Origin: Azotosporobacter soli
GTDB lineage: Bacteria > Bacillota > Negativicutes > SG130
DNA: 64,000 nucleotides
NCBI RefSeq assembly: GCF_030542965.1
Contig: NZ_JAUAOA010000021.1
Coordinates: 1 to 64,000 of the forward strand
Direction: 5' to 3'
This document shows, piece by piece, positions 1 through 64,000 of this stretch. The notes beneath the pieces were generated by a model, which was not told the origin of the DNA, did no database searches, and saw only the letters and a list, made by a program, of their open reading frames with translations. The position numbers were made by a program, and so were the translations under genes. The stretch's first letter is position 1. Each line of letters begins with the position of its first letter.

Positions 1-49
1 CTAGGCGTGTGGTTCCGGAAAGCTTATAGCTATAAGTAGAAAAGAAAAG

Positions 50-104
50 CCTCCTTTGCTAGAATAAATGCAGGTTTGCCGACCGCATAAACTAACAAAG
101 GAGG
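50..104 (+). promoter_or_regulatory. Hairpin hiding the tnpA ribosome binding site
   Basis: Arms 50-62 and 92-104 pair in 12 of 13 positions, separated by a 29-nt loop. The 3' arm contains the AAAGGAGG Shine-Dalgarno sequence of tnpA (97-104), whose ATG is at 115. In IS200 a 5' untranslated stem-loop is known to occlude the ribosome site and keep transposase low. The same arrangement is visible here; the function is inferred. Confidence 0.6.
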
Positions 105-114
105 AGTATCCAAA

Positions 115-585
115 ATGGATAACAGCAGTTTAGCACACACAAAATGGAAATGCAAATACCATATAGTTTTCGCACCGAAATACAGAAGACAAATCATATA
201 TGGGAAAATAAAAAGTGATATCGGAGTTATACTGAGAAAGCTATGCGAACATAAAGGTGTTGAAATTATAGAAGCAAGTGCTTGCCCGGATCACGTTCAC
301 ATGTTGGTAAGCATACCGCCGAAAATAAGCGTGTCAAGTTTTGTGGGGTATCTAAAAGGAAAGAGTTCATTAATGATATTTGATAGGCATGCGAACTTGA
401 AATATCGATATGGCAATCGACAGTTTTGGTGTAAAGGATACTATGTAGATACAGTAGGTCGAAATAAAAAAGCAATTGAAGAGTATATCAAAAATCAGTT
501 AAAAGACGATGTGATCGCCGAGCAACTTACTTTGAAAGAGCTAGTTGACCCGTTCACGGGTGAGCCAGCAAAAAAGTCGAAATAA
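115..585 (+). CDS. tnpA: IS200-family transposase (Y1/HUH single-strand transposase)
   Basis: A 156-residue protein, the usual TnpA length. It opens with the family pattern around KYHIVFAPKYRR. It carries the HUH metal-binding motif in DHVHMLV (residues about 60-66) and a C-terminal helix with the candidate catalytic tyrosine in GYYVDTVG. TnpA cuts and rejoins single-stranded element ends as a dimer. The gene is complete with a strong Shine-Dalgarno sequence that lies in a hairpin, so translation is probably restrained. There is no tnpB or omega-RNA region nearby. It looks intact rather than decayed, so the element may still be active. Confidence 0.93.
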   Translation: MDNSSLAHTKWKCKYHIVFAPKYRRQIIYGKIKSDIGVILRKLCEHKGVEIIEASACPDHVHMLVSIPPKISVSSFVGYLKGKSSLMIFDRHANLKYRYGNRQFWCKGYYVDTVGRNKKAIEEYIKNQLKDDVIAEQLTLKELVDPFTGEPAKKSK

Positions 586-831
586 GACCCCTTTAGGGGT
601 AGACTGAAAAGGCTATGCGGTTGGCGGACTATTCAGCGAGTCTTGAGACTCAGCCAGTATTATGCCCTTATAGGGCTAAAGCAAACCACCCGTTAGACGG
701 GTGGTCCTGATTAGACGCTTTACGGCGCTGTTTTTGTGAAAAAGTTTTAAAAAAATACAGTTAAGGGTTTGACATAATGAATAGGATGTGCTAAAATAAA
801 TTTCGTCGCTGGTGAACAGCGTCGAACAAAT
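586..831. other. Gap: IS right end and tRNA operon promoter
   Basis: Contains the three hairpins that follow tnpA (588-705) and then the promoter of the tRNA cluster at 769-797. No coding frame is credible here. Confidence 0.5.
769..797 (+). promoter_or_regulatory. Sigma-A promoter of the tRNA cluster
   Basis: TTGACA at 769-774 and TAAAAT at 792-797 with a 17-nt spacer. The -35 matches the consensus fully and the -10 in 5 of 6 positions. It lies 35 nt before tRNA-His. Confidence 0.75.
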
Positions 832-908
832 GGTGGCTGTGGTGAAGTGGTTAACACGGCGGATTGTGGCTCCGTTATTCGAGGGTTCGAACCCCTTCAG
901 TCACCCCA
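832..908 (+). tRNA. tRNA-His (anticodon GTG)
   Basis: Cloverleaf with a G at position -1 (832) facing C73, as expected for tRNA-His. The acceptor stem GTGGCTG pairs with CAGTCAC, the anticodon GTG is in the ATTGTGGC loop, the T-loop is TTCGAAC, and CCA is encoded (906-908). It is the first gene of a four-tRNA operon. Confidence 0.95.
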
Positions 909-932
909 TTCTTTTTTAAAAAACAAACTTGT

Positions 933-1008
933 AGGGGCGTCGCCAAGTCGGTAAGGCACGGGACTTTGACTCCCGCATGCGTTGGTTCGAGTCCAGCCGC
1001 CCCTGCCA
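933..1008 (+). tRNA. tRNA-Gln (anticodon TTG)
   Basis: Acceptor AGGGGCG pairs with CGCCCCT, the anticodon loop is ACTTTGACT, the T-loop is TTCGAGT, and CCA is encoded. It is 24 nt after tRNA-His in the same transcript. Confidence 0.94.
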
Positions 1009-1012
1009 ATGT

Positions 1013-1088
1013 GACCTACTAGCTCAGTTGGTAGAGCACCTGACTTTTAATCAGGGTGTCGATGGTTCGAGTCCATCGTGGGTCACCA
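1013..1088 (+). tRNA. tRNA-Lys (anticodon TTT)
   Basis: Acceptor GACCTAC pairs with GTGGGTC (one G-T pair), the anticodon loop is ACTTTTAAT, the T-loop is TTCGAGT, discriminator A, CCA encoded. Confidence 0.95.
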
Positions 1089-1107
1089 CTTTTTGAAACA
1101 ATGTTGT

Positions 1108-1189
1108 GCGGGCGTGGCGGAATGGCAGACGCACCAGATTTAGGATCTGGCGGGAGACCGTGGAGGTTCAAGTCCTCTCGCCCGCACCA
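1108..1189 (+). tRNA. tRNA-Leu (anticodon TAG)
   Basis: Class II tRNA with a variable arm. Acceptor GCGGGCG pairs with CGCCCGC, the anticodon is in GATTTAGGATC, and CCA is encoded. It is the last gene of the tRNA operon, followed by a strong terminator. Confidence 0.94.
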
Positions 1190-1203
1190 TATACTTGCAA
1201 ATT

Positions 1204-1241
1204 AGACCTTTGGAGAGTAATAGCTCCAAAGGTCTTTTCTT
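1204..1241 (+). terminator. Intrinsic terminator of the tRNA operon
   Basis: A perfect 12-bp stem (1204-1215 with 1224-1235) followed by a T-rich run. Confidence 0.9.
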
Positions 1242-1244
1242 TTC

Positions 1245-1347
1245 GCGCCTGCTGAAAAAGCGTCATCTGCGTCGTTACTCCTGCGGTTCCTGGCTTGCGT
1301 ACTTTACCCTCGTCGTGCCTAGCGGCTGACACTTTTTGAGCAGGCGC
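1245..1347. repeat. 103-bp inverted-repeat element (MITE or intergenic-repeat-like)
   Basis: The ends 1245-1260 and 1332-1347 are inverted repeats matching at 15 of 16 positions. The match extends inwards (GTCA/TGAC) to about 1265 and 1327. The unit has no coding capacity and sits between two terminators. A partial echo of the right arm (TTTTTGAGCAGG) recurs at 1401-1412. I did not find a second full copy in this window. It could be a non-autonomous element or a family of intergenic repeats. Confidence 0.5.
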
Positions 1348-1563
1348 TCAGGTTTTCGGTATGAGGTGCTGAAAGAGCGATCTGTGCCTAATTGCCGGTT
1401 TTTTGAGCAGGAATTATGATGCAATTCCACCGGACGGTGCTGTCTTGACGTGCAAATGCGTTATGATGCTTGTAACGAGCGATTTGCGGCATGAAAGGAC
1501 GACGGAGAAATAAAACTGTGTTACCATAACATTGAAGCTTTAAAACGGAAAATGGCGAGCAAA

Positions 1564-1594
1564 AAGGCCTGAACAATTTGTTCAGGCCTTTTCT
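1564..1594 (-). terminator. Terminator of the KimA-like gene
   Basis: AAGGCCTGAA (1564-1573) pairs with TTCAGGCCTT (1581-1590). Read on the minus strand it is followed by a T-run, directly after the stop of the transporter gene. It could act in both directions. Confidence 0.8.
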
Positions 1595-3438
1595 TATTTG
1601 GTCAGATGGTAGGGAATCGTAGTGACGATGACGTTTTCACGTAAAATCAGCAACGTTCTAAGGATCCAACCGGTTTGATTGTGCAGCAGACGGTGCCAGA
1701 GTTTTTTTGTTTCAAATTCGGGAATCAAAACCGTGATATAATCCTCAGGATTTTTTTGCGCCTCCAATTGGCTGATATAATCCAGGAGCGGCTGAACGAC
1801 GAGCCGGTATGGAGAATATACGGTAACCAATTCAACGCCGGGATCCCAGGCCTGCCATTTTTCCGCTACACGGTGGCCGACTTCTTCATCGGTTGCAATA
1901 TGCAGCGCGACAATGTCCTGACTGATGACCTTTGCGTAACGCAGTGTTTGCGCTACGACGCCTGTCGGAGTAGAGATCGGTACAATAACCAGGTTGCGTC
2001 CGATGATGCTGTCGGCATTTTCCTGCAAACGCAATTCATCCATCGGCAGATGGAGTTGTTCTGACATATCGCGGTAATGCTTGCGGATTTTGAGGAAAAT
2101 GATCATCATTGCCGGAATGAAGACCATTACCATCCAGGCGCCGTAAAAGAACTTAGATACGGCGATGACTAAAACGACCAATCCGGTTACCAGCATACCG
2201 GCGGCATTGATGCAGGCACGGGTTTGCCAATGCTCGCCTTTTTCGCGCCGCCAATGGATGATCATGCCCCATTGCGCAATCGTGAAAGAGAGGAATACGC
2301 CGATCGCGTACAAGGAAATCAAATCATCGGTGTTACCCTGGTAAATGACGATAAGAGCGCCGGCTACCAGGCTTAAAAGGACAATGCCGTTGGAAAAACT
2401 GAGGCGTTCGCCTCGCGTTCCAAGATAGCGCGGCATATAGCCGTCCTTAGCCAGAATCGACAAGAGGGGCGGCAATCCGTTGAATGAGGTGTTGGCAGCC
2501 AAATAAAGGACTACCATCGTGGTGATCTGAATATAATAGTAGAGCCAGCCGCGCCCGAAGGTGTTTTCCGCCAATTGCGATAAGGCGGTGATGCCCTCAA
2601 GCGGCATCACATGAAAATGCATCATCATAAATCCGATGCCGGCAAACATAAAGGCCAGAATGCCGGACATCCAGTAGGTCGTCGCGGCGGCGTTCTTTAC
2701 TTCCGGTTTGCGAAACATCGGAACGCCGTTCGAGATTGCTTCTACCCCGGTCATAGAGCTACAGCCGTTGGCAAATGCCCGCAGCAGAACGAAGAGCATT
2801 GACCAGTGCCATTCGCGCTGCAGCGACTCAGGCGGAATGACCGGCGCAGTTTGCGTAAACGCCTGAAAGAGGCCGCAAATGATTAAAGCGACGATGCCGA
2901 AAATAAACGCGTAGGTCGGATAAACGAAGGCGGTTGCCGATTCGCGTACGCCGCGCAGGTTAATCAACATCAGCAGGCCGAACAGTACGGCTAAGTCGAT
3001 AACGACTTCATACTGCAGCAGTTCGGGAAAAGCTGAGATGATGGCGACGGTACCGGCGGATACGCTTACTGCGACAGTGAGCGTATAGTCGGCGAACAAG
3101 GCGGCGGCGGCGACAAGCGCCGGTTTTTCGCCCAGATTCTTGATCGCGACGGCATAGGAGCCTCCACCTCCGGGGTTAGCATTGGCAACCTGAACGTAAG
3201 AAATCGTGACGATAGCCAATAAGATAAGGATGGCTATCGAAACAGGCGCCAGAAAACCGTAAGCGATAAGACCGGGCAGTGCCAAAACCAGCATGATCTG
3301 TTCTGGACCATACGCGACGGAGGAAAGGGCGTCCGAAGAAAAAATAGCTAATGCCTTCCACTTGGGAAGTTTTTCGTGAGCCATTTCCTGGTTGTGAAGC
3401 GGTCTGCCAATCAGCAGGCGACGCAGGATTCGCATCAT
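1594..3438 (-). CDS. kimA: KimA-like high-affinity potassium transporter (APC superfamily)
   Basis: A 614-residue membrane protein. It matches, from memory, the Bacillus subtilis KimA (YdaO) pattern end to end: the start FLIG/LLIGRPL, then LSSDALSSVAYG, NPGGGGSY, the FANGCSSMTGVEAISN segment, and a cytosolic C-terminal domain ending with HNQTGW and TTIPYHL. About 12 membrane helices lie in residues 30-450, and the last 150 residues form a soluble domain like that used for c-di-AMP control in KimA. The family imports K+ with protons. It is monocistronic, facing away from the tRNA-Gly genes. The start (ATGATG) follows GGAGG by 13-16 nt, with a palindrome between them. Confidence 0.82.
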   Translation of the reverse strand: MMRILRRLLIGRPLHNQEMAHEKLPKWKALAIFSSDALSSVAYGPEQIMLVLALPGLIAYGFLAPVSIAILILLAIVTISYVQVANANPGGGGSYAVAIKNLGEKPALVAAAALFADYTLTVAVSVSAGTVAIISAFPELLQYEVVIDLAVLFGLLMLINLRGVRESATAFVYPTYAFIFGIVALIICGLFQAFTQTAPVIPPESLQREWHWSMLFVLLRAFANGCSSMTGVEAISNGVPMFRKPEVKNAAATTYWMSGILAFMFAGIGFMMMHFHVMPLEGITALSQLAENTFGRGWLYYYIQITTMVVLYLAANTSFNGLPPLLSILAKDGYMPRYLGTRGERLSFSNGIVLLSLVAGALIVIYQGNTDDLISLYAIGVFLSFTIAQWGMIIHWRREKGEHWQTRACINAAGMLVTGLVVLVIAVSKFFYGAWMVMVFIPAMMIIFLKIRKHYRDMSEQLHLPMDELRLQENADSIIGRNLVIVPISTPTGVVAQTLRYAKVISQDIVALHIATDEEVGHRVAEKWQAWDPGVELVTVYSPYRLVVQPLLDYISQLEAQKNPEDYITVLIPEFETKKLWHRLLHNQTGWILRTLLILRENVIVTTIPYHLTK

Positions 3439-3454
3439 AGGTTGAGCTCAACCT
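3439..3454 (-). promoter_or_regulatory. Perfect palindrome between Shine-Dalgarno and start of kimA
   Basis: AGGTTGAGCTCAACCT is a perfect 16-bp palindrome that abuts the start codon and overlaps the GGAGG ribosome site (complement of 3452-3456). In RNA it can form a 6-bp hairpin. That hairpin would either mask the site or shorten the unusually long 13-nt spacing. It could also be a DNA operator. Confidence 0.45.
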
Positions 3455-3882
3455 CCAATCTGTACGTTTATAATGTTTTTATAAAATTGCGGATAGAATC
3501 CATTATAGCCTGTGCGACGGTTAAAATGAAAGGGGTGATTATGCGGGAAAAAGCGGATTAAAGGCAGGCCGCAGAGAGAAAAGTGCTAAATATTATGTTT
3601 CCCCATAGGCGCATGCCTGTTTGCGAGCTTTAGCGACGTTTTTGACATGAGCTTAAATATTAAGCTTCATTATAATAGGAAAAAAGAGACGGAGAAAGTG
3701 ACGGGATGGCAATGCTTTTTTACAGCGAAGTAAGAGGGCGGCGTTTTGTCGCTAAGGATAATTTAGACGAAGAAAAGGATGGCCTTGTAAAACTAAGAAA
3801 AAAACAAAGAAATGGTGTTGACAATAATGGCGAAAATCGGTATAATCAATTTTGTCGTTAAACGATAGCGAGTTGAAATGAT
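3455..3882. other. Gap upstream of kimA and tRNA-Gly, with unexplained secondary structure
   Basis: Contains a candidate -10 for kimA (complement of 3502-3507). A folded-looking stretch at 3585-3634 has GCTAAA/TTTAGC closing arms and an internal AGGC/GCCT stem. A TTGACA (3642-3647) and a TATAAT (3671-3676) lie 23 nt apart around a 17-bp palindrome (3650-3666). A 51-codon frame at 3706-3861 has only a weak ribosome site and overlaps the tRNA promoter, so I do not call it as a gene. I could not match the region to the c-di-AMP (ydaO) riboswitch by eye. Confidence 0.35.
3818..3846 (+). promoter_or_regulatory. Consensus promoter of the tRNA-Gly pair
   Basis: TTGACA (3818-3823), 17-nt spacer, TATAAT (3841-3846): both hexamers are perfect. 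It lies 36 nt before the first tRNA-Gly. Confidence 0.85.
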
Positions 3883-3957
3883 GCGGAAATAGCTCAGCGG
3901 TAGAGCATCGCCTTGCCAAGGCGAGGGTCGGGAGTTCGAATCTCCTTTTCCGCTCCA
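3883..3957 (+). tRNA. tRNA-Gly (anticodon GCC), copy 1
   Basis: Acceptor GCGGAAA pairs with TTTCCGC, the anticodon loop CTTGCCAAG gives GCC, the T-loop is TTCGAAT, and CCA is encoded. It is identical over its full length to the copy at 3981. Confidence 0.95.
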
Positions 3958-3980
3958 AACAATTCATGCGGCAAATCCTT

Positions 3981-4055
3981 GCGGAAATAGCTCAGCGGTA
4001 GAGCATCGCCTTGCCAAGGCGAGGGTCGGGAGTTCGAATCTCCTTTTCCGCTCCA
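3981..4055 (+). tRNA. tRNA-Gly (anticodon GCC), copy 2
   Basis: Identical 75-nt sequence to the copy at 3883, after a 23-nt spacer. A recent tandem duplication, or copies kept identical by gene conversion. Confidence 0.95.
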
Positions 4056-4065
4056 GAAGACATCC

Positions 4066-4095
4066 AAGGCTCGGCGTTATGCCGGGCCTTTTTTT
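4066..4095 (+). terminator. Terminator after tRNA-Gly
   Basis: GGCTCGGC (4068-4075) pairs with GCCGGGCC (4081-4088), followed by seven T. Confidence 0.85.
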
Positions 4096-4103
4096 CGTTC
4101 GCC

Positions 4104-4132
4104 TTGTACTTGGCAATGGGTTATGTTATGAT
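4104..4132 (+). promoter_or_regulatory. Likely promoter of tig
   Basis: TTGTAC (4104-4109), 17-nt spacer, TATGAT (4127-4132). The -10 overlaps a perfect 14-bp palindrome at 4128-4141 that could be an operator. The tig start is 84 nt downstream. Confidence 0.45.
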
Positions 4133-4215
4133 ATATATCATGGCGTGAGGAATGTCGCGCTAAAACAGCATTTTGCGTATAAAATTTTAAACACAATACA
4201 GGAGGCAACGGTATA

Positions 4216-5505
4216 ATGAAAGCAACGATGGAGAAGATAGACAACCATACAGTGGTGTTCGAGGTCGAAGTTCCGGCGGCGGAACTGACGAAAGGCATGG
4301 AGCGCGCTTATCAGAGTCTGGCGAGCAAAGTCAATATTCCCGGGTTTCGTAAAGGAAAGGTTCCGCGCAATGTTTTAGAAAAGCGTATCGGAAAAGAAGC
4401 TATTTTAGATGAAGCATTTGAATTGGTAGCAACGCCGGCGTACAACAAGGCGCTGGATGAGCATAAGGTAGAACCGGTTAGCCGTCCTTCGATCGAAGTC
4501 GTTACGCTGGAAGCTGACAAAGACGTCGTTTTCAAAGCGAAAGTGACCGTAAAACCGGAAGTTCAATTGGGACAATATAAAGGTCTGACTGTGAGCAAAA
4601 CCGTGGAAGCGGTAGATGAAGCGGAAATCACCAAGCAAATCGATGCCTTGCGTGAACGCCAATCGAAACTGGTAGTTGTAGAAGGCGCGACGTTAGCTGA
4701 CGGCGATTTTGCCATCATCGACTTTGAAGGCTTTGTAGACGGCGTGGCATTCCCGGGCGGCGAAGGCAAAGGCTATCCGCTGCAAATCGGATCGAACACC
4801 TTCATTCCGGGCTTTGAAGAGCAGTTGATCGGATCGAAAGCCGGCGAAGCCAAAGAAGTGAAAGTAACGTTCCCGGCGGAATACCATTCCGAAGAGTTAG
4901 CCGGAAAAGAAGCAATGTTCAAGGTGACGGTTCAAGACGTGAAACGTAAAGAACTGCCGGTGCTTGACGACGAGTTCGTGAAAGAAGCCAGCGAGTTCAA
5001 TACCGTTGAAGAAATGAAAGAGGATCTGCGCAGCAAGATGGAAGCGGCTGCCGTAGAAAAAGCCGACAAAGATTTCAAGAATGAAGCCATCAAGCAAGCG
5101 GTCGACAATGCGACGACCGATATTCCTGCTGTAATGGTAGATGCCCGCGTTGACAGCATGATGGAAGATCTGAAATCCAACCTCGAAAGCCGCGGCATGA
5201 AACTGGAACACTATTTACAATTCATGAGCAGTTCCTTGGAAGATTTAAAAGGAAAATACCGGGAATCTGCCGAAGTTAATGTTAAAACCGACCTGACGCT
5301 CGATGCGATTGCGAAAGCGGAAGCATTGGAAGCCGGTGAAGCTGACATTAAAGAAGAGCTGGAGGAAATCTCCAAACATTATGGCGCTTCAGTGGAGCAG
5401 GTGCAAAAAGTTTTCCTGGCGCAGGGCCGCATGGGTATGCTGCTTGAATCGATTCTGCGCCGCAAAGCTGCAAACCTCATCATTGAAAGCGTAGCCCAAG
5501 CCTAA
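4216..5505 (+). CDS. tig: Trigger factor (ribosome-bound chaperone)
   Basis: A 429-residue protein of normal length. The N-terminal ribosome-binding domain has the signature GFRKGKVPR (residues 43-51). A FKBP-type peptidyl-prolyl isomerase domain covers about residues 160-245 and an alpha-helical chaperone domain follows. It binds nascent chains at the ribosome exit. The start is fixed by AGGAGG 10 nt upstream. It heads the classic tig-clpP-clpX-lon order of Firmicutes, with 29 nt to clpP. Confidence 0.97.
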
Positions 5506-5534
5506 AATTTACTTCTCGGACAGGGGTGATACGT

Positions 5535-6140
5535 ATGAGCTTTGTGCCAATCGTAGTAGAACAATCCAATCGTGGAGAACGATCCTATGATATTTATTCC
5601 CGTCTTTTAAAAGACCGGATTGTCTTTATCGGCGGCCCGATCGATGACCATGTGGCCAACTTGATTATTGCACAGTTGCTGTTTTTAGAAGCGGAGGATC
5701 CGGAAAAGGATATCCATCTCTATATCAACAGCCCGGGCGGTGTAGTGACGGCAGGTCTTGCCATTTATGACACGATGCAGTACATCAAGCCGGATGTCTC
5801 GACGATCTGCATGGGCTCGGCCGCCAGCATGGGCGCGTTTCTTTTGAGCGCCGGCGCGAAAGGCAAACGCTTCGCGTTGCCGAACTCTCGGATCATGATT
5901 CATCAGCCACTTGGCGGCGCTCGGGGACAGGCTTCGGACATTGAAATACAAGCGCGCGAAATTCTCCGCTTGCGGGAACTGCTTAATGAAGCGCTGGTTA
6001 AACATACCGGACAGTCGATGGAAAAGATTCAACAAGATACGGAACGCGACTTTTTCATGTCGGCCGAACAGGCTAAGGAATACGGCCTGATCGACGCAGT
6101 GGTGGTACGCGGGGAAAAACGTCAGGAAAGTCCCAAATAG
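5535..6140 (+). CDS. clpP: ATP-dependent Clp protease proteolytic subunit
   Basis: 201 residues from the ATG at 5535 (GGGGTGA lies 6-8 nt upstream; an in-frame GTG at 5526 would overlap that site). The serine protease motifs are present: catalytic Ser in GSAASMGAF, His in MIHQP, and a downstream Asp. It forms the tetradecameric barrel fed by ClpX, whose gene starts 16 nt after the stop. Confidence 0.97.
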
Positions 6141-6156
6141 CGAGGTGAAATAGATT

Positions 6157-7473
6157 ATGTTGAAATTTGGGGATGACAAAGGCCAGTTGAAATGTTCTTT
6201 TTGCGGTAAAATGCAGGAACAGGTTAAGAAATTGGTGGCCGGACCCGGAGTTTATATCTGCGATGAATGCATCGAGTTATGCAACGAGATCATTGCAGAG
6301 GAACTGAGTGGCGAAGAAGTCGAACTCGAGCTTCGCGACATTCCGAAACCGCAAGAAATTCGCGGCATTCTCGACCAGTATGTCATTGGTCAGGATGAAG
6401 CGAAAAAAAGTCTGGCGGTCGCAGTGTATAACCACTACAAACGGATCAATTTGAACAGTCATGTGGCTCACCCTGCGCCAGGCCATCGCCAAGGTACAGG
6501 CACGCATCATCATGAGGAAGTAGAATTGCAAAAATCCAACATCATCATGCTCGGCCCGACGGGCAGCGGCAAGACGTTGTTGGCGCAGACACTGGCTAAA
6601 ATCCTCAATGTTCCGTTTGCGATTGCAGACGCGACTTCATTGACCGAGGCCGGTTATGTGGGCGAAGATGTGGAAAACATCTTGCTGAAGCTGATTCAGG
6701 CGGCTGATTATGATGTGGAAAAAGCCGAAAAAGGGATTGTCTATATCGATGAGATCGATAAGATCGCCCGTAAATCGGAAAATCCGTCGATTACCAGAGA
6801 CGTATCCGGCGAGGGTGTGCAGCAGGCTTTGCTGAAAATCCTCGAAGGCACGGTTGCCAGCGTACCGCCGCAAGGCGGGCGCAAACATCCGCATCAGGAA
6901 TTCATTCAGATCGACACCACGAACATCCTCTTTATTTGCGGCGGTGCTTTTGACGGCATCGATAAGATCATCAACTCCCGAACTGGTCAAAAAGGCCTTG
7001 GCTTCGGCGCTGAGATCCGCAGCAAAGAAAAGAAAATGATGGGCGAGCTGCTGAAGAAAATTCTGCCGGAGGATCTGCTGAAATTTGGCTTGATTCCGGA
7101 ATTTGTCGGACGTTTACCGGTCATTGTGACGCTCGATGCACTCGATGAGACTGCATTGGTGCGCATTTTAAAAGAGCCGAAAAACGCTTTGGTAAAGCAA
7201 TACCAAAAATTCCTCGAGATGGACAATGTCCAATTGGAATTCAAAGAAGATTCGCTGCAGGCTATTGCGCAGGAAGCGATGAAACGAAATACCGGCGCAC
7301 GCGGATTGCGTTCCATTATTGAAGCGATCATGCGCAACGTGATGTATGATGTCCCCTCGCGCGGCGATGTCGTCAGCTGCACGGTGACCAAAGAAGTGAT
7401 CCTGAATAAGGAAGAGCCTTTGCTTGTTACCAGTGAGGTTGCTAAAGCGAAGAAGAAAGAAGAATCGGCATAA
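6157..7473 (+). CDS. clpX: ClpX unfoldase ATPase
   Basis: A 438-residue protein with an N-terminal four-cysteine zinc domain (CSFCGK ... CDECIELC, residues 10-40), Walker A GPTGSGKT, Walker B VYIDEIDK, sensor and arginine-finger regions, and the ClpP-binding loop region. It unfolds substrates for ClpP. Odd point: between the zinc domain and Walker A, near residues 100-122, there is a histidine-rich insertion (seven His within about 25 residues) where the E. coli protein has a short linker. It is co-transcribed with clpP and ends at a terminator. Confidence 0.97.
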
Positions 7474-7481
7474 GATAAAAA

Positions 7482-7511
7482 AACAAGAGAGTTTACTCTC
7501 TTGTTTTTTTG
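7482..7511 (+). terminator. Terminator after clpX
   Basis: AACAAGAGAG (7482-7491) pairs with CTCTCTTGTT (7496-7505), followed by T's. It separates tig-clpP-clpX from lon. Confidence 0.88.
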
Positions 7512-7558
7512 AAGGTGTTTATCGTTTTACTACGAATTATTATAAAGCAAGGATGATT

Positions 7559-7575
7559 CTTGCAAACGTTGCAAG
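7559..7575 (+). promoter_or_regulatory. Inverted repeat in the lon leader
   Basis: CTTGCAA-ACG-TTGCAAG has 7-bp perfect arms. A third half (GCAAG at 7547-7551) can pair alternatively with the first CTTGC. It lies just after a TATAAA (7541-7546) and 18 nt before the lon start, which suits an operator or an attenuating hairpin. It does not match the CtsR or CIRCE consensus as I know them. Confidence 0.35.
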
Positions 7576-7592
7576 TGTAAGGAGGGGTGGAT

Positions 7593-9914
7593 ATGGAAAG
7601 CAAGAAACGTACAATACCGCTATTGCCGCTACGCGGAATTTTGGTGTTTCCATATATGATTATCCATTTGGATGTGGGGCGCGAAAAATCGATTAGCGCG
7701 CTGGAAGAAGCGATGGTCGACGACAGAATGATCATGCTGGCGGCGCAAAAGGATGCGCAAAATGACAACCCGGAGCCGGATGATATTTTTACTGTCGGTA
7801 CGGTTGCTGAAATAAAACAACTGCTCAAACTGCCGGGCGGTACGATTCGCGTTTTGGTTGAGGGACTGCACCGCGCTGAAATTGTTGGTTATAGCGACAT
7901 GGAACCTTATTATCAGGTTGAAATCCGCGAATTTGAAGAACCGCAGGGCAAGACCGCGGAAGTCGAAGCGCTGACGCGTACGGCGGTGAACCAATTTGAG
8001 CAGTGGGTCAAGCTAAGCAAAAAAATTCCGCCGGAAACCTTGGTTTCTGTTGTCGTGGTCGAAGAACCGGGCCGCCTGACCGATTTGATCGCCAGTCATC
8101 TCTCGTTAAAAGTCGAAGACAAGCAGGCTTTGTTGGACGCCATCGACGTGCAGGAACGCTTGGAAAAGCTGTGTGAAATACTGGGCCGGGAAATGGAAAT
8201 TCTCGAACTGGAAAAAAAGATCAATGTTCGAGTACGCAAGCAGATGGAAAAAACGCAAAAAGAATACTATCTGCGCGAACAGCTGAAGGCGATTCAAAAA
8301 GAATTGGGCGACAAAGATGACCGTACGGCGGAAGTCGATGAATATCGCGAACGCATGAAGGAACAGGAGTTTCCCAAAGACGTACTGGAAAAAATTCAAA
8401 AAGAAATCGAACGCTTGGAAAAAATGCCGCCCATGGTTGCGGAAAGCGCCGTTATCCGTACCTATCTGGACTGGCTCTTGGCGTTGCCGTGGTCGAAGGA
8501 AAGCGAAGATCGTCTCGACATTGACGTGGCCGAAGGTACGCTCGAAGAAGATCATTATGGGCTGGAAAAAGTCAAGGAACGGATCTTGGAGTATCTTTCG
8601 ATCCGCAAACTGACGGCGCAAATGAAAGGACCGATACTTTGCCTGGTTGGACCGCCCGGTGTCGGCAAGACGTCGTTGGCGCGTTCGGTGGCGCGGGCGA
8701 TGGAACGTAAATTTGTCCGGGTCTCGCTTGGCGGCGTACGGGATGAAGCGGAGATCCGCGGGCATCGCCGTACTTACGTCGGCGCATTGCCGGGACGGAT
8801 TGTACAGGGCATGCGTACGGCGGGTTCGAAAAATCCGGTCTTTTTATTGGATGAGATCGATAAGATGAGCGCGGATTTCCGTGGCGATCCCTCCTCGGCA
8901 TTGCTGGAGGTCTTAGACCCGGAGCAAAACAATACCTTTAGTGACCATTATGTGGAATTGCCGTTCGACTTGTCGCGCGTGCTTTGGATCGTTACGGCCA
9001 ATGTCATGCATAACATTCCCCGGCCGCTCCTCGATCGCATGGAAATCATCAATATTCCCGGCTATACGGAAGAAGAAAAAGTGCAAATCGCCAAGCGTTA
9101 CCTGGTCGACAAACAAATCAAAGACCATGGTTTGACGAATAAACAGATCGTATTTTCCGAAGGAACGCTGCAAAAAGTGATTCGTGAGTATACGCGCGAG
9201 GCTGGCGTACGCGGTTTGGAACGCAATATTGCAGCGATCTGCCGCAAGGTGGCGCGGCAAATCGTACAGAACAAGAAGAAAAGCGTAAGAGTGACGGCGC
9301 AAAATTTGCATACGTTCCTGGGGACGCAAAAATACCGTAATCGCCAAGCGGAACTCGAAGACCAGGTCGGCGTCAGCACAGGACTGGCTTGGACGGAGGT
9401 CGGCGGAGATGTTTTGGCGACGGAAGTGACCGTGATGAAAGGCAAAGGAACGCTGCTCTTAACCGGACAGTTGGGCGAGGTCATGCGCGAGTCGGCTCAG
9501 GCCGGATTCAGTTATATTCGCTCGCGCGCTGCAGAACTGGGGATTGAAGCCGATTTTCAGGAGAAAACGGATATTCACATTCATTTGCCGGAAGGGGCGA
9601 TTCCGAAAGATGGTCCTTCGGCCGGCATCACGATGGCAACCGCGGTCGTTTCCGCGCTTACCGGCCGTGCCGTGCGCAGCGATTTGGCGATGACCGGAGA
9701 AATCACTTTGCGGGGGCGTGTATTGCCAGTTGGCGGCATTAAAGAAAAGATGCTGGCCGCGCATCGCATCGGCATCAAGACGATACTGATGCCGAAAGAA
9801 AATAAGCGGGATCTCGAGGAATTGCCGGCAAACGTGAAAAAAGCGATTGAATTTATCCTGGTGGAACACATGGATGAAGTGCTGGAAAGCGCGTTGGTGA
9901 AGCCGAATGAGTGA
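7593..9914 (+). CDS. lon: ATP-dependent protease Lon
   Basis: 773 residues from the ATG at 7593. AAGGAGG ends 7 nt upstream; an in-frame GTG at 7587 sits directly behind that site and is unlikely to be used. Domains in order: N-terminal substrate-binding domain (about 1-200), coiled coil, AAA+ module with Walker [10 protein letters not shown] and Walker B FLLDEIDK, and a C-terminal Ser-Lys protease domain with PKDGPSAG and the later catalytic Lys. It degrades damaged and regulatory proteins in the cytoplasm. Its end overlaps the next gene by 8 nt. Confidence 0.97.
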
Positions 9915-10530
9915 GACGGCGGCAAATATCATCAAGGCCAGCTATGAAGCATCGGCGGTTCGGATGGATCAGTATCCACAAGACGGTTTAACGGAAGTGG
10001 CTTTTATCGGCCGCTCCAACGTAGGGAAATCCTCGCTGATTAACTCGCTGTGCCGCCATCATGGTTTGGCGCGCATCAGCGGGCAGCCGGGCAAGACGCA
10101 AACGATCAATTTTTATCGTTTGACCGCCAAGCTGTCGGAAGAAGCGCGCCAGGAGTTCTTCCTGGTCGATTTGCCAGGCTATGGCTATGCGAAGACCGGC
10201 GTCGCCAATCGTCGCTCCTGGAGCAAGTTTATCGAGGAATACTTGAAGAAAGCGCCGCATTTGAAGTTGATCTGCCAGCTGATCGATATTCGCCATACGC
10301 CGCAGGCAGGCGATTTGGCGATGCTGGAATGGCTGCGTCAAAACAAACTGCCGGTACAGCTGATCCTGACGAAAACGGATAAATTGTCGAAGACTGCGAT
10401 TCAGAAGCAATTGGCGGTCTTGGCGCGAGGCTTTGGCGTCAAGAGCAGTGATTTTATCCCCTATTCTGCGGTTAAGGGAACGGGTCGAGCAGAGTTGCTT
10501 GACGTGATATGCCCGCTTTTGTTACAATGA
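9907..10530 (+). CDS. engB: Ribosome biogenesis GTPase EngB/YsxC
   Basis: A 207-residue TrmE-Era-EngA-EngB-type GTPase: G1 [10 protein letters not shown]3 DLPGYG, G4 TKTD, G5 near SAVKG. It acts in 50S assembly. It overlaps lon by 8 nt, which suggests translational coupling. The lon-engB pair is widely conserved in Firmicutes. Confidence 0.95.
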
Positions 10531-10543
10531 CATTGTGATTTTG

Positions 10544-10577
10544 AAAAGGAGGACAGCGAATCTGTTCTCCTTTTTCT
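10544..10577 (+). terminator. Terminator after engB
   Basis: AAAAGGAGGACAG (10544-10556) pairs with CTGTTCTCCTTTT (10562-10574), with one G-T pair and a short T tail. Confidence 0.7.
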
Positions 10578-10635
10578 AGTGGTTTTCGCGCTAAAGAGCG
10601 AAAGAATAAAGAATTTTGAACGTTGGAGAGATGGC

Positions 10636-11085
10636 ATGCTGACTGATTTTGATAAACGATTGTTAAATCGCATCCAAACGCATTTGCCGCTGGCGACTCG
10701 GCCTTTTGCCGTGTTGGCCGAAGAGTTGGGATCGGATGAAGCGACCGTGCTGGAGAGAATACAGGCGTTGAAAGACGGCGGCTTTATCCGTCGGATCGGG
10801 CCGTTCTTTGATTCGGCTAAGATGGGCTATGCGGGAACCTTGGTCGCGCTAAAAGTCTTGCCGGAAGCGATGGCTGACGTAGCGACGCATATCAACGGCT
10901 ATCCGGGCGTCACGCATAATTATGAGCGCGAAGGCGAATTTAATCTCTGGTTTACCTTGATGGCGCCGAATCAGGCGGCGCTGGAGAAAATACTGGCAAC
11001 GGTGGCGGCTTTGCCGGGCGTCTCACGTTTGATCAGTCTGCCGGCAACGGAAAAATTCAAAGTGAGCGTTCAATTTACGCTATGA
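10636..11085 (+). CDS. ahbA: Siroheme decarboxylase alpha subunit (AhbA, Lrp/AsnC fold)
   Basis: 149 residues from the ATG at 10636 (GGAGAG 7 nt upstream). An N-terminal helix-turn-helix of Lrp/AsnC type (about residues 1-55) with the family pattern GGFIRRIG is followed by an AsnC-like alpha/beta domain containing GVTHNYERE. In the AhbA/AhbB (NirD-like) family this fold does not regulate transcription. It decarboxylates siroheme to didecarboxysiroheme, the first committed step of the alternative heme pathway. The adjacent second paralogue supports this call over a plain Lrp regulator. Confidence is limited because AhbC and AhbD are not in the window. Confidence 0.82.
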   Translation: MLTDFDKRLLNRIQTHLPLATRPFAVLAEELGSDEATVLERIQALKDGGFIRRIGPFFDSAKMGYAGTLVALKVLPEAMADVATHINGYPGVTHNYEREGEFNLWFTLMAPNQAALEKILATVAALPGVSRLISLPATEKFKVSVQFTL

Positions 11086-11094
11086 GGTGGTAAG

Positions 11095-11580
11095 ATGCTG
11101 GATCAGTTGGATAAAAAAATCATTGCAGCGATGCAGGATGATTTTCCGCTTGTACCTGAACCCTATCAGCAAATTGCGGCTGGTTTGGGAATCAGTCAGG
11201 ACGAACTTTTGCGTCGTTTGGCTTCTTATGTGGAAAGCGGAAAAATAAGAAAGATGGGTGCGGTACTGCGACATCGCGAGGTCGGCTATGCGGCAAACGC
11301 ATTGTGCGCCTGGATTGTGCCGGAAGAAGAAATAGGCAGGATCGGCAAGCTTTTTGCGGCGGAAGCGGCCGTGACGCACTGCTACTCGAGAATTGCGCCG
11401 CCGGATTGGCCGTATAATTTTTACACGATGGTTCATGCTCATGACCGTGAAGAGTGCAACAAAATTGCCGCCCGCCTTTCAACATTGTCGGGTTTGCAGC
11501 AATACATCATGCTGTACAGTACGCGGGAATGGAAAAAAAATAGCATGCAGTATTTCAGGGAGGGTGAAGAAACCATATGA
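11095..11580 (+). CDS. ahbB: Siroheme decarboxylase beta subunit (AhbB)
   Basis: A 161-residue second Lrp/AsnC-fold subunit, starting 9 nt after ahbA. It shares the GKIRKMGAVLRHREVGY segment and the HCYSR...PYNFYTMVHA motif of the AhbB/NirGL group, and the typical C-terminal KKNSMQYF. It partners AhbA in siroheme decarboxylation for heme synthesis. Its last codons overlap the ptb start by 4 nt (ATGA). Confidence 0.84.
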   Translation: MLDQLDKKIIAAMQDDFPLVPEPYQQIAAGLGISQDELLRRLASYVESGKIRKMGAVLRHREVGYAANALCAWIVPEEEIGRIGKLFAAEAAVTHCYSRIAPPDWPYNFYTMVHAHDREECNKIAARLSTLSGLQQYIMLYSTREWKKNSMQYFREGEETI

Positions 11581-12467
11581 AAAGTTTTTCCGAAGTCCTG
11601 GAAGCAGTGAAAGGCCGCCCGGCTAAAAAAGTCGTTGTTGCGGCAGCGCATGACGAACCGGTTTTGGAGGCGGTGAAGGATGCCAGAGTGCAGGGAATTG
11701 CCGAATTCATCCTGATCGGCGATTGCGCGAAGATCAAGCAGCTTGCCGCACAGTTGGAGATGAGCCTCGAGGGCTGCGAACTTATTGAAGAAGCGAATGA
11801 CCGCAAGGCTGCCTATCTGGCGGTCAGCATGGTATCGAGCGGCAAGGGCGATGTTTTGATGAAAGGGCTTTTGAGCACGGCGGATCTGCTGAAAGCGGTC
11901 CTCGACAAAGAAGTCGGTCTGCGTACCGGTCGCGTGCTCAGCCATGCGTATGTCTTTGAACTGCCGGGCATGCAGCGCCTCTTGTTGGTGACCGATGCGG
12001 CGGTTAATATTGCGCCGCAATTGAAGGAAAAAGCGGATATCATTCAAAATAGCGTTGGTTTGGCGCATGCGCTTGGCATTAAGCCTGCCAAAGTGGCGGC
12101 ATTAGCTGCCGTCGAAGTGGTGAACCCGAACATGCCGGCGACGCTTGACGCCGCGGCTTTAGCAAAAATGGGAGATCGCGGCCAAATCAAAGGCGCGATC
12201 ATTGACGGCCCGTTGGCGTTTGACAACGCGGTCAATTTGGAAGCGGCCCGGCATAAAGGCATCGAAAGCCCGGTAGCCGGCGTTGCCGACATTATCATGG
12301 TGCCGGATATCGAAGCCGGCAATATGATGGCCAAGGCGCTGACGCATTATGGCGGCGGTCGAATCGCTGGTCTCGTGCTGGGTGCGGCAAAACCGATCGT
12401 CTTGACTTCGCGCGCCGATACGCATGACACGAAGCTGATGTCGATTGCGTTCAGCACGCTGATGTAG
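11577..12467 (+). CDS. ptb: Phosphate butyryltransferase-like phosphate acyltransferase
   Basis: 296 residues, the length of Ptb and shorter than most Pta proteins. Family motifs include LMKGLLST near residue 97 and GRVLSH, LVTDAAVNI and DGPLAFDNAV further on. The reaction is acyl-CoA plus phosphate to acyl phosphate; the chain length is not readable from sequence. No butyrate kinase gene is adjacent. Being translationally coupled to ahbB is unusual for this enzyme, and may reflect chance operon membership. Confidence 0.85.
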   Translation: MKSFSEVLEAVKGRPAKKVVVAAAHDEPVLEAVKDARVQGIAEFILIGDCAKIKQLAAQLEMSLEGCELIEEANDRKAAYLAVSMVSSGKGDVLMKGLLSTADLLKAVLDKEVGLRTGRVLSHAYVFELPGMQRLLLVTDAAVNIAPQLKEKADIIQNSVGLAHALGIKPAKVAALAAVEVVNPNMPATLDAAALAKMGDRGQIKGAIIDGPLAFDNAVNLEAARHKGIESPVAGVADIIMVPDIEAGNMMAKALTHYGGGRIAGLVLGAAKPIVLTSRADTHDTKLMSIAFSTLM

Positions 12468-12543
12468 GCGGCGTCTCGAACGTAAACTGAGACGTGACAG
12501 GCCTTGTTTTCGTTGTTCCCCAGCCAATTTTTAGCTCGTAGCA

Positions 12544-12595
12544 AAAGACAAATCTCTCGTTTGCCTAACGGTAAATGAGAGATTTGTCTTTTTAC
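12544..12595 (+). terminator. Terminator after ptb
   Basis: A 15-bp stem (12544-12558 with 12577-12591) topped by a further TTTGCC/GGTAAA stem, followed by T's. Confidence 0.85.
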
Positions 12596-12609
12596 TCTGA
12601 AAATTTGTA

Positions 12610-12639
12610 TTGCGCGGAAGAATCCAAATATGGTATTAT
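12610..12639 (+). promoter_or_regulatory. Possible promoter of the lactate permease gene
   Basis: TTGCGC (12610-12615), 18-nt spacer, TATTAT (12634-12639). The start codon is about 225 nt downstream, so the leader would be long. Confidence 0.35.
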
Positions 12640-12865
12640 ATTGCCAAGACGAGATTCTACAATAACCGACAAAGAGTGTCAAAAAAATGTAGAAGAAAAA
12701 GTCGAAAAAAGAAGAAAAAGAATGGGAATCGACAAATGAACAACGCGTTTGGCGACGCCTAAAGTGTTGAAAGGAGGACGAGAAACAGTAGGCGGAAGTG
12801 AATAGCTAAAATCATGCACACGAAATACGAAAGAGAAAAAAGAGTAGATGGAAGGGGTGCATTCA

Positions 12866-14500
12866 ATGACCTGGACTCAGATTTATGATCCCATGGGCAA
12901 CATGGCATTGTCGTCCTTTATGGCTGCGATTCCAATCATTGTAGTATTTTATTTGTTGGCGGTTCGGCGGACGCCCGGACAAATCGCAGGTGTAATCGCG
13001 TTAACTTCAGCAATTTTGGTTTCGATTTTTGTTTACAAAATGCCTGTGAATCTCGCTTTGACGGCGTCGGGCATGGGCGCCTTGTACGGAATATTCCCGA
13101 TCTTCTGGATCGTAGTTACTGCAATCTTCATCTATAATATGACGGTGGAGACGGGACAATTTGACGTCATCAAGGATTCTATCGCGACGATAACAGACGA
13201 TCGTCGATTACAAGCATTGTTGATTGCTTTCGCATTTGGCGCGTTTTTAGAAGGCGCTGCAGGATTTGGCGCCCCGGTTGCCATTTCCGCCGGTATGCTG
13301 GTGGGCCTCGGCTTCAATCCGCTTTATGCAGCAGGTTTGTGCCTGATCGCCAATACTGCGCCGGTAGCGTTTGGCGGCATCGGTATTCCTATCATCGTAG
13401 CAGGACAGGTTACCGGTCTTGATACGATGAAGATCAGCGCCATGGTCGGCCGTCAATTGCCGTTCCTGTCGGTGATCATTCCGATCTGGCTGATCGTACT
13501 GATGTCCGGTTGGAAATCCACGATCGAAGTACTGCCGGCTTGCCTGGTAGCTGGGGTTTCGTTCGCTACCCTGCAGTGGTTTTCCTCTAACTTCTTAGGC
13601 CCAGAACTTCCCGACATTCTCTCCTCCTTGGCGGCGATCATTTCGCTGGCGATTTTCCTGAAAGTCTGGAAACCGAAAAACATTTGGCGTTTCCCTGGTG
13701 AGACAAGTGCGGCGGAAGTCAAGAAAGCGGTTAAAAGTGAATTGACTTTCGGTTCGGTTCTTAAAGCCTGGTCCCCGTTCATCATACTGACGGTTATGGT
13801 TATCCTCTGGGGTCTCAAACCGGTTCAAGCGGTTTTGGACAGCGTGACCTACAAATGGCTTGTACCTGGCCTTGATAAAATGGTCATCCAAGTGGCGCCG
13901 ATCGTTAAGGTGCCGACCGGCATGGCAGCTCTTTACAAAGTGAACTGGCTGAGCGCCGCAGGCACTTCGCTGTTCATCGGCAGCATTTTCTCGGCCATGA
14001 TCCTGGGTGTTGGTCCCAGCCGTTTCATCGCCATCTTCAGCAAAACCTTTTCCCAGTTGAAAAAACCGTTGATCACGATCCCGAGCGTATTGGGTCTGGC
14101 GTATATCATGAACTTCTCCGGCATGAGCTCCACGTTGGGCTTGTTCCTCGCTCACACCGGAAACTTCTTCCCGTTCTTCTCGCCATTCCTTGGCTGGCTG
14201 GGCGTGTTCCTGACCGGCTCCGATACCTCAGCCAACGCACTGTTCGGCAATCTGCAGTCGGTTACGGCGCAGCAGGTCGGTATGGATCCAATCCTGTCAG
14301 TGGCTGCCAACTCTTCCGGCGGCGTAACCGGCAAGATGATTTCACCGCAAAGTATTGCCGTCGCTACGGCTGCTACCGGCTTGGTCGGTAAGGAAGGCGA
14401 TCTCTTCAACTTTACGGTAATCCATTCCTTAATTTTGGTGGTTATCGTCGGGGTCATGACCTATGTTCAATCCTACTATTTGACCTGGATGATACCCTAA
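12866..14500 (+). CDS. lctP: L-lactate permease (LctP family)
   Basis: A 544-residue polytopic membrane protein (about 12-14 helices). Typical motifs are FLEGAAGFGAPVAI, NTAPVAFGGIGIP and SGMSSTLG, with NSSGGVTGKMISPQSIAVA near the end. The family carries lactate or glycolate with protons. Start at ATG 12866, with GGAAGGGG 6-8 nt upstream; an in-frame ATG at 12848 lies before that site. It stands alone between terminators. The larCEB genes about 22 kb downstream also touch lactate metabolism. Confidence 0.94.
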   Translation: MTWTQIYDPMGNMALSSFMAAIPIIVVFYLLAVRRTPGQIAGVIALTSAILVSIFVYKMPVNLALTASGMGALYGIFPIFWIVVTAIFIYNMTVETGQFDVIKDSIATITDDRRLQALLIAFAFGAFLEGAAGFGAPVAISAGMLVGLGFNPLYAAGLCLIANTAPVAFGGIGIPIIVAGQVTGLDTMKISAMVGRQLPFLSVIIPIWLIVLMSGWKSTIEVLPACLVAGVSFATLQWFSSNFLGPELPDILSSLAAIISLAIFLKVWKPKNIWRFPGETSAAEVKKAVKSELTFGSVLKAWSPFIILTVMVILWGLKPVQAVLDSVTYKWLVPGLDKMVIQVAPIVKVPTGMAALYKVNWLSAAGTSLFIGSIFSAMILGVGPSRFIAIFSKTFSQLKKPLITIPSVLGLAYIMNFSGMSSTLGLFLAHTGNFFPFFSPFLGWLGVFLTGSDTSANALFGNLQSVTAQQVGMDPILSVAANSSGGVTGKMISPQSIAVATAATGLVGKEGDLFNFTVIHSLILVVIVGVMTYVQSYYLTWMIP

Positions 14501-14512
14501 GACGATGCATTG

Positions 14513-14540
14513 ACGGGCGGCTGCGGCCGCCCGTTTTTTC
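14513..14540 (+). terminator. Terminator after lctP
   Basis: ACGGGCGG (14513-14520) pairs with CCGCCCGT (14527-14534), then six T. Confidence 0.9.
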
Positions 14541-14624
14541 TTTCGATTCTGTAAAAAGGCATGGACGAAAGTCTGATCGATAGTGTATGATAGACAGAGA
14601 CTTTACATGTGGGTGATTACGATA

Positions 14625-15593
14625 GTGAAAAATTCCATGTTTGATTTGATAAGCAACGACTTAGAGCATTTGGAAGATGAGCTGATTACGGTAACTAAAT
14701 CACAGGAAGAGTTAATTCGTGAAATCAGCAGCCATTTGGTACAGGCGGGAGGCAAGCGCTTGCGTCCGGCTTTATATTTTTTGTCTGCGCGCAGCGGCGG
14801 TTGCCATGAAATGGCGGAAATGATGCCGATGGCGGCAGCCTTGGAATTGATCCACATGGCAACGTTGGTGCATGACGATGTTGTCGATCATGCGGAGACT
14901 CGGCGCGGCATTGCAACGGCAAATGCATTGTGGGGCGGACATTCTTCTGTTTTGACCGGCGACTATCTCTTTGCCCGTGCTTTTTCTCTTATCGCCAATA
15001 CGGTCGATAGCGCCCGCTTGGGCGTGCTGGCCGAATTGATCTGTGCGATGAGCGAGGGCGAGATCAACCAAAGCGCCAGTGCCTATGACGCGAACCAGAC
15101 CGAAGAAGAATATTTGGTGCGGATTGCGCAAAAGACGGCTGACTTCATCGCCGCCAGTTGCAAGCTGGGTGCAATGTCGGCGAGAATGAGCCCCACGGCT
15201 GTAGATGATTTTCGCGAGTACGGCTACTGCCTCGGTATGGCGTTTCAAATCACAGACGATATTCTGGATATGACCGCTACCAGCGAGCAACTGGGAAAAC
15301 CGGCAGGGCATGACCTGCGTCAGGGCATGATTACGATGCCGGTGATTTATGCGCTGCAGCAAAGTTTGGCGAAGGATGAACTGGTGCAGATTGTGACTGA
15401 CCGCGCGATGAGCGATGCGAAAGCGGAGCGTGGCCTGACGATTATCCGCGAATCGGGCGCGCTGGAATACAGTTATAAGAAAGTGGACGAGTATCTGGAG
15501 AAGGCGCGTCACATCTTGGCGGCGCATGTGCCGCAAGAGTTTCAAGAGGCTTTTCAGGAAATTGCCGACTTTGTCGCAAAACGCGAGTATTAG
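14625..15593 (+). CDS. Polyprenyl diphosphate synthase (trans, medium/long chain)
   Basis: 322 residues from the GTG at 14625 (GGGTGA 8 nt upstream); starting at ATG 14637 instead would cost only four residues. Both aspartate-rich motifs are present: DDVVDHAETRRG near residue 84 and the second, QITDDILD, near residue 210, plus GGKRLRP. It condenses isopentenyl diphosphate onto an allylic diphosphate to make the quinone side chain. Its position before the quinol-linked fumarate reductase and UbiA/UbiD genes suggests the menaquinone tail. HepT-type enzymes usually need a small HepS partner, which is not seen here. Confidence 0.88.
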   Translation: MKNSMFDLISNDLEHLEDELITVTKSQEELIREISSHLVQAGGKRLRPALYFLSARSGGCHEMAEMMPMAAALELIHMATLVHDDVVDHAETRRGIATANALWGGHSSVLTGDYLFARAFSLIANTVDSARLGVLAELICAMSEGEINQSASAYDANQTEEEYLVRIAQKTADFIAASCKLGAMSARMSPTAVDDFREYGYCLGMAFQITDDILDMTATSEQLGKPAGHDLRQGMITMPVIYALQQSLAKDELVQIVTDRAMSDAKAERGLTIIRESGALEYSYKKVDEYLEKARHILAAHVPQEFQEAFQEIADFVAKREY

Positions 15594-15603
15594 GAAATGA
15601 AAA

Positions 15604-15643
15604 AACTGTCCCGGTTTCGGCAACGAACCGGACAGTCTTTTTT
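15604..15643 (+). terminator. Terminator after polyprenyl synthase
   Basis: The stem ACTGTCC...GGTT (15605-15616) pairs with AACCGGACAGT (15626-15636), followed by a T-run. Confidence 0.85.
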
Positions 15644-15768
15644 ATGCCCATAGAGAATGAGTTAATTGCAATCAATGCTGAAAAAACTTTAAAAAATAAT
15701 GGCGTGTTTTTGTACGGAGTAAAATAAATAGTTGAAGAAAACGTGATTCTCAGGAAGGAGGGATGGAT

Positions 15769-15927
15769 ATGTTCAGCTTCAGTATGGCAGAGTTAGCGAT
15801 GATACTGGTTATCGCACTGGTCGTTTTCGGCCCGGGAAAACTGCCGGAGGTCGGCAAGGCGCTAGGAAAGGGAATACGAGAAATGCGCCAGGCCGTAAGC
15901 AGCGAAAGCGAAAAAAAGCAAGGTTGA
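15769..15927 (+). CDS. tatA: Twin-arginine translocase subunit TatA (short, copy 1)
   Basis: 52 residues from the ATG at 15769 (AAGGAGGG 7 nt upstream). It begins MFSFSMAEL, has one membrane helix ending in the hallmark FGPGKLPEVGKALGK, then a very short amphipathic helix and charged tail. TatA oligomers form the export path for folded proteins. It lies 68 nt before a gene with a Tat signal peptide. Its first 36 residues are nearly the same as the second TatA at 19775, but the tail is shorter. Confidence 0.93.
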   Translation: MFSFSMAELAMILVIALVVFGPGKLPEVGKALGKGIREMRQAVSSESEKKQG

Positions 15928-15995
15928 TGAGAGCATGAGCTGCTTTAAAAACAGAAAAAGCAGTTCAAAATATATGAAAAGCAGGTGCGAATAGC

Positions 15996-17828
15996 GTGGA
16001 TAAGATGAGCAGACGGACATTCCTGAAAGTAGGCGCTGCGGCGGGAGCCGCTGTTGTTGCCGGCGCGTACTTTGCCTGGCCGGGCAGCAACATACCGGAA
16101 GCGGTACGGAGCGGTAGCGCATTATATGACGTATTGATCATCGGCAGCGGCGGCGCAGGTATGAGAGCGGCGCTGGAGGCCAGCAAGCAAAAAGGGATCA
16201 AGGTCGCCGTGATGACGAAGATGGCCCCGACCCGTTCGGCGACGACGATGGCGCAAGGCGGCATCAATGGTGCGGCGCGCAACACGGATACGAAGGATTC
16301 GCCGGAGATTCATGCTTTTGATACCGTCAAGGGCGCCGACTATCTTTGTGACCAGGATGCGGTGGCGTATTATACGGAAGAATCGGCAAAGATGCTGTTC
16401 GAACTTGATTATTCGGGCATTGCCTTCAATCGACAAGAAGATGGGCGTTTCCACCAGCGTAAGATGGGCGGCAGCAGTTATGCACGCGCCGCCTATTCAG
16501 CGGATATTTCGGGCCATGCAGTACTGCACACCATGTTTGAACAGTGTTTGAAAGAGAATATTGATTTTATTTCCGAGTGCCAGTTGCTTGAAATTGTCGC
16601 AATGAACGGCAAACTGAGCGGCGTCGTCGCGGTCGATATGCGCAGCGGCGAGATGCTCTCGGTTCCTGCTAAGACGGTCATCGTCGCGACTGGCGGTTAC
16701 GGACGGGCGTATTGGGTGCGCACCAGCAATCCTTACAGCTCGACCGGCGATGGCATTGCCGCTTGTTTAAACATCGGCATTCCGTTTAAGGATCCTGAAA
16801 TGGTGCAGTTCCACCCTACCGGTCTGGCCAGCAATGGCGTACTGCTATCGGAGTCAAGTCGCAGTGAAGGCGCTCATCTGCTTAACAGCAGTGGCGAGCG
16901 CTTCATGGCACGGTATGCACCGAAGGCGATGGAACTCGGGCCGCGTGACCTTGTGTGTCAGTCCGTTGAAAAAGAAATCTTAGCCGGCCGCGGAATCGGT
17001 GAAGGGTTGAAAGCAGCGGTCTATCTCGATTTCCGTCATATTCCGAAGGCGATCATTCAGGAACGTCTATTCCAAGTTCGGCAGCTGGCCTTGCAATTTG
17101 AAGGAGTGGATATTTTCGACGCACCGGCGCCGATTCGGGGAACCTGCCATTATTCGATGGGCGGCATCGATGTGGTCGATTATAAGACCTGTGCGACGAA
17201 GATCGCGGGCATTTATGCGGCCGGGGAATGTTCCTGCATTTCGGTGCATGGCGCGAACCGCTTAGGAGCAAACTCTTTGAGCGAGGTCTTGGTATTTGGC
17301 AAGACGGCGGGCGCGGCGGCTGCGGCTTATGCAAAAGGCGCCGGATACGAAGGCGACAAAGAAAAACTAAAAGCGGCTGTCGCAGCATGGAACCGCAAAT
17401 TTGATGAAACGACGAAGCGAAGCCAAGGAGCATCAGTTGCGATGATTCGCGATAAAATGGCAATGACGATGTGGAATAATGCCGGGATTTTCCGCAATGA
17501 AAAAGGCTTGCGTCAGGCGATGGGCGACATGCAAGAACTGCAGGCGATGTATAATACTTGTCAGGTTGGCGATTCCAGCCGTACCTGCAATACTGCATTT
17601 ATGAATTATATTGAGCTGGGTAATTTGCTGCGGCTTGGCAAAGGGATTATTTATGGCGGCTTAGCCCGCAAAGAAAGTCGCGGCAGTCATTCGCGCACCG
17701 ACTTTCCGCAGCGTGATGACAAAAACTTCTTGCAGCATACGCTGATCAGCAAAGAAGGCGATGGCTTTAAGACGGAATATCGTCCTGTGATGATTGGACA
17801 GTACAAACCGGTGGAAAGGAAGTATTAA
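15996..17828 (+). CDS. mfrA: Tat-exported fumarate reductase flavoprotein subunit (MfrA-like)
   Basis: A 610-residue FrdA/SdhA-family flavoprotein with an N-terminal twin-arginine signal (SRRTFLK at residues 5-11, then a hydrophobic stretch), so the active site faces outside the membrane. FAD-binding GSGGAGMRAALEA, the substrate region HPTGLASNGVLLSE and the arginine in SSRSEG are present. In membrane-bound FrdA/SdhA a His in RSHT binds FAD covalently. Here the equivalent reads RSAT (Ala82), so FAD is probably not covalently bound. The gene order flavoprotein, FeS subunit, cysteine-rich E subunit matches the Wolinella methylmenaquinol:fumarate reductase MfrABE. The start is the GTG at 15996, with AGGTG 8 nt upstream. 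Confidence 0.88.
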   Translation: MDKMSRRTFLKVGAAAGAAVVAGAYFAWPGSNIPEAVRSGSALYDVLIIGSGGAGMRAALEASKQKGIKVAVMTKMAPTRSATTMAQGGINGAARNTDTKDSPEIHAFDTVKGADYLCDQDAVAYYTEESAKMLFELDYSGIAFNRQEDGRFHQRKMGGSSYARAAYSADISGHAVLHTMFEQCLKENIDFISECQLLEIVAMNGKLSGVVAVDMRSGEMLSVPAKTVIVATGGYGRAYWVRTSNPYSSTGDGIAACLNIGIPFKDPEMVQFHPTGLASNGVLLSESSRSEGAHLLNSSGERFMARYAPKAMELGPRDLVCQSVEKEILAGRGIGEGLKAAVYLDFRHIPKAIIQERLFQVRQLALQFEGVDIFDAPAPIRGTCHYSMGGIDVVDYKTCATKIAGIYAAGECSCISVHGANRLGANSLSEVLVFGKTAGAAAAAYAKGAGYEGDKEKLKAAVAAWNRKFDETTKRSQGASVAMIRDKMAMTMWNNAGIFRNEKGLRQAMGDMQELQAMYNTCQVGDSSRTCNTAFMNYIELGNLLRLGKGIIYGGLARKESRGSHSRTDFPQRDDKNFLQHTLISKEGDGFKTEYRPVMIGQYKPVERKY

Positions 17829-17829
17829 A

Positions 17830-18774
17830 ATGGCTATTACATTAAAGATCCAACGGTTTTTGGGCGAGAAAAAATGGGAACAAGAATATCGGCTGGAAGT
17901 GGAAACGGGGATGACCGTCCTCGGAGCCTTAATAAAGATCAAAGAAACCATGGATCCTACACTGACGTTTACCGCATCGTGCCGCTCCAGCATCTGCGGC
18001 GCTTGTGCGGTGAAAGTCAATGATAATGCGGTACTGGCGTGTGAGACGTTGCTGGCTGATCTGTTGAAGCGTTATGCTTCTGACACGTTAACGATTGCTC
18101 CGTTAGGGAATTTTACGGTGCTGCGTGATTTGATGGTTGACTGGCAGCCTAAGTATGACCGGCTGAAAAAAATAAAACCGGCATTGCAGCCTAAAACGGA
18201 ATTCAGCGCCAGTGAAGGTTGTCGGCAGTCGAAAGATGAGTTTAAAAAATACAGCAAAAACTCGGAGTGCATTTTGTGCGGTTCCTGCGTGTCGGAATGC
18301 AACAAGAGCAATCTAAACAGCAAGGATTTTCTTGATCCGTTTATTTTCAGTAAGGCGGCTAAATTTGTAGCTGATTCACGTGATAAGGATGCTGTTGCGC
18401 ATTTGGAGCCGGCAGTAAAGGATGGTTTGTGGAAATGCCTGAATTGTCAGGAGTGCGCTGCGAAATGCCCGAAAGGGCTGAGCCCGGCAGAAGATATCGA
18501 GAAGATGAGGATTGCAACGTTTGAGAAGAAAATGTCCAGCAACGAGGGATCGGATCATGCGATGGCCTTTTATGATGACGTCAAAGAACTGGGGCGGTTG
18601 GATGAAGCGAAACTGGCTTTAAAGACCGAAGGTCTGAAATCGGCGTTGCGTGTGCCGGTGGCCTATCGTCTGATGCGCTCCGGCAAGCTTAACCCGCTTG
18701 AGCAGGCAAAGCCGATTGGCGATATTGAAAAAGTACGGGCTATCATGAAGGCGGCAAAGGAGAAGAAATTATGA
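17830..18774 (+). CDS. mfrB: Fumarate reductase iron-sulfur subunit (MfrB/SdhB-like)
   Basis: 314 residues. The N-terminal ferredoxin domain binds [2Fe-2S] through CRSSICGAC and a later Cys. The C-terminal dicluster domain has CILCGSCVSEC and CLNCQECAAKCPKG for [4Fe-4S] and [3Fe-4S] centres. It passes electrons from the E subunit to the flavoprotein. It has no signal peptide of its own, so it would be exported piggyback with MfrA (inference). AAGGAAG lies inside the end of mfrA, and its 3' end overlaps mfrE by 4 nt. Confidence 0.92.
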   Translation: MAITLKIQRFLGEKKWEQEYRLEVETGMTVLGALIKIKETMDPTLTFTASCRSSICGACAVKVNDNAVLACETLLADLLKRYASDTLTIAPLGNFTVLRDLMVDWQPKYDRLKKIKPALQPKTEFSASEGCRQSKDEFKKYSKNSECILCGSCVSECNKSNLNSKDFLDPFIFSKAAKFVADSRDKDAVAHLEPAVKDGLWKCLNCQECAAKCPKGLSPAEDIEKMRIATFEKKMSSNEGSDHAMAFYDDVKELGRLDEAKLALKTEGLKSALRVPVAYRLMRSGKLNPLEQAKPIGDIEKVRAIMKAAKEKKL

Positions 18775-19628
18775 GATATGCGTTATTTCCTGGCTGCGTC
18801 CTGCGCGGCGCCGCAAGCGAAGCCTTTCTTGCCACGGTAAAAGTAACGGAAGCGTTGGGTATCGACTTGGTAGAGATTCCCGAGTGGACCTGCTGCGGCG
18901 CTTCGCATATGCAGGATGTTGATGAACTGACCTCGCTGGCGATTAATGCGAGAAACTTGGCGATTGCGGAAAGCATGGGTTTGCCGGTCATGACCGTCTG
19001 CAATACTTGCACGCTGCAATTGCGGCGTGCCAAGGCTGCACTGGATAGTGATCCGGAATTAAAAGCCAAGGTCAATGAAATCCTTGCCGCTGGCGGTTAT
19101 GAATATAAAGGAACCAGTGAAGTAACTCACTTGCTCTGGGTTTTGGCTTCCAACCCCGGCTTGTTGGATGGCAAAGTGGCGCAGCCGCTCAATGGACTGA
19201 AAGTGGCCGGTTATTACGGGTGTCACTTGTTGCGTCCGCCAACCGTGATGAATTATGAAGACGCGCTGAATCCGCGCTCGCTGGAGAAAATAATTGGATT
19301 GTTAGGCGCGCAAGCAGTTGATTTTGATTACAAACTTAAATGCTGCGGTTTCCATGCGTTTTGGACGGCAGAAAAAGATGTCATGCAGGTGACGGGAAAA
19401 ACGGTTGATAATGCGGCTAAAGCCGGTGCAGATCTGCTGGTTACGCCTTGCCCGCTTTGTCAGATGCAGCTTGACATGTATCAGCCGGAAGGGCGGGAAG
19501 CCGCCAACAGCAAGGCGGAACTGCCCATTTTGCATTTGCCGCAGCTCATCGGCCTCGCGCTTGGCATGAAGAAAGAGGAGCTTGGCATACAGCGTCATAT
19601 ATCCGCAGTCGATAAAATTCGTTTCTAA
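18771..19628 (+). CDS. mfrE: Cysteine-rich CCG-domain subunit (MfrE/SdhE, HdrB-like)
   Basis: 285 residues with two CCG domains: the first has FPGC, WTCCG and CNTC; the second has GYYGC, KCCGF and CPLC. These motifs ligate a non-cubane or [4Fe-4S] cluster in HdrB and in E-type succinate:quinone reductases. The subunit lacks transmembrane helices and is thought to connect the enzyme to the quinol pool in place of a cytochrome b anchor. It overlaps mfrB by 4 nt and ends the operon at a terminator. Confidence 0.9.
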   Translation: MRYALFPGCVLRGAASEAFLATVKVTEALGIDLVEIPEWTCCGASHMQDVDELTSLAINARNLAIAESMGLPVMTVCNTCTLQLRRAKAALDSDPELKAKVNEILAAGGYEYKGTSEVTHLLWVLASNPGLLDGKVAQPLNGLKVAGYYGCHLLRPPTVMNYEDALNPRSLEKIIGLLGAQAVDFDYKLKCCGFHAFWTAEKDVMQVTGKTVDNAAKAGADLLVTPCPLCQMQLDMYQPEGREAANSKAELPILHLPQLIGLALGMKKEELGIQRHISAVDKIRF

Positions 19629-19640
19629 AGTGTGGAAAGA

Positions 19641-19677
19641 AAAACCGCCGCTTCCGAAAAAGGAACGGCGGTTTTTT
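19641..19677 (+). terminator. Terminator after mfrE
   Basis: AACCGCC...TTCC pairs with GGAA...GGCGGTT (one bulge), followed by six T. Confidence 0.85.
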
Positions 19678-19710
19678 AAATCAGATGGCGTCGCAACTGA
19701 AAAGGGTAAA

Positions 19711-19739
19711 TTGTATTTTCTGCGGGGAATAGGTATAAT
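19711..19739 (+). promoter_or_regulatory. Promoter of the tatA2-tatC-ubiD-ubiA operon
   Basis: TTGTAT (19711-19716), 17-nt spacer, TATAAT (19734-19739), 36 nt before tatA. Confidence 0.7.
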
Positions 19740-19774
19740 AATAGCAGCAGAGTAAAGAAAGGGGCTTATTTCAT

Positions 19775-19978
19775 ATGTTTAGCTTTAGTATGCCTGAATT
19801 GGTACTCGTTCTTGTTATAGCATTAGTTGTCTTTGGACCGGGAAAATTACCGGAAGTGGGTAAGGCGATCGGCAAGAGCCTCCAGGAATTTCGCAAGGCT
19901 ACCACAGTAGAACCGGAAGCGGAACAAAAGGTGGAGGCTAAGAAAACGGAAGAAGTAAAGACCGAGGAGAAAAAGTGA
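19775..19978 (+). CDS. tatA: Twin-arginine translocase subunit TatA (copy 2)
   Basis: 67 residues: MFSFSMPEL, one membrane helix, the FGPGKLPEVGKAIGK motif, an amphipathic helix and a Lys/Glu-rich tail. It is a close paralogue of the copy at 15769. It is followed after 9 nt by tatC, with no tatB between, so this is a minimal TatA-TatC system as in many Firmicutes. Confidence 0.95.
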   Translation: MFSFSMPELVLVLVIALVVFGPGKLPEVGKAIGKSLQEFRKATTVEPEAEQKVEAKKTEEVKTEEKK

Positions 19979-19987
19979 GGGTGACCA

Positions 19988-20761
19988 ATGTCTGATTTGA
20001 TCCATCAGGAAGCGGAAGAAGAAACGAAACGACCGGAGGCTGAAGCTGAAGCGGAGCAGGAAGCTGGGGCAGGCGATATGTCGCTGGTTGGCCATCTGGA
20101 AGAGTTTCGCCGTCGTTTGTTGATTTGTTTGGCCGCTATTGCGGTAGGCAGTACCGGCTGTTATTTTTATGCCGCGCAGCTGGTGCATATCATCACGGCT
20201 CCGGCGGGAAAATTATATTATATGAGTCCGGGTGAAGCCTTTTTCACTTATCTGAAGGTTTCTTTTTTTGCCGGGTTTTTACTGGCGCTGCCGATTGTTC
20301 TCTACCAAATGTGGGCGTTTATTGTACCTGCGCTCAGCAAGAAGGAGCGGGGAACCGGTTTGTTTTTGGTTCCGGCCTCGGTTTTATTGTTTTTTATCGG
20401 TTTGGCCTTTGGCTACCTGCTGGCATTGCCGGCGGGCATCAAATTTTTCATGGGCTTTGCAACGGAAGACTTGCAGCCGTTGCTGTCGCTCGGCGAATAT
20501 TTATCGTTTGTCATTTCCTTTTTGCTGCCGTTCGGCATCGTGTTTGAACTGCCGCTATTCATATTAGTCTTGGCCAAGGTGGGCTTTGTCGGATCAGCTT
20601 TTTTGAAGAGCAAACGCAAGCATGTTCTGGTCTTGTCTTTTGTGATTGGCGCGGTATTGTCGCCTACGCCGGATGTTTTTTCGCAGACGATGGTGGCGGT
20701 GCCGATGATTGTCTTATATGAAATCAGTTATTGGATCGTACGTTTTATTATGAAGAAGTAA
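19988..20761 (+). CDS. tatC: Twin-arginine translocase subunit TatC
   Basis: 257 residues with six predicted membrane helices. It has the N-terminal HLEEFRRRL motif (residues about 35-43), which recognises the twin-arginine signal, and a long acidic N-terminal tail. TatC docks substrates before TatA assembles. The one visible Tat substrate in the neighbourhood is the fumarate reductase flavoprotein, just upstream. Confidence 0.96.
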   Translation: MSDLIHQEAEEETKRPEAEAEAEQEAGAGDMSLVGHLEEFRRRLLICLAAIAVGSTGCYFYAAQLVHIITAPAGKLYYMSPGEAFFTYLKVSFFAGFLLALPIVLYQMWAFIVPALSKKERGTGLFLVPASVLLFFIGLAFGYLLALPAGIKFFMGFATEDLQPLLSLGEYLSFVISFLLPFGIVFELPLFILVLAKVGFVGSAFLKSKRKHVLVLSFVIGAVLSPTPDVFSQTMVAVPMIVLYEISYWIVRFIMKK

Positions 20762-20783
20762 AGGGTTGAGAGGAGTTTCGTTC

Positions 20784-22244
20784 GTGGCATTTAATGATTT
20801 GCGAGAATTTATTCAGGCGCTGGAAAGTCGCGGCCTGTTGAAGCGTATTACCCAACGGGTTAGTTGTGAGCTGGAAATCACCGAGATAACGGATCGGGTT
20901 TCCAAAATGACCGGCGACAAAAATGTTGCCTTGTTATTCGAAAATGTTGAAGGCCATACGACGCCGGTGCTGATGAATGCGTTCGGCAGTATGGAGCGCA
21001 TGGCGATGGCGCTCGGCGTTGAAAAACTCGACGATGTGGCGGAAGAAATTCGCTCACTGCTCAAGATTCCGTATATTTCGATTCAAAATAAATTAGACTT
21101 GATTAAGTTGGTGCCGCAGGCGAAACGGGCGATTCATTTTCCCAAATACGTCAGAAATGCACCGTGTCAGGAAGTGGTGATCAAAGATCAGCCGTCGCTT
21201 GACGCTTTTCCGATTCTCAAATGCTGGCCGGGCGATGCCGGCAAGTTCATTACGCTGCCGCTCGTATTCACTAAAAATCCGTTAAACGGCAAGCGGAATG
21301 TCGGCATGTATCGGCTGCAGGTATTTGACGGCCAGACGACCGGCATGCATTGGCATATTCATAAGAACGGCGCGGAAAATTTCCGGGCGCATCGAGAACT
21401 CGGCAGGGATCGCATCGAAGTAGCGGTTGCAATTGGCGGCGACCCGGCGGTGACCTATGCGGCGACTGCGCCGCTGCCGAAAGATATCGATGAAATGATT
21501 TTTGCCGGTTTCCTGCGCAAAAAAGCAGTGGAACTGGTAAAATGCCAGACCGTTGATGTCGAGGTCCCTGCGCAGTCGGAAATCGTTCTCGAAGGCTATG
21601 TGCTGATGGACGAACTGCGGCGTGAAGGTCCGTTTGGCGATCATACCGGCTATTACTCGCTGGCCGACGACTATCCTGTTTTTCATATTACCTGCATTAC
21701 GCATCGCAAGAATCCGATTTATCCGGCGACCGTGGTTGGCAAACCGCCGATGGAAGATTGCTATATGGCCAAGGCGACGGAACGGATTTTCCTGCCTCTT
21801 TTGCAAATGAGCATTCCGGAAATCATCGATATGAATTTGCCGCTCGAAGGCGTGTTCCATAACTGCGCGGTCGTATCGATCAAAAAGTCGTATCCGCAGC
21901 AGGCGAAAAAAGTCATGCACTCGATTTGGGGCATGGGGCAGATGATGTTTACCAAGATGATTATCGTCGTGGATGAACATGTCAATGTGCAGGATATGAA
22001 TGAAGTATGGTGGCGGGTCTATAATAATATCGACGCGCGGCGGGATGTGGTCATGGTTGACGGACCGCTTGACGTCTTGGATCACTCGTCGCCGATGCCG
22101 AATTGGGGAACCAAAGTGGGCATCGATGCCACGAAAGCATGGCCGCAGGAAGGTTATAGCCGAGAGTGGCCGGATGAAATCACCATGTCGGATGATGTGA
22201 AAGCAATCGTCGACAAGAAATGGAAGGAACTAGGTCTTGAGTAA
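20784..22244 (+). CDS. ubiD: UbiD-family prenylated-FMN decarboxylase
   Basis: 486 residues from the GTG at 20784 (AGAGGAG 8 nt upstream). It has the family motif REGPFGDHTGYYS near residue 280 with the catalytic Glu-Arg-Glu region, and length fits the 3-octaprenyl-4-hydroxybenzoate decarboxylase type. Such enzymes need prenylated FMN from UbiX, which is not in the window. It overlaps a UbiA prenyltransferase gene by 8 nt. Near a quinol-linked reductase and a polyprenyl synthase, a role in menaquinone synthesis (futalosine branch, MqnL-like) is the best inference. Confidence 0.9.
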   Translation: MAFNDLREFIQALESRGLLKRITQRVSCELEITEITDRVSKMTGDKNVALLFENVEGHTTPVLMNAFGSMERMAMALGVEKLDDVAEEIRSLLKIPYISIQNKLDLIKLVPQAKRAIHFPKYVRNAPCQEVVIKDQPSLDAFPILKCWPGDAGKFITLPLVFTKNPLNGKRNVGMYRLQVFDGQTTGMHWHIHKNGAENFRAHRELGRDRIEVAVAIGGDPAVTYAATAPLPKDIDEMIFAGFLRKKAVELVKCQTVDVEVPAQSEIVLEGYVLMDELRREGPFGDHTGYYSLADDYPVFHITCITHRKNPIYPATVVGKPPMEDCYMAKATERIFLPLLQMSIPEIIDMNLPLEGVFHNCAVVSIKKSYPQQAKKVMHSIWGMGQMMFTKMIIVVDEHVNVQDMNEVWWRVYNNIDARRDVVMVDGPLDVLDHSSPMPNWGTKVGIDATKAWPQEGYSREWPDEITMSDDVKAIVDKKWKELGLE

Positions 22245-23085
22245 ACTGAAAGCGCACTTGGATAATATCGTTTTTTCGCATTCTGTTTTTGCTTTGCCTT
22301 TCGCTTATATGGGAGCTATTTTGGCGGCCGGTGGGATGCCCACCGGCCATGACCTGTTTTGGATTACCATGGCCATGGTTGGCGCGCGTAGTGCAGCCAT
22401 GGCCCTTAATAATTTCATTGATCTCAAATATGACAAATTGCATCCGCGCTTCACGCAGCGCCCGATGGTTACCGGGGAAGTCAAGCCTAAAGAGGCGGTG
22501 TTGTTCATCGCTTTTAGCCTAGCTCTTTTTATTTGGGCGGCCGCGAATCTGCAGCCGCTTTGCCTCAAATTGGCGCCGTTGGCACTGGTGCCGCTTTCGA
22601 TTTATCCTTATATGAAGCGTTTTTCCTGGACATGCCACTTGGTATTGGGCGTGGCTCTTGGCGTAGCGCCAATCGGAGCCTGGGTTGCGATACAGGGCGT
22701 GATCGGCTGGCCGATTCTTTGTCTTGCTTTGGCGGTCTGTGTTTGGATCGCCGGTTTTGACGTTATTTATGGCTGCCAGGATGTCGAGTTTGACCGCAAG
22801 CATGGTTTGCATTCGATGCCGGTTCGATTTGGCGTGGCAGGTGCGCTCCGCTTATCGAGGCTGATGCACTTGGTGAGTGTGGGACTTTTCTTTTGGGTTG
22901 GACAACTGTTTGCTTTGCCGGCGCTCTATTATCTTGGCGTTTCGCTGGCCGGCATCGTACTCGTCTACCAACACAGCATTGTGTCCGCAGACGATTTGAG
23001 CCGTGTCAGGCAGGACTATTTCATGCGCAATGGTATCGTGGGAATTGCCTTGCTGGTGTTTACAGTGCTGAGCATTGTGTTATAA
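22237..23085 (+). CDS. ubiA: UbiA-family aromatic prenyltransferase (menaquinone type)
   Basis: 282 residues with eight or so membrane helices and both aspartate motifs, NNFIDLKYD (residues about 58-66) and DVEFD in the second half. It attaches a polyprenyl chain to an aromatic acid. It starts at a TTG (22237) inside ubiD with GAAGGAA upstream, so it is translationally coupled. The UbiA-UbiD pair suggests prenylation then decarboxylation, as proposed for MqnP and MqnL of the futalosine pathway (inference). Confidence 0.9.
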   Translation: MSKLKAHLDNIVFSHSVFALPFAYMGAILAAGGMPTGHDLFWITMAMVGARSAAMALNNFIDLKYDKLHPRFTQRPMVTGEVKPKEAVLFIAFSLALFIWAAANLQPLCLKLAPLALVPLSIYPYMKRFSWTCHLVLGVALGVAPIGAWVAIQGVIGWPILCLALAVCVWIAGFDVIYGCQDVEFDRKHGLHSMPVRFGVAGALRLSRLMHLVSVGLFFWVGQLFALPALYYLGVSLAGIVLVYQHSIVSADDLSRVRQDYFMRNGIVGIALLVFTVLSIVL

Positions 23086-23086
23086 T
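23059..23086 (+). promoter_or_regulatory. Likely promoter of folD and the C1 operon
   Basis: TTTACA (23059-23064), 16-nt spacer, TATAAT (23081-23086), inside the last codons of ubiA and about 49 nt before folD. Confidence 0.6.
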
Positions 23087-23134
23087 GGTTGATAAATGTT
23101 TTCGACATAATATGCCTAGGGGGAATGAATATCC

Positions 23135-23998
23135 ATGACGGCAAGACTGTTAGAAGGTAAAGTGTTTGCAGCGCAATTGAAAGAGCAGGCAAAAGCCGAT
23201 GCTTTGCAATTGAAGGCTAAGACCGGAGTGACGCCGGGCTTGGCGGTGATTATTGTCGGCGATAATCCGGCATCGCAGGTGTATGTGGCTAATAAGCACA
23301 AGGCCTGTGAAGAGTTAGGGATTTACTCCGAGGTGATCCGCATGTCGGAGCATACCAGCAAGTCACAGTTATTGGCGCAGATTGAACAGCTTAACCTGCG
23401 CAAGGATATTCACGGCATATTGCTGCAGCTACCGTTGCCGGATGCTTTAAAGGCTGACGAAGCGGAATTTCTTTATGCGATTTCGCCGGACAAGGATGTG
23501 GATGGATTCCATCCGGTCAATGTCGGACGCCTCAGCATCGGCCAGGAATATTTGGTGCCGTGTACGCCGTATGGCTGCATCCGAATGTTGGAGCTGGCCG
23601 GAATTCCGCTGGAAGGAAGCCGGGCGGTCATTGTCGGTCGCAGCAATATTGTCGGCAAGCCAATGGCGCAGCTGTTGCTTGCGCGTAATGCCACCGTTAC
23701 GATCTGCCACTCGCGGACCAAGAATTTGTCCGAAGTGACGAAAGAGGCCGATATCTTGATTGTGGCGATCGGCAAAGCCAAGTTTCTTACTGCCGACATG
23801 GTCAAACCCGGTGCAGTCGTGATTGATGTCGGCATTAACCGGCTGCCTGACCGTAAACTCGTTGGCGACGTTGACTTTGAAACGGTCAAGGAAGTCGCCG
23901 GAGCGATTACTCCGGTGCCCGGCGGCGTCGGATTGTTGACGATTGCTGTCTTGCTGCAAAATGCGGTGACGGCGGCGCGTGCCTTGCAGAAGCGATAA
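23135..23998 (+). CDS. folD: Bifunctional methylenetetrahydrofolate dehydrogenase/cyclohydrolase
   Basis: 287 residues with the FolD signatures: the conserved substrate-site Lys in [31 protein letters not shown] and, near the end, [12 protein letters not shown]. It interconverts 5,10-methylene-, methenyl- and 10-formyl-tetrahydrofolate. It heads the run folD-fhs-metF-nfnAB, which is the folate part of the methyl branch of the Wood-Ljungdahl pathway plus electron supply. Confidence 0.96.
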
Positions 23999-24017
23999 AT
24001 TTCGAGGGGGTCAGAAC

Positions 24018-25685
24018 GTGAAAAGTGATGTGGAAATTGCCCAAGCGGCGCAAATGAAACCGGTCGTCCAAGTGGCGGCTGAAATGGGACTCACGGAAGA
24101 TGATCTGGAACTGTACGGAAAATATAAGGCAAAGGTTGCTCTGCCGGCTTGGGAACGTCTGAAGACGCAACCGGACGGCAAACTGGTTTTAGTCACGGCG
24201 ATCAACCCGACGCCGGCCGGCGAAGGCAAGACAACGACGACGGTAGGCCTTGGCGATGCGCTGCGCAAAATGGGCAAAAAGGTGGCAATCGCATTGCGTG
24301 AGCCGTCGCTCGGCCCCTGTTTTGGACTGAAAGGCGGCGCAGCTGGCGGCGGTTATGCGCAGGTCGTGCCGATGGAAGACATCAACCTGCATTTTACCGG
24401 TGATTTTCATGCGATCACTTCGGCGCATAACTTGCTTGCAGCGATGCTTGACAATCACATCCATCAGGGCAATGACCTAGGCATCGATCCGCGTCGCATC
24501 ACCTGGCGACGGGTCATGGATCTTAACGAACGGGCGCTAAGGAACATCGTCTGCGGTTTGGGCGGCAAGATCAACGGCGTACCGCGGGAAAGCGGCTTTG
24601 ATATCACGGTCGCCTCGGAAATGATGGCGATTCTTTGTCTGGCAGGCGATCTCGAAGATATGAAGGAACGCATCGGCCGGATCATCGTGGCCTATACTTA
24701 TGACAATCGTCCGGTGACGGCCAACGATCTTAAGGCGACCGGCGCATTGACGCTCTTGTTCAAGGATGCGATCAAACCGAATCTGGTACAGACGCTTGAA
24801 AACACGCCGGCTTTCGTGCATGGCGGTCCGTTTGCGAATATCGCGCATGGTTGCAACAGCGTGATGGCGACAAAATTTGCTTTGAAGATGGCGGATGTCT
24901 GTGTGACGGAAGCCGGCTTCGGCGCGGATCTGGGCGCGGAAAAATTTCTTAATATCAAGTGCCGTTTTGCTGGCCTGCGTCCGGCGGCGGTAGTTATCGT
25001 AGCCACCGTCCGTGCGCTCAAGATGCACGGCGGCGTGCCAAAGACCGAATTGGTCGGTGAAAACATGACGGCGCTCGGCGCTGGTTTGGCGAATCTTGAG
25101 AAACACATCGAGAACATTCAAAAATTCGGCTTGCCTGCGGTCGTTGCCATCAACGCATTCCCGACCGATACGGCGGCGGAACTGGAATTTGTCAGAGAAC
25201 GCTGCAATACGCTCGGCGCGGAAGTCGCTCTGTCCGAAGTGTGGGCCAAGGGCGGCGAAGGCGGCCGTGAATTGGCGGAAAAAGTCTTGGCTGCCTGTGA
25301 GAAGAAAAATACCTTCCAACAATTATATGATGTGAAAGCTCCGATCAAGGAGAAGATTGCGGTGATTGCCAAGCAGGTCTACGGTGCGGCGGATGTTGCG
25401 TATACGCCGGCGGTGGAAAAGACGATTGCGGAACTGACCGCGCTCGGCTTTGACAAGACGCCGATCTGTATGGCCAAAACGCAGTACTCTCTGAGTGATG
25501 ATGCAAGCAAGCTCGGGCGTCCGGATGGCTTTACGGTAACGGTCAAGGAGCTTCGCGTTGCGGCTGGAGCCGGTTTTTTGGTGGCATTGACCGGTGAGAT
25601 CATGACGATGCCCGGTTTGCCCAAACGACCGGCAGCGGAAAAGATGGATATTGACAACAGCGGAAAAATTATCGGTTTGTTTTAA
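24018..25685 (+). CDS. fhs: Formate-tetrahydrofolate ligase
   Basis: 555 residues from the GTG at 24018 (GAGGGGG 7 nt upstream; the earlier in-frame GTG lies inside folD). It has the ATP site [18 protein letters not shown] near residue 60 and the family motif [22 protein letters not shown]. It makes 10-formyl-THF from formate, ATP and THF. It is 19 nt after folD. Confidence 0.97.
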
Positions 25686-25709
25686 GCAAGTCGTCGTAGG
25701 AGGAGTAGC

Positions 25710-26465
25710 ATGACCCGAATCGCTATCGAGTTGGTTCCGCGCGAGTGCCAGGAACTGGTCCGGGAACTTGAAATCGTAAAAGACTTTTTTCCGGCGATTG
25801 ATATGATCAATATTCCGGATTTGCTGCGCTACGATATGCGCAGCTGGGAAGGGTGCGCGCAGGCGAAACCTTATTTTCGTCAGGTGATTCCGCACATCCG
25901 GGCGATTGACATCGATCCGCAGCAGCCGCTGCCGATGGCGGATTTTCTCGTTGAGAACGGGATTCGTGAAGTCTTGGTCATCACCGGTGATCCACCGCAG
26001 GATATGTCGCGACTGATTTATCCGACGACCAGCGTAGAACTGATTGCCAAATTCAAAAAAGAACTTCCGCATATCAAGGTGTATGCAGGAATCGATCAAT
26101 ATCGGACGAGCATCCGCAGCGAGTATGATTATTTGCGGCGCAAAGAATATGCAGGCGCGGATGGATTTTTCACGCAGCCGTTCTTTGATTTTCGCCTGCT
26201 TGAAATTTACGCCGAATTATTGGAAGAGCGCGAAGTGTTCTGGGGTGTTTCTCCGGTCACCTCCGACCGCAGTTTTCGCTATTGGGAAGCAAAGAATCAT
26301 GCGGTATTTCCGAAACAGTTTCAGCCGACGCAAGAGTGGAACCAGAATTTTGCCCGGCAGGTCCTCGATTATGTCCGGCGCATCGACAGCAATATCTATT
26401 TTATGCCGATCCGCACGGATATTCAGAAATATTTGGCGGGAATATTTCCCGGGCAAAGTGAGTAA
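25710..26465 (+). CDS. metF: MetF-like methylenetetrahydrofolate reductase (short form)
   Basis: 251 residues of TIM-barrel type, somewhat shorter than the usual 280-300 of MetF. Recognisable features are the early Glu in IELVPRE, the strand VLVITGDPP near residue 90, GADGFFTQPFFD near 150, and a C-terminal barrel end. It would reduce methylene-THF to methyl-THF. No MetV zinc partner or RnfC2-like gene is adjacent; the NfnAB pair follows after 14 nt. The electron donor is therefore unclear. Confidence 0.78.
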   Translation: MTRIAIELVPRECQELVRELEIVKDFFPAIDMINIPDLLRYDMRSWEGCAQAKPYFRQVIPHIRAIDIDPQQPLPMADFLVENGIREVLVITGDPPQDMSRLIYPTTSVELIAKFKKELPHIKVYAGIDQYRTSIRSEYDYLRRKEYAGADGFFTQPFFDFRLLEIYAELLEEREVFWGVSPVTSDRSFRYWEAKNHAVFPKQFQPTQEWNQNFARQVLDYVRRIDSNIYFMPIRTDIQKYLAGIFPGQSE

Positions 26466-26479
26466 GGGAGGCTATTTAT

Positions 26480-27325
26480 ATGTATGAAATATTAGTAAAA
26501 AAAGAATTGGCGCCCAGCGTCAAGTTGTTTGAGGTAGCGGCGCCGCAGATTGCACGTAAGGCGCAGGCGGGGCAGTTTGTCATCTTACGTGTTGATGCGG
26601 AAGGCGAGCGCGTGCCGCTGACGATTGCCGATTTTAATCGCGAAACGGGAAGCATCACAATCATTTTCCAAGAAGTCGGCGCATCGACGAAACTGCTCGG
26701 CCAACTTGAAGTGGGGGATGCGTTGCACGATTTTGTCGGTCCGCTCGGCCAGCCGACGCATGTAGAAAACTTCGGCACAGTTGTTTGCGTAGGCGGCGGC
26801 ATCGGCATTGCACCGGTCTATCCGATTGCCCGCGCGATGAAAGAAGCGGGCAACAAGGTCATTTCGATTATCGGCGCACGTTCGAAAGACATTTTGATCT
26901 ATGAAGAGGAAATGGCTTCGGTCAGCGATGAACTGATCATCACGACTGATGACGGCACAAAAGGTCGCAAGGCACTGGTGACCGAGCCGCTCAAAGAATT
27001 GCTCGACGGCAGCGCGCCGGTCAATCTGGTCGTGGCGATCGGTCCGGTCATCATGATGAAGTTCGTTGCGGAAACGACGCGCCCGTACGGCGTACACACG
27101 GTAGCCAGCCTTAACCCGATCATGGTTGACGGTACCGGCATGTGCGGCGGCTGTCGCGTGGCGGTCGGCAAAGAAAACAAGTTTGCCTGCGTTGACGGCC
27201 CGGAATTCGACGCGCACTTGGTAGACTTTGATAATCTGATGGCGCGCCAGAGAATGTATAAGCGCCAGGAAAAGGATCACAGCGATCATTGCGAGGGAGG
27301 CAGCTGCAAATGTCAATCTCATTAA
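26480..27325 (+). CDS. nfnA: NfnA/SudB-type FAD and [2Fe-2S] reductase subunit
   Basis: 281 residues of the dihydroorotate dehydrogenase electron-transfer (PyrK-like) fold. The FAD domain has RVPLTIADF, the NAD domain GGGIGIAPVYPIARA, and the C-terminal [2Fe-2S] loop CGGCRV...C, with a His/Cys-rich tail (CEGGSCKC). With the next gene it forms either NADH-dependent ferredoxin:NADP oxidoreductase (electron bifurcating) or a sulfide dehydrogenase-like pair. The C1 context favours Nfn. Confidence 0.86.
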   Translation: MYEILVKKELAPSVKLFEVAAPQIARKAQAGQFVILRVDAEGERVPLTIADFNRETGSITIIFQEVGASTKLLGQLEVGDALHDFVGPLGQPTHVENFGTVVCVGGGIGIAPVYPIARAMKEAGNKVISIIGARSKDILIYEEEMASVSDELIITTDDGTKGRKALVTEPLKELLDGSAPVNLVVAIGPVIMMKFVAETTRPYGVHTVASLNPIMVDGTGMCGGCRVAVGKENKFACVDGPEFDAHLVDFDNLMARQRMYKRQEKDHSDHCEGGSCKCQSH

Positions 27326-28710
27326 AGAAACATCCGATGCCGGAACAGGATCCGAAAGTCAGAGCGGGAAATTTTGAAGAAGTCGCGCTCGGCTATACAG
27401 CAGAACTGGCAACGGCGGAAGCTGCGCGTTGCCTGCAATGCAAGGCGGCGCCATGCCGTCAGGGCTGCCCGGTCGAAATCGATATTCCTGCCTTCATCGC
27501 TCAACTTAAAGAGGGCGACCCAGCAGGCGCTATCCGTACGATCCAGCAGGTAAACAGTCTGCCTGCCGTATGCGGCCGCGTTTGCCCGCAAGAAGACCAA
27601 TGCGAGAAATATTGCGTGCTGGCTAAAAAAGGCGAAGCGGTTGCGATTGGCCGTTTGGAGCGTTATGCAGCCGATTTGGCGCGTGAACAAGGCGGCGAAG
27701 ATCCTGTCTCCGTTGTGCGCGAGGATGCGCCCAAAGTTGCGGTGATCGGTTCCGGTCCGGCAGGACTCAGCGTCGCGGGCGATTTGGCCAAGAAGGGCTT
27801 TCGGGTAACCGTGTTTGAAGCGCTGCATTTGCCGGGCGGCGTATTGATGTACGGCATTCCTCAATTCCGTTTGCCGAAAGAAGTCGTACAGGCGGAAATT
27901 GACGTTTTGCGCAAACTCGGCGTTCAATTTGAAGTCAACGCCGTAATCGGGCGTACGTTTACCGTCGATGAACTGCTGGAAGAAGAAGGTTTTGACGCCG
28001 CGTTCATCGGTACCGGCGCGGGTTTACCTTACTTTATGGGCATTGAGGGCGAAAATCTCAATGGCGTGTATTCGGCCAATGAATTTTTGACGCGCTGCAA
28101 TTTGATGAAGGCGTATCAATTCCCCACCAGCGGTACGCCGATCCATGTCGGAGAAAAAGTTGCGGTCGTCGGCGGCGGCAATGTGGCCATGGATGCGGCG
28201 CGCACGGCGCTGCGTCTCGGCGCAGAAAAAGTCTACATCGTCTATCGGCGTTCCGACAAGGAATTGCCGGCGCGACTCGAAGAAATCCACCACGCCAAAG
28301 AGGAAGGCATCGATTTCCAATTCCTCACGGCGCCGCTGGCCGTCGAAGGCAAAGACGGCTGGGTCAGTGGTCTGACCTGTATTCGGATGGAACTGGGCGA
28401 ACCGGATGATTCCGGCCGCCGTCGTCCGGTCGAAGTGCCGGGATCGGACTTTACGCTCGACGTCGATACAGTAATCATTGCGATCGGCCAGGGACCAAAT
28501 CCGTTGGTACAGTCGACGACCAAAGGCATGGAAACGAACCGCAAAGGCAATATCGTAGCGGACGAACAGACCGGCGCAACGACGAAACCGGGCGTGTTTG
28601 CGGGCGGCGACATTGTCACCGGTGCGGCGACCGTGATCTTGGCGATGGGGGCAGGGAAAAAGGCGGCTGTCGCGATTGCCGACTATCTGAACGAAAAAAC
28701 GAAAAAATAG
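27310..28710 (+). CDS. nfnB: NfnB/SudA-type NADPH-binding subunit (glutamate synthase small-chain-like)
   Basis: 466 residues from the ATG at 27310 (GGGAGG upstream). The N-terminal dicluster segment has CLQC...C...C and CGRVC...C...C. Next come an FAD site GSGPAGLSVAGDLAKKG and an NADP site GGGNVAMDAARTA. It is free-standing, without a glutamate synthase large chain, which argues for NfnB rather than GltD. It overlaps nfnA by 16 nt. NfnAB links NADH, NADPH and ferredoxin pools, which acetogens need for CO2 reduction. Confidence 0.88.
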   Translation: MSISLKKHPMPEQDPKVRAGNFEEVALGYTAELATAEAARCLQCKAAPCRQGCPVEIDIPAFIAQLKEGDPAGAIRTIQQVNSLPAVCGRVCPQEDQCEKYCVLAKKGEAVAIGRLERYAADLAREQGGEDPVSVVREDAPKVAVIGSGPAGLSVAGDLAKKGFRVTVFEALHLPGGVLMYGIPQFRLPKEVVQAEIDVLRKLGVQFEVNAVIGRTFTVDELLEEEGFDAAFIGTGAGLPYFMGIEGENLNGVYSANEFLTRCNLMKAYQFPTSGTPIHVGEKVAVVGGGNVAMDAARTALRLGAEKVYIVYRRSDKELPARLEEIHHAKEEGIDFQFLTAPLAVEGKDGWVSGLTCIRMELGEPDDSGRRRPVEVPGSDFTLDVDTVIIAIGQGPNPLVQSTTKGMETNRKGNIVADEQTGATTKPGVFAGGDIVTGAATVILAMGAGKKAAVAIADYLNEKTKK

Positions 28711-28747
28711 CAACTGAAGTTTTAAATAAAAAGGCACTAAGTATAGG

Positions 28748-28790
28748 AAGAAGGGAAACGGTATTGAAACCATCCCTTCTTTCTTTTTTC
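28748..28790 (+). terminator. Terminator after nfnB
   Basis: AGAAGGGA (28749-28756) pairs with TCCCTTCT (28773-28780), followed by a T-rich run. Confidence 0.8.
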
Positions 28791-28832
28791 TTCAGGTAAA
28801 AAAAGAGCGGGAGTTTTTTAAGAAAAGGAAGT

Positions 28833-28861
28833 TTGAAAAAAACATCGCGGTCTGATAAAAT
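28833..28861 (+). promoter_or_regulatory. Promoter of the pab operon
   Basis: TTGAAA (28833-28838), 17-nt spacer, TAAAAT (28856-28861), 34 nt before pabA. Confidence 0.65.
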
Positions 28862-28895
28862 CTTCATATTGCAGCTTGTGCGGGGAGGAACTGCC

Positions 28896-29462
28896 GTGAT
28901 TCTGGTGATCGATAATTATGATTCGTTCGTCTATAACATCGTGCAATATTTGGGCGAACTGGGCGCGGAAAGCAAAGTGGTGCGCAATGATGCGATAAGC
29001 GTGCAAGAAGCGCTAAAGCTTAGCGCGACGCATTTGCTCCTCTCACCGGGGCCTTGCACGCCGGATCAGGCCGGCAATACGCTGGCGCTGATTGAGGCGT
29101 TTGCCGGACGGATTCCGATTCTCGGCATTTGCCTTGGGCATCAGGCGATCGGCCAACTTTTTGGCGGATGCGTTGTCCGTACACCACCCTGTCATGGCAA
29201 GACGACTCTGATTCGTCACGACGGTCAAGGTGTGTATGCTGGACTGCCGGAAACGATCAAGGTAACGCGTTATCATTCGCTGGCGGTAGAACGGCTGAGT
29301 CTGCCAGGCTGCCTGCAGGTGACGTCAGAAACCGCCGAGGGCGTAATTATGGGACTGCGGCACAGAGAATACCCTATCGAGGGAGTCCAGTTTCATCCGG
29401 AAGCGGTATTGACGCAATACGGCCATCGAATGTTGCAAAATTTTCTTGAGCAATCCTTTTAA
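28896..29462 (+). CDS. pabA: Aminodeoxychorismate/anthranilate synthase glutamine amidotransferase
   Basis: 188 residues from the GTG at 28896 (GGGGAGGAA 6 nt upstream). Class I glutamine amidotransferase with DNYDSF at the N-terminus, nucleophile Cys in GICLGHQAIG and the His-Glu pair in QFHPEAV. It supplies ammonia to PabB. The gene order pabA-pabB-pabC points to 4-aminobenzoate for folate, which suits the folate C1 operon immediately upstream. Confidence 0.92.
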   Translation: MILVIDNYDSFVYNIVQYLGELGAESKVVRNDAISVQEALKLSATHLLLSPGPCTPDQAGNTLALIEAFAGRIPILGICLGHQAIGQLFGGCVVRTPPCHGKTTLIRHDGQGVYAGLPETIKVTRYHSLAVERLSLPGCLQVTSETAEGVIMGLRHREYPIEGVQFHPEAVLTQYGHRMLQNFLEQSF

Positions 29463-29533
29463 AAACAAAAAAGCACTGCAGTACAGGCTTTAACAAGAGT
29501 GAGTTTGACTGTCGAATAAGAGGAGGGGGAGCA

Positions 29534-30931
29534 ATGCAGCCTCTCATACGTGAAGTCCGGTTGTCCGCTTCGCTGGCGGACTTATACGGCCGCTATGCTG
29601 CGGAACCGTACAGTATCTTTCTGGATAGCGCGCGCAATGCTTATGAAATGGGGCGTTTTTCTTTCGTGATGCGTCAGCCTTTTTTGCGCTTACGTTATAA
29701 GGGCGGACGGGGTTGCTGGATCTGGGCAGACGGCAGGATTGAAAATTTTACCGGGCCGCTATGGCCGGAACTGAAGAAGCGCGTGGCGGCGTATCCTGTT
29801 TTCCAGACGCAGATTCCATTCGTCGGCGGTGCGGTCGGTTATTTTGCATATGATTTGGCTTATGAGCAGGAAAGTCTGCCCGGCGCAAGTGCAGCTGACC
29901 GTGAACTGGCGGATTGCAGTCTGGGGTTTTATGACAGCGTTGTCGCATATGATCATGAAACGGAACGCTGTTTCATCCTGGCCAGCGGTTGGCCGGAGGA
30001 AACGGAAACGCGGCGCAACCGGCGCGCAGAAGAAAGTTTGGCAGCGTGGGAAGAGGCCTGCATTGCATGCAGCCCATTGCCGCTGCTTGTCCGTCCGCAG
30101 CCGGTCGGGCCTTATCGAACGAACTTTAAGAAAACGCAATATTGCAGGCAACTGGCAAAAGCCATAGAATATATATATCAAGGCGATATTTTTCAAGTCA
30201 ACCTATCACAGCGTTTTACAGCGCCGTATGAAGGTGATCCGTTTGCCGTCTATCGCTATTTGCGGGAAATTAACCCGGCGCCGTTTGCCGCATACCTGCA
30301 ACTGGGAGAATGCGTGGTGGCCAGTGCGTCACCGGAGCGGTTTTTAAAAATAGAAGCCGATAACGTCGAGACGCGTCCGATTAAAGGCACAAGGCCGCGC
30401 GGCGGTACTGCAACGGAAGATTCGCGGTTGCGCCGCGAATTGTTGCACAGCGAAAAAGATCAGGCTGAGCTCGTAATGATCATTGATCTGATGCGCAATG
30501 ATTTGGGCAAGGTATGCCGCTTCGGCAGCGTCAAGGTGCCGGAAGTTTTTTGCTGTGAAGAATATGCCACAGTTTTCCATCTGGTATCCACGGTGCAGGG
30601 GCGCTTGCGTCAGGAATGCACGGCAGTGGATCAACTGGCAGCCGCTTTTCCGCCGGGATCGATCACCGGCGCGCCCAAGGTGCGGGCGATGGAAATTATT
30701 GATGAATTAGAGCCGGTTCGCCGCAATGTCTATACCGGATCGATCGGATACTTGTCATTTTGCGGCAAGGCTGACTGGAACGTTGCAATCCGCAGTTTGG
30801 TTTTTCAGGCTCAGGAGGCTTGGTTTCAAGTCGGCGGCGGCATTGTCGCCGATTCGCAGCCGGCGGCGGAATATCAGGAAACCTTGGATAAAGCGAAGGC
30901 GTTGTTATGGGCTTTAGGGTATGAGACATGA
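29534..30931 (+). CDS. pabB: Aminodeoxychorismate synthase component I
   Basis: 465 residues. A chorismate-binding enzyme with the PIKGTRPRG motif, SEKDQAELVMIIDLMRNDLG and GSITGAPKVRAMEIIDELEP towards the C-terminus, and a typical N-terminal domain. It converts chorismate with PabA-derived ammonia to 4-amino-4-deoxychorismate. AGGAGGGGGAG precedes the start. pabC follows after 12 nt, which distinguishes it from an anthranilate synthase. Confidence 0.93.
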   Translation: MQPLIREVRLSASLADLYGRYAAEPYSIFLDSARNAYEMGRFSFVMRQPFLRLRYKGGRGCWIWADGRIENFTGPLWPELKKRVAAYPVFQTQIPFVGGAVGYFAYDLAYEQESLPGASAADRELADCSLGFYDSVVAYDHETERCFILASGWPEETETRRNRRAEESLAAWEEACIACSPLPLLVRPQPVGPYRTNFKKTQYCRQLAKAIEYIYQGDIFQVNLSQRFTAPYEGDPFAVYRYLREINPAPFAAYLQLGECVVASASPERFLKIEADNVETRPIKGTRPRGGTATEDSRLRRELLHSEKDQAELVMIIDLMRNDLGKVCRFGSVKVPEVFCCEEYATVFHLVSTVQGRLRQECTAVDQLAAAFPPGSITGAPKVRAMEIIDELEPVRRNVYTGSIGYLSFCGKADWNVAIRSLVFQAQEAWFQVGGGIVADSQPAAEYQETLDKAKALLWALGYET

Positions 30932-30943
30932 GGGGGAAAAAGG

Positions 30944-31801
30944 ATGCGATATCTATACCAGAAGCAAAGTATTGTGACATTAGCAAAAGCGGCAGCTTCT
31001 CCTTTTGACCATGGCTTCTTATATGGGAACGGTCTCTTTGAAACAATGGAAGTTTGGGGCGGTCGGCCGGTCGATCTGGCCGCGCACATCGAACGCTTGC
31101 GTCATGGAGCGAAGGTTCTCGGCTGGCCGGACTTACCGCTGGAAGATATCCGGCAAAGTTTACGTGGCGCGATTGCCGCGAATCAGGTGCGTTTTGGTTA
31201 TGTCCGGCTGACGTTGTCGCGCGGCATTGGGCCGACGCGTCCGAATGACTCGATCTGCGGTCCGGTTCAGGTCTGGTGTTTTGCCGATACGATCAAGCGG
31301 ACTGCCGATGCGGAGCCTTGGAGTTTGTCTACGGTGTCGATTCGGCGCAATGAAACTTCACCGCTGTCGCAGATCAAGTCGGCTAACTATTTGGAAAGCA
31401 TTCTGGCGCGCAAAGAAGCGAAAGCCAAGGGCAGCGACGAGGCGCTGATGCTCAATACGTTCGGTTTGGTTGCCGAGTGCAGCACCGCTAATTTGTTTTT
31501 TGTTAAAGGCGGCAATCTGCTTACGCCGGACCGTTCAAGCGGCATTTTGCCGGGCGTCGTTCGGCAGCGCATCCTGCAGCTGGCCGATTGTCTCGGCATT
31601 CATATCGAAGAGCGGAATGTATGGCCGGAAGAATTGCAGGAAGCTGAAGAAGTATTTTTGACTAGTTCACTACTTCGCTTGCAGCGTGTGAGCCATATCG
31701 ACAATATCGCGGTCGGTGCTGCAGAAGCTCCGCTGACAAAACGATTGTCGACTGCTTATGCTGAATGGTTGGAGAAGGAGGGACGCGATTGGATTTTGTA
31801 G
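30944..31801 (+). CDS. pabC: Aminodeoxychorismate lyase (fold-type IV PLP enzyme)
   Basis: 285 residues. PLP Lys in QIKSANYLESILARKEA (about residue 147), substrate loop FDHGFLYGNGLFETM near residue 22, and the EEVFLTSSL region near the C-terminus. It releases pyruvate and 4-aminobenzoate. A branched-chain or D-amino-acid aminotransferase has the same fold, but the operon decides. It overlaps the next gene by 13 nt. Confidence 0.9.
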   Translation: MRYLYQKQSIVTLAKAAASPFDHGFLYGNGLFETMEVWGGRPVDLAAHIERLRHGAKVLGWPDLPLEDIRQSLRGAIAANQVRFGYVRLTLSRGIGPTRPNDSICGPVQVWCFADTIKRTADAEPWSLSTVSIRRNETSPLSQIKSANYLESILARKEAKAKGSDEALMLNTFGLVAECSTANLFFVKGGNLLTPDRSSGILPGVVRQRILQLADCLGIHIEERNVWPEELQEAEEVFLTSSLLRLQRVSHIDNIAVGAAEAPLTKRLSTAYAEWLEKEGRDWIL

Positions 31802-32343
31802 CCATTGACTTTGAAACGGCGAATGCAAAACGCAATAGTGCGTGCAGTCTGGCGGCGATCAGCGTCGCCGACGGTACGATCGCCCGCGAAGCGTATTCGT
31901 TGATTCGACCGCCGGAAATGCGTTTCGATGCGAAAAATATTGATATCCATGGCATCACGCCGCAAATGGTCGCGGAAAAACCGACGTTTGATCAACTGTG
32001 GGACAGAATCAGACTTCATTTAGAAGGGCAGTGGGTGCTTGCGCACAATGCGGCGTTTGATATTAGCGTACTGCGCAATATGCTGGAAACGTATGCGCTG
32101 CCGTTGCCCCAGATGCAGCACTTGTGTACGGTGAAATTGGCGCGGCGTGTTTGGCCGGGACTTGCCAGTTATCGGCTGTCGGCGCTGGCCGATCAGTTCG
32201 GCATTCAGTTTTGCCATCATAATGCGCTCCAAGATGCGAGGACGTGCGCCCAGATTGTGCTGCTCGCGCAGCAGGAAGCCGGTGTGGCGACCTTGCCCGA
32301 GTTGAGCCGCTGCACAGGCGTAAAACCGAAAGCTTTTAACTAA
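31789..32343 (+). CDS. DEDDh-family 3'-5' exonuclease (DnaQ/epsilon-like)
   Basis: 184 residues if started at the TTG at 31789, 6 nt after GAAGGAGGG; an ATG at 31765 lies before that site. Catalytic residues are visible: DFETAN (first Asp and Glu), HNAAFD, and HNALQDA (His and last Asp). It resembles the proofreading domain of DNA polymerase III as a stand-alone protein. It may act in repair or RNA trimming. No partner is evident. Confidence 0.85.
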   Translation: MDFVAIDFETANAKRNSACSLAAISVADGTIAREAYSLIRPPEMRFDAKNIDIHGITPQMVAEKPTFDQLWDRIRLHLEGQWVLAHNAAFDISVLRNMLETYALPLPQMQHLCTVKLARRVWPGLASYRLSALADQFGIQFCHHNALQDARTCAQIVLLAQQEAGVATLPELSRCTGVKPKAFN

Positions 32344-32358
32344 AGAGGAGGAATGATG

Positions 32359-32748
32359 ATGCGGGAAATCAAATTGTCCACACCACGCGAAGGTTTTATC
32401 GACATCACAAAGCAGGTGGAGAAAGCGGTATTGGAAGCGGGGACACGCAAAGGCTTATGCCAGGTTTTTGTGCCGCATACGACAGCGGCGGTGACGATCA
32501 ATGAAAATGCCGATCCGGATGTGGTGACCGATATGCTGACAGCCTTAAACGCGATGGTGCCGAAGCTGGCCTACCGGCATCGGGAAGGCAATTCACGCGC
32601 GCATCTGAAAAGCTCGCTCTTAGGAGCGTCGGTTTCTCTGCCGATTCTTGAAGGACGCTTGGCGCTGGGAACCTGGCAGGGGATATATTTTTGCGAATTT
32701 GATGGTCCACGCGATCGTAAATTCTGCATTCAGATTGTAGGCGACTAA
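32359..32748 (+). CDS. yjbQ: YjbQ family protein (UPF0047)
   Basis: 129 residues. Family motifs: VFVPHTTAAVTINENAD with the conserved His, HREGNSRAHLKSSLLG, and the tail GTWQGIYFCEFDGPR. Members have weak thiamine-phosphate synthase activity and otherwise unknown function. Three ATGs in a row follow AGAGGAGG; the third (32359) has the best spacing. Confidence 0.9.
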   Translation: MREIKLSTPREGFIDITKQVEKAVLEAGTRKGLCQVFVPHTTAAVTINENADPDVVTDMLTALNAMVPKLAYRHREGNSRAHLKSSLLGASVSLPILEGRLALGTWQGIYFCEFDGPRDRKFCIQIVGD

Positions 32749-32797
32749 AAAAGGCGGGATGTTCGTAGACAAAAGAAGCCGGAACAAGCCTTTAAAA

Positions 32798-32848
32798 ATA
32801 AAGTGCCCTCGATGAAGGCTCTCTTTCATCAAGGGCACTTTATTTTTC
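32798..32848. terminator. Bidirectional terminator between yjbQ and the exporter-like gene
   Basis: The stem 32800-32816 pairs with 32825-32841 with one mismatch. It is A-rich on the left and T-rich on the right, so it can end both convergent transcripts. Confidence 0.85.
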
Positions 32849-33789
32849 TATTTCAAGCCGGTTTCCAGACGTAGGAATTCTTCCATGTCATTTAGGAATT
32901 GGTAGAGCATGCCGCGATTTTCGAATTCTGCGCGGTTTTGCGGCAAGTCCATCGCCTGAAAAACGCCGCGCAGTTTATTAAGCGCGATAAGTTTTTTTTC
33001 ACTGGGCGTGCTAAGAAATGTTTCTGCGACTTCGCTGGTGAAATCGGCAATCAGATGCGTTTGCGTATACGAGAAGGAAAGGCGCTCGAAATGCTTGCGC
33101 ATGCGCTGCAGCGTATAAAACTGTTGCGTGCGGATACTCATATAACGGCTATAGTCGCCGGCATTGGAGGAAAAACTGTTGTTGGAGTTCTTGTTGGCAA
33201 ATTCACGTCCCTGCTGTAAATTGGCTTCGAGGCGAGTGAAATGCTCCTGTTCTTTGATCGAGACAACCTGTTCACGCAGTGAGTAGGCCATATTGAGAAG
33301 GATTTGCCGGAACATGCTTTCGATCGCTTCCTGCTCTTCTTTTATTTTGCTCTCAAAACTGGGTACGTAAAGATGCAGGAAAAAAGCGATGCTGACGCCG
33401 ATACCCATAAGTGAGATTTGGTTTACGATGAAGGCGACGTCATTGGTTTTTTCGATTAAAAGCTGTGAAACCAATACGGCGCTGACAACAATCCCTTCCT
33501 GTACGTTGAAACGAACAGAAAGTGGAATGAACAAGAGCAAGAAAAGGCCGAAGACGAGCGGCGTATAACCGAGGCGCGTGAACAAAAGCGTAGCGATAAT
33601 CAGCGCCAGGAGAAAGGCGCCAAACATTTTGCCTGCGAAACGCAGCGACTGTTTGCGCGTACTTTGCAGGCTGAGAATCGTAATGATGCCGGCAGCCGAG
33701 GCATATTTCAAATCAAAATGTGCTGCAATATACATGGAAAGAACGGTGCCGATGACCGTCTTTAGCGTGCGATAACCGATAAAACCCAT
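32848..33789 (-). CDS. Aromatic acid exporter (ArAE/DUF939-like) membrane protein
   Basis: 313 residues from the ATG whose complement is at 33787-33789, with AAGGAGG 6 nt upstream. The N-terminal half has four to six helices beginning with MGFIGYRTLKTVIGTVLS. The C-terminal half (about residues 150-313) is a soluble helical domain. This is the layout of Firmicute aromatic-acid-exporter-family proteins of unknown substrate. The gene is alone, convergent with yjbQ and divergent from the diguanylate cyclase. Confidence 0.8.
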   Translation of the reverse strand: MGFIGYRTLKTVIGTVLSMYIAAHFDLKYASAAGIITILSLQSTRKQSLRFAGKMFGAFLLALIIATLLFTRLGYTPLVFGLFLLLFIPLSVRFNVQEGIVVSAVLVSQLLIEKTNDVAFIVNQISLMGIGVSIAFFLHLYVPSFESKIKEEQEAIESMFRQILLNMAYSLREQVVSIKEQEHFTRLEANLQQGREFANKNSNNSFSSNAGDYSRYMSIRTQQFYTLQRMRKHFERLSFSYTQTHLIADFTSEVAETFLSTPSEKKLIALNKLRGVFQAMDLPQNRAEFENRGMLYQFLNDMEEFLRLETGLK

Positions 33790-33864
33790 AAGAACCTCCT
33801 TTATTCCGTCATCTCTATTTTGCCATAAAGAACGCGGTGAAGCAATTTTCCGAAGGAAAATGAT

Positions 33865-33893
33865 TTGACATATAGAAAGGATTGTAAGATAGT
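33865..33893 (+). promoter_or_regulatory. Possible promoter of the diguanylate cyclase gene
   Basis: TTGACA (33865-33870), 17-nt spacer, GATAGT (33888-33893, 4 of 6). Confidence 0.35.
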
Positions 33894-33911
33894 AGATAAA
33901 CAAGAAGTAAA

Positions 33912-34604
33912 ATGTTTGGGCAATGCGATCGTGGAAGCGGTGTTTTGCTGGGAAGGATGAGTGGCGTGGTGGGGCGTAGGGGAAGGTGCACGGGAGTCTT
34001 GCTCGTTGTTATTTTCGCAATTGCGATGCGCAGTTACGCATATGTATATTGGGGTTATCCGCTTACCAAGTTTCCTTTTTTTGCCGTGGTGGCCGCCGCG
34101 CTTTCCTTTATGATCGGCTGGCAGTATGATAGAATGAAATTCTTAGCGGAAAGAGACAGCCTGACAAAATGCTATAACCGTAGGTTTGTCAGCGGGGTGT
34201 TTCCCGGCTTATTGGACGAAGTGAAGAGGAAGAAAGAACAGCTGAGTTTGATGATGCTGGATTGTGATAATTTTAAGGCGATAAATGACAGCTACGGACA
34301 TAAGAAAGGTGACCAGATTCTTCAGGCATTGTCGGCGCTGTTAAGGGCGAATGTGAGGAAAAGAGATCTCGTTGTGCGCTGGGGCGGCGATGAATTCATC
34401 ATTATTGCGCCGTATGCCGATCGGGAAGAATTAGAAAAAACAAAGGAGCGTGTTGAAGCGGCGTTACTGTCGCTTTCGCAAGAGCTTCAGATCGATATCC
34501 GTATTTCGTGCGGCATTGCCACTTATCCGAAAGATGCAAAAAAGATTGAGGATTTGATTCATCGGGCCGATTCGGATATGTACGGTATAAAAAAACATGC
34601 ATAG
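33912..34604 (+). CDS. Membrane-linked diguanylate cyclase (GGDEF)
   Basis: 230 residues at most. Two hydrophobic segments (about residues 27-47 and 53-70) precede a full GGDEF domain: DSLTKCYNRR, DCDNFKAINDSYGH, then RKRD five residues before WGGDEF. The RxxD is the product-inhibition (I) site. It makes c-di-GMP from GTP. The start is uncertain: no good ribosome site precedes 33912, and ATG 33957 or 34027 would remove part of the first segment. An HD-GYP phosphodiesterase lies at 42.4 kb. Confidence 0.87.
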   Translation: MFGQCDRGSGVLLGRMSGVVGRRGRCTGVLLVVIFAIAMRSYAYVYWGYPLTKFPFFAVVAAALSFMIGWQYDRMKFLAERDSLTKCYNRRFVSGVFPGLLDEVKRKKEQLSLMMLDCDNFKAINDSYGHKKGDQILQALSALLRANVRKRDLVVRWGGDEFIIIAPYADREELEKTKERVEAALLSLSQELQIDIRISCGIATYPKDAKKIEDLIHRADSDMYGIKKHA

Positions 34605-34608
34605 GAAA

Positions 34609-34650
34609 AGTGAAAGCTTTCGCTGCAAACGGCGGAGGCTTTCATTTTGT
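34609..34650 (+). terminator. Probable terminator after the GGDEF gene
   Basis: TGAAAGC (34611-34617) pairs with GCTTTCA (34638-34644), with a modest T-rich tail. Confidence 0.5.
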
Positions 34651-34840
34651 CGTGTTAAGGCATTCACAAGTGAAAAAATAAAGAAAATAGCAAAGAGAGA
34701 ACAGGAAACGACGCTTGTCTGTTGAAATGGATGACATTGGCGGATTTTCTTCGCTGAGCCGCCGCGAAAAAGAAGTTCGGCGTACGGCAACTGAAATAGA
34801 GAAACGAGACAGAGGCGAAAGTGCGATAGGAGAGAAAAAA

Positions 34841-36130
34841 ATGAAAATACTATATTATGATTGCTTTTGCGGCATCAGCGGCGATATGAATTTAGCGGCT
34901 TTGCTCGATCTGGGCGTGCCGGAAGAGTATCTGCGGCAGGAACTTTCAAAACTAAAGATCGATGCGGAATATGAACTACAGATAACGCGTAGCGTCAAAA
35001 TGGGGATTAGCGGCACGCGTGTTGATGTACATTTAACGACACCGCCACAGTACGCTGAAGTAAGTTTACTTGAGCAGAATCATCATCACCATCACCATGG
35101 TAATGACAATAAACACCATAAAAGAGAAGAAAAAGAGCATCTGCATCACGCTTCACGCAATTTACAAGACATTGAAGAACTGATTCAAGCGAGTGAGTTA
35201 AAGGAAAAAGTGAAGGCGAAAAGCTGCGCTATGTTTAAGAAACTGGCTGAAGCCGAGGGCAGAGTTCACGGCAAGACTCTCTACGAAGTCCATTTTCATG
35301 AAGTGGGCGCAACGGATTCGATTGTCGACATTGTCGGCGCTGCTATTTGCCTGGACTATTTAAAAGTGGATAAGATTTGGGCCTCGGAGGTGCAGGTGGG
35401 CGGCGGATTTGTAAAGTGCGCGCATGGAACGATGCCGGTTCCGGCGCCGGCGACCGTTGAAATCTTAAGAGGCATTCCGATTAAGGCCGGACTCGTTGCT
35501 TATGAAACCACGACGCCGACGGGCGCGGTCATTCTGGCAAGCAATGTGCATGGCTTTGGTGTATTGAACGATTTTTCAATTAAAAAAGTCGCGTACGGTA
35601 TCGGCCATCGTGATCTTGCCGTTCCGAATGTACTGCGCGTCTATCTCGGCACGCTTGAAAGCGACGCGACGAGCGAAAAGAGAATAATGTTGGAAACGAA
35701 TATTGATGATATGAACATGGAACTGTACAGCCATATTGAAGAGAAATTGTTTGCCAAAGGCGCAATTGACGTGTTTAAGACAGTCGTTGCAATGAAAAAA
35801 GGGAGAACGGGTATTCAGCTTAGCGTCTTGGTTGATGCAGAGTGCGAAGCGGCGGTGCTGGGCGTAATTTTTCGCGAAACCACTTCGATCGGCATTCGCA
35901 AGTATGTTGTCGAGCGAAACGTATTACGGCGCGATTTTACTCAGGCAGAGACGGAATTTGGCGTGATCCGTGTGAAAAACAGCTATTACCAAGGCGAAAG
36001 AGTGAATGCGAAACCGGAATACGAAGATTGCAAGCGCTTAGCCGATGAACATGACGTGCCGATTAAAACCGTATACAGTGCAGCATATAAAGCAATTGAG
36101 GATATAAAAAATGAATCAGAAAAAATATAA
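34841..36130 (+). CDS. larC: Nickel-pincer cofactor biosynthesis protein LarC
   Basis: 429 residues as one uninterrupted frame; in Lactobacillus plantarum larC is split by a programmed frameshift. It starts at ATG 34841 (GGAGAG upstream) with YYDCFCGISGDMNLAALLDLG and ends with the LarC C-terminal domain (TNIDDMN..., RETTSIGIR). Residues about 82-107 are a His-rich linker with six consecutive His and more around them, fit for nickel storage. LarC inserts Ni into the pincer nucleotide using CTP. It overlaps larE by 20 nt. Confidence 0.93.
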   Translation: MKILYYDCFCGISGDMNLAALLDLGVPEEYLRQELSKLKIDAEYELQITRSVKMGISGTRVDVHLTTPPQYAEVSLLEQNHHHHHHGNDNKHHKREEKEHLHHASRNLQDIEELIQASELKEKVKAKSCAMFKKLAEAEGRVHGKTLYEVHFHEVGATDSIVDIVGAAICLDYLKVDKIWASEVQVGGGFVKCAHGTMPVPAPATVEILRGIPIKAGLVAYETTTPTGAVILASNVHGFGVLNDFSIKKVAYGIGHRDLAVPNVLRVYLGTLESDATSEKRIMLETNIDDMNMELYSHIEEKLFAKGAIDVFKTVVAMKKGRTGIQLSVLVDAECEAAVLGVIFRETTSIGIRKYVVERNVLRRDFTQAETEFGVIRVKNSYYQGERVNAKPEYEDCKRLADEHDVPIKTVYSAAYKAIEDIKNESEKI

Positions 36131-36935
36131 TGAACTGCTCCATTATCTGAAAGAATTAAAAAGTACGATCGTGGCTTTTTCCGGCGGCGTGGACAGTAGT
36201 TTCCTCCTGTGGGCGGCAAAAGAAGCGCTGGGCGAAAAGGTCAAGGCGGTGACCCTTGCGACGATCTATACGCCGCGCTGGGAACTGGCCGAGGCGAAAG
36301 AGTTTGCTCAGTCGCTGCAGGTGGAACATGAGATCATCGAAGTTGAAATGCCGGAAACGATCCGTTTTAATCCGGAAAACCGTTGCTATCTGTGCAAAAA
36401 GGAACTCTTTGCCCGCATTACGCTGCTGGCAGAGCGGCAAGGCTTTCAACATGTCAGCGATGGGACGAATTTTGACGATTTGTCCGATTACCGCCCTGGC
36501 CGTCAAGCGCTCGCGGAACTGGGAGTCAAGAGTCCGCTGCTCGCATGTTGCCTGACGAAGGATGAAATCAGAGCGTTATCCAAAGAAAAAGGACTGGCGA
36601 CATGGGATAAGCCTGCCTATGCTTGCCTTTTGACGCGTCTGCCCTATGGGCAGGAAGTTACGCAGGAACTTCTGACAAGGATTGAAGCGGCCGAGCGTTA
36701 CATGATGCAGCTTGGCTTTGCGGCTGTGCGCGTTCGCTGTCATGACGAACTGGCGCGCATCGAAGTGGACCGGCAGGAACGAAAAAAACTTTTCAATGAA
36801 GAGATAGCGGCGGAAATTTCCGCTGTATTCAAGCAGCTTGGTTTTCGCTATGTGACGCTGGATCTGGACGGCTATCGAATGGGGAGTTTTAATGCGAATC
36901 AGCTGAATGATCCGAAAGGAGGCCAGCATGAATAA
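36111..36935 (+). CDS. larE: Sulfur transferase LarE (nickel-pincer cofactor)
   Basis: 274 residues. PP-loop ATP pyrophosphatase motif SGGVDSSFL near residue 24. Conserved cysteines in NRCYLCKK (around residue 88), LLACCL and PAYACLLTR. LarE adenylates the precursor and donates sulfur, either from a sacrificial Cys or through a bound cluster; which mode applies is not readable here. It sits between larC and larB with overlaps on both sides. Confidence 0.93.
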   Translation: MNQKKYNELLHYLKELKSTIVAFSGGVDSSFLLWAAKEALGEKVKAVTLATIYTPRWELAEAKEFAQSLQVEHEIIEVEMPETIRFNPENRCYLCKKELFARITLLAERQGFQHVSDGTNFDDLSDYRPGRQALAELGVKSPLLACCLTKDEIRALSKEKGLATWDKPAYACLLTRLPYGQEVTQELLTRIEAAERYMMQLGFAAVRVRCHDELARIEVDRQERKKLFNEEIAAEISAVFKQLGFRYVTLDLDGYRMGSFNANQLNDPKGGQHE

Positions 36936-37674
36936 GGCTGATTTGCAAAAAATGTTGCAGCGGCTGCACGATAATGAACTCGATGTTGCAACCGCGCTAA
37001 AGCAGCTTGAGGATCTGCCGTTTAAAGATTTAGGCTTTGCGCAAATCGATAATCACCGCGCGCTGCGCGTTGGCTATCCTGAAGTGATCTACTGCGAAGG
37101 CAAGACGGCCGAACAAGTGACGGAAATCATCGCTTTTATGCTGAGCAAAGGGAATAATATCTTGGCGACGCGTGCGAATGAAGCCGTATATGAGGCGGTT
37201 TGTCAAATTTGTAGCGATGCCGTCTATAATCCGCTTGGTCGGACAATCACGATCAAGCGGCGCGAAGAAAAAATGAGCGACAGCTATATCGCGATTGTTG
37301 CCGCGGGCACATCCGATTTGCCGGTTGTCGAAGAAGCGGCTGAGACGGCCGTGCTGCTTGGCAACAGAGTGGAAAAAATTATTGATGTCGGCGTCGCCGG
37401 CATTCATCGTCTCTTTGCGAAGTTGGATGTGATTCGCGGCGCGAAAGTGATCATTGTCATTGCCGGAATGGAAGGGGCTCTGGCCAGCGTAGTCGGCGGA
37501 CTGGTCGACAAACCAATTATTGCGGTACCGACCAGCGTCGGCTATGGAGCCAATTTCGGTGGACTGTCCGCACTGCTTTCCATGATGAACAGCTGTGCGA
37601 GCGGCGTCAGCGTGGTCAATATTGATAACGGCTTTGGCGCGGCGTATAATGCAAGCATGATCAACAAACTTTGA
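36928..37674 (+). CDS. larB: Nicotinate dinucleotide carboxylase/hydrolase LarB
   Basis: 248 residues from the ATG at 36928 (AAAGGAGG 5 nt upstream), overlapping larE by 8 nt. The C-terminal half resembles PurE (AAGTSDLPVVEEA, GVAGIHRL, GMEGALASVVGGLV). It carboxylates the pyridinium ring of NaAD and releases AMP, the first step to the pincer cofactor. All three maturation genes are here but no larA racemase is adjacent, so the client enzyme is elsewhere. Confidence 0.94.
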   Translation: MNKADLQKMLQRLHDNELDVATALKQLEDLPFKDLGFAQIDNHRALRVGYPEVIYCEGKTAEQVTEIIAFMLSKGNNILATRANEAVYEAVCQICSDAVYNPLGRTITIKRREEKMSDSYIAIVAAGTSDLPVVEEAAETAVLLGNRVEKIIDVGVAGIHRLFAKLDVIRGAKVIIVIAGMEGALASVVGGLVDKPIIAVPTSVGYGANFGGLSALLSMMNSCASGVSVVNIDNGFGAAYNASMINKL

Positions 37675-37703
37675 GTGTTGTCATAGATAGGAATGGTGAA
37701 CAT

Positions 37704-38555
37704 ATGTTGGAGAAAACAGGAATTGTATTGGAAGGCGGCGGCATGCGCGGCGTATATACGGCGGGCGTGCACGAATATTTGCTCGAACAGGAAATCTATT
37801 ACCCGTATGTGGTTGGCGTATCGGCGGGAGCCAGCAATTCTTGCAATTATGTGGCGCGGCAGAAAGGCAGAGGGCGGCGCGTCAATCTTGACTACTTGAA
37901 CGACTGGCGCTATATGGGATTGCGCAGTCTGGTCGTTAACGGTTCTTATTTCGGTCTTGATTTTTTGTTCAACGATATTCCGAATCGCATCGATCCGTTC
38001 GATTTTGAGACTTTTTATCGTACGCCTGGCGTATTTCGGATCGGAGCGACCAATTGCCGTACGGGACGAACCGATTATTTCGACAAGGAGCAACTGGCGT
38101 CAGGCTTGTTGCACATCAAGGCTTCCTGCTCGTTGCCGCTCTTATCGCCCATCGTTATGATTAACGAAACTCCATATCTCGATGGCGGCATCGCCAACCC
38201 GATTCCGGTGTGCAAAGCGCTGGCGGACGGCTGTGAACATGTCGTCGTCGTGCTCACGCAGCCGCCGGGTTATCGGAAAGAATCGATCTCGCGCAAAGCG
38301 AAAATGATTTACCGCACGGTGTTTAGAAAATATCCTGCTCTGGTACGGGCATTGGAAAACCGACACACGCATTATAATGAAACCGTTCTATTCGTCGAAG
38401 AGTTGGAACGGCAGGGCAAAGCCACGATCATTCGTCCAGACGGCAGCCTTAAACTGCAGCGCTTTGAAAAAAATATCGAGCTGCTCGGAGCATTGTTTGA
38501 ACAAGGATATCAGGATGCTGCGCTTAAACTGGGCAAGAGAGTAAAGGCAAATTAG
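37704..38555 (+). CDS. Patatin-like phospholipase family protein
   Basis: 283 residues from the ATG at 37704. Oxyanion loop EGGGMRGVYTAGV, nucleophile Ser in GVSAGAS, catalytic Asp in DGGIANPIP: a complete Ser-Asp dyad. It resembles bacterial patatins of the YchK/RssA-like group. The substrate is unknown. It starts 29 nt after larB and may be read from the lar transcript. A terminator follows. Confidence 0.9.
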   Translation: MLEKTGIVLEGGGMRGVYTAGVHEYLLEQEIYYPYVVGVSAGASNSCNYVARQKGRGRRVNLDYLNDWRYMGLRSLVVNGSYFGLDFLFNDIPNRIDPFDFETFYRTPGVFRIGATNCRTGRTDYFDKEQLASGLLHIKASCSLPLLSPIVMINETPYLDGGIANPIPVCKALADGCEHVVVVLTQPPGYRKESISRKAKMIYRTVFRKYPALVRALENRHTHYNETVLFVEELERQGKATIIRPDGSLKLQRFEKNIELLGALFEQGYQDAALKLGKRVKAN

Positions 38556-38589
38556 ACAGACGACAAACTTAGGGAAAATAATAGCAAAG

Positions 38590-38629
38590 GCGTCTTTAAC
38601 CGTGATGCGGCGAAAAGACGTTTTTTTTA
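38590..38629 (+). terminator. Terminator after the patatin gene
   Basis: CGTCTTT (38591-38597) pairs with AAAGACG (38614-38620), followed by eight T. Confidence 0.85.
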
Positions 38630-38750
38630 TTTATTACAAGGAAAAAAATGCTTTTTGCAGGTTTTTTACAGATGAAATGAGAAATATAGCTATAACCATG
38701 AATTTCCATTAATGCAAAATATAGAGTAGTGTTATTAGGAGGTGGACCTT

Positions 38751-39425
38751 ATGCCCGATGTGTTTTTGCATCAGTTTTCCGTAGAGCAGATGCAGCAAAT
38801 AGGGGTTATAACGGACGCCCTGCTGGCGCTGGATCGGATAAAAGTGCAGGAATTTGTAATGGAGAGGTGCCAGACAGCCGGAATCATGAATGCACTGGAT
38901 GTTTTGATTGTTCCCGCATTGGTCTCTATCGGTAAGGCGTGGGAAGAGGGGAATGTGTCACTATCGCAGGTATATATGAGCAGTCGAATCTGCGAAGATG
39001 TCATTCATAAATTTTTACCGCAGGCTTCTGAATCCGAACAGTCTGGCCCGAAACTCGGTATTGCCGTGCTTGCCGACCATCATATGCTCGGCAAGCGAAT
39101 TGTGACAACTGTGCTGAAGGCCAGCGGTTTTAACGTAATTGACTATGGGCAGGTAGCAGAGGGCAATAGTCTGGCAAGGTTGGCAAAGAAGGATAGACTG
39201 GACATTCTATTTATTTCGACACTAATGCTGCATGCGGTGCAGGAAGTAAAAAAGGTGCGATTGCAACGTGATTGCACAGAAGGGGCTTTTAAAATTGTTG
39301 TCGGCGGGGCGCCGTATTTAATGGATCATGCATTGTGGCGCGAAGTCGGCGCTGATGCCATGGCGCATTCTGCGGCTGAGACGATCATCCTGATTCAAAA
39401 ATTAAAACAGGAGGCGGCAATATGA
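38751..39425 (+). CDS. Corrinoid (B12)-binding protein, MtaC/MetH-cap type
   Basis: 224 residues from the ATG at 38751 (AGGAGGTGG 8 nt upstream). The N-terminal helical cap (about residues 1-85) is followed by a B12-binding Rossmann domain with the base-off pattern DHHMLG (D109, H111 as cobalt ligand), STLM and GGAP. Such proteins carry methyl groups between methyltransferases. Here no MtaB/MttB-type substrate methyltransferase is adjacent. Instead a MtaA-like protein and a histidine kinase follow, with 4-nt overlap to the first, which suggests a sensory role (inference). No clear sigma-A promoter was found in the 120 nt upstream. Confidence 0.9.
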   Translation: MPDVFLHQFSVEQMQQIGVITDALLALDRIKVQEFVMERCQTAGIMNALDVLIVPALVSIGKAWEEGNVSLSQVYMSSRICEDVIHKFLPQASESEQSGPKLGIAVLADHHMLGKRIVTTVLKASGFNVIDYGQVAEGNSLARLAKKDRLDILFISTLMLHAVQEVKKVRLQRDCTEGAFKIVVGGAPYLMDHALWREVGADAMAHSAAETIILIQKLKQEAAI

Positions 39426-40483
39426 TGAAAGCGGCGCTGACTTCGAGCGAACGACTGGCGATGATTATGTCGCACCGAGAAGCGGATCGCATACCATTTA
39501 TCTTGCCGCTAACCATGCATTGTGCAAACGAGCTTGGTTTGACGCTGCGTGATTATTTCTCCCGTGCGGACTATGTGGCTGAAGGACAACTGCGAGCATT
39601 GGCAAAGTATCGTCATGACGGCGTCATCGCGGCGTATTACGCTTCGCTGGAGTTGGAAGCTTGGGGCGGTGAAACCATCTTTTACGATGCATTTCCGCCT
39701 AATGCCGGTGCACCGATTATCAACAAAGCGGAGGAGATTCTGAAATTGCGTTGTCCTGAGCTAAAAACAGCGTCAATGCTACAGCGCTGTTTGGAAACAA
39801 TTCGTATTCTCAAAACGAAAGTCGGCGAGAGCGTACCTGTTCTTGGTTCCGTCATTTCTCCTTTTTCACTGCCAATCATTCAGATGGGCTTTGAACATTA
39901 TCTCGATCTTTTGTATGAACGACGCGATTTATGGGAACGATTGATGGACGTCAATGCGCAATTTTGCATTGCTTGGGCTAATGCACAATTGGCGGCGGGA
40001 GCGTCGGCGATTTCGTATGCCGATCCGCTTGCTTCCACCGACCTGATTCCGGCGGAACTCTTTCGGCAAACCGGTTTTGGCGTAGCGCAAAAGGTTATTG
40101 CCAAGATAAAAGGGCCTGTGGCGACGACACTTGCATCCGCGCGAAGTTTTGGCAGCGTGGACGACATTGTTAAAACAGGGGCTGTTGCGCTAAGCGTCAG
40201 CGCCTTGGAGGATTTACGTGCGCTTAAGAAAGTCTGTCGAGGACGCATAACAATGATTGGAAATTTGAACGGCATTGAGATGCGCAATTGGACGAATGCT
40301 AGTGCAGAGGAGAAAGTGAAAGAGGCGATTGCGCACGGTGCGCGCGGCGGCGGTTTTGTCTTAGCGGATCATCATGGCGAAATTCCGGCTGCGGTGACGG
40401 AAGATATTCTCATGGCAATTTCCGAGGCTGTTTATCGCTGGGGAAAGTATCCTCTGACTTGGTGCAACGATGATGAGGAATAA
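39422..40483 (+). CDS. UroD/MtaA/CmuA-family protein lacking apparent zinc ligands
   Basis: A 353-residue TIM-barrel protein of the uroporphyrinogen decarboxylase-methyltransferase family (ERLAMIMSHREADRIPFI at the N-terminus, GNLNGIEM and GARGGGFVLADHHGEIP at the C-terminus). In MtaA-type methyltransferases zinc is held by a His-x-Cys in the HICG strand and a Cys in the C-terminal GC-x-P loop. The aligned stretches here read TTLASARSFG and ADHHGEIP, so the Cys ligands are missing. It could be a non-catalytic corrinoid-docking protein, or use the His pair differently. It overlaps its neighbours by 4 and 14 nt. Confidence 0.8.
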   Translation: MMKAALTSSERLAMIMSHREADRIPFILPLTMHCANELGLTLRDYFSRADYVAEGQLRALAKYRHDGVIAAYYASLELEAWGGETIFYDAFPPNAGAPIINKAEEILKLRCPELKTASMLQRCLETIRILKTKVGESVPVLGSVISPFSLPIIQMGFEHYLDLLYERRDLWERLMDVNAQFCIAWANAQLAAGASAISYADPLASTDLIPAELFRQTGFGVAQKVIAKIKGPVATTLASARSFGSVDDIVKTGAVALSVSALEDLRALKKVCRGRITMIGNLNGIEMRNWTNASAEEKVKEAIAHGARGGGFVLADHHGEIPAAVTEDILMAISEAVYRWGKYPLTWCNDDEE

Positions 40484-42296
40484 AAAAGCGCGACATTGCC
40501 TCTTGGTCTGCAAGAATTTTGAAAAAGAAATTGTTGCGGCCGTCAAGTTGGAAGGGTTGACAGACATAGACGTAATTCCATTTCCTGTGTTCTGTCAATT
40601 GGCGTTCGGCAAACGCTGCTGGCCGGATGATTTTTTGGCGAAATTGTCCCGCGAATATGAGCGGATCGAAGTCATTGGCGGGGGATGCCTTAGGGCAATT
40701 ACAAGAGCAAAAGAAGAAACGACGATGAAGAATATCGTGTTTCATGAACAAGGGCAGTGTTTTTATCCATTGATCGGCAAGACTCTTACCGATCATTATT
40801 TACAACAAGGAGCCTATTTATTAAGTTCCGGCTGGCTCGATCATTGGCAAACGCATTTGCAGCAACTGGGCTTTGACGGCAGTGGTATCCGTGAATTTTT
40901 TGCCGAATCTTGTACGAAGTTGGTGTTGATTGATACGGCTGTCAGTGTGAAAAGCGGCGAAAAACTGAGGCAAATGGCAGAATGGATTGATCGGCCATTT
41001 GAGATAATCCCGATTGGACTCGACTTTATTCGTTTATTTGTCAGTCGGATTGTAACTGCGAGATTCAGTGAAGAATCCCTAACATATAGGCGGGAGGAAA
41101 GAGGGAAATTAGAACAGCAAGCTGCCGATTATGCAATGGCGCTTGACGTCGTGGGAACATGGACGCAATTAAGCGAGGAAGCGGTAGTCGTCGAAAACAT
41201 CATGCGCCTGTTTCATCAGTTGTTCGGCGCTGCGACAATTCGTTTCTTGCTGTTGAATGATGCCGATACCTTGATTTACACGTTGAACAGCGACGAGACG
41301 ATTGTGACGAAGATAGTGCCGCATTTGCTTGAAATTCCGGCTGAATATGAGTGGATTAATGGCGATGACGGCTTTCGTATGCGCATTGGCGAGAAGGAAA
41401 ATACGATAGGAAGTATTGAATTGGGGCAGTTTGATTTTCCGCAGTATCGTCAATATTATTTCAATCTTGCCTTGAATTTGGGCAAAGTGTGCTCTATGGC
41501 CATCGCGATTGCTAGGGCGTACAAAAAGAACAGAGATCTCAATGAAGCATTGCAAAATAGTGTTTTTCAGTTGGAAGAGCAGTCGCAAGAATTGTTTTTG
41601 GCGAATCAAAATCTAGCCGTCGTGAATGGAGACTTGGAGTCGTTCAGCTACTCGGTTTCGCATGATTTGTGCGCGCCGCTTAGAAACATGGACGTTTTTA
41701 CGCAGATTCTTCTGGAGCGTTATGCGCCCAAGTTGGATGAAAAAGGCGCCTATTATCTGCTGCGCGTACAAGCTTGCTCGCAAAAAATGGGCGTGCTTAT
41801 TCGTGACATGTTGACCTTGTCGCGCGTCGGGCGTACCGCGCTTAATCTGCGCGAAGTCAATCTCAGTGAAATCGTGGAAGCACTTTTGCGCGAGTTGCAG
41901 GAAAGCGAGCCAGAACGCAGCATCAGCTTGTGCGTCCAAGAAGGTCTCTTTGTTAAGGGCGATCCAGCGTTGCTTCGAATTATGCTGCAAAACTTGCTTG
42001 GCAACGCGTGGAAATTTAGCGCGAAGAATCCGAATGCCATGATTGCGTTTGGGCAGACGGAAATAAACGGAAAGCTTGCTTTCTTTATACGCGACAATGG
42101 AGCCGGCTTTGACATGACGCTGGCCGATAAACTTTTTGCGCCGTTTCAGCGTTTGCATGCGGCGGCGGATTATCCTGGAACGGGGATTGGATTAGCGACG
42201 GCATTGCGCGTCATTCGCCGCCATGGCGGCGAAATCTGGGCCGTAGCGGCGTTAGAAGAAGGAGCTACCTTTTACTTTCACCTGGGTGCAAATTAG
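40470..42296 (+). CDS. Sensor histidine kinase with N-terminal DUF1638-like domain
   Basis: 608 residues, no signal peptide or membrane helix, so cytoplasmic. Residues about 8-195 resemble DUF1638 (GGGCLRAI, QGQCFYPLIG, YLLSSGWLDHW), a domain that usually occurs as a separate protein next to corrinoid methyltransferase genes. Residues about 205-355 look GAF-like. A coiled linker leads to the HisKA box SVSHDLCAPLRN (His398) and a full HATPase with NAWKFS, DNGAGFD and GTGIGLA. It is translationally coupled (14-nt overlap) to the UroD-like gene. Suggested role: reading the state of the corrinoid pair and phosphorylating the downstream regulators. Confidence 0.82.
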   Translation: MMRNKKARHCLLVCKNFEKEIVAAVKLEGLTDIDVIPFPVFCQLAFGKRCWPDDFLAKLSREYERIEVIGGGCLRAITRAKEETTMKNIVFHEQGQCFYPLIGKTLTDHYLQQGAYLLSSGWLDHWQTHLQQLGFDGSGIREFFAESCTKLVLIDTAVSVKSGEKLRQMAEWIDRPFEIIPIGLDFIRLFVSRIVTARFSEESLTYRREERGKLEQQAADYAMALDVVGTWTQLSEEAVVVENIMRLFHQLFGAATIRFLLLNDADTLIYTLNSDETIVTKIVPHLLEIPAEYEWINGDDGFRMRIGEKENTIGSIELGQFDFPQYRQYYFNLALNLGKVCSMAIAIARAYKKNRDLNEALQNSVFQLEEQSQELFLANQNLAVVNGDLESFSYSVSHDLCAPLRNMDVFTQILLERYAPKLDEKGAYYLLRVQACSQKMGVLIRDMLTLSRVGRTALNLREVNLSEIVEALLRELQESEPERSISLCVQEGLFVKGDPALLRIMLQNLLGNAWKFSAKNPNAMIAFGQTEINGKLAFFIRDNGAGFDMTLADKLFAPFQRLHAAADYPGTGIGLATALRVIRRHGGEIWAVAALEEGATFYFHLGAN

Positions 42297-42352
42297 TTTG
42301 GCGCAATGAGTTACGCGTCATTTGAAAAATCAGAGGAAAGGAGGTATCCGTT

Positions 42353-43750
42353 ATGCTGGAGCTAAAAGTGATGATTATTGAAGACTCGGAAGATGACGCT
42401 ACTGTAATCATGTTAGAATTGGAAAAAGGCGGTTTTTCCATAAAAGGAAGACGGATTGAGACGGCGCTACAAATGGAATTGGCGCTGCAGGAAGAAAAGT
42501 GGGATTTGATTTTGGCGGATTATACGGTGCCTGGATTTGGGGCGATTCCGGCGCTGGCCCTGCTAAAATCCAAAGGACTGGACATTCCATTTATCATTGT
42601 AACTGGATCGATTGATGACGAAACGGCGGTGGCCGCAATGAAAGCGGGCGCCAGCGACTACATCATGAAAGACAAATTACGCCGCCTGGCGCCGGCGATT
42701 GAACGCGAACTGCGTGAAGCGGCGACGCGGTATGAGCGGGTGCAGGCAGAAACGGAAATGGAACTGGCAGCGACTAAACTGGAGACGGTTGTTGAGATGC
42801 TGCCGGATATCTTTTTTGTTAAAGATTTGAATGGGCGTTATCAGATGGTGAATTCGGCATTCGAAAAATTTGTTGGCCTGCTTCGTACAGAAATCATTAA
42901 TCAAACGGATTACCTATTGGTTGAGCCCTCATTAGCTGCTGAAGTCCAGCAAACCGATCGTAACACAATAGAGTCGGGATTGTTGAGGCGTGAAGAACGG
43001 TTTATCTGTAAGAATGGCGCAAGTTCTTACTTTGATACAATAAAAGTACCGCTCTTGTCTAAAAGCGGCGAAGTCGTAGGTATTGTCGGTCTCAGTCGCG
43101 ATATTACGGAAAAAAAGAAAATCGAACTGGAATTGGAAAAGCGCTTAACGCAGCTGCAATTTGCCTGGGAGCAGACGATTAAGGTATTATCCGATGCTGT
43201 TGAGGCGAAAGACGTATATACCTCCGGACATCAAAAAAGAGTGGCTGCGCTATCTGGGGCGATCGGCGAAAAACTGGCAATGTCCGGCGATGCGTTGATG
43301 GGACTTAAGATGGCTTCGTTTATTCACGATATTGGCAAGCTGAAGATTCCGGGAGAAATACTGAGCAAAAGCGGCAAATTGTCGACGGCGGAGTTTGAGT
43401 TGATCAAAACCCATGCCGAAGCCGGTTATGAAATATTGCGAAATGCCGAGCTCCCATGGAATATCGCGGAGATCATCTACCAGCACCATGAACGAATCGA
43501 TGGCTCCGGTTATCCGCGCAAACTAGTCGATGGAGAAATTCTTCTGGAAGCAAAGATCATTGCGGTTGCGGATGTCGTAGAAGCCATGTCAGGACACCGA
43601 CCTTACCGTGCTGCACTCGGCATTGATAAAGCGCTGGATGAAATAAGACAGGGGAAGGGAAAACGTTATGACCATGATGTCGTGGCGGCTTGTCTGAAAC
43701 TGTTTGAAGAAAAGTCGTTTTCTTTTCCCACAGATGAGTCGAATTCCTAA
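42353..43750 (+). CDS. Response regulator: receiver-PAS-HD-GYP (c-di-GMP phosphodiesterase)
   Basis: 465 residues. Receiver domain 1-125 with acidic pair ED, phosphoacceptor Asp56 and Lys in MKDKL. PAS domain about 145-260 (LPDIFFVKDLNGRYQMVN, DITEKKK). HD-GYP domain about 275-450 with SFIHDIGKLKIP, HHERIDGSGYP and IIAVADVVEAM. All metal ligands appear intact, so it should hydrolyse c-di-GMP. It lies 56 nt after the DUF1638-kinase with a GGAGG start. It is the likely output of that kinase. Confidence 0.93.
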   Translation: MLELKVMIIEDSEDDATVIMLELEKGGFSIKGRRIETALQMELALQEEKWDLILADYTVPGFGAIPALALLKSKGLDIPFIIVTGSIDDETAVAAMKAGASDYIMKDKLRRLAPAIERELREAATRYERVQAETEMELAATKLETVVEMLPDIFFVKDLNGRYQMVNSAFEKFVGLLRTEIINQTDYLLVEPSLAAEVQQTDRNTIESGLLRREERFICKNGASSYFDTIKVPLLSKSGEVVGIVGLSRDITEKKKIELELEKRLTQLQFAWEQTIKVLSDAVEAKDVYTSGHQKRVAALSGAIGEKLAMSGDALMGLKMASFIHDIGKLKIPGEILSKSGKLSTAEFELIKTHAEAGYEILRNAELPWNIAEIIYQHHERIDGSGYPRKLVDGEILLEAKIIAVADVVEAMSGHRPYRAALGIDKALDEIRQGKGKRYDHDVVAACLKLFEEKSFSFPTDESNS

Positions 43751-43809
43751 GCCTGAAAGAGAGGCTGAAAAAGCCATTCGGAAATATTGGCCGAATGAGG
43801 GGGATGGAA

Positions 43810-45486
43810 ATGAGGGAGCTTCGCGTACTGCTTGTGGAAGATTCCGAAGACGATGCGGCCGTCATTCTCTACGAATTGGAAAATGCGGGCTACAGCGTCA
43901 GCCAGACGCGCGTTGACAATGCGGCTGCGTTAACGGCAGCGCTTTCTGAGCGGAAATGGGATTTGGTATTGTCCGATTATACGTTACCTGGTTTCAATGC
44001 CATTGCCGCGCTACGCATTTTGCATGCGTCCGGTCTCGATCTGCCGTTTATCATAGTGACCGGAACGATTAGCGAAGAAATTGCGGTAAGCGCGATGAAA
44101 GCAGGCGCAAATGACTATGTAATGAAAGATCGTTTACAACGTCTTGCACCTGCAATTGAAAGGGAATTGTATGAAGTAAAGGTGCGGCGTGAGGCGAAAA
44201 AAATTCAAAGTTATATTGAAAAAGTCAACACGCTGTCCGGCATTATTGAGCAGAGCCCGATTCTTGTCCTGATCATAGACAGGCAGGGGCGTGTACAGTA
44301 TGTGAATAAATGCATCGCTTCTTTTAGCGGACAAACGTCGGAAGAAATTATCGGCTATGAGCTCAATTTAGAGGATTTAGCGTTATATTCCGAAACGGAC
44401 TGCAATGCGCTTTGGGCGGCTGTCACCAGCGATCAGATTTGGCGGGGAGAAATTCAAAACAAGAGAGGAGACGGCCAAACGTATTGGGCCCTGTCTTCCG
44501 CAGTGCCGCTACATGGCGCAGAAGGCGAAATTTCCGGCTATGTTGTTACGCAACAAGATATAACCACGTTGAAAGAAGTGGAACTGCAATTGCGCGCAAA
44601 CAATGAAGAACTGGCAAGTGCGTTGCAGGCTTTAAAGCAAACGCAGGAAAGTTTGCTTCAACAGGAAAAAATGGCGGCGCTCGGTCAGCTGGCCGCAGGC
44701 GTTGCTCATGAAATAAATACGCCGCTTGGCTTTGTTAACAGCAACTTTTCTGTGTTGCAGGATTACTTTACGACCTTTACCGAGATACTGCGAGCTTATC
44801 AACAATTATTTGCTAAACTGAAAGAAAACTATCCGGCGGCGTTGCTCGAAGAATGTGATGATGTCGAAAGGCTGTGTCAACGGGCGCATGTGAATACGCT
44901 TATGGAAGATATTGATGATCTTTTTAAGGAATCCAAAGATGGTTTTGAGCGGATTTTGAGCATCGTTAAGGCGTTGCGGCTCTTTTCCCGTAAAGACGAT
45001 GCTGCTTTCAGCGACTATGATCTGAATCAGGGGATTGAAAACACTTTGATCATGACCAGAAATGAAACAAAATATTCGATCGAGGTAAAAACAAGTCTCG
45101 TACCGCTGCCGTTGATCCAGGCGATTGCCAATAAGATTAACCAAGTTTTATTAAATCTCATCGTAAATGCCGTGCATGCCGTTGAAGAGAGCGAGCGCTC
45201 CTCCGGCGGCTGCATCTCGATTACGACCTGGCATGACGACAGCTTTGTCTACTGTTCGATACAAGATAATGGTACCGGCATTCCCGAACAGATTCGCAAA
45301 GCTATTTTCGATCCGTTTTTCACCACAAAACCGGCGGGAAAAGGAACCGGTCTGGGGTTGAGTATTTGCAATGATATTATTGTAAACTTACACAAAGGTA
45401 TAATCGATGTCGATTCTGTGCTTGGCGAAGGAACGACATTTACGATTCAATTGCCCATAGATGCCACAGATAAGGAGTTTTCTTAA
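43810..45486 (+). CDS. Hybrid regulator: receiver-PAS-histidine kinase
   Basis: 558 residues from the ATG at 43810 (GAGGGGG 6 nt upstream; ATGs at 43795 and 43804 are poorly spaced). Receiver 1-125 (Asp56), about 60% alike to that of the preceding gene by eye, so one probably arose by duplication. PAS about 150-265, coiled linker [21 protein letters not shown], HisKA with AHEINTPLG (His300), HATPase with [24 protein letters not shown]. No output domain is seen, so it relays to another, unseen regulator. Confidence 0.92.
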
Positions 45487-45650
45487 GTGGTTGCGCATGA
45501 AGGTATGCTGCCATCAGGCAAATTGATTGACGTCAATCCATTAATATGATAACCATAATCCCTGCCGAACTATTGTTTAGGCCTCCTTTATTATGATACT
45601 ATTTTGTTGCGGAATATTCGAAATAGTAAAAAAGTAGAGGGGGATTTTCA
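45487..45650. promoter_or_regulatory. Gap with a perfect 14-bp palindrome (45525-45538)
   Basis: GATTGACGTCAATC is a perfect palindrome 113 nt before the PPase-like gene. It contains a TTGA/TCAA pair reminiscent of CRP/FNR boxes, but the spacing differs from TTGAT-N4-ATCAA. It may be an operator for the downstream gene. No clear terminator follows the kinase. Confidence 0.3.
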
Positions 45651-46310
45651 ATGAAAAAAATCAGTTTGCTTTTAGCCCTGTCGTTCTGTTTTCTCGCAAC
45701 GGCTTTTGCCGCCGACGCACCCAAGGACAATTTGGCGTCCGGTCTGAAATTCAAAGACGCGTATACCATCGTCAGTGAAAAAAACCTGTACACGGGAGTT
45801 TTACCGCTGAATGAAGGCGGCACGATCAATGCCGTGATCGCGATCCCAGCCGGAACGACGCCGAAGTGGGAAGTGGATGAGAGGACTGGCGGACTTAGCA
45901 TTGAACTGCGCGACGGCAAACCGCGCGTGATCAATTATCTTGGCTATCCGGGAAACTTCGGCATCGTGCCTAGAACCGTCGGAAACGATAAAGAGGTTCT
46001 GGCTGTGCTGGTTCTCGGCGACTCGGTGCAACGCGGCGCTGTGGTTAAGGCTAAGATCATCGGCAGCATTAAGCTGATCAACACCAAGAACGTTGAAACA
46101 GACAAATTGATTGCCGTTCAGGAAGGTAGCCCCCTCTATCAGGTGAACAGCCTGACGGAACTTGATAAAAAATTTCCCGGCGTAACGACGATTATCGAAA
46201 CGTGGTTCACGAACTACAACGGCATCGGTAAAATGAAATCGAACGGCTTTGATGACGTTGGCAGAGCGCAAGAAATTCTGGCAAACGGAATCTTAAATTT
46301 TAAAAGATAA
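45651..46310 (+). CDS. Exported, catalytically degenerate family I pyrophosphatase-like protein
   Basis: 219 residues with a clear signal peptide (MKKISLLLAL... cut near AFA-AD, residues 20-22). Residues about 58-195 follow the family I inorganic pyrophosphatase fold: IPAG, PKWEVDERTG, YPGNFGIVPRT, VLVLGDS, KLIAV. The catalytic metal signature DxDPxD reads D113-K-E-V-L-A118, the IEIP Glu is Ala, the NYG Tyr is Phe, and the two later Asp ligands are mostly replaced. It is therefore probably not an active pyrophosphatase, or uses another chemistry. It could bind phosphorylated ligands outside the cell. AGAGGGGG precedes the start, and a terminator follows. Confidence 0.75.
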   Translation: MKKISLLLALSFCFLATAFAADAPKDNLASGLKFKDAYTIVSEKNLYTGVLPLNEGGTINAVIAIPAGTTPKWEVDERTGGLSIELRDGKPRVINYLGYPGNFGIVPRTVGNDKEVLAVLVLGDSVQRGAVVKAKIIGSIKLINTKNVETDKLIAVQEGSPLYQVNSLTELDKKFPGVTTIIETWFTNYNGIGKMKSNGFDDVGRAQEILANGILNFKR

Positions 46311-46327
46311 GGTAACTCCCAATTATA

Positions 46328-46368
46328 AAATAGACCGAACCGTTTTTTGCGGGGCGGTCTATTTTTTG
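46328..46368 (+). terminator. Terminator after the PPase-like gene
   Basis: AAATAGACCG (46328-46337) pairs with CGGTCTATTT (46355-46364), then T's. Confidence 0.85.
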
Positions 46369-46439
46369 CGGTGCCAGTATCCTTTTCGCGACAACGGTGT
46401 ACTAAGTTGCTAAAGGTTGTTTGAAAGGGATGAACGAAT

Positions 46440-47285
46440 ATGATGAAATTAAATTCGAACCTATATGGCATGATTGTGCCGCATGCACCAACGCTGCTCG
46501 AAGACGAACTCGACGGCAAGGACAATGCGGTGGTCAATGCCCTGCGCGACAGCGGCAAACGTTTGAAAGAGTGGGGCGTCGAAGCGGTTATCGCCGTTAC
46601 GACGCATTGGCAGACCGGCGCAAACTTTGCGCTCGATGCAGCGGATGCGCATAAGACCGTGACCGATTACTACGGCTTTCGCAGCGAAGTGGAATATGAT
46701 GTCGCCGGGCAGAGGGAGCTTGCGAACCGGCTGCTGGCTGCCGGAGCGAAAAGTTTAGTGTTTCCGCAAAATGCGAAGCACGGCGTTGACCACGCAGTGA
46801 CCATTCCGCTTCATTTCATGTTTCCCGAGCGGGATGTGCCTGTCGTGCCGCTGTCGGTTGCCGGCTCGCCAATTGATGCGTTTCGCTGGGGGCGCGCTTT
46901 GGGCGGCGCACTGCGCGAATGGGGCGGCAAGACGCTGCTGCTCGTATCCGGCTCGCTATCGCATGATCTGCGTACGCTCATGACCGGACGCAGCCGACGC
47001 GAACACGGCGAATTTGATCGTCAGGTGCTCGACCTATTGAGCTCCGGTAACGGCATGGCGGTATTGGAACTGGATGAAAAACTGGTCGAACTCGCCAAAC
47101 CCGAAGGCGCATTCCGTGATCTTTATATCCTGCTTGGCGCACTTGGCTCCACCGCCAAAGGCGAAGTCAAAGCGTATGAAGCAATGCCGGGCGTCGGATT
47201 GGGCGTTGTCGAATTTGACGATTCGGGGTATAGTGAAAGCGAGGAAGAGGTGCTGAAGCGAATGCCGCGCGGCATCGTTCATTGA
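46440..47285 (+). CDS. LigB/DODA-type class III extradiol dioxygenase family protein
   Basis: 281 residues. Candidate iron ligands: His in IVPHAPTL, His in THWQT, His in KHGVDHAVTIPL, and SGSLSHD near residue 178. The second half has the family strands PVVPLSV and LLLVSGSLSHDL. Such proteins include 4,5-DOPA/catechol dioxygenases and MEMO-like proteins of unclear activity. Substrate and activity are not determinable; in an anaerobe an oxygen-dependent ring cleavage is unlikely, so another role is plausible. An ECF sigma factor gene starts 20 nt downstream. Confidence 0.78.
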   Translation: MMKLNSNLYGMIVPHAPTLLEDELDGKDNAVVNALRDSGKRLKEWGVEAVIAVTTHWQTGANFALDAADAHKTVTDYYGFRSEVEYDVAGQRELANRLLAAGAKSLVFPQNAKHGVDHAVTIPLHFMFPERDVPVVPLSVAGSPIDAFRWGRALGGALREWGGKTLLLVSGSLSHDLRTLMTGRSRREHGEFDRQVLDLLSSGNGMAVLELDEKLVELAKPEGAFRDLYILLGALGSTAKGEVKAYEAMPGVGLGVVEFDDSGYSESEEEVLKRMPRGIVH

Positions 47286-47305
47286 AGAAGCAAGAGGTGA
47301 ATGAG

Positions 47306-47935
47306 ATGAGTGAAGAAGATAAAAAAATTCTTGATGCATATAATGCTGCCGACAGCGAGCGCGCTTTGCGCTTGTTTGCCGACCAATACCAATCCAGGCT
47401 CTATTCACTGGCTTACCGGATGCTGGGCAACCATGATGATGCGGTCGATGCACTGCAGGACATTTTGCTGCAGGTACATCGTTCGTTGAAAAATTTCAAA
47501 GGCGAGGCGTCGCTCTACACTTGGGCTTATCGCTTAAGCACCAATGTCTGCCTGAATTTTCGCAAGAAACGCAGCCTCAGCCAAAACCAGGTGGAATGGA
47601 ATGACGCGCTTCAGTCGGCGCTGCTGCCGCTCGAACGACCGAATGAAGATCCTGACAAAATGTGCGAGACAAAATACAACCAATTTTTAATTCAGCAGGC
47701 CATTTTGAAATTGCCGGATACGCAGCGAATTATTTTAGTGCTGCATGATCTCGAAGGCCTTTCCGTGCCTGATGCCGCTAAAATTCTCGCTATTCCGCTC
47801 AGCGCCGCCAAAGCCAGGCTGCAGCGCGGCCGCGCCGCTTTGCGCCGGGTTATCAGCAGCGGTTTCGTAGTCAAAGGAATGGAAGGCGTCGGCGTCGGTG
47901 TCTACTCCGAAACGGAAAACGGAAAAATAATGTGA
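47306..47935 (+). CDS. ECF-type RNA polymerase sigma factor
   Basis: 209 residues from the ATG at 47306 (AGAGGTGA upstream; an in-frame TTG at 47282 is weaker). Region 2 with HDDAVDALQDILLQVHRSLKNF, then YTWAYRLSTNVCLNF, and region 4 LPDTQRIILVLHDLEGLSVPDAAKIL with its helix-turn-helix (residues about 130-185). A Gly/Val-rich tail of about 25 residues follows. No anti-sigma gene lies next to it, unlike most group ECF pairs, so its control is unknown. Confidence 0.92.
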   Translation: MSEEDKKILDAYNAADSERALRLFADQYQSRLYSLAYRMLGNHDDAVDALQDILLQVHRSLKNFKGEASLYTWAYRLSTNVCLNFRKKRSLSQNQVEWNDALQSALLPLERPNEDPDKMCETKYNQFLIQQAILKLPDTQRIILVLHDLEGLSVPDAAKILAIPLSAAKARLQRGRAALRRVISSGFVVKGMEGVGVGVYSETENGKIM

Positions 47936-48023
47936 ACAGGCCGTATCCTTTGCTCTGAGGATGAAGACTAATGATAGGAACGGATATGGCCCTTTAAACA
48001 TAACAGAGGGGAGGTTAGCGATA

Positions 48024-48140
48024 ATGGCACAAGCAGGAGAAGTTTTTATTTGTCCGCTCTGCGGCAATGAAGTCACGGTGACGAAGGCTGGCGGCAATCC
48101 AGAGATTCATTGCTGCGGGCAGGCAATGCAGAAAAAGTAA
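48024..48140 (+). CDS. Desulforedoxin-like mini-protein (one Fe-Cys4 site)
   Basis: 38 residues with the desulforedoxin pattern CPLCGNEV ... HCCGQAM: CxxC near residue 10 and a CC pair near residue 30, which bind one iron in desulforedoxin and in the N-terminal domain of desulfoferrodoxin. GGGGAGG 8 nt upstream and a terminator directly after support a real gene. It may serve as a small electron carrier or as part of oxygen-stress defence. No superoxide reductase domain is attached. Confidence 0.82.
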   Translation: MAQAGEVFICPLCGNEVTVTKAGGNPEIHCCGQAMQKK

Positions 48141-48153
48141 CGCACAAAGAGAA

Positions 48154-48190
48154 AAACAGCCGGGGCATAGTAAACGCCCGGCTGTTTTTC
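48154..48190 (+). terminator. Terminator after the desulforedoxin-like gene
   Basis: AAACAGCCGGGGC pairs with GCCCGGCTGTTT (one bulge), followed by T's. Confidence 0.87.
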
Positions 48191-48364
48191 TTTGCGCTGT
48201 TTTAACTTGCTTTTAGCTGAGCAAATATGATCAGTCTGCCTTTGGACGCCGAGCGTGCTTTTTATTATAGAGGCATAGGGGAGGGCGGTGTCGAAGTAAT
48301 AAAAATGCAGAACATGGAAAAAGAGAAAAAAGTTGCCAAATGTTTTGCCTGAATTGAGGCGTTT

Positions 48365-49381
48365 ATGAAAATCGCGATTCTATCACCGATTGCGTGGCGT
48401 ACGCCGCCGCGACATTATGGACCGTGGGAAAGGGTTGTTTCCTTATTGACGGAAGGGCTTGTCCAGGAAGGAATCGATGTGACGCTCTATGCCACAGGAG
48501 ATTCCCTGACATCTGCGACGCTGCGCAGCGTATGCGAAACGCCGTATGAGGAAAACCGGAAGATTGACGCGAAAGTATGGGAGGCGTTGCATATTGCGTC
48601 AATCATGGAACACGCCACTGAATTTGACCTCATTCACAACCATTATGATTTTCTGCCGCTGACTTACAGCGGACTGATCAAAACGCCGCTGCTTACGACG
48701 ATACACGGCTTTTCTTCGACGAAGATTATGCCGGTCTATGAGCGGTACAATAAAAAGACGCATTATGTTTCAATCAGCGATGCCGACCGCAGTCCGACGC
48801 TTGATTATGTACGAACCGTGCACCACGGCATCGATCTGGCGGAATTTGATTTTCAGAAAGAACGCGGCGATTATTTAGTCTACTTCGGCAGAATCCATAA
48901 GGATAAGGGAACAAGAGAGGCGATCGAAGTCGCTAAACGGGCGAAGATGAAACTGGTACTTGCCGGCATCGTTCAAGACCATGAATATTATGAGACGCAG
49001 GTCAAACCACAGCTGAATGAAGATATTCGCTATATCGGTTCTGTCGGACCGGAGCAACGCAATGAAGTACTGGGCCATGCCTGTGCGCTTCTGCATCCGA
49101 TTCATTTTGCCGAGCCGTTCGGCCTCAGCGTCGTTGAGGCGATGGCCTGCGGTACGCCGGTACTGGCGTTCAAAAAAGGCTCAATGCCGGAAATTATCCA
49201 AAACGGCGTCAATGGCTTTCTCGTCGATAATGTGTCGGAGATGGCGGAAAAGTGCAAAGCGGTCGGCGCGCTGAAACGGGAAGACTGCCGCAAAACAGTG
49301 CAAGACAATTTTTCGCAAACGCGCATGGTGAAAGACTATATCGACGTCTATAAAGAAATTCTACAGGAGCGTGGGCGATGA
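48365..49381 (+). CDS. GT4-family glycosyltransferase
   Basis: 338 residues with a GT-B fold. It has an N-terminal [19 protein letters not shown] region, [27 protein letters not shown], and the C-terminal nucleotide-sugar motif [17 protein letters not shown] (the E-x7-E signature). It is a retaining enzyme. It overlaps the phosphohexomutase gene by 4 nt and opens the mannose-glycan locus, so GDP-mannose is a likely donor (inference from context). Confidence 0.9.
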
Positions 49382-50757
49382 AGGCGGCGCAGCGCATGAA
49401 GCGCGACGCGTTTAAAGCGTACGATATCCGGGGGCGGGTTCCAGATGAGCTGAATGAGGCGATGACGTACCGGATTGGACAGGCTTTCGCAGAACTCTTT
49501 GCGGCAAAACGCGTGGCGGTTGGACGCGATATTCGTTTGTCGAGCGAAGCGTTGACGCAATCGCTGATTCGCGGTTTGCAGGCGATGGGCTGCCAGGTAC
49601 TTGACTTAGGGCTTTGCGGTACGGAAATGATCTATTTTGCCGCGCAGCATCTGGAGCTGGACGGCGGCATCATGGTTACGGCAAGCCATAATCCGATCGA
49701 TTACAACGGACTGAAACTGGTGCGTGCCGGAGCAAGGCCCGTTAGCGGCGATACCGGTTTGCGCAAGTTAGAGGAGTTCGTTGTCGATGCGGCGCACGTC
49801 TGGCCGCTTGACGCACATACACTTCCGGGAATGGTTGACGCTTTTGACATCATGCCGGACTATATTGCGCATTTGCTGCGCTATGTCAATGTTGAACGGC
49901 TAAAACCGCTGAAAATCGTCGTCAATGCCGGCAACGGCTGCGCCGGACCGGCGCTGGACGCGCTGGAAAGACACTTGCCGTTTCATTTCGTCAAATTGAA
50001 CCATGAACCGGACGGCACGTTTCCCAATGGCATTCCCAATCCGTTGCTGCCTGAAAATCGTGCGGCGACAGCTAACGCCGTACGGGAAGCGAACGCTGAT
50101 TTTGGTATTGCCTGGGACGGTGATTTTGACCGCTGTTTCCTATTTGATGAACAGGGGGAATTCATCGAGGGCTACTACATGGTTGGTCTGTTGGCAGAAG
50201 CGTTTTTACAGCACCAGCCTGGCGCAAAAATCATCCATGACCCGCGCCTGACCTGGAATACGATTGAAATGGTGAAGGCGGCGGGCGGACAGGCGATTCA
50301 GAGCAAGACCGGTCATGCATTTATCAAGGAACGCATGCGTCAGGAAGACGCGGTCTATGGCGGCGAAATGTCTGCGCATCACTATTTCAAAGACTTTGCC
50401 TATTGCGACAGCGGTATGATACCCTGGCTGCTGGTGGCCGGGCTTATCAGCGCAAGCGGAAAAACGCTGTCGCAATTGGTGGCCGCACGGATGGCTGCCT
50501 TTCCGGTCAGCGGTGAGATCAACAGTACGGTGCAGGATGCGGAGCAAGTCATGCGGAAAATTGAAGAAAGCTACATTCCCAAGGCGCTTAACGTGGATCG
50601 TACCGATGGCCTTAGCGTGGAATATGAACAGTGGCGCTTCAACCTTCGCACATCCAATACGGAACCACTGCTGCGTCTCAATGTGGAAAGTCGCGGCGAT
50701 AAAGCCCTGGTGACGGAAAAAACAGCGGAATTGCTGCGCGTGATTCGCGGCGAATAG
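49378..50757 (+). CDS. Phosphomannomutase/phosphoglucomutase
   Basis: 459 residues of the alpha-D-phosphohexomutase family: AYDIRGRVP, active Ser103 in TASHNP, metal loop DGDFDRCF near residue 245, sugar loop [10 protein letters not shown] near 330 and the phosphate-binding [12 protein letters not shown] near the C-terminus. It interconverts mannose-6-P and mannose-1-P (and perhaps glucose phosphates). With ManC at 55.5 kb this gives a route to GDP-mannose. Confidence 0.94.
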
Positions 50758-50769
50758 CGAAAGCGTTGC

Positions 50770-51708
50770 TCAGGGAAGCGCGGCTCGACTGTGGTTAAGA
50801 CAAAGATCCACTAGATCGTTAAGCTTGGCGGTACCTACGCACATTACAGAATCGGCGGCCCCCCAGTAGATTTTGACGCTGCCGTCGTCTTCCGCGACGG
50901 CGCCGCAGCTGAATACGACGTTTGGCACATAGCCGGTCACTTCCCAAGCATCTTCCGGCTGCAAAATCCAACGATCGCTGACGCCGAGAATGACAGACGG
51001 ATCATCGAGCTGATGCAAGGCGACTCCAAGCCGGTATACGGCGCCGGCCATGGTAGGAAAAACGCCGTGATAGATCGACAGCCAGCCCTGCTCTGTCTTG
51101 ATCGGCGGCGCTCCGGGGCCGATCTTCATTTCATCCCAGTGATACGCCTCCGGCAGCATGATCAATTCCGCTTCGCCCCAATAGACGAGGTCAGGCGAAT
51201 AGCTGATCCAAATCGCCCAGGGCGAAATTTCAGAATGAGGACGGTCGAGACGCACGTAGCGGCCGTTTATTTTTTCTGGAAACAAGACGATGTTGCGATA
51301 ATCCGCCTCAGTAATCAGCGCGATGCGCTCCAATGAAGTGAAGTCAGAAGTTTTTGCCAGTACGATGCGTACGCCGTATTTGGAATAGGCGCTGTAGGTG
51401 ATGTAGTGTTCGCCGTCAATGCATGAAATGCGGGGGTCTTCCACGCCGAACGCTTCATATTTTTGGAAAATTCCTTCGCTTGCAGGGACAATGAATGGCT
51501 CAGGCCGCACCGTAAACGAATAACCGTCCCTGCTTTCCGCCAAGCCGATAATCGAACGACCGGTTGCAAGATGCGAACGGAAAAGCATGTAATACACGGA
51601 GCGGTATTTGGCAACGCCGGCGTTATGTACGGTGTGGACGTCGTAAGGAACATCTTGCCTAGTCAATATCGGGTTGCCGGGATAGCGTGTTACGATCGGA
51701 TCATGCAT
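50770..51708 (-). CDS. GH130-family beta-mannoside phosphorylase-like protein (1)
   Basis: 312 residues, five-bladed propeller. GH130 hallmarks: GNPILTR at the N-terminus, AFGVEDPRIS with the catalytic Asp, and SIYHGVF. Members phosphorolyse beta-mannosides to mannose-1-phosphate or hydrolyse them. GGAGGG precedes the start (complement 51717-51722). It faces away from the second GH130 and converges on the mutase gene with only 12 nt between stops. Linkage specificity cannot be assigned by eye. Confidence 0.88.
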   Translation of the reverse strand: MHDPIVTRYPGNPILTRQDVPYDVHTVHNAGVAKYRSVYYMLFRSHLATGRSIIGLAESRDGYSFTVRPEPFIVPASEGIFQKYEAFGVEDPRISCIDGEHYITYSAYSKYGVRIVLAKTSDFTSLERIALITEADYRNIVLFPEKINGRYVRLDRPHSEISPWAIWISYSPDLVYWGEAELIMLPEAYHWDEMKIGPGAPPIKTEQGWLSIYHGVFPTMAGAVYRLGVALHQLDDPSVILGVSDRWILQPEDAWEVTGYVPNVVFSCGAVAEDDGSVKIYWGAADSVMCVGTAKLNDLVDLCLNHSRAALP

Positions 51709-51803
51709 GATGGATGCCCTCCTTCTGCTTGCTTGTTATTTGGCTCATCATACTACAATGTCTAATTTAAATATACAATTGTTTACAACGAGAAAACACC
51801 GAT

Positions 51804-51832
51804 TTGACGAATGGAAAAAAATGGTGTATAAT
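51804..51832 (+). promoter_or_regulatory. Strong promoter of the second GH130 operon
   Basis: TTGACG (51804-51809), 17-nt spacer, TATAAT (51827-51832). It gives a leader of about 130 nt. Confidence 0.8.
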
Positions 51833-51837
51833 TAACT

Positions 51838-51970
51838 ACGGCTCGTTAGACGCTATCGGTAGCAGCGACAAATCAATACTATGCATAACCGCCACGGAAT
51901 ATAGGGATTGGTGTGACCTATCACACTTGCCGGCATCCGCCGAATACCCAGACGTAGGAGGTTTTTTTTT
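51838..51970 (+). promoter_or_regulatory. Structured 5' leader of the GH130-GT4-manC operon
   Basis: After the promoter, the leader holds two small hairpins: GCTA/TAGC at 51852-51863 and GTGTGA/TCACAC at 51911-51926. A further GC-rich part and the ribosome site GTAGGAGG follow. No coding frame or known riboswitch class was recognised. It might be a regulatory RNA leader or simply an untranslated region. Confidence 0.35.
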
Positions 51971-52978
51971 ATGGGCAAAAACAGGTTTGAATCAAAGTTA
52001 AAGAGCGAAAACAATACATATAAAGAGTTGTTTCAGCGTTATCCCAATAATCCGATCCTGACAGCCAAAGGCTGGCCTTACCCGGCAAATACCGTGTTCA
52101 ACCCGGCGGCAACGATGTTTCACGGCAAGGTGTTGCTGTTGGCCCGGGTCGAAGACCGGCGGGGTTTTTCACATCTGACGAAGGCGATCAGTGATGATGG
52201 CGTGAGCAATTGGCAGATTGAACGTGTGCCGACGCTTGAACCGGATCCGGAGCACTACCCGGAAGAGCAGTGGGGCATTGAAGATCCGCGGATTACTTGG
52301 CTGGCTGAATTAGAGAAATGGGCCATTGTTTACACGGCCTATTCGCGCGGCGGACCGCTCGTGGCAATGGCGCTGACGAGCGATTTCATCAAATTTGAGC
52401 GCTACGGCCCGATTATGCCGCCGGAAGATAAGGATGCGGCGCTTTTTCCGCGCCGGATTAATGGGAAATGGGCGTTAATTCATCGACCGATTACAGCAAA
52501 CTATGTGCCGGGCGCTCATATTTGGCTTTCTGTCACCGATGACTTTTCCCAGTGGGGAGAACGCCAGGTATTGATGCATGCGCGTCGCGGCGGCTGGTGG
52601 GATGGCGGAAAAATCGGTCTGGCTGCGCCGCCGATCGAAACGTCCGAAGGTTGGATTCTACTTTACCATGGTGTGCGCCTGACGGCTTCCGGATCGATCT
52701 ATCGCCTTGGCATGGCGCTGCTCGATCTTGATAATCCGCTGAAGGTGCTGCACCGCAGTGATGAATGGGTCTTTGGGCCAACCGAGTGGTACGAGCGCGA
52801 AGGCGATGTTGACGATGTCGTTTTTCCCAGCGGCTGCGTCGTCGATGAAAAGACGGGTGTGCTGAAGATGTATTATGGCGGCGCAGATTCCTGCATCGCA
52901 CTGGCAACCGCCAATGTAAGCGAGTTGCTGGAGTATCTCAAACGCTGTCCGGAAGCGATCGATGCGACGCTTTATTAG
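51971..52978 (+). CDS. GH130-family beta-mannoside phosphorylase-like protein (2)
   Basis: 335 residues. NNPILTAKGWPYPAN at the N-terminus, WGIEDPRIT with the catalytic Asp, LFPRRINGKWALIHRP with candidate phosphate-binding Arg residues, and LLYHGVR. It is paralogous to but clearly diverged from the neighbouring minus-strand GH130. Pairs of GH130 proteins of different subfamily in one locus are known in Thermoanaerobacter for beta-1,2-mannan, where one acts on oligomers and one on the disaccharide; whether that holds here is inference. Confidence 0.9.
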   Translation: MGKNRFESKLKSENNTYKELFQRYPNNPILTAKGWPYPANTVFNPAATMFHGKVLLLARVEDRRGFSHLTKAISDDGVSNWQIERVPTLEPDPEHYPEEQWGIEDPRITWLAELEKWAIVYTAYSRGGPLVAMALTSDFIKFERYGPIMPPEDKDAALFPRRINGKWALIHRPITANYVPGAHIWLSVTDDFSQWGERQVLMHARRGGWWDGGKIGLAAPPIETSEGWILLYHGVRLTASGSIYRLGMALLDLDNPLKVLHRSDEWVFGPTEWYEREGDVDDVVFPSGCVVDEKTGVLKMYYGGADSCIALATANVSELLEYLKRCPEAIDATLY

Positions 52979-53070
52979 GACAACCGCTGTCAGGAAAAGA
53001 TTCTGCCGGCAGGCAATAAACAGCAGAACTTGAAGCAGCGGAAGCGTTGAGAGAAAGAAGGAGAGATAAA

Positions 53071-54396
53071 ATGATTACAACAACGAAAATAAGAAAGATT
53101 GCTTTTTTAAGCACCTATCCGCCGCGTGAGTGCGGTTTAGCCACCTTTACCGAAGATTTGCTGACTGAAATTGATAAGTTAACCTGGATCAGGCCCAGCG
53201 TCATCGCGGTAGTCGATAAAGACGCTTATGCCAAACCGCATTCGAATACCCAGGTAAAATATAAGCTGAACCAACATGATCGAGCGAGTTACCAGTTGGC
53301 GGCGCTTTGGGCGAACGACAATGTCGATCTGCTGGTCATCGAACATGAATACGGCATCTTCGGCGGCGAGTGCGGCGAATACATTCTTGACTTGGCAAGG
53401 GAATTACGAATTCCCTTTATCGTTACGACGCATACGGTACTCTTGGAACCGTCCGCCAAGCAGCGAAGAGTTTTGCGCGATTTGGGCGATCTCAGCGCGA
53501 AAGTGGTGACGATGGCGGAAAGTTCGATCGCAATATTGGAGAATATGTATGAGATTGCAGCGGAGAAGATCGTTTTCATTCCGCATGGCGTACCGGATAT
53601 GCAGGTCAAAGCGCGCGAAACACTGAAAGAGGAATACGGTTTGGCGGACAAGCAGGTCATCAGCAGTTTTGGCCTTATCAGTCCGGCCAAAGGGCTTGAA
53701 TACGGCATTGAAGCAGTGGCAAAAGCGGCAGCCGAGCATCCGGATCTCGTCTACCTGATCCTTGGCAAGACGCACCCTTGCGTCAAGGATGCAATGGGTG
53801 AGACATATCGGCAAAGCCTGATCGATTTAGCGACCAGCCTTGGCGTGCAGGATAATATTCGCTTTATCGACAAGTATCTCAGCAAGGAAGAAGTGATGAC
53901 GTACCTGCACTTGTCGGATATGTACCTGACGCCGTATCTTTCGAAGGAACAGGCGGTCAGCGGAACGCTGGCCTACGCGGTCGGCTGCGGGCGGGTCATC
54001 ATATCGACGCCTTACCGCTATGCCGAAGAAATGCTGGGCGAGGGGCGCGGTCTGCTCGCCGAATTCAAGGATGCCGATTCAATCGCAAGCTGTATCCGGA
54101 TCGTACTCGGCGATGCAAAGCGTAAGCAGGCGATGGAGGCGCGGACGCTGGCAGTCGGCGAAACGATGACTTGGGCGAAAGTAGCTGCGCAGTATGCGCA
54201 ATTGAGTAAGCGGATCATCGAGGACGAGGCTAAGATGTTGCGTGAAGACACGAGTCGGATTCTTCGGCCGTCGCTGACGAAAGTGCCGGAGCGTATTGCC
54301 GTTGCGGCGCAGCGCGTGCCAAAAAGAAACGACGCGGAAGTCATGATGCGAGACTATCCTGCGCTGCTGAGCTGTAAGGCGATGAAAAGCGAATGA
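53071..54396 (+). CDS. GT4-family glycosyltransferase (mannan locus)
   Basis: 441 residues from the ATG at 53071 (AAGGAGAG upstream). N-terminal LSTYPPRECGLATFTEDL, HEYGIFGGECG, IPHGVPD, FGLISPAKGLEYGIEAV, and a C-terminal domain with YLSKEQAVSGTLAYAVGCG. A tail of about 60 residues after the catalytic domain is rich in Arg and Lys. The next gene (4-nt overlap) encodes an all-helical protein that is sometimes fused to this kind of transferase, so they likely work together. Confidence 0.88.
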   Translation: MITTTKIRKIAFLSTYPPRECGLATFTEDLLTEIDKLTWIRPSVIAVVDKDAYAKPHSNTQVKYKLNQHDRASYQLAALWANDNVDLLVIEHEYGIFGGECGEYILDLARELRIPFIVTTHTVLLEPSAKQRRVLRDLGDLSAKVVTMAESSIAILENMYEIAAEKIVFIPHGVPDMQVKARETLKEEYGLADKQVISSFGLISPAKGLEYGIEAVAKAAAEHPDLVYLILGKTHPCVKDAMGETYRQSLIDLATSLGVQDNIRFIDKYLSKEEVMTYLHLSDMYLTPYLSKEQAVSGTLAYAVGCGRVIISTPYRYAEEMLGEGRGLLAEFKDADSIASCIRIVLGDAKRKQAMEARTLAVGETMTWAKVAAQYAQLSKRIIEDEAKMLREDTSRILRPSLTKVPERIAVAAQRVPKRNDAEVMMRDYPALLSCKAMKSE

Positions 54397-55463
54397 AGGC
54401 TAAATTCAGCTCTCGCTTTGATGACGCCCATATTTTTCGCATGACCGACGATACCGGTATGTTTCAGCATACACGCTATGATGTGCCGGACTTGGCAAAA
54501 GGGTATACGACCGACGACAACGCACGCGCGCTGATCATGGCCGTTATGCTCTATGAAACGGAGCCGAAACCGGCCTATCTTACGCTGATTTACCGTTACC
54601 TGGCATTCCTTCTGCATGCGCAGACGGAAAGCGGCCATTTTCGCAACTTCATGACTTACGGACGGCAGTTTACTGAAAAACAAGGTTCGGAAGAATGTTT
54701 TGGGCGCTGTCTTTGGGCGCTTGGCTATACGTTGGCTTCTTCTCTGATGCCAAACGGAGTAAAAGCCGCCTGTGCCAGCGCAATTCGCCTTGCTCTGCCG
54801 CAAGCAGCCTTACTTCAGCACCTGCGTGGACAGGCCTACGCCTTGCTTGGTCTTGATCTGATCAGCAGAAGCATGAGTGAAGAATGCAGCGGCAAAATTG
54901 CGAATGCGATTGCCGTATGCTTTGAGCAATGCGCCGCAGACAGCGAGTGGCGCTGGTTTGAAAACAGTCTGACGTATGACAATGCGCTCTTGCCATGGGC
55001 GATGTTCGTGGCGGCCCGACGAACCGGCGAGCCGCGCTTTCTGACAATCGCGCAGCAAAGCTTAAATTTTCTTGATCAGGATGCGTTCCGGGACGACTTT
55101 TATCGTCCGGTTGGCTGTCAGGGGTGGTGGCAGCGCGGTGCGAAACCTGCGTTATACGACCAACAGCCGCTGGAGGCGTCAATGTCTACTCTGGCTCATT
55201 TGGCCGCATACGACGTTACCGGCGAGGTCAGTTTATTGGCAGCGGCCAAACGGAGCTTCGCCTGGTATGCGGGAGCGAATTCCTGCGGCGAGAGCATGAT
55301 AAATCCTGAAACAGGCGGCTGCTATGACGGCATTATGGCAGAGGGCATAAATCGCAATCAGGGCGCGGAAAGCATTGTCGGCTATTGTATCGCCGGATTG
55401 TCGCTGGATAAAACGTTGCGCCATGCTTCGGCCCGGCTGAGAAAAGGAGGAAGCAGTCGATGA
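54393..55463 (+). CDS. (alpha/alpha)6-barrel-like protein, glycosyltransferase partner
   Basis: 356 residues, mostly helical with repeats of an (alpha/alpha)6 toroid type. Conserved-looking acidic and aromatic segments are YTTDDNARALI (near 40), FENSLTYDNALLPWAMF (near 195) and NRNQGAESIVGY (near 325). I know this family only as accompanying GT4 and GH130 genes; no activity can be assigned. It is encoded between GT4 and manC with 4-nt overlaps at both ends. Confidence 0.7.
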   Translation: MKAKFSSRFDDAHIFRMTDDTGMFQHTRYDVPDLAKGYTTDDNARALIMAVMLYETEPKPAYLTLIYRYLAFLLHAQTESGHFRNFMTYGRQFTEKQGSEECFGRCLWALGYTLASSLMPNGVKAACASAIRLALPQAALLQHLRGQAYALLGLDLISRSMSEECSGKIANAIAVCFEQCAADSEWRWFENSLTYDNALLPWAMFVAARRTGEPRFLTIAQQSLNFLDQDAFRDDFYRPVGCQGWWQRGAKPALYDQQPLEASMSTLAHLAAYDVTGEVSLLAAAKRSFAWYAGANSCGESMINPETGGCYDGIMAEGINRNQGAESIVGYCIAGLSLDKTLRHASARLRKGGSSR

Positions 55464-56842
55464 AAATCATCATTCTCGCAGGCGGCGGCGGCAGCCGCCT
55501 TTTCCCGCTGTCGCGCAGTTTATTTCCCAAGCAATTTTTAAAACTGAACGGTGATACGTCGCTGCTCGCGCAGACGATAGCCCGCTTTCTTCCAGTGGTC
55601 AAAGCGGCGGATATGATCGTCGTGACCAATCAGGAATACATCCATCTGGTGAAAACGGAATTGATTGCCGTTGGTGCGCCGGAAGCGCACATCCTGCTCG
55701 AACCCGTGGCGCGAAATACCGCGCCGGCGATCGCGTTTGCCGTTCAGTACTGCAGAGAAGAATTGGGCTGCGCAGACGACGAGATTTTATATGTGACGCC
55801 GGCCGATCATCTGATCGAACCGGTGGACCTGTTTATTGTCAATGTCCGGCAAGCAGTCGAACTGGCAAAGCTCGACAAGATCGTCACGCTCGGCATACGG
55901 CCGGACCATCCGGAAACGGGGTATGGTTATATTCAGGCCGGGCCGGCATTTGAGAACGGTTTTACGGTACAATCGTTTCGTGAGAAGCCGGATCAAACAA
56001 CGGCAGAGTCGTATCTTGCGGCAGGCAACTATTATTGGAATGCGGGCATGTTCGCCTTTACGATGCAGCGTTTTATGACGGAACTAAAAGCGTATCAAAC
56101 GGAACTTTATGAAGCGACGGAGAGCGGCCTGGCGGCGATGACGGAAATTTTTGCCGAACTGCCCAATATTTCCTTTGACTATGCGATTGCGGAAAAATCA
56201 ACATCGATGGTGATGCTGCCGATCACAGCGCGCTGGAATGATATCGGCTCATGGGACGCCATCTACGATGCGTTGGCTAAAGATGAGAACGGCAATGCAT
56301 TAAAAGGAGATTGCCTGCCAATTGAGTGCAGTAACTCGTTGATTCTGGCGCACAGTCGCCTGATCGCCGGAATCGGTCTTGAGGATATCCTGGTTGTCGA
56401 AACGGATGACGTGATCGTCGTCGCAAAGAAAGGCGAGTCGCAAAAAGTCAAAGAGCTGGTGTCTGACTTGAAAGCGCGCGGCCGGATCGAGGCCGATCAG
56501 CATACGACGATTTATCGACCGTGGGGCTATTATACCGTGCTTGGTTCCGGGCCAGGCTACAAAATGAAGAAGATCGTAGTAAATCCCGATGAAATCCTTA
56601 GCCTACAAATGCATTATCATCGCAGCGAACATTGGATCGTGATCGGCGGTACGGCTAAGGTGACGATTGGCGAAAAAGAACAGATGGTGCATGAAAACGA
56701 AAGCGTTTTTGTGCCGCAGACGACGAAGCATCGGCTTGAAAATCCCGGCAGATTGCCGCTGCAAATTATCGAGGTGCAAAACGGCAGCTATCTGGACGAG
56801 GACGACATTGTCCGTTATGAGGATCGCTACGGAAGAAACTAG
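55460..56842 (+). CDS. manC: Mannose-1-phosphate guanylyltransferase/mannose-6-phosphate isomerase type II
   Basis: 460 residues. Nucleotidyltransferase domain with GGGGSRLFPLSR, FPKQFLKL, TPADHLI, GYGYIQAG and FREKPD, then a C-terminal cupin domain (about residues 345-455) with RPWGYY, LSLQMHYHRSEHW and the tail PLQIIEVQNG. It makes GDP-mannose from mannose-1-P and GTP, and the cupin part may isomerise fructose-6-P. It is the last gene of the mannan operon. Confidence 0.95.
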   Translation: MKIIILAGGGGSRLFPLSRSLFPKQFLKLNGDTSLLAQTIARFLPVVKAADMIVVTNQEYIHLVKTELIAVGAPEAHILLEPVARNTAPAIAFAVQYCREELGCADDEILYVTPADHLIEPVDLFIVNVRQAVELAKLDKIVTLGIRPDHPETGYGYIQAGPAFENGFTVQSFREKPDQTTAESYLAAGNYYWNAGMFAFTMQRFMTELKAYQTELYEATESGLAAMTEIFAELPNISFDYAIAEKSTSMVMLPITARWNDIGSWDAIYDALAKDENGNALKGDCLPIECSNSLILAHSRLIAGIGLEDILVVETDDVIVVAKKGESQKVKELVSDLKARGRIEADQHTTIYRPWGYYTVLGSGPGYKMKKIVVNPDEILSLQMHYHRSEHWIVIGGTAKVTIGEKEQMVHENESVFVPQTTKHRLENPGRLPLQIIEVQNGSYLDEDDIVRYEDRYGRN

Positions 56843-56843
56843 G

Positions 56844-56887
56844 AAAAAGCAGTTGGAGACGCAGTGCGTCTTCAACTGCTTTTTCTT
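56844..56887 (+). terminator. Terminator after manC
   Basis: A long stem AAAAAGCAGTTG...AGACGC pairs with GCGTCT...CAACTGCTTTTT, ending in T's. Confidence 0.9.
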
Positions 56888-56907
56888 AGCTTAGGTTATT
56901 AGAATGA

Positions 56908-57189
56908 ATGGCAGAAAATTTTGTAAAAAGGCAGGAGTGGGGGAAATCCCCATGGAATAACGTAAGTTACAAGAGCGCAAATACAAGGAGCATTCTGACG
57001 CTGTTTTATGATCTGCACGGGTGGAATTGTTCCGCGCTGCGAGCAATCGTTTCAGAGGCGTCAGCGGAGCTTGGACAAGCAATGCAGAGTAATCTTGCGG
57101 TTTTTATGAAAAACCCGTCTATTTTAGCAAAGAAGGATAGTCTCGTATTGGAATACGGAAGAGTGATAAAATTACGTGGAGGTGCCTGA
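56908..57189 (+). CDS. Unknown 93-residue protein upstream of the NRPS
   Basis: I do not recognise this protein. It is basic at the N-terminus, then has a possible amphipathic helix around SILTLFYDLHGW and another around SEASAELGQAMQSNLAVF. It is not an MbtH homologue (it lacks that family's Trp and Pro motifs) and has no carrier-protein DSL motif. Only 3 nt separate its stop from the NRPS start, whose GGAGGTG lies inside its end, so it is probably co-translated with the synthetase. The start at 56908 is weakly supported. Confidence 0.55.
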   Translation: MAENFVKRQEWGKSPWNNVSYKSANTRSILTLFYDLHGWNCSALRAIVSEASAELGQAMQSNLAVFMKNPSILAKKDSLVLEYGRVIKLRGGA

Positions 57190-57192
57190 GTG

Positions 57193-60100
57193 ATGAAAGC
57201 TCAATCCGAACAGTTAGTAACGCTGACGCATGCCCAGCGACGAATCATGTATGGCGAAGAATTTCATCCAGGAACTAATTTCGCCAATTTGGCGGCGGCT
57301 TTTGATTTGCCGGGCGATTGGGAGATAGAGCGCTTAAAAGAAAGCATCAATGCGGTACTGGACTGTAATGATGCTTTTCGTTTGCGACTGAAGCGTGATG
57401 CAGTAAGTGGTGAAACGCTCCAGTATGTTGCGTCGGGCAGCGTTCAATCGTTTCAAGTTACCGAGCTTGCGACGCAGGCGCAGTTGGACGACTGGATCCA
57501 TACGGCGGTTGAAACGCCGTTTTACCTGTATGATCAGAAGTTGTACCGCATCCTGTTGGCGCGCTGCCAGGGGCGGCTTGTACTGTTACTCGTTGCGCAT
57601 CATGTGATCTGCGACAATGGTTCGCTATATAATTTTATTCGACAGGTGCAGGAGCGGTATACAGGGCAAGAGCGCGGAAGCGTGAAACGATCCTATCTTG
57701 ATTATATTAATGAAGAAAAAGCGTATCTGGAATCGAAGCAGTACAAGACGGATGGCGATTTTTGGCGGGGACGATTCGCCGAACTGCCGGAATACAGCGC
57801 GCTTTATGGAAAAGAAACGCCAGCTATGAATATTGCCGCGGAGCGTATCGAATTTACTTTGCCGTCGGAAGCGCTGGGGCGGCTAAACGCGTTTTGCACG
57901 GCCAATCAATTAAGCTATTTCAGGGTCTTCACCACACTGTTTGCCGTGTGGCTGGCTCGCGTCACCGGACGTTATGACATGGTGTTGGGCGTGCCGTTTC
58001 ATAACCGGGTCAGCGAGGCGAGCAAAGGGCGACTCGGCCACTTTGTCAGCACATTACCGCTGCGCATTTCACTGGACGAGGAAGATACATTTCAGCAGGC
58101 TTTGGCAAAGGTGAACGACGAATTGCAAGCGGCCATTGCGCATCAGCGTTACCCTTTCGACCGGTTGGTAGAAGACTTGACGCAGCGGCAGGGCGAGCGC
58201 GTTCGGCTCTTGGAATATTATCTGGTGCAGAGCAGCGTAGGGCGCGACGGTCTGCAGAATTGCACGGCGACGCTGCCAAAGCGCAAATTTTCTCCTGAGC
58301 CGTTCGTTTTTTATTTGAATCAGGGCTTGGATGATGCGGCGGGCTTGAAAAAAATCGTCATCGAATACCAGAGCGCCAAATATACCGAGCAGGAAGTGCA
58401 GATGATTTATGACGGACTCTTGACCTTGCTGGACGGAGTTTTGACGGACGCGGCGCAGCGTATCAGCTTCTTGCCGCTGCTTTCGGCAGCGCAGCGAGAG
58501 GTATTGCTTTCTACATTCAATGATACGGCGCTGGAGGTTCCGCTTGAGCGATCGTATCACAGTCTCTTTCGCGAGCAGGCAAAGCGCACGCCGGAGAATA
58601 CGGCGCTGGTTTTCAAAGAAACAAGCTATACGTACCGGCAGTTGGACGAACGAACGGACAGCCTGGCGCTGCTGCTGCGCGAGCATGGCGTCACGAGTGA
58701 GACGATCGTACCGATCATGCTGGAACGTTCGGCGGAAATGGTTATCGCAGCGATTGCGGTCATGAAGGCGGGCGGGGCATACCTGCCGCTTGATATCAAG
58801 TATCCGCAGGCACGGCTCGATTATATGCTGGAAGACAGCAACGCGCGCCTGATCCTGAGCGAACTGTCGCTTAAAGACAAGTTCAGCCGCTTTGAAGGCT
58901 TCTTTATTGACGTCAAAGATGCGACGAACTATCCGCCTGTGCAAAAGCCGCCGGAAGAGCACAGTAGCGGCGACAATCTGGCTGCGATCATTTACACGTC
59001 GGGTTCTACCGGTCTGCCGAAAGGCACCATGATTCTTCATCGCGGTCTGATCAATATGTTTTACAGCGAAAACCGCGCGACGGCCCTGTCGGCAAAGGAC
59101 CGTCTGGCATCCTATGCGAGTTTCAGTTTCGACGCCTCGATGTGGTCGAACTTTGCGCCTCTCTTGGTCGGCGCAGCCGTGTATCTGGTTCCGGCGGAAA
59201 TCATGCTGTCGCTGGACGAATTGAACCGCTTTTTCGAAACAAACCAGATCAGCGTTACGTTCATGACGACGCAACTGTGCGAACAGTTTGCCGAATTGGT
59301 CGAGAACAAAAGCCTGCGTCTGATGGCGACCGGCGGCGAGAAGTACAAAGCGTACCGGGAAACGCCCTACCAGATCGTCAACGCCTACGGGCCGACCGAG
59401 TATACGATCTATACGACGCGTTTTCTGATTGATCGACCGTATGCCAATATGCCGATCGGCAAGCCGCTGGCCAATACCTGGGTATACGTACTGGACAAAA
59501 ATCTGCAACTGCAGCCGATCGGCGTGCCGGGCGAACTCTGCATCGCCGGTGCGCAGATGGCGCGCGGTTATCGCAACCGGCCGGAACTGACAGCGGAAAA
59601 ATTCATCGCCAATCCGCATGCGACGAACGAGCTGAACCAGCGTTTGTATCGCACCGGCGATCTGGTGCGCTGGCTGCCGGACGGCAATCTAGAGTTTTTA
59701 AGTCGGATCGACCAACAGGTGAAGATTCGCGGTTTCCGGATTGAGATCGGCGAGATCGAACAAAAGATATTGCAGTATGACGACGTCAAGGAAGCCGTCG
59801 TCATTGCCCGCGATGATGCGGCCGGCAACAAGTATTTGTGCGGCTATTTCGCCGCCGCGCGCAAAGTGGACGTCGAAGCGTTGAAAGGCTTTATGCTGGC
59901 TGACTTGCCCGATTTCATGATCCCGCAGCATCTGCTGCAGATCGAAGCATTGCCTCTTACCGCCAACGGCAAGGTGGATAAAAAAGCGTTGCCCGAAATC
60001 AACGGCGGTGCGGAAATAGGCGAATATATCGCGCCGCGCAATGATCTCGAACAGGAACTGTGCACGCTGTGGCAGGATATATTGGGCGTGAAGCAGGTGG

Positions 60101-63100
60101 GCATCTCCAATACCTTCACCAGTCTGGGCGGGACGTCGCTGAAACTGGTCGTGCTGGGCGCAAAGCTGCAAAAGTTTTTTGCGGTATCGCTTTCGGTGGC
60201 CGAGCTGCTGAAGATTCCGACGGTGGAAATACTGGCTAAGCGTCTGGCGCATACGCCGAAGGACGCGGTGCGCTACGAGCCGATTCCCAATCTGCCGCTT
60301 GCAGACGACTATGCGGTTTCACCGGCGCAAAAGGGCATGTACATCATTGATAAGATGGCGGATATCGGCAACACGTATCATGTCGTACTGCCGATCTTTC
60401 TGGAGGGGCGACTGGACAAGGCGCGCCTTGGTATGGCGATTGACAGCCTGGTGGAGAGGCATCCGGCGCTGCGCACGTCCTTTGCGCTGCGCGACGGCGA
60501 GGTGCGGCAAAAAATAAGCGCCGGCGTGCGCTTGAAAAAGACAATCAAGGTCGTGGACGAGTCTGCGATCGACAACGCAATTGCCGACTTCATTCAGCGT
60601 TTTGACCTGGAGGAAGCGCCGTTATTCCGGGTGGCGCTCTTGGAAATTGACGCCTATAAGCATATGCTGGTTCTTGACGCGCATCATATCGTGCTGGATG
60701 GCGTTTCAGTAGTGGTGCTGGTAAAAGAACTGATGAAGCTTTATCAAAACGAGTCGTTGCCGCCGCTGACGGTATCCTATCATGAATATGCGGCTTGGTA
60801 TAATGCCAGACTCGAAAGCGGTGCGTTAGGCAAGCAGGAAGCCTTTTGGCTGGAACGCTTGCAGGGAGAGCTGCCGGTGTTGAATCTGGCTACCGATTAT
60901 CCGCGCCCGGCGAATAAAAAATACCAGGGCGGAAAAATCTTTGCCGATCTGGATAAAGGCACCGCCGAAAAACTGAAACGCATTGCCGAAGCGCAGGGAG
61001 TGACGTTCTTTGCCTTGCTGCTGGCGGCGTTCAAAACGCTGCTGGCCCGTTACAGCGGACAGGATGAAATCATCGTCGGTTCGCCATTTGCCAATCGCAC
61101 GCATCCGGATGTTGACGGCATGCTCGGCATGTTCGTCAATACGCTGCCGCTGCGCAGCTATCCGCAGCGCGACAAAACCTTTCAAGCTTACTTACAGGAA
61201 GTCAACGAAATTCTCTTATCGGCCAATGACAATCAGGCCTACCCGTTTGAAAAAATGGTCGAAAAACTGGGCTTGGAGCGTGACGTCAGCCGGAATCCGA
61301 TTTATGACGTAGTCTTCGCGTTCTTTGTCGAAGAGTTTCTCTTTGATGCGGGCGGGCTGTCAATCAAACGCTATGACTATGATGCGAAAGAAGCGCATTT
61401 CGATCTGCTCTTTTATGTCTTTGAAAACCAGCAAGGCTTATCGATGTTTCTCGAATATGACCGCAATCTGTACCAAACAGAGAGCGCGCAGCGCCTGACC
61501 GAGCATTTCATCAATCTGCTCGGCGTGCTGGCAGACGGCATCGACGGCAAACTGGCGGAATTCGAATTCATTTCGTCTGCAGAACGCGAGCGCCTGCTGT
61601 GCGCTTTTAACGCCAAGCAACTTCCGGTACCGTTTGAACGCGCTTATCATTCCCTCTTCCGCGAGCAGGCGGCGCGGACGCCGGACAAGGCCGCCTTGGT
61701 CTTTAAAGGAAATGTGCTCAGCTACCGCCAACTGGATGAAAAGACTGATCGTTTGGCGCTTGCACTGCGCAAGCGGGGCGTGCAGCGTGAAACGATTGTG
61801 CCGATCATGCTGGAACGTTCGGCTGAAATGGTCGTAGCGGCGCTTGCCGTGATGAAGGCGGGCGGGGCATATCTGCCGCTTGATATCAAATATCCGCAGG
61901 CACGGCTCGATTATATGCTGTCGGATAGCGCGGCGACGCTGATTCTCAGTCAGCCGTTGCTCAAGGAAAAATTCATTCAGTTCAGCGGCGCGTTCATCGA
62001 CGTCACCGATCCGGCTTTGTATGAGGTTGATGGTGGAGCGGAGCTTGTTTGTCCGGACGTCAACCATGGCCGTGATTTGGCGGCGATCATCTACACGTCC
62101 GGTTCGACCGGGCTGCCGAAAGGGACGATGATCCTGCACCGCAATATCGTCAACATGTGCCTGAGTGAAATTTGCGATATGCAAATGACCGAGGCCGATA
62201 TCATGGCCTCGTATGCGAGCTTCAGTTTCGATGCGGCGATGTGGTCGAACTTTTCGCCGCTCTTGACCGGGGCGACCGTTCATATCGTGCCGGAAGAGAT
62301 CATGCTGTCGCTGGCCGATCTGAACCTCTTCTTTGAAGAACACCGTGCGACGGTGACGTTTATGACGACGCAATTGTGCGAGCAGTTTACCGAACTGGCG
62401 GACAACAAATCGCTGCGGATCCTGGCGACCGGCGGCGAAAAATACAAGAGCTATCGTCCGACTTCCTATCAGGTCGTCAACGGCTACGGGCCGACCGAAT
62501 ACACGGTTTATACGACCCGCTTCGTCATTGATAAAAACTACGACAACATACCGATCGGCAAACCGTTGGCCAATGCCAGGGTCTATGTCGTCGATAAGGA
62601 TTACCGGCTGCAGCCGGTCGGTGTGCCGGGCGAACTTTGCGTCGCAGGGCCGCAGCTGTCGCGCGGCTATCGCAACCGCGACGATCTGACGCTGGAAAAA
62701 TTCATTGCTAATCCATATGGCGAGGGCGAAATCTACGGACGGATGTATCGCACCGGCGATTTGGTTCGCTGGCTGCCGGACGGCAATCTGGAATTCTTGA
62801 GCCGCATTGATCAGCAGGTTAAGATACGGGGGTTTCGCATCGAGATTGGCGAAATCGAGCAGAAAATCATGGCATACGACACGGTCAAAGAAGCGGTCGT
62901 CGTTGCAAAAGACGATTCCTCCGGCAATAAATTCCTCTGCGCCTATTTCACCGCGACCGAAGCGGTCGCCTTGGAAGACCTGAAAGGCTTCATGGCCAAT
63001 GATCTGCCGAACTATATGATTCCCGCCTATATCATGCAGATCGAGACGATGCCGCTCAATGCCAACGGCAAGATTGACAAAAAGGCGCTGCCGGAGGTCG

Positions 63101-64000
63101 AACGAACCGTAACGGTTGGAGAATTCGTCGCGCCGCGTAGCGACGCCGAGAAAAAAGTCGCCGCGGTCTGGCAGGAAGTGCTCGGCATTGCGCAAGTCGG
63201 CGTGACCGACAACTTCTTTTCCATCGGCGGCAACTCGATCAAAGCGATATCGACAGTGGCCAAACTGCAGAAGTTTTTCGCGGTCAGCATCAACGATCTC
63301 TTTGAGCAGCAGACGTTGGAAGGCTTGGCGAAACGGATGACGCCGCGCGAGGACAATTTAAAGGTGCGCTTGTCACAGCTGAAGGAATTGGAAAAGGACG
63401 TAGAGCGCGATGTTCTAGAAACGTCTGAAATTGCGGCGCAGAAACGCGACTATGCGGCGAAGAATGAAGCGTACCTAGCGATGGCGCTGGACGGGGAAAA
63501 AGACTACCGCGACGTGTTGGTAACCGGCGCGACCGGTTACTTGGGCATCCATGTCCTGCATGAGTTGCTCACTACGAAAACCTGCCGTCTGCATGTCATC
63601 ATCCGCGGCCAGACGCAAGAAGCGGCGCAGCAGCGTTTGGCGAAAAAAATCGCGTATTATTTCGGCCCGCAGGCCTGGCAGGAACTGAAGATCGACGAAC
63701 GTGTGACGATTCTGGCCGGCGACCTGCAAGCCGCGCAGCTCGGCGTGGCTGCGGCGGCGTATCAAGAAATGGCGGAGCGTGTCGAGGCGATCATCCATAC
63801 GGCGGCCAACGTCCGGCATTACGGCCATTATCAGGAGTTTTACGACAGCAATGTGCAGGCGACGCTGGAACTCTTGGCACTTGCCAAAACCGGCAGTCGC
63901 AAGGATTTTCACCACATTTCGACGATGTCGGTCGGCGACGGCGCCATTGCAAAACAGGAACGGGCCGTGTTTACCGAATATGAGTTGGATATCGGCCAGG
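57193..64000 (+). CDS. Nonribosomal peptide synthetase C-A-T-C-A-T-R (3' end beyond window)
   Basis: An open frame of 2,269 codons to the window edge. Domains by residue: C1 about 8-440 (motif HHVICDN at 136, where the last Gly of HHxxxDG is Asn); A1 about 450-935 (YTSGSTGLPKG, YGPTEYTIY, YRTGD, GKVDKKALPE); T1 with GGTSLK (Ser982); C2 about 1033-1466 (HHIVLDG); A2 about 1480-1965; T2 with GGNSIK (Ser2015); then a thioester reductase domain starting VLVTGATGYLGIHV near 2107, incomplete here. The N-terminal C domain suggests a starter unit, such as a fatty acyl group, on a dipeptide. The terminal reductase releases an aldehyde, which can cyclise to a pyrazinone. GGAGGTG precedes the ATG. Confidence 0.94.
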   Translation, partial: MKAQSEQLVTLTHAQRRIMYGEEFHPGTNFANLAAAFDLPGDWEIERLKESINAVLDCNDAFRLRLKRDAVSGETLQYVASGSVQSFQVTELATQAQLDDWIHTAVETPFYLYDQKLYRILLARCQGRLVLLLVAHHVICDNGSLYNFIRQVQERYTGQERGSVKRSYLDYINEEKAYLESKQYKTDGDFWRGRFAELPEYSALYGKETPAMNIAAERIEFTLPSEALGRLNAFCTANQLSYFRVFTTLFAVWLARVTGRYDMVLGVPFHNRVSEASKGRLGHFVSTLPLRISLDEEDTFQQALAKVNDELQAAIAHQRYPFDRLVEDLTQRQGERVRLLEYYLVQSSVGRDGLQNCTATLPKRKFSPEPFVFYLNQGLDDAAGLKKIVIEYQSAKYTEQEVQMIYDGLLTLLDGVLTDAAQRISFLPLLSAAQREVLLSTFNDTALEVPLERSYHSLFREQAKRTPENTALVFKETSYTYRQLDERTDSLALLLREHGVTSETIVPIMLERSAEMVIAAIAVMKAGGAYLPLDIKYPQARLDYMLEDSNARLILSELSLKDKFSRFEGFFIDVKDATNYPPVQKPPEEHSSGDNLAAIIYTSGSTGLPKGTMILHRGLINMFYSENRATALSAKDRLASYASFSFDASMWSNFAPLLVGAAVYLVPAEIMLSLDELNRFFETNQISVTFMTTQLCEQFAELVENKSLRLMATGGEKYKAYRETPYQIVNAYGPTEYTIYTTRFLIDRPYANMPIGKPLANTWVYVLDKNLQLQPIGVPGELCIAGAQMARGYRNRPELTAEKFIANPHATNELNQRLYRTGDLVRWLPDGNLEFLSRIDQQVKIRGFRIEIGEIEQKILQYDDVKEAVVIARDDAAGNKYLCGYFAAARKVDVEALKGFMLADLPDFMIPQHLLQIEALPLTANGKVDKKALPEINGGAEIGEYIAPRNDLEQELCTLWQDILGVKQVGISNTFTSLGGTSLKLVVLGAKLQKFFAVSLSVAELLKIPTVEILAKRLAHTPKDAVRYEPIPNLPLADDYAVSPAQKGMYIIDKMADIGNTYHVVLPIFLEGRLDKARLGMAIDSLVERHPALRTSFALRDGEVRQKISAGVRLKKTIKVVDESAIDNAIADFIQRFDLEEAPLFRVALLEIDAYKHMLVLDAHHIVLDGVSVVVLVKELMKLYQNESLPPLTVSYHEYAAWYNARLESGALGKQEAFWLERLQGELPVLNLATDYPRPANKKYQGGKIFADLDKGTAEKLKRIAEAQGVTFFALLLAAFKTLLARYSGQDEIIVGSPFANRTHPDVDGMLGMFVNTLPLRSYPQRDKTFQAYLQEVNEILLSANDNQAYPFEKMVEKLGLERDVSRNPIYDVVFAFFVEEFLFDAGGLSIKRYDYDAKEAHFDLLFYVFENQQGLSMFLEYDRNLYQTESAQRLTEHFINLLGVLADGIDGKLAEFEFISSAERERLLCAFNAKQLPVPFERAYHSLFREQAARTPDKAALVFKGNVLSYRQLDEKTDRLALALRKRGVQRETIVPIMLERSAEMVVAALAVMKAGGAYLPLDIKYPQARLDYMLSDSAATLILSQPLLKEKFIQFSGAFIDVTDPALYEVDGGAELVCPDVNHGRDLAAIIYTSGSTGLPKGTMILHRNIVNMCLSEICDMQMTEADIMASYASFSFDAAMWSNFSPLLTGATVHIVPEEIMLSLADLNLFFEEHRATVTFMTTQLCEQFTELADNKSLRILATGGEKYKSYRPTSYQVVNGYGPTEYTVYTTRFVIDKNYDNIPIGKPLANARVYVVDKDYRLQPVGVPGELCVAGPQLSRGYRNRDDLTLEKFIANPYGEGEIYGRMYRTGDLVRWLPDGNLEFLSRIDQQVKIRGFRIEIGEIEQKIMAYDTVKEAVVVAKDDSSGNKFLCAYFTATEAVALEDLKGFMANDLPNYMIPAYIMQIETMPLNANGKIDKKALPEVERTVTVGEFVAPRSDAEKKVAAVWQEVLGIAQVGVTDNFFSIGGNSIKAISTVAKLQKFFAVSINDLFEQQTLEGLAKRMTPREDNLKVRLSQLKELEKDVERDVLETSEIAAQKRDYAAKNEAYLAMALDGEKDYRDVLVTGATGYLGIHVLHELLTTKTCRLHVIIRGQTQEAAQQRLAKKIAYYFGPQAWQELKIDERVTILAGDLQAAQLGVAAAAYQEMAERVEAIIHTAANVRHYGHYQEFYDSNVQATLELLALAKTGSRKDFHHISTMSVGDGAIAKQERAVFTEYELDIGQ

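Follow-up and report, generated by a model that had tools for sequence, protein, structure and literature searches.

A reductase-terminated NRPS with a starter-type condensation domain and a cNMP-fold tail, predicted to release an N-acyl dipeptide aldehyde

Introduction

N-acyl peptide aldehydes are typical inhibitors of proteases and of the proteasome, and the chemistry by which such aldehydes are made is of a known kind. In the aureusimine synthetase AusA the domains follow the order A-T-C-A-T-R, and the enzyme is not known to have a condensation domain at the front or a domain after the reductase. Gut Clostridia are reported, in work of Guo (2017) and of Schneider and Balskus (2018), to make ruminopeptin and other gut peptide aldehydes with dimodular, reductase-terminated NRPSs that begin with a starter condensation domain.

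Here we analyse an NRPS gene that runs off the end of the window, by which we mean the first 64,000 bases of contig C21 (74,267 bp) in the 3.78-Mb draft genome of Azotosporobacter soli, the sole species of its family and order among the genomes in our collection.

Results

A complete dimodular synthetase followed by a cNMP-fold domain

Another 1,040 bp of the NRPS frame lie beyond the window edge, and the whole encodes 2,615 amino acids, counted from the ATG, with GGAGG immediately 5' of the start codons (Table 1). According to Pfam, the full-length protein has the order C-A-T-C-A-T-R and then a C-terminal PF00027 domain of the cNMP fold; two Condensation, two AMP-binding, two PP-binding matches and one NAD_binding_4 match stand far over their curated cut-offs. 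The core motifs of the C and T domains are intact, as are TGATGYLG and YxxxK (reading YYVRTK) in the reductase, which aligns with the solved aldehyde-forming R domains 8v1x, 6vtj, 4u7w and that of AusA, 4f6c. In C1 the DG of HHxxxDG is replaced by DN and the catalytic His is kept. The preliminary description, made from the window, had announced a dimodular synthetase ending in a reductase, and the sequence past 64 kb bears this out; what it missed is the cNMP-fold domain, which begins 0.7 kb beyond the edge.

Table 1. Positions of the NRPS gene, its domains and neighboring features, and of the second NRPS of the genome
Feature	Position	Strand	Basis or remark
Hairpin terminator with T-run, separating manC from the NRPS gene	56842..56891	+	RNA fold
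93-aa ORF in the gap directly 5' of the NRPS gene	56908..57189	+	Unassigned by profile search (no Pfam or NCBIfam match)
NRPS gene	57190..64000 in the window; stop at contig position 65040	+	Open frame, GTG 57190 or ATG 57193
C1, starter-type condensation domain (putative)	57208..58509	+	PF00668, 240 bits; HHVICDN
A1, adenylation domain	58630..59802	+	TIGR01733, residues 480-870; code DAWFAGAIYK by MAFFT against 1AMU
T1, carrier domain (approximate bounds)	60055..60252	+	PF00550 in two stretches; sequence, LGGTS
C2, condensation domain, LCL-like	60304..61599	+	PF00668, 392 bits; HHIVLDG; clusters with internal C domains
A2, adenylation domain with C-terminal subdomain	61657..63072	+	PF00501, PF13193; code DAWFAGGVYK against 1AMU
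T2, carrier domain	63154..63333	+	PF00550, residues 1988-2047; IGGNS
R, thioester reductase, cut by the window edge	63520..64000 in the window; ends at contig position 64251	+	PF07993 (NAD_binding_4), 167.6 bits
cNMP-fold tail domain, outside the window	C21:64699-64959	+	PF00027, 32.1 bits (cut-off 27.5)
Probable terminator hairpin 3' of the NRPS gene, outside the window	65057-65119		RNA fold, -23.8 kcal/mol, z -5.1
GGDEF protein with intact GGDEF motif, next gene downstream	C21:65189-65923 (L009:13190-13924)		Behind the probable terminator
Second NRPS	G000:C1:193771-209280 (L011, L012)		About 5,170 aa; C-A-T-C-A-T-E-C-A-T-C-A-T-R and cNMP-fold tail

The hairpin upstream of the gene is very stable (-32.5 kcal/mol, z -7.9, equaled by none of 200 shuffles). 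Because strong T-run hairpins stand on both sides, the NRPS gene appears to be its own transcription unit, probably transcribed apart from the manC and glycosyltransferase genes upstream and from the GGDEF gene downstream. The 93-aa ORF that precedes it is possibly merely leader sequence. No tailoring or export gene adjoins the NRPS gene, and no known RNA, riboswitches included, was found across 57 kb around the two NRPSs of the genome. The genome does encode a phosphopantetheinyl transferase of Sfp size, in a 216-aa frame.

Some features of the surroundings deserve mention in their own right. The glycosyltransferase/manC cluster contains two divergent genes for beta-1,4-mannooligosaccharide phosphorylases of family GH130 (window 50770-52978), and on the other side of the NRPS gene C21:67915-71898 (L009:15916-19899) encodes a fusion protein, no shorter than 1,328 aa, of a conflict-system-type family-4 glycosyltransferase (PF20706) and many TPR repeats. 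The genome encodes Omp85, and we take the bacterium to be, probably, a diderm of the Negativicutes type; the Pfam model for LptD found no match in it.

The same architecture on a second contig

The second NRPS of the genome has four modules and one E domain, and it too ends in a reductase and a cNMP-fold tail (Table 1). The tails and linkers of the two synthetases are 43% identical. Since the R-cNMP architecture is found on two independent contigs, an assembly chimera is excluded. The A codes of its last three modules read DAWNVGEISK, DAWNVGEVSK and DAWNVGEVSK, and that of the first, read by eye, DAWDVGEIS. An MFS exporter gene adjoins it, and genes for an AraC regulator and an aminotransferase lie nearby. 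The preliminary description held NRPSs to be uncommon in such anaerobes, a view supported neither by this genome, with its second and larger synthetase, nor by the class as a whole: 158 of its 380 genomes give Condensation hits, and many of these lie in frames of 2,000-6,000 aa.

Starter condensation, adenylation pockets and the expected product

In a tree of 37 C and E domains from the source genome and Paenibacillus terrae, C1 and the first C domain of the second NRPS form one supported group (97/98 and 99/92) with four P. terrae C domains, which are labelled as starters by their first position in their NRPSs and not by assay; C2 is placed among the internal domains. The grouping supports the assignment of C1 to the starter subtype, as had been proposed from the window.

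Aligned to PheA (1AMU, with which the fragment that we used is identical), the pocket codes of A1 and A2 (Table 1) are near-identical, and they contain no acidic residue beyond D235. Both domains probably take similar residues, in pockets that are probably non-polar, and we name no single amino acid. The codes given earlier agree with these at seven of nine positions and fail at 299 and 301, where they had been shifted by one.

Judging from this domain content, C1 would acylate the first aminoacyl-T, C2 would join the second residue, and R would use NAD(P)H to free an N-acyl dipeptide aldehyde. Aldehydes made by such reductases can cyclise to pyrazines or pyrazinones, as in the aureusimines, when an amine is free (PMC7586950). 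The starter C should acylate the very amine needed for this cyclisation, for which reason we favor a linear product over a pyrazinone: probably a linear N-acyl dipeptide aldehyde, with a presumed fatty-acyl cap. Of the aldehyde or pyrazinone foreseen from the window, the first therefore stands, whereas the second is hard to reconcile with the N-terminal cap predicted alongside it.

Alternatively, the enzyme could be an aureusimine-type pyrazinone synthetase in which C1 is decorative or inactive, so that a free dipeptide aldehyde cyclises. AusA is indeed the top-scoring NCBIfam model for the protein (NF047350, 1491.5 bits), but this score falls well under the equivalog cut-off of 2500, and C1 is present with its catalytic His, whereas AusA is not known to have a starter C; we regard this alternative as unlikely.

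The tail belongs to a clade of its own

The PF00027 scores of the two NRPS tails, 32.1 and 43.3 bits, exceed the cut-off of 27.5. In a tree of 49 rows the tails of NRPSs, C-R proteins, C-cNMP proteins and HEAT-type transporters form a clade split from the nearest Crp regulators (100/99), and we compared motifs between its 22 members and 27 Crp regulators. The Arg of the phosphate cassette is found in none of the 22, being Ser in the window NRPS and Ala in the second. By itself this loss is not diagnostic, as the Crp regulators keep the Arg in just 6 of 27; diagnostic are the clade and a GW motif, present in 18 of the 22 tails and in none of the 27 regulators, which mostly have R or K there. 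The missing Arg, the GW motif and clade, and the lack of a cyclase in the genome by the PF00211 model together argue against binding of cAMP or cGMP, which on these sequence grounds seems unlikely. A cNMP fold without cyclic-nucleotide binding has a published precedent in the family 2B encapsulins (PMC12407261), and the encapsulin profile NF041163 matches the tail weakly.

These results weigh heavily against the idea that the tail is a true sensor of cAMP, cGMP or c-di-GMP, the last of them supplied by the GGDEF gene downstream. Its PF00027 match exceeds the cut-off, and the product of the next gene does carry an intact GGDEF motif; the tail nevertheless lacks the cassette Arg, the genome the PF00211 cyclase, and we consider such a sensor very improbable. 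The c-di-GMP link through the GGDEF gene is itself weak, as a terminator intervenes and the 55 kb around the second NRPS contain no GGDEF match.

Relatives of the tail in other genomes

Besides the two described here, no full NRPS with a cNMP tail was found in the 380 genomes of the class or in 398 genomes sampled from the phylum. Among named genomes, a first scan for R-cNMP gave no confirmed relative, and a second only two weak matches and Paenibacillus R domains in which the match ends before the tail. Nearest to such an enzyme comes a 1,053-aa C-R-cNMP protein (G082, L046:7766-10924), which lacks A and T and carries a degenerate nucleotide motif, GADEYVG, in its R domain.

Related bacteria also encode two-domain condensation-cNMP proteins of about 620-690 aa (L048, L049, L052-L065), nearly all of which have lost HHxxxDG with its catalytic histidines. 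At 8 of the 14 loci L052-L065, which were picked for matching, so that the figure is a description and not a rate, the gene lies beside genes for a SpoIIE phosphatase (of the SpoIIE-Cache-HAMP type), STAS and/or RsbW-like (HATPase_c_2) proteins. This suggests a pseudo-condensation protein working within a partner-switching module; no such partner-switch genes are found near the window NRPS. An exception among the two-domain proteins is that of G298 (L056:8252-10339), which reads PHITFDG and lies inside an NRPS cluster with C-A-T modules, preceded by a T-T protein and followed by a PPTase. In G511 (L087:4405-8968) the gene after a HATPase_c_2-GNAT gene encodes a membrane protein with HEAT repeats, and the cNMP tail of this protein clusters with those of the NRPSs.

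The tail could also be a passive module for oligomerisation or scaffolding that uses the dimerising helix of Crp-type domains and takes no ligand or signal. The loss of the cyclic-phosphate Arg in a degenerate cassette would agree with this, as would the C-terminal helix that the NRPS tail and the HEAT-type proteins have in common (RKLEKMLVSIG versus RKLEKMLITMA). Related tails nonetheless adjoin signalling genes at those eight loci, suggesting a regulatory setting, and we find a purely passive role rather unlikely.

Discussion

On balance we think it reasonably likely that the gene encodes, on its own, a dimodular reductase NRPS with a starter C that makes an N-acyl dipeptide aldehyde, and that its cNMP-fold tail is a regulatory or oligomerising module. 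What the tail would bind is most likely another protein, or else a ligand that is neither cAMP nor cGMP, and such binding may tune peptide release or the assembly of the enzyme. A more daring version, which we advance tentatively and with less than even confidence, is that the GW-type cNMP-fold module, not described before, is a control end of NRPSs in this class that gates reductive release, and that it has been reused on broken condensation proteins in SpoIIE/STAS/RsbW-like partner switching, turning parts of NRPSs into parts of signalling systems.

Regulation of NRPSs is usually thought to be transcriptional. A conserved domain of a sensor fold placed covalently after the release domain would, if the above is correct, offer a handle for the post-translational control of peptide release. 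The tail family also suggests that condensation domains have left biosynthesis for signalling, and the peptide aldehyde itself would be a further candidate protease inhibitor from an anaerobe.

Our search of the literature on cNMP domains fused to NRPSs found no paper; what is new here is the R-cNMP tail with its clade, and the architecture is a new variant of known ones. With the NRPSs of gut Clostridia the window NRPS has in common C-A-T-C-A-T-R, the starter C and reductive release; it comes from a different bacterial class, other A codes are expected, and it carries the cNMP-fold tail after R. With AusA it shares the two modules and the terminal R (aligning at E 9e-26). The R domains of reductase-terminated NRPSs of Paenibacillus (P. 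maysiensis, P. terrae and P. macerans; L098-L100) are 37-38% identical to its own, the match ending at query residue 373-391 of 511, short of the cNMP domain. Shell proteins of the family 2B encapsulins provide a case of a cNMP-fold domain with a divergent site on a metabolic protein (PMC8346489, PMC12407261), although there the fold is inserted in an HK97 shell protein and not fused to an NRPS. Finally, the condensation-cNMP proteins share with the window NRPS both the tail clade and a condensation domain and, unlike it, have no A, T or R.
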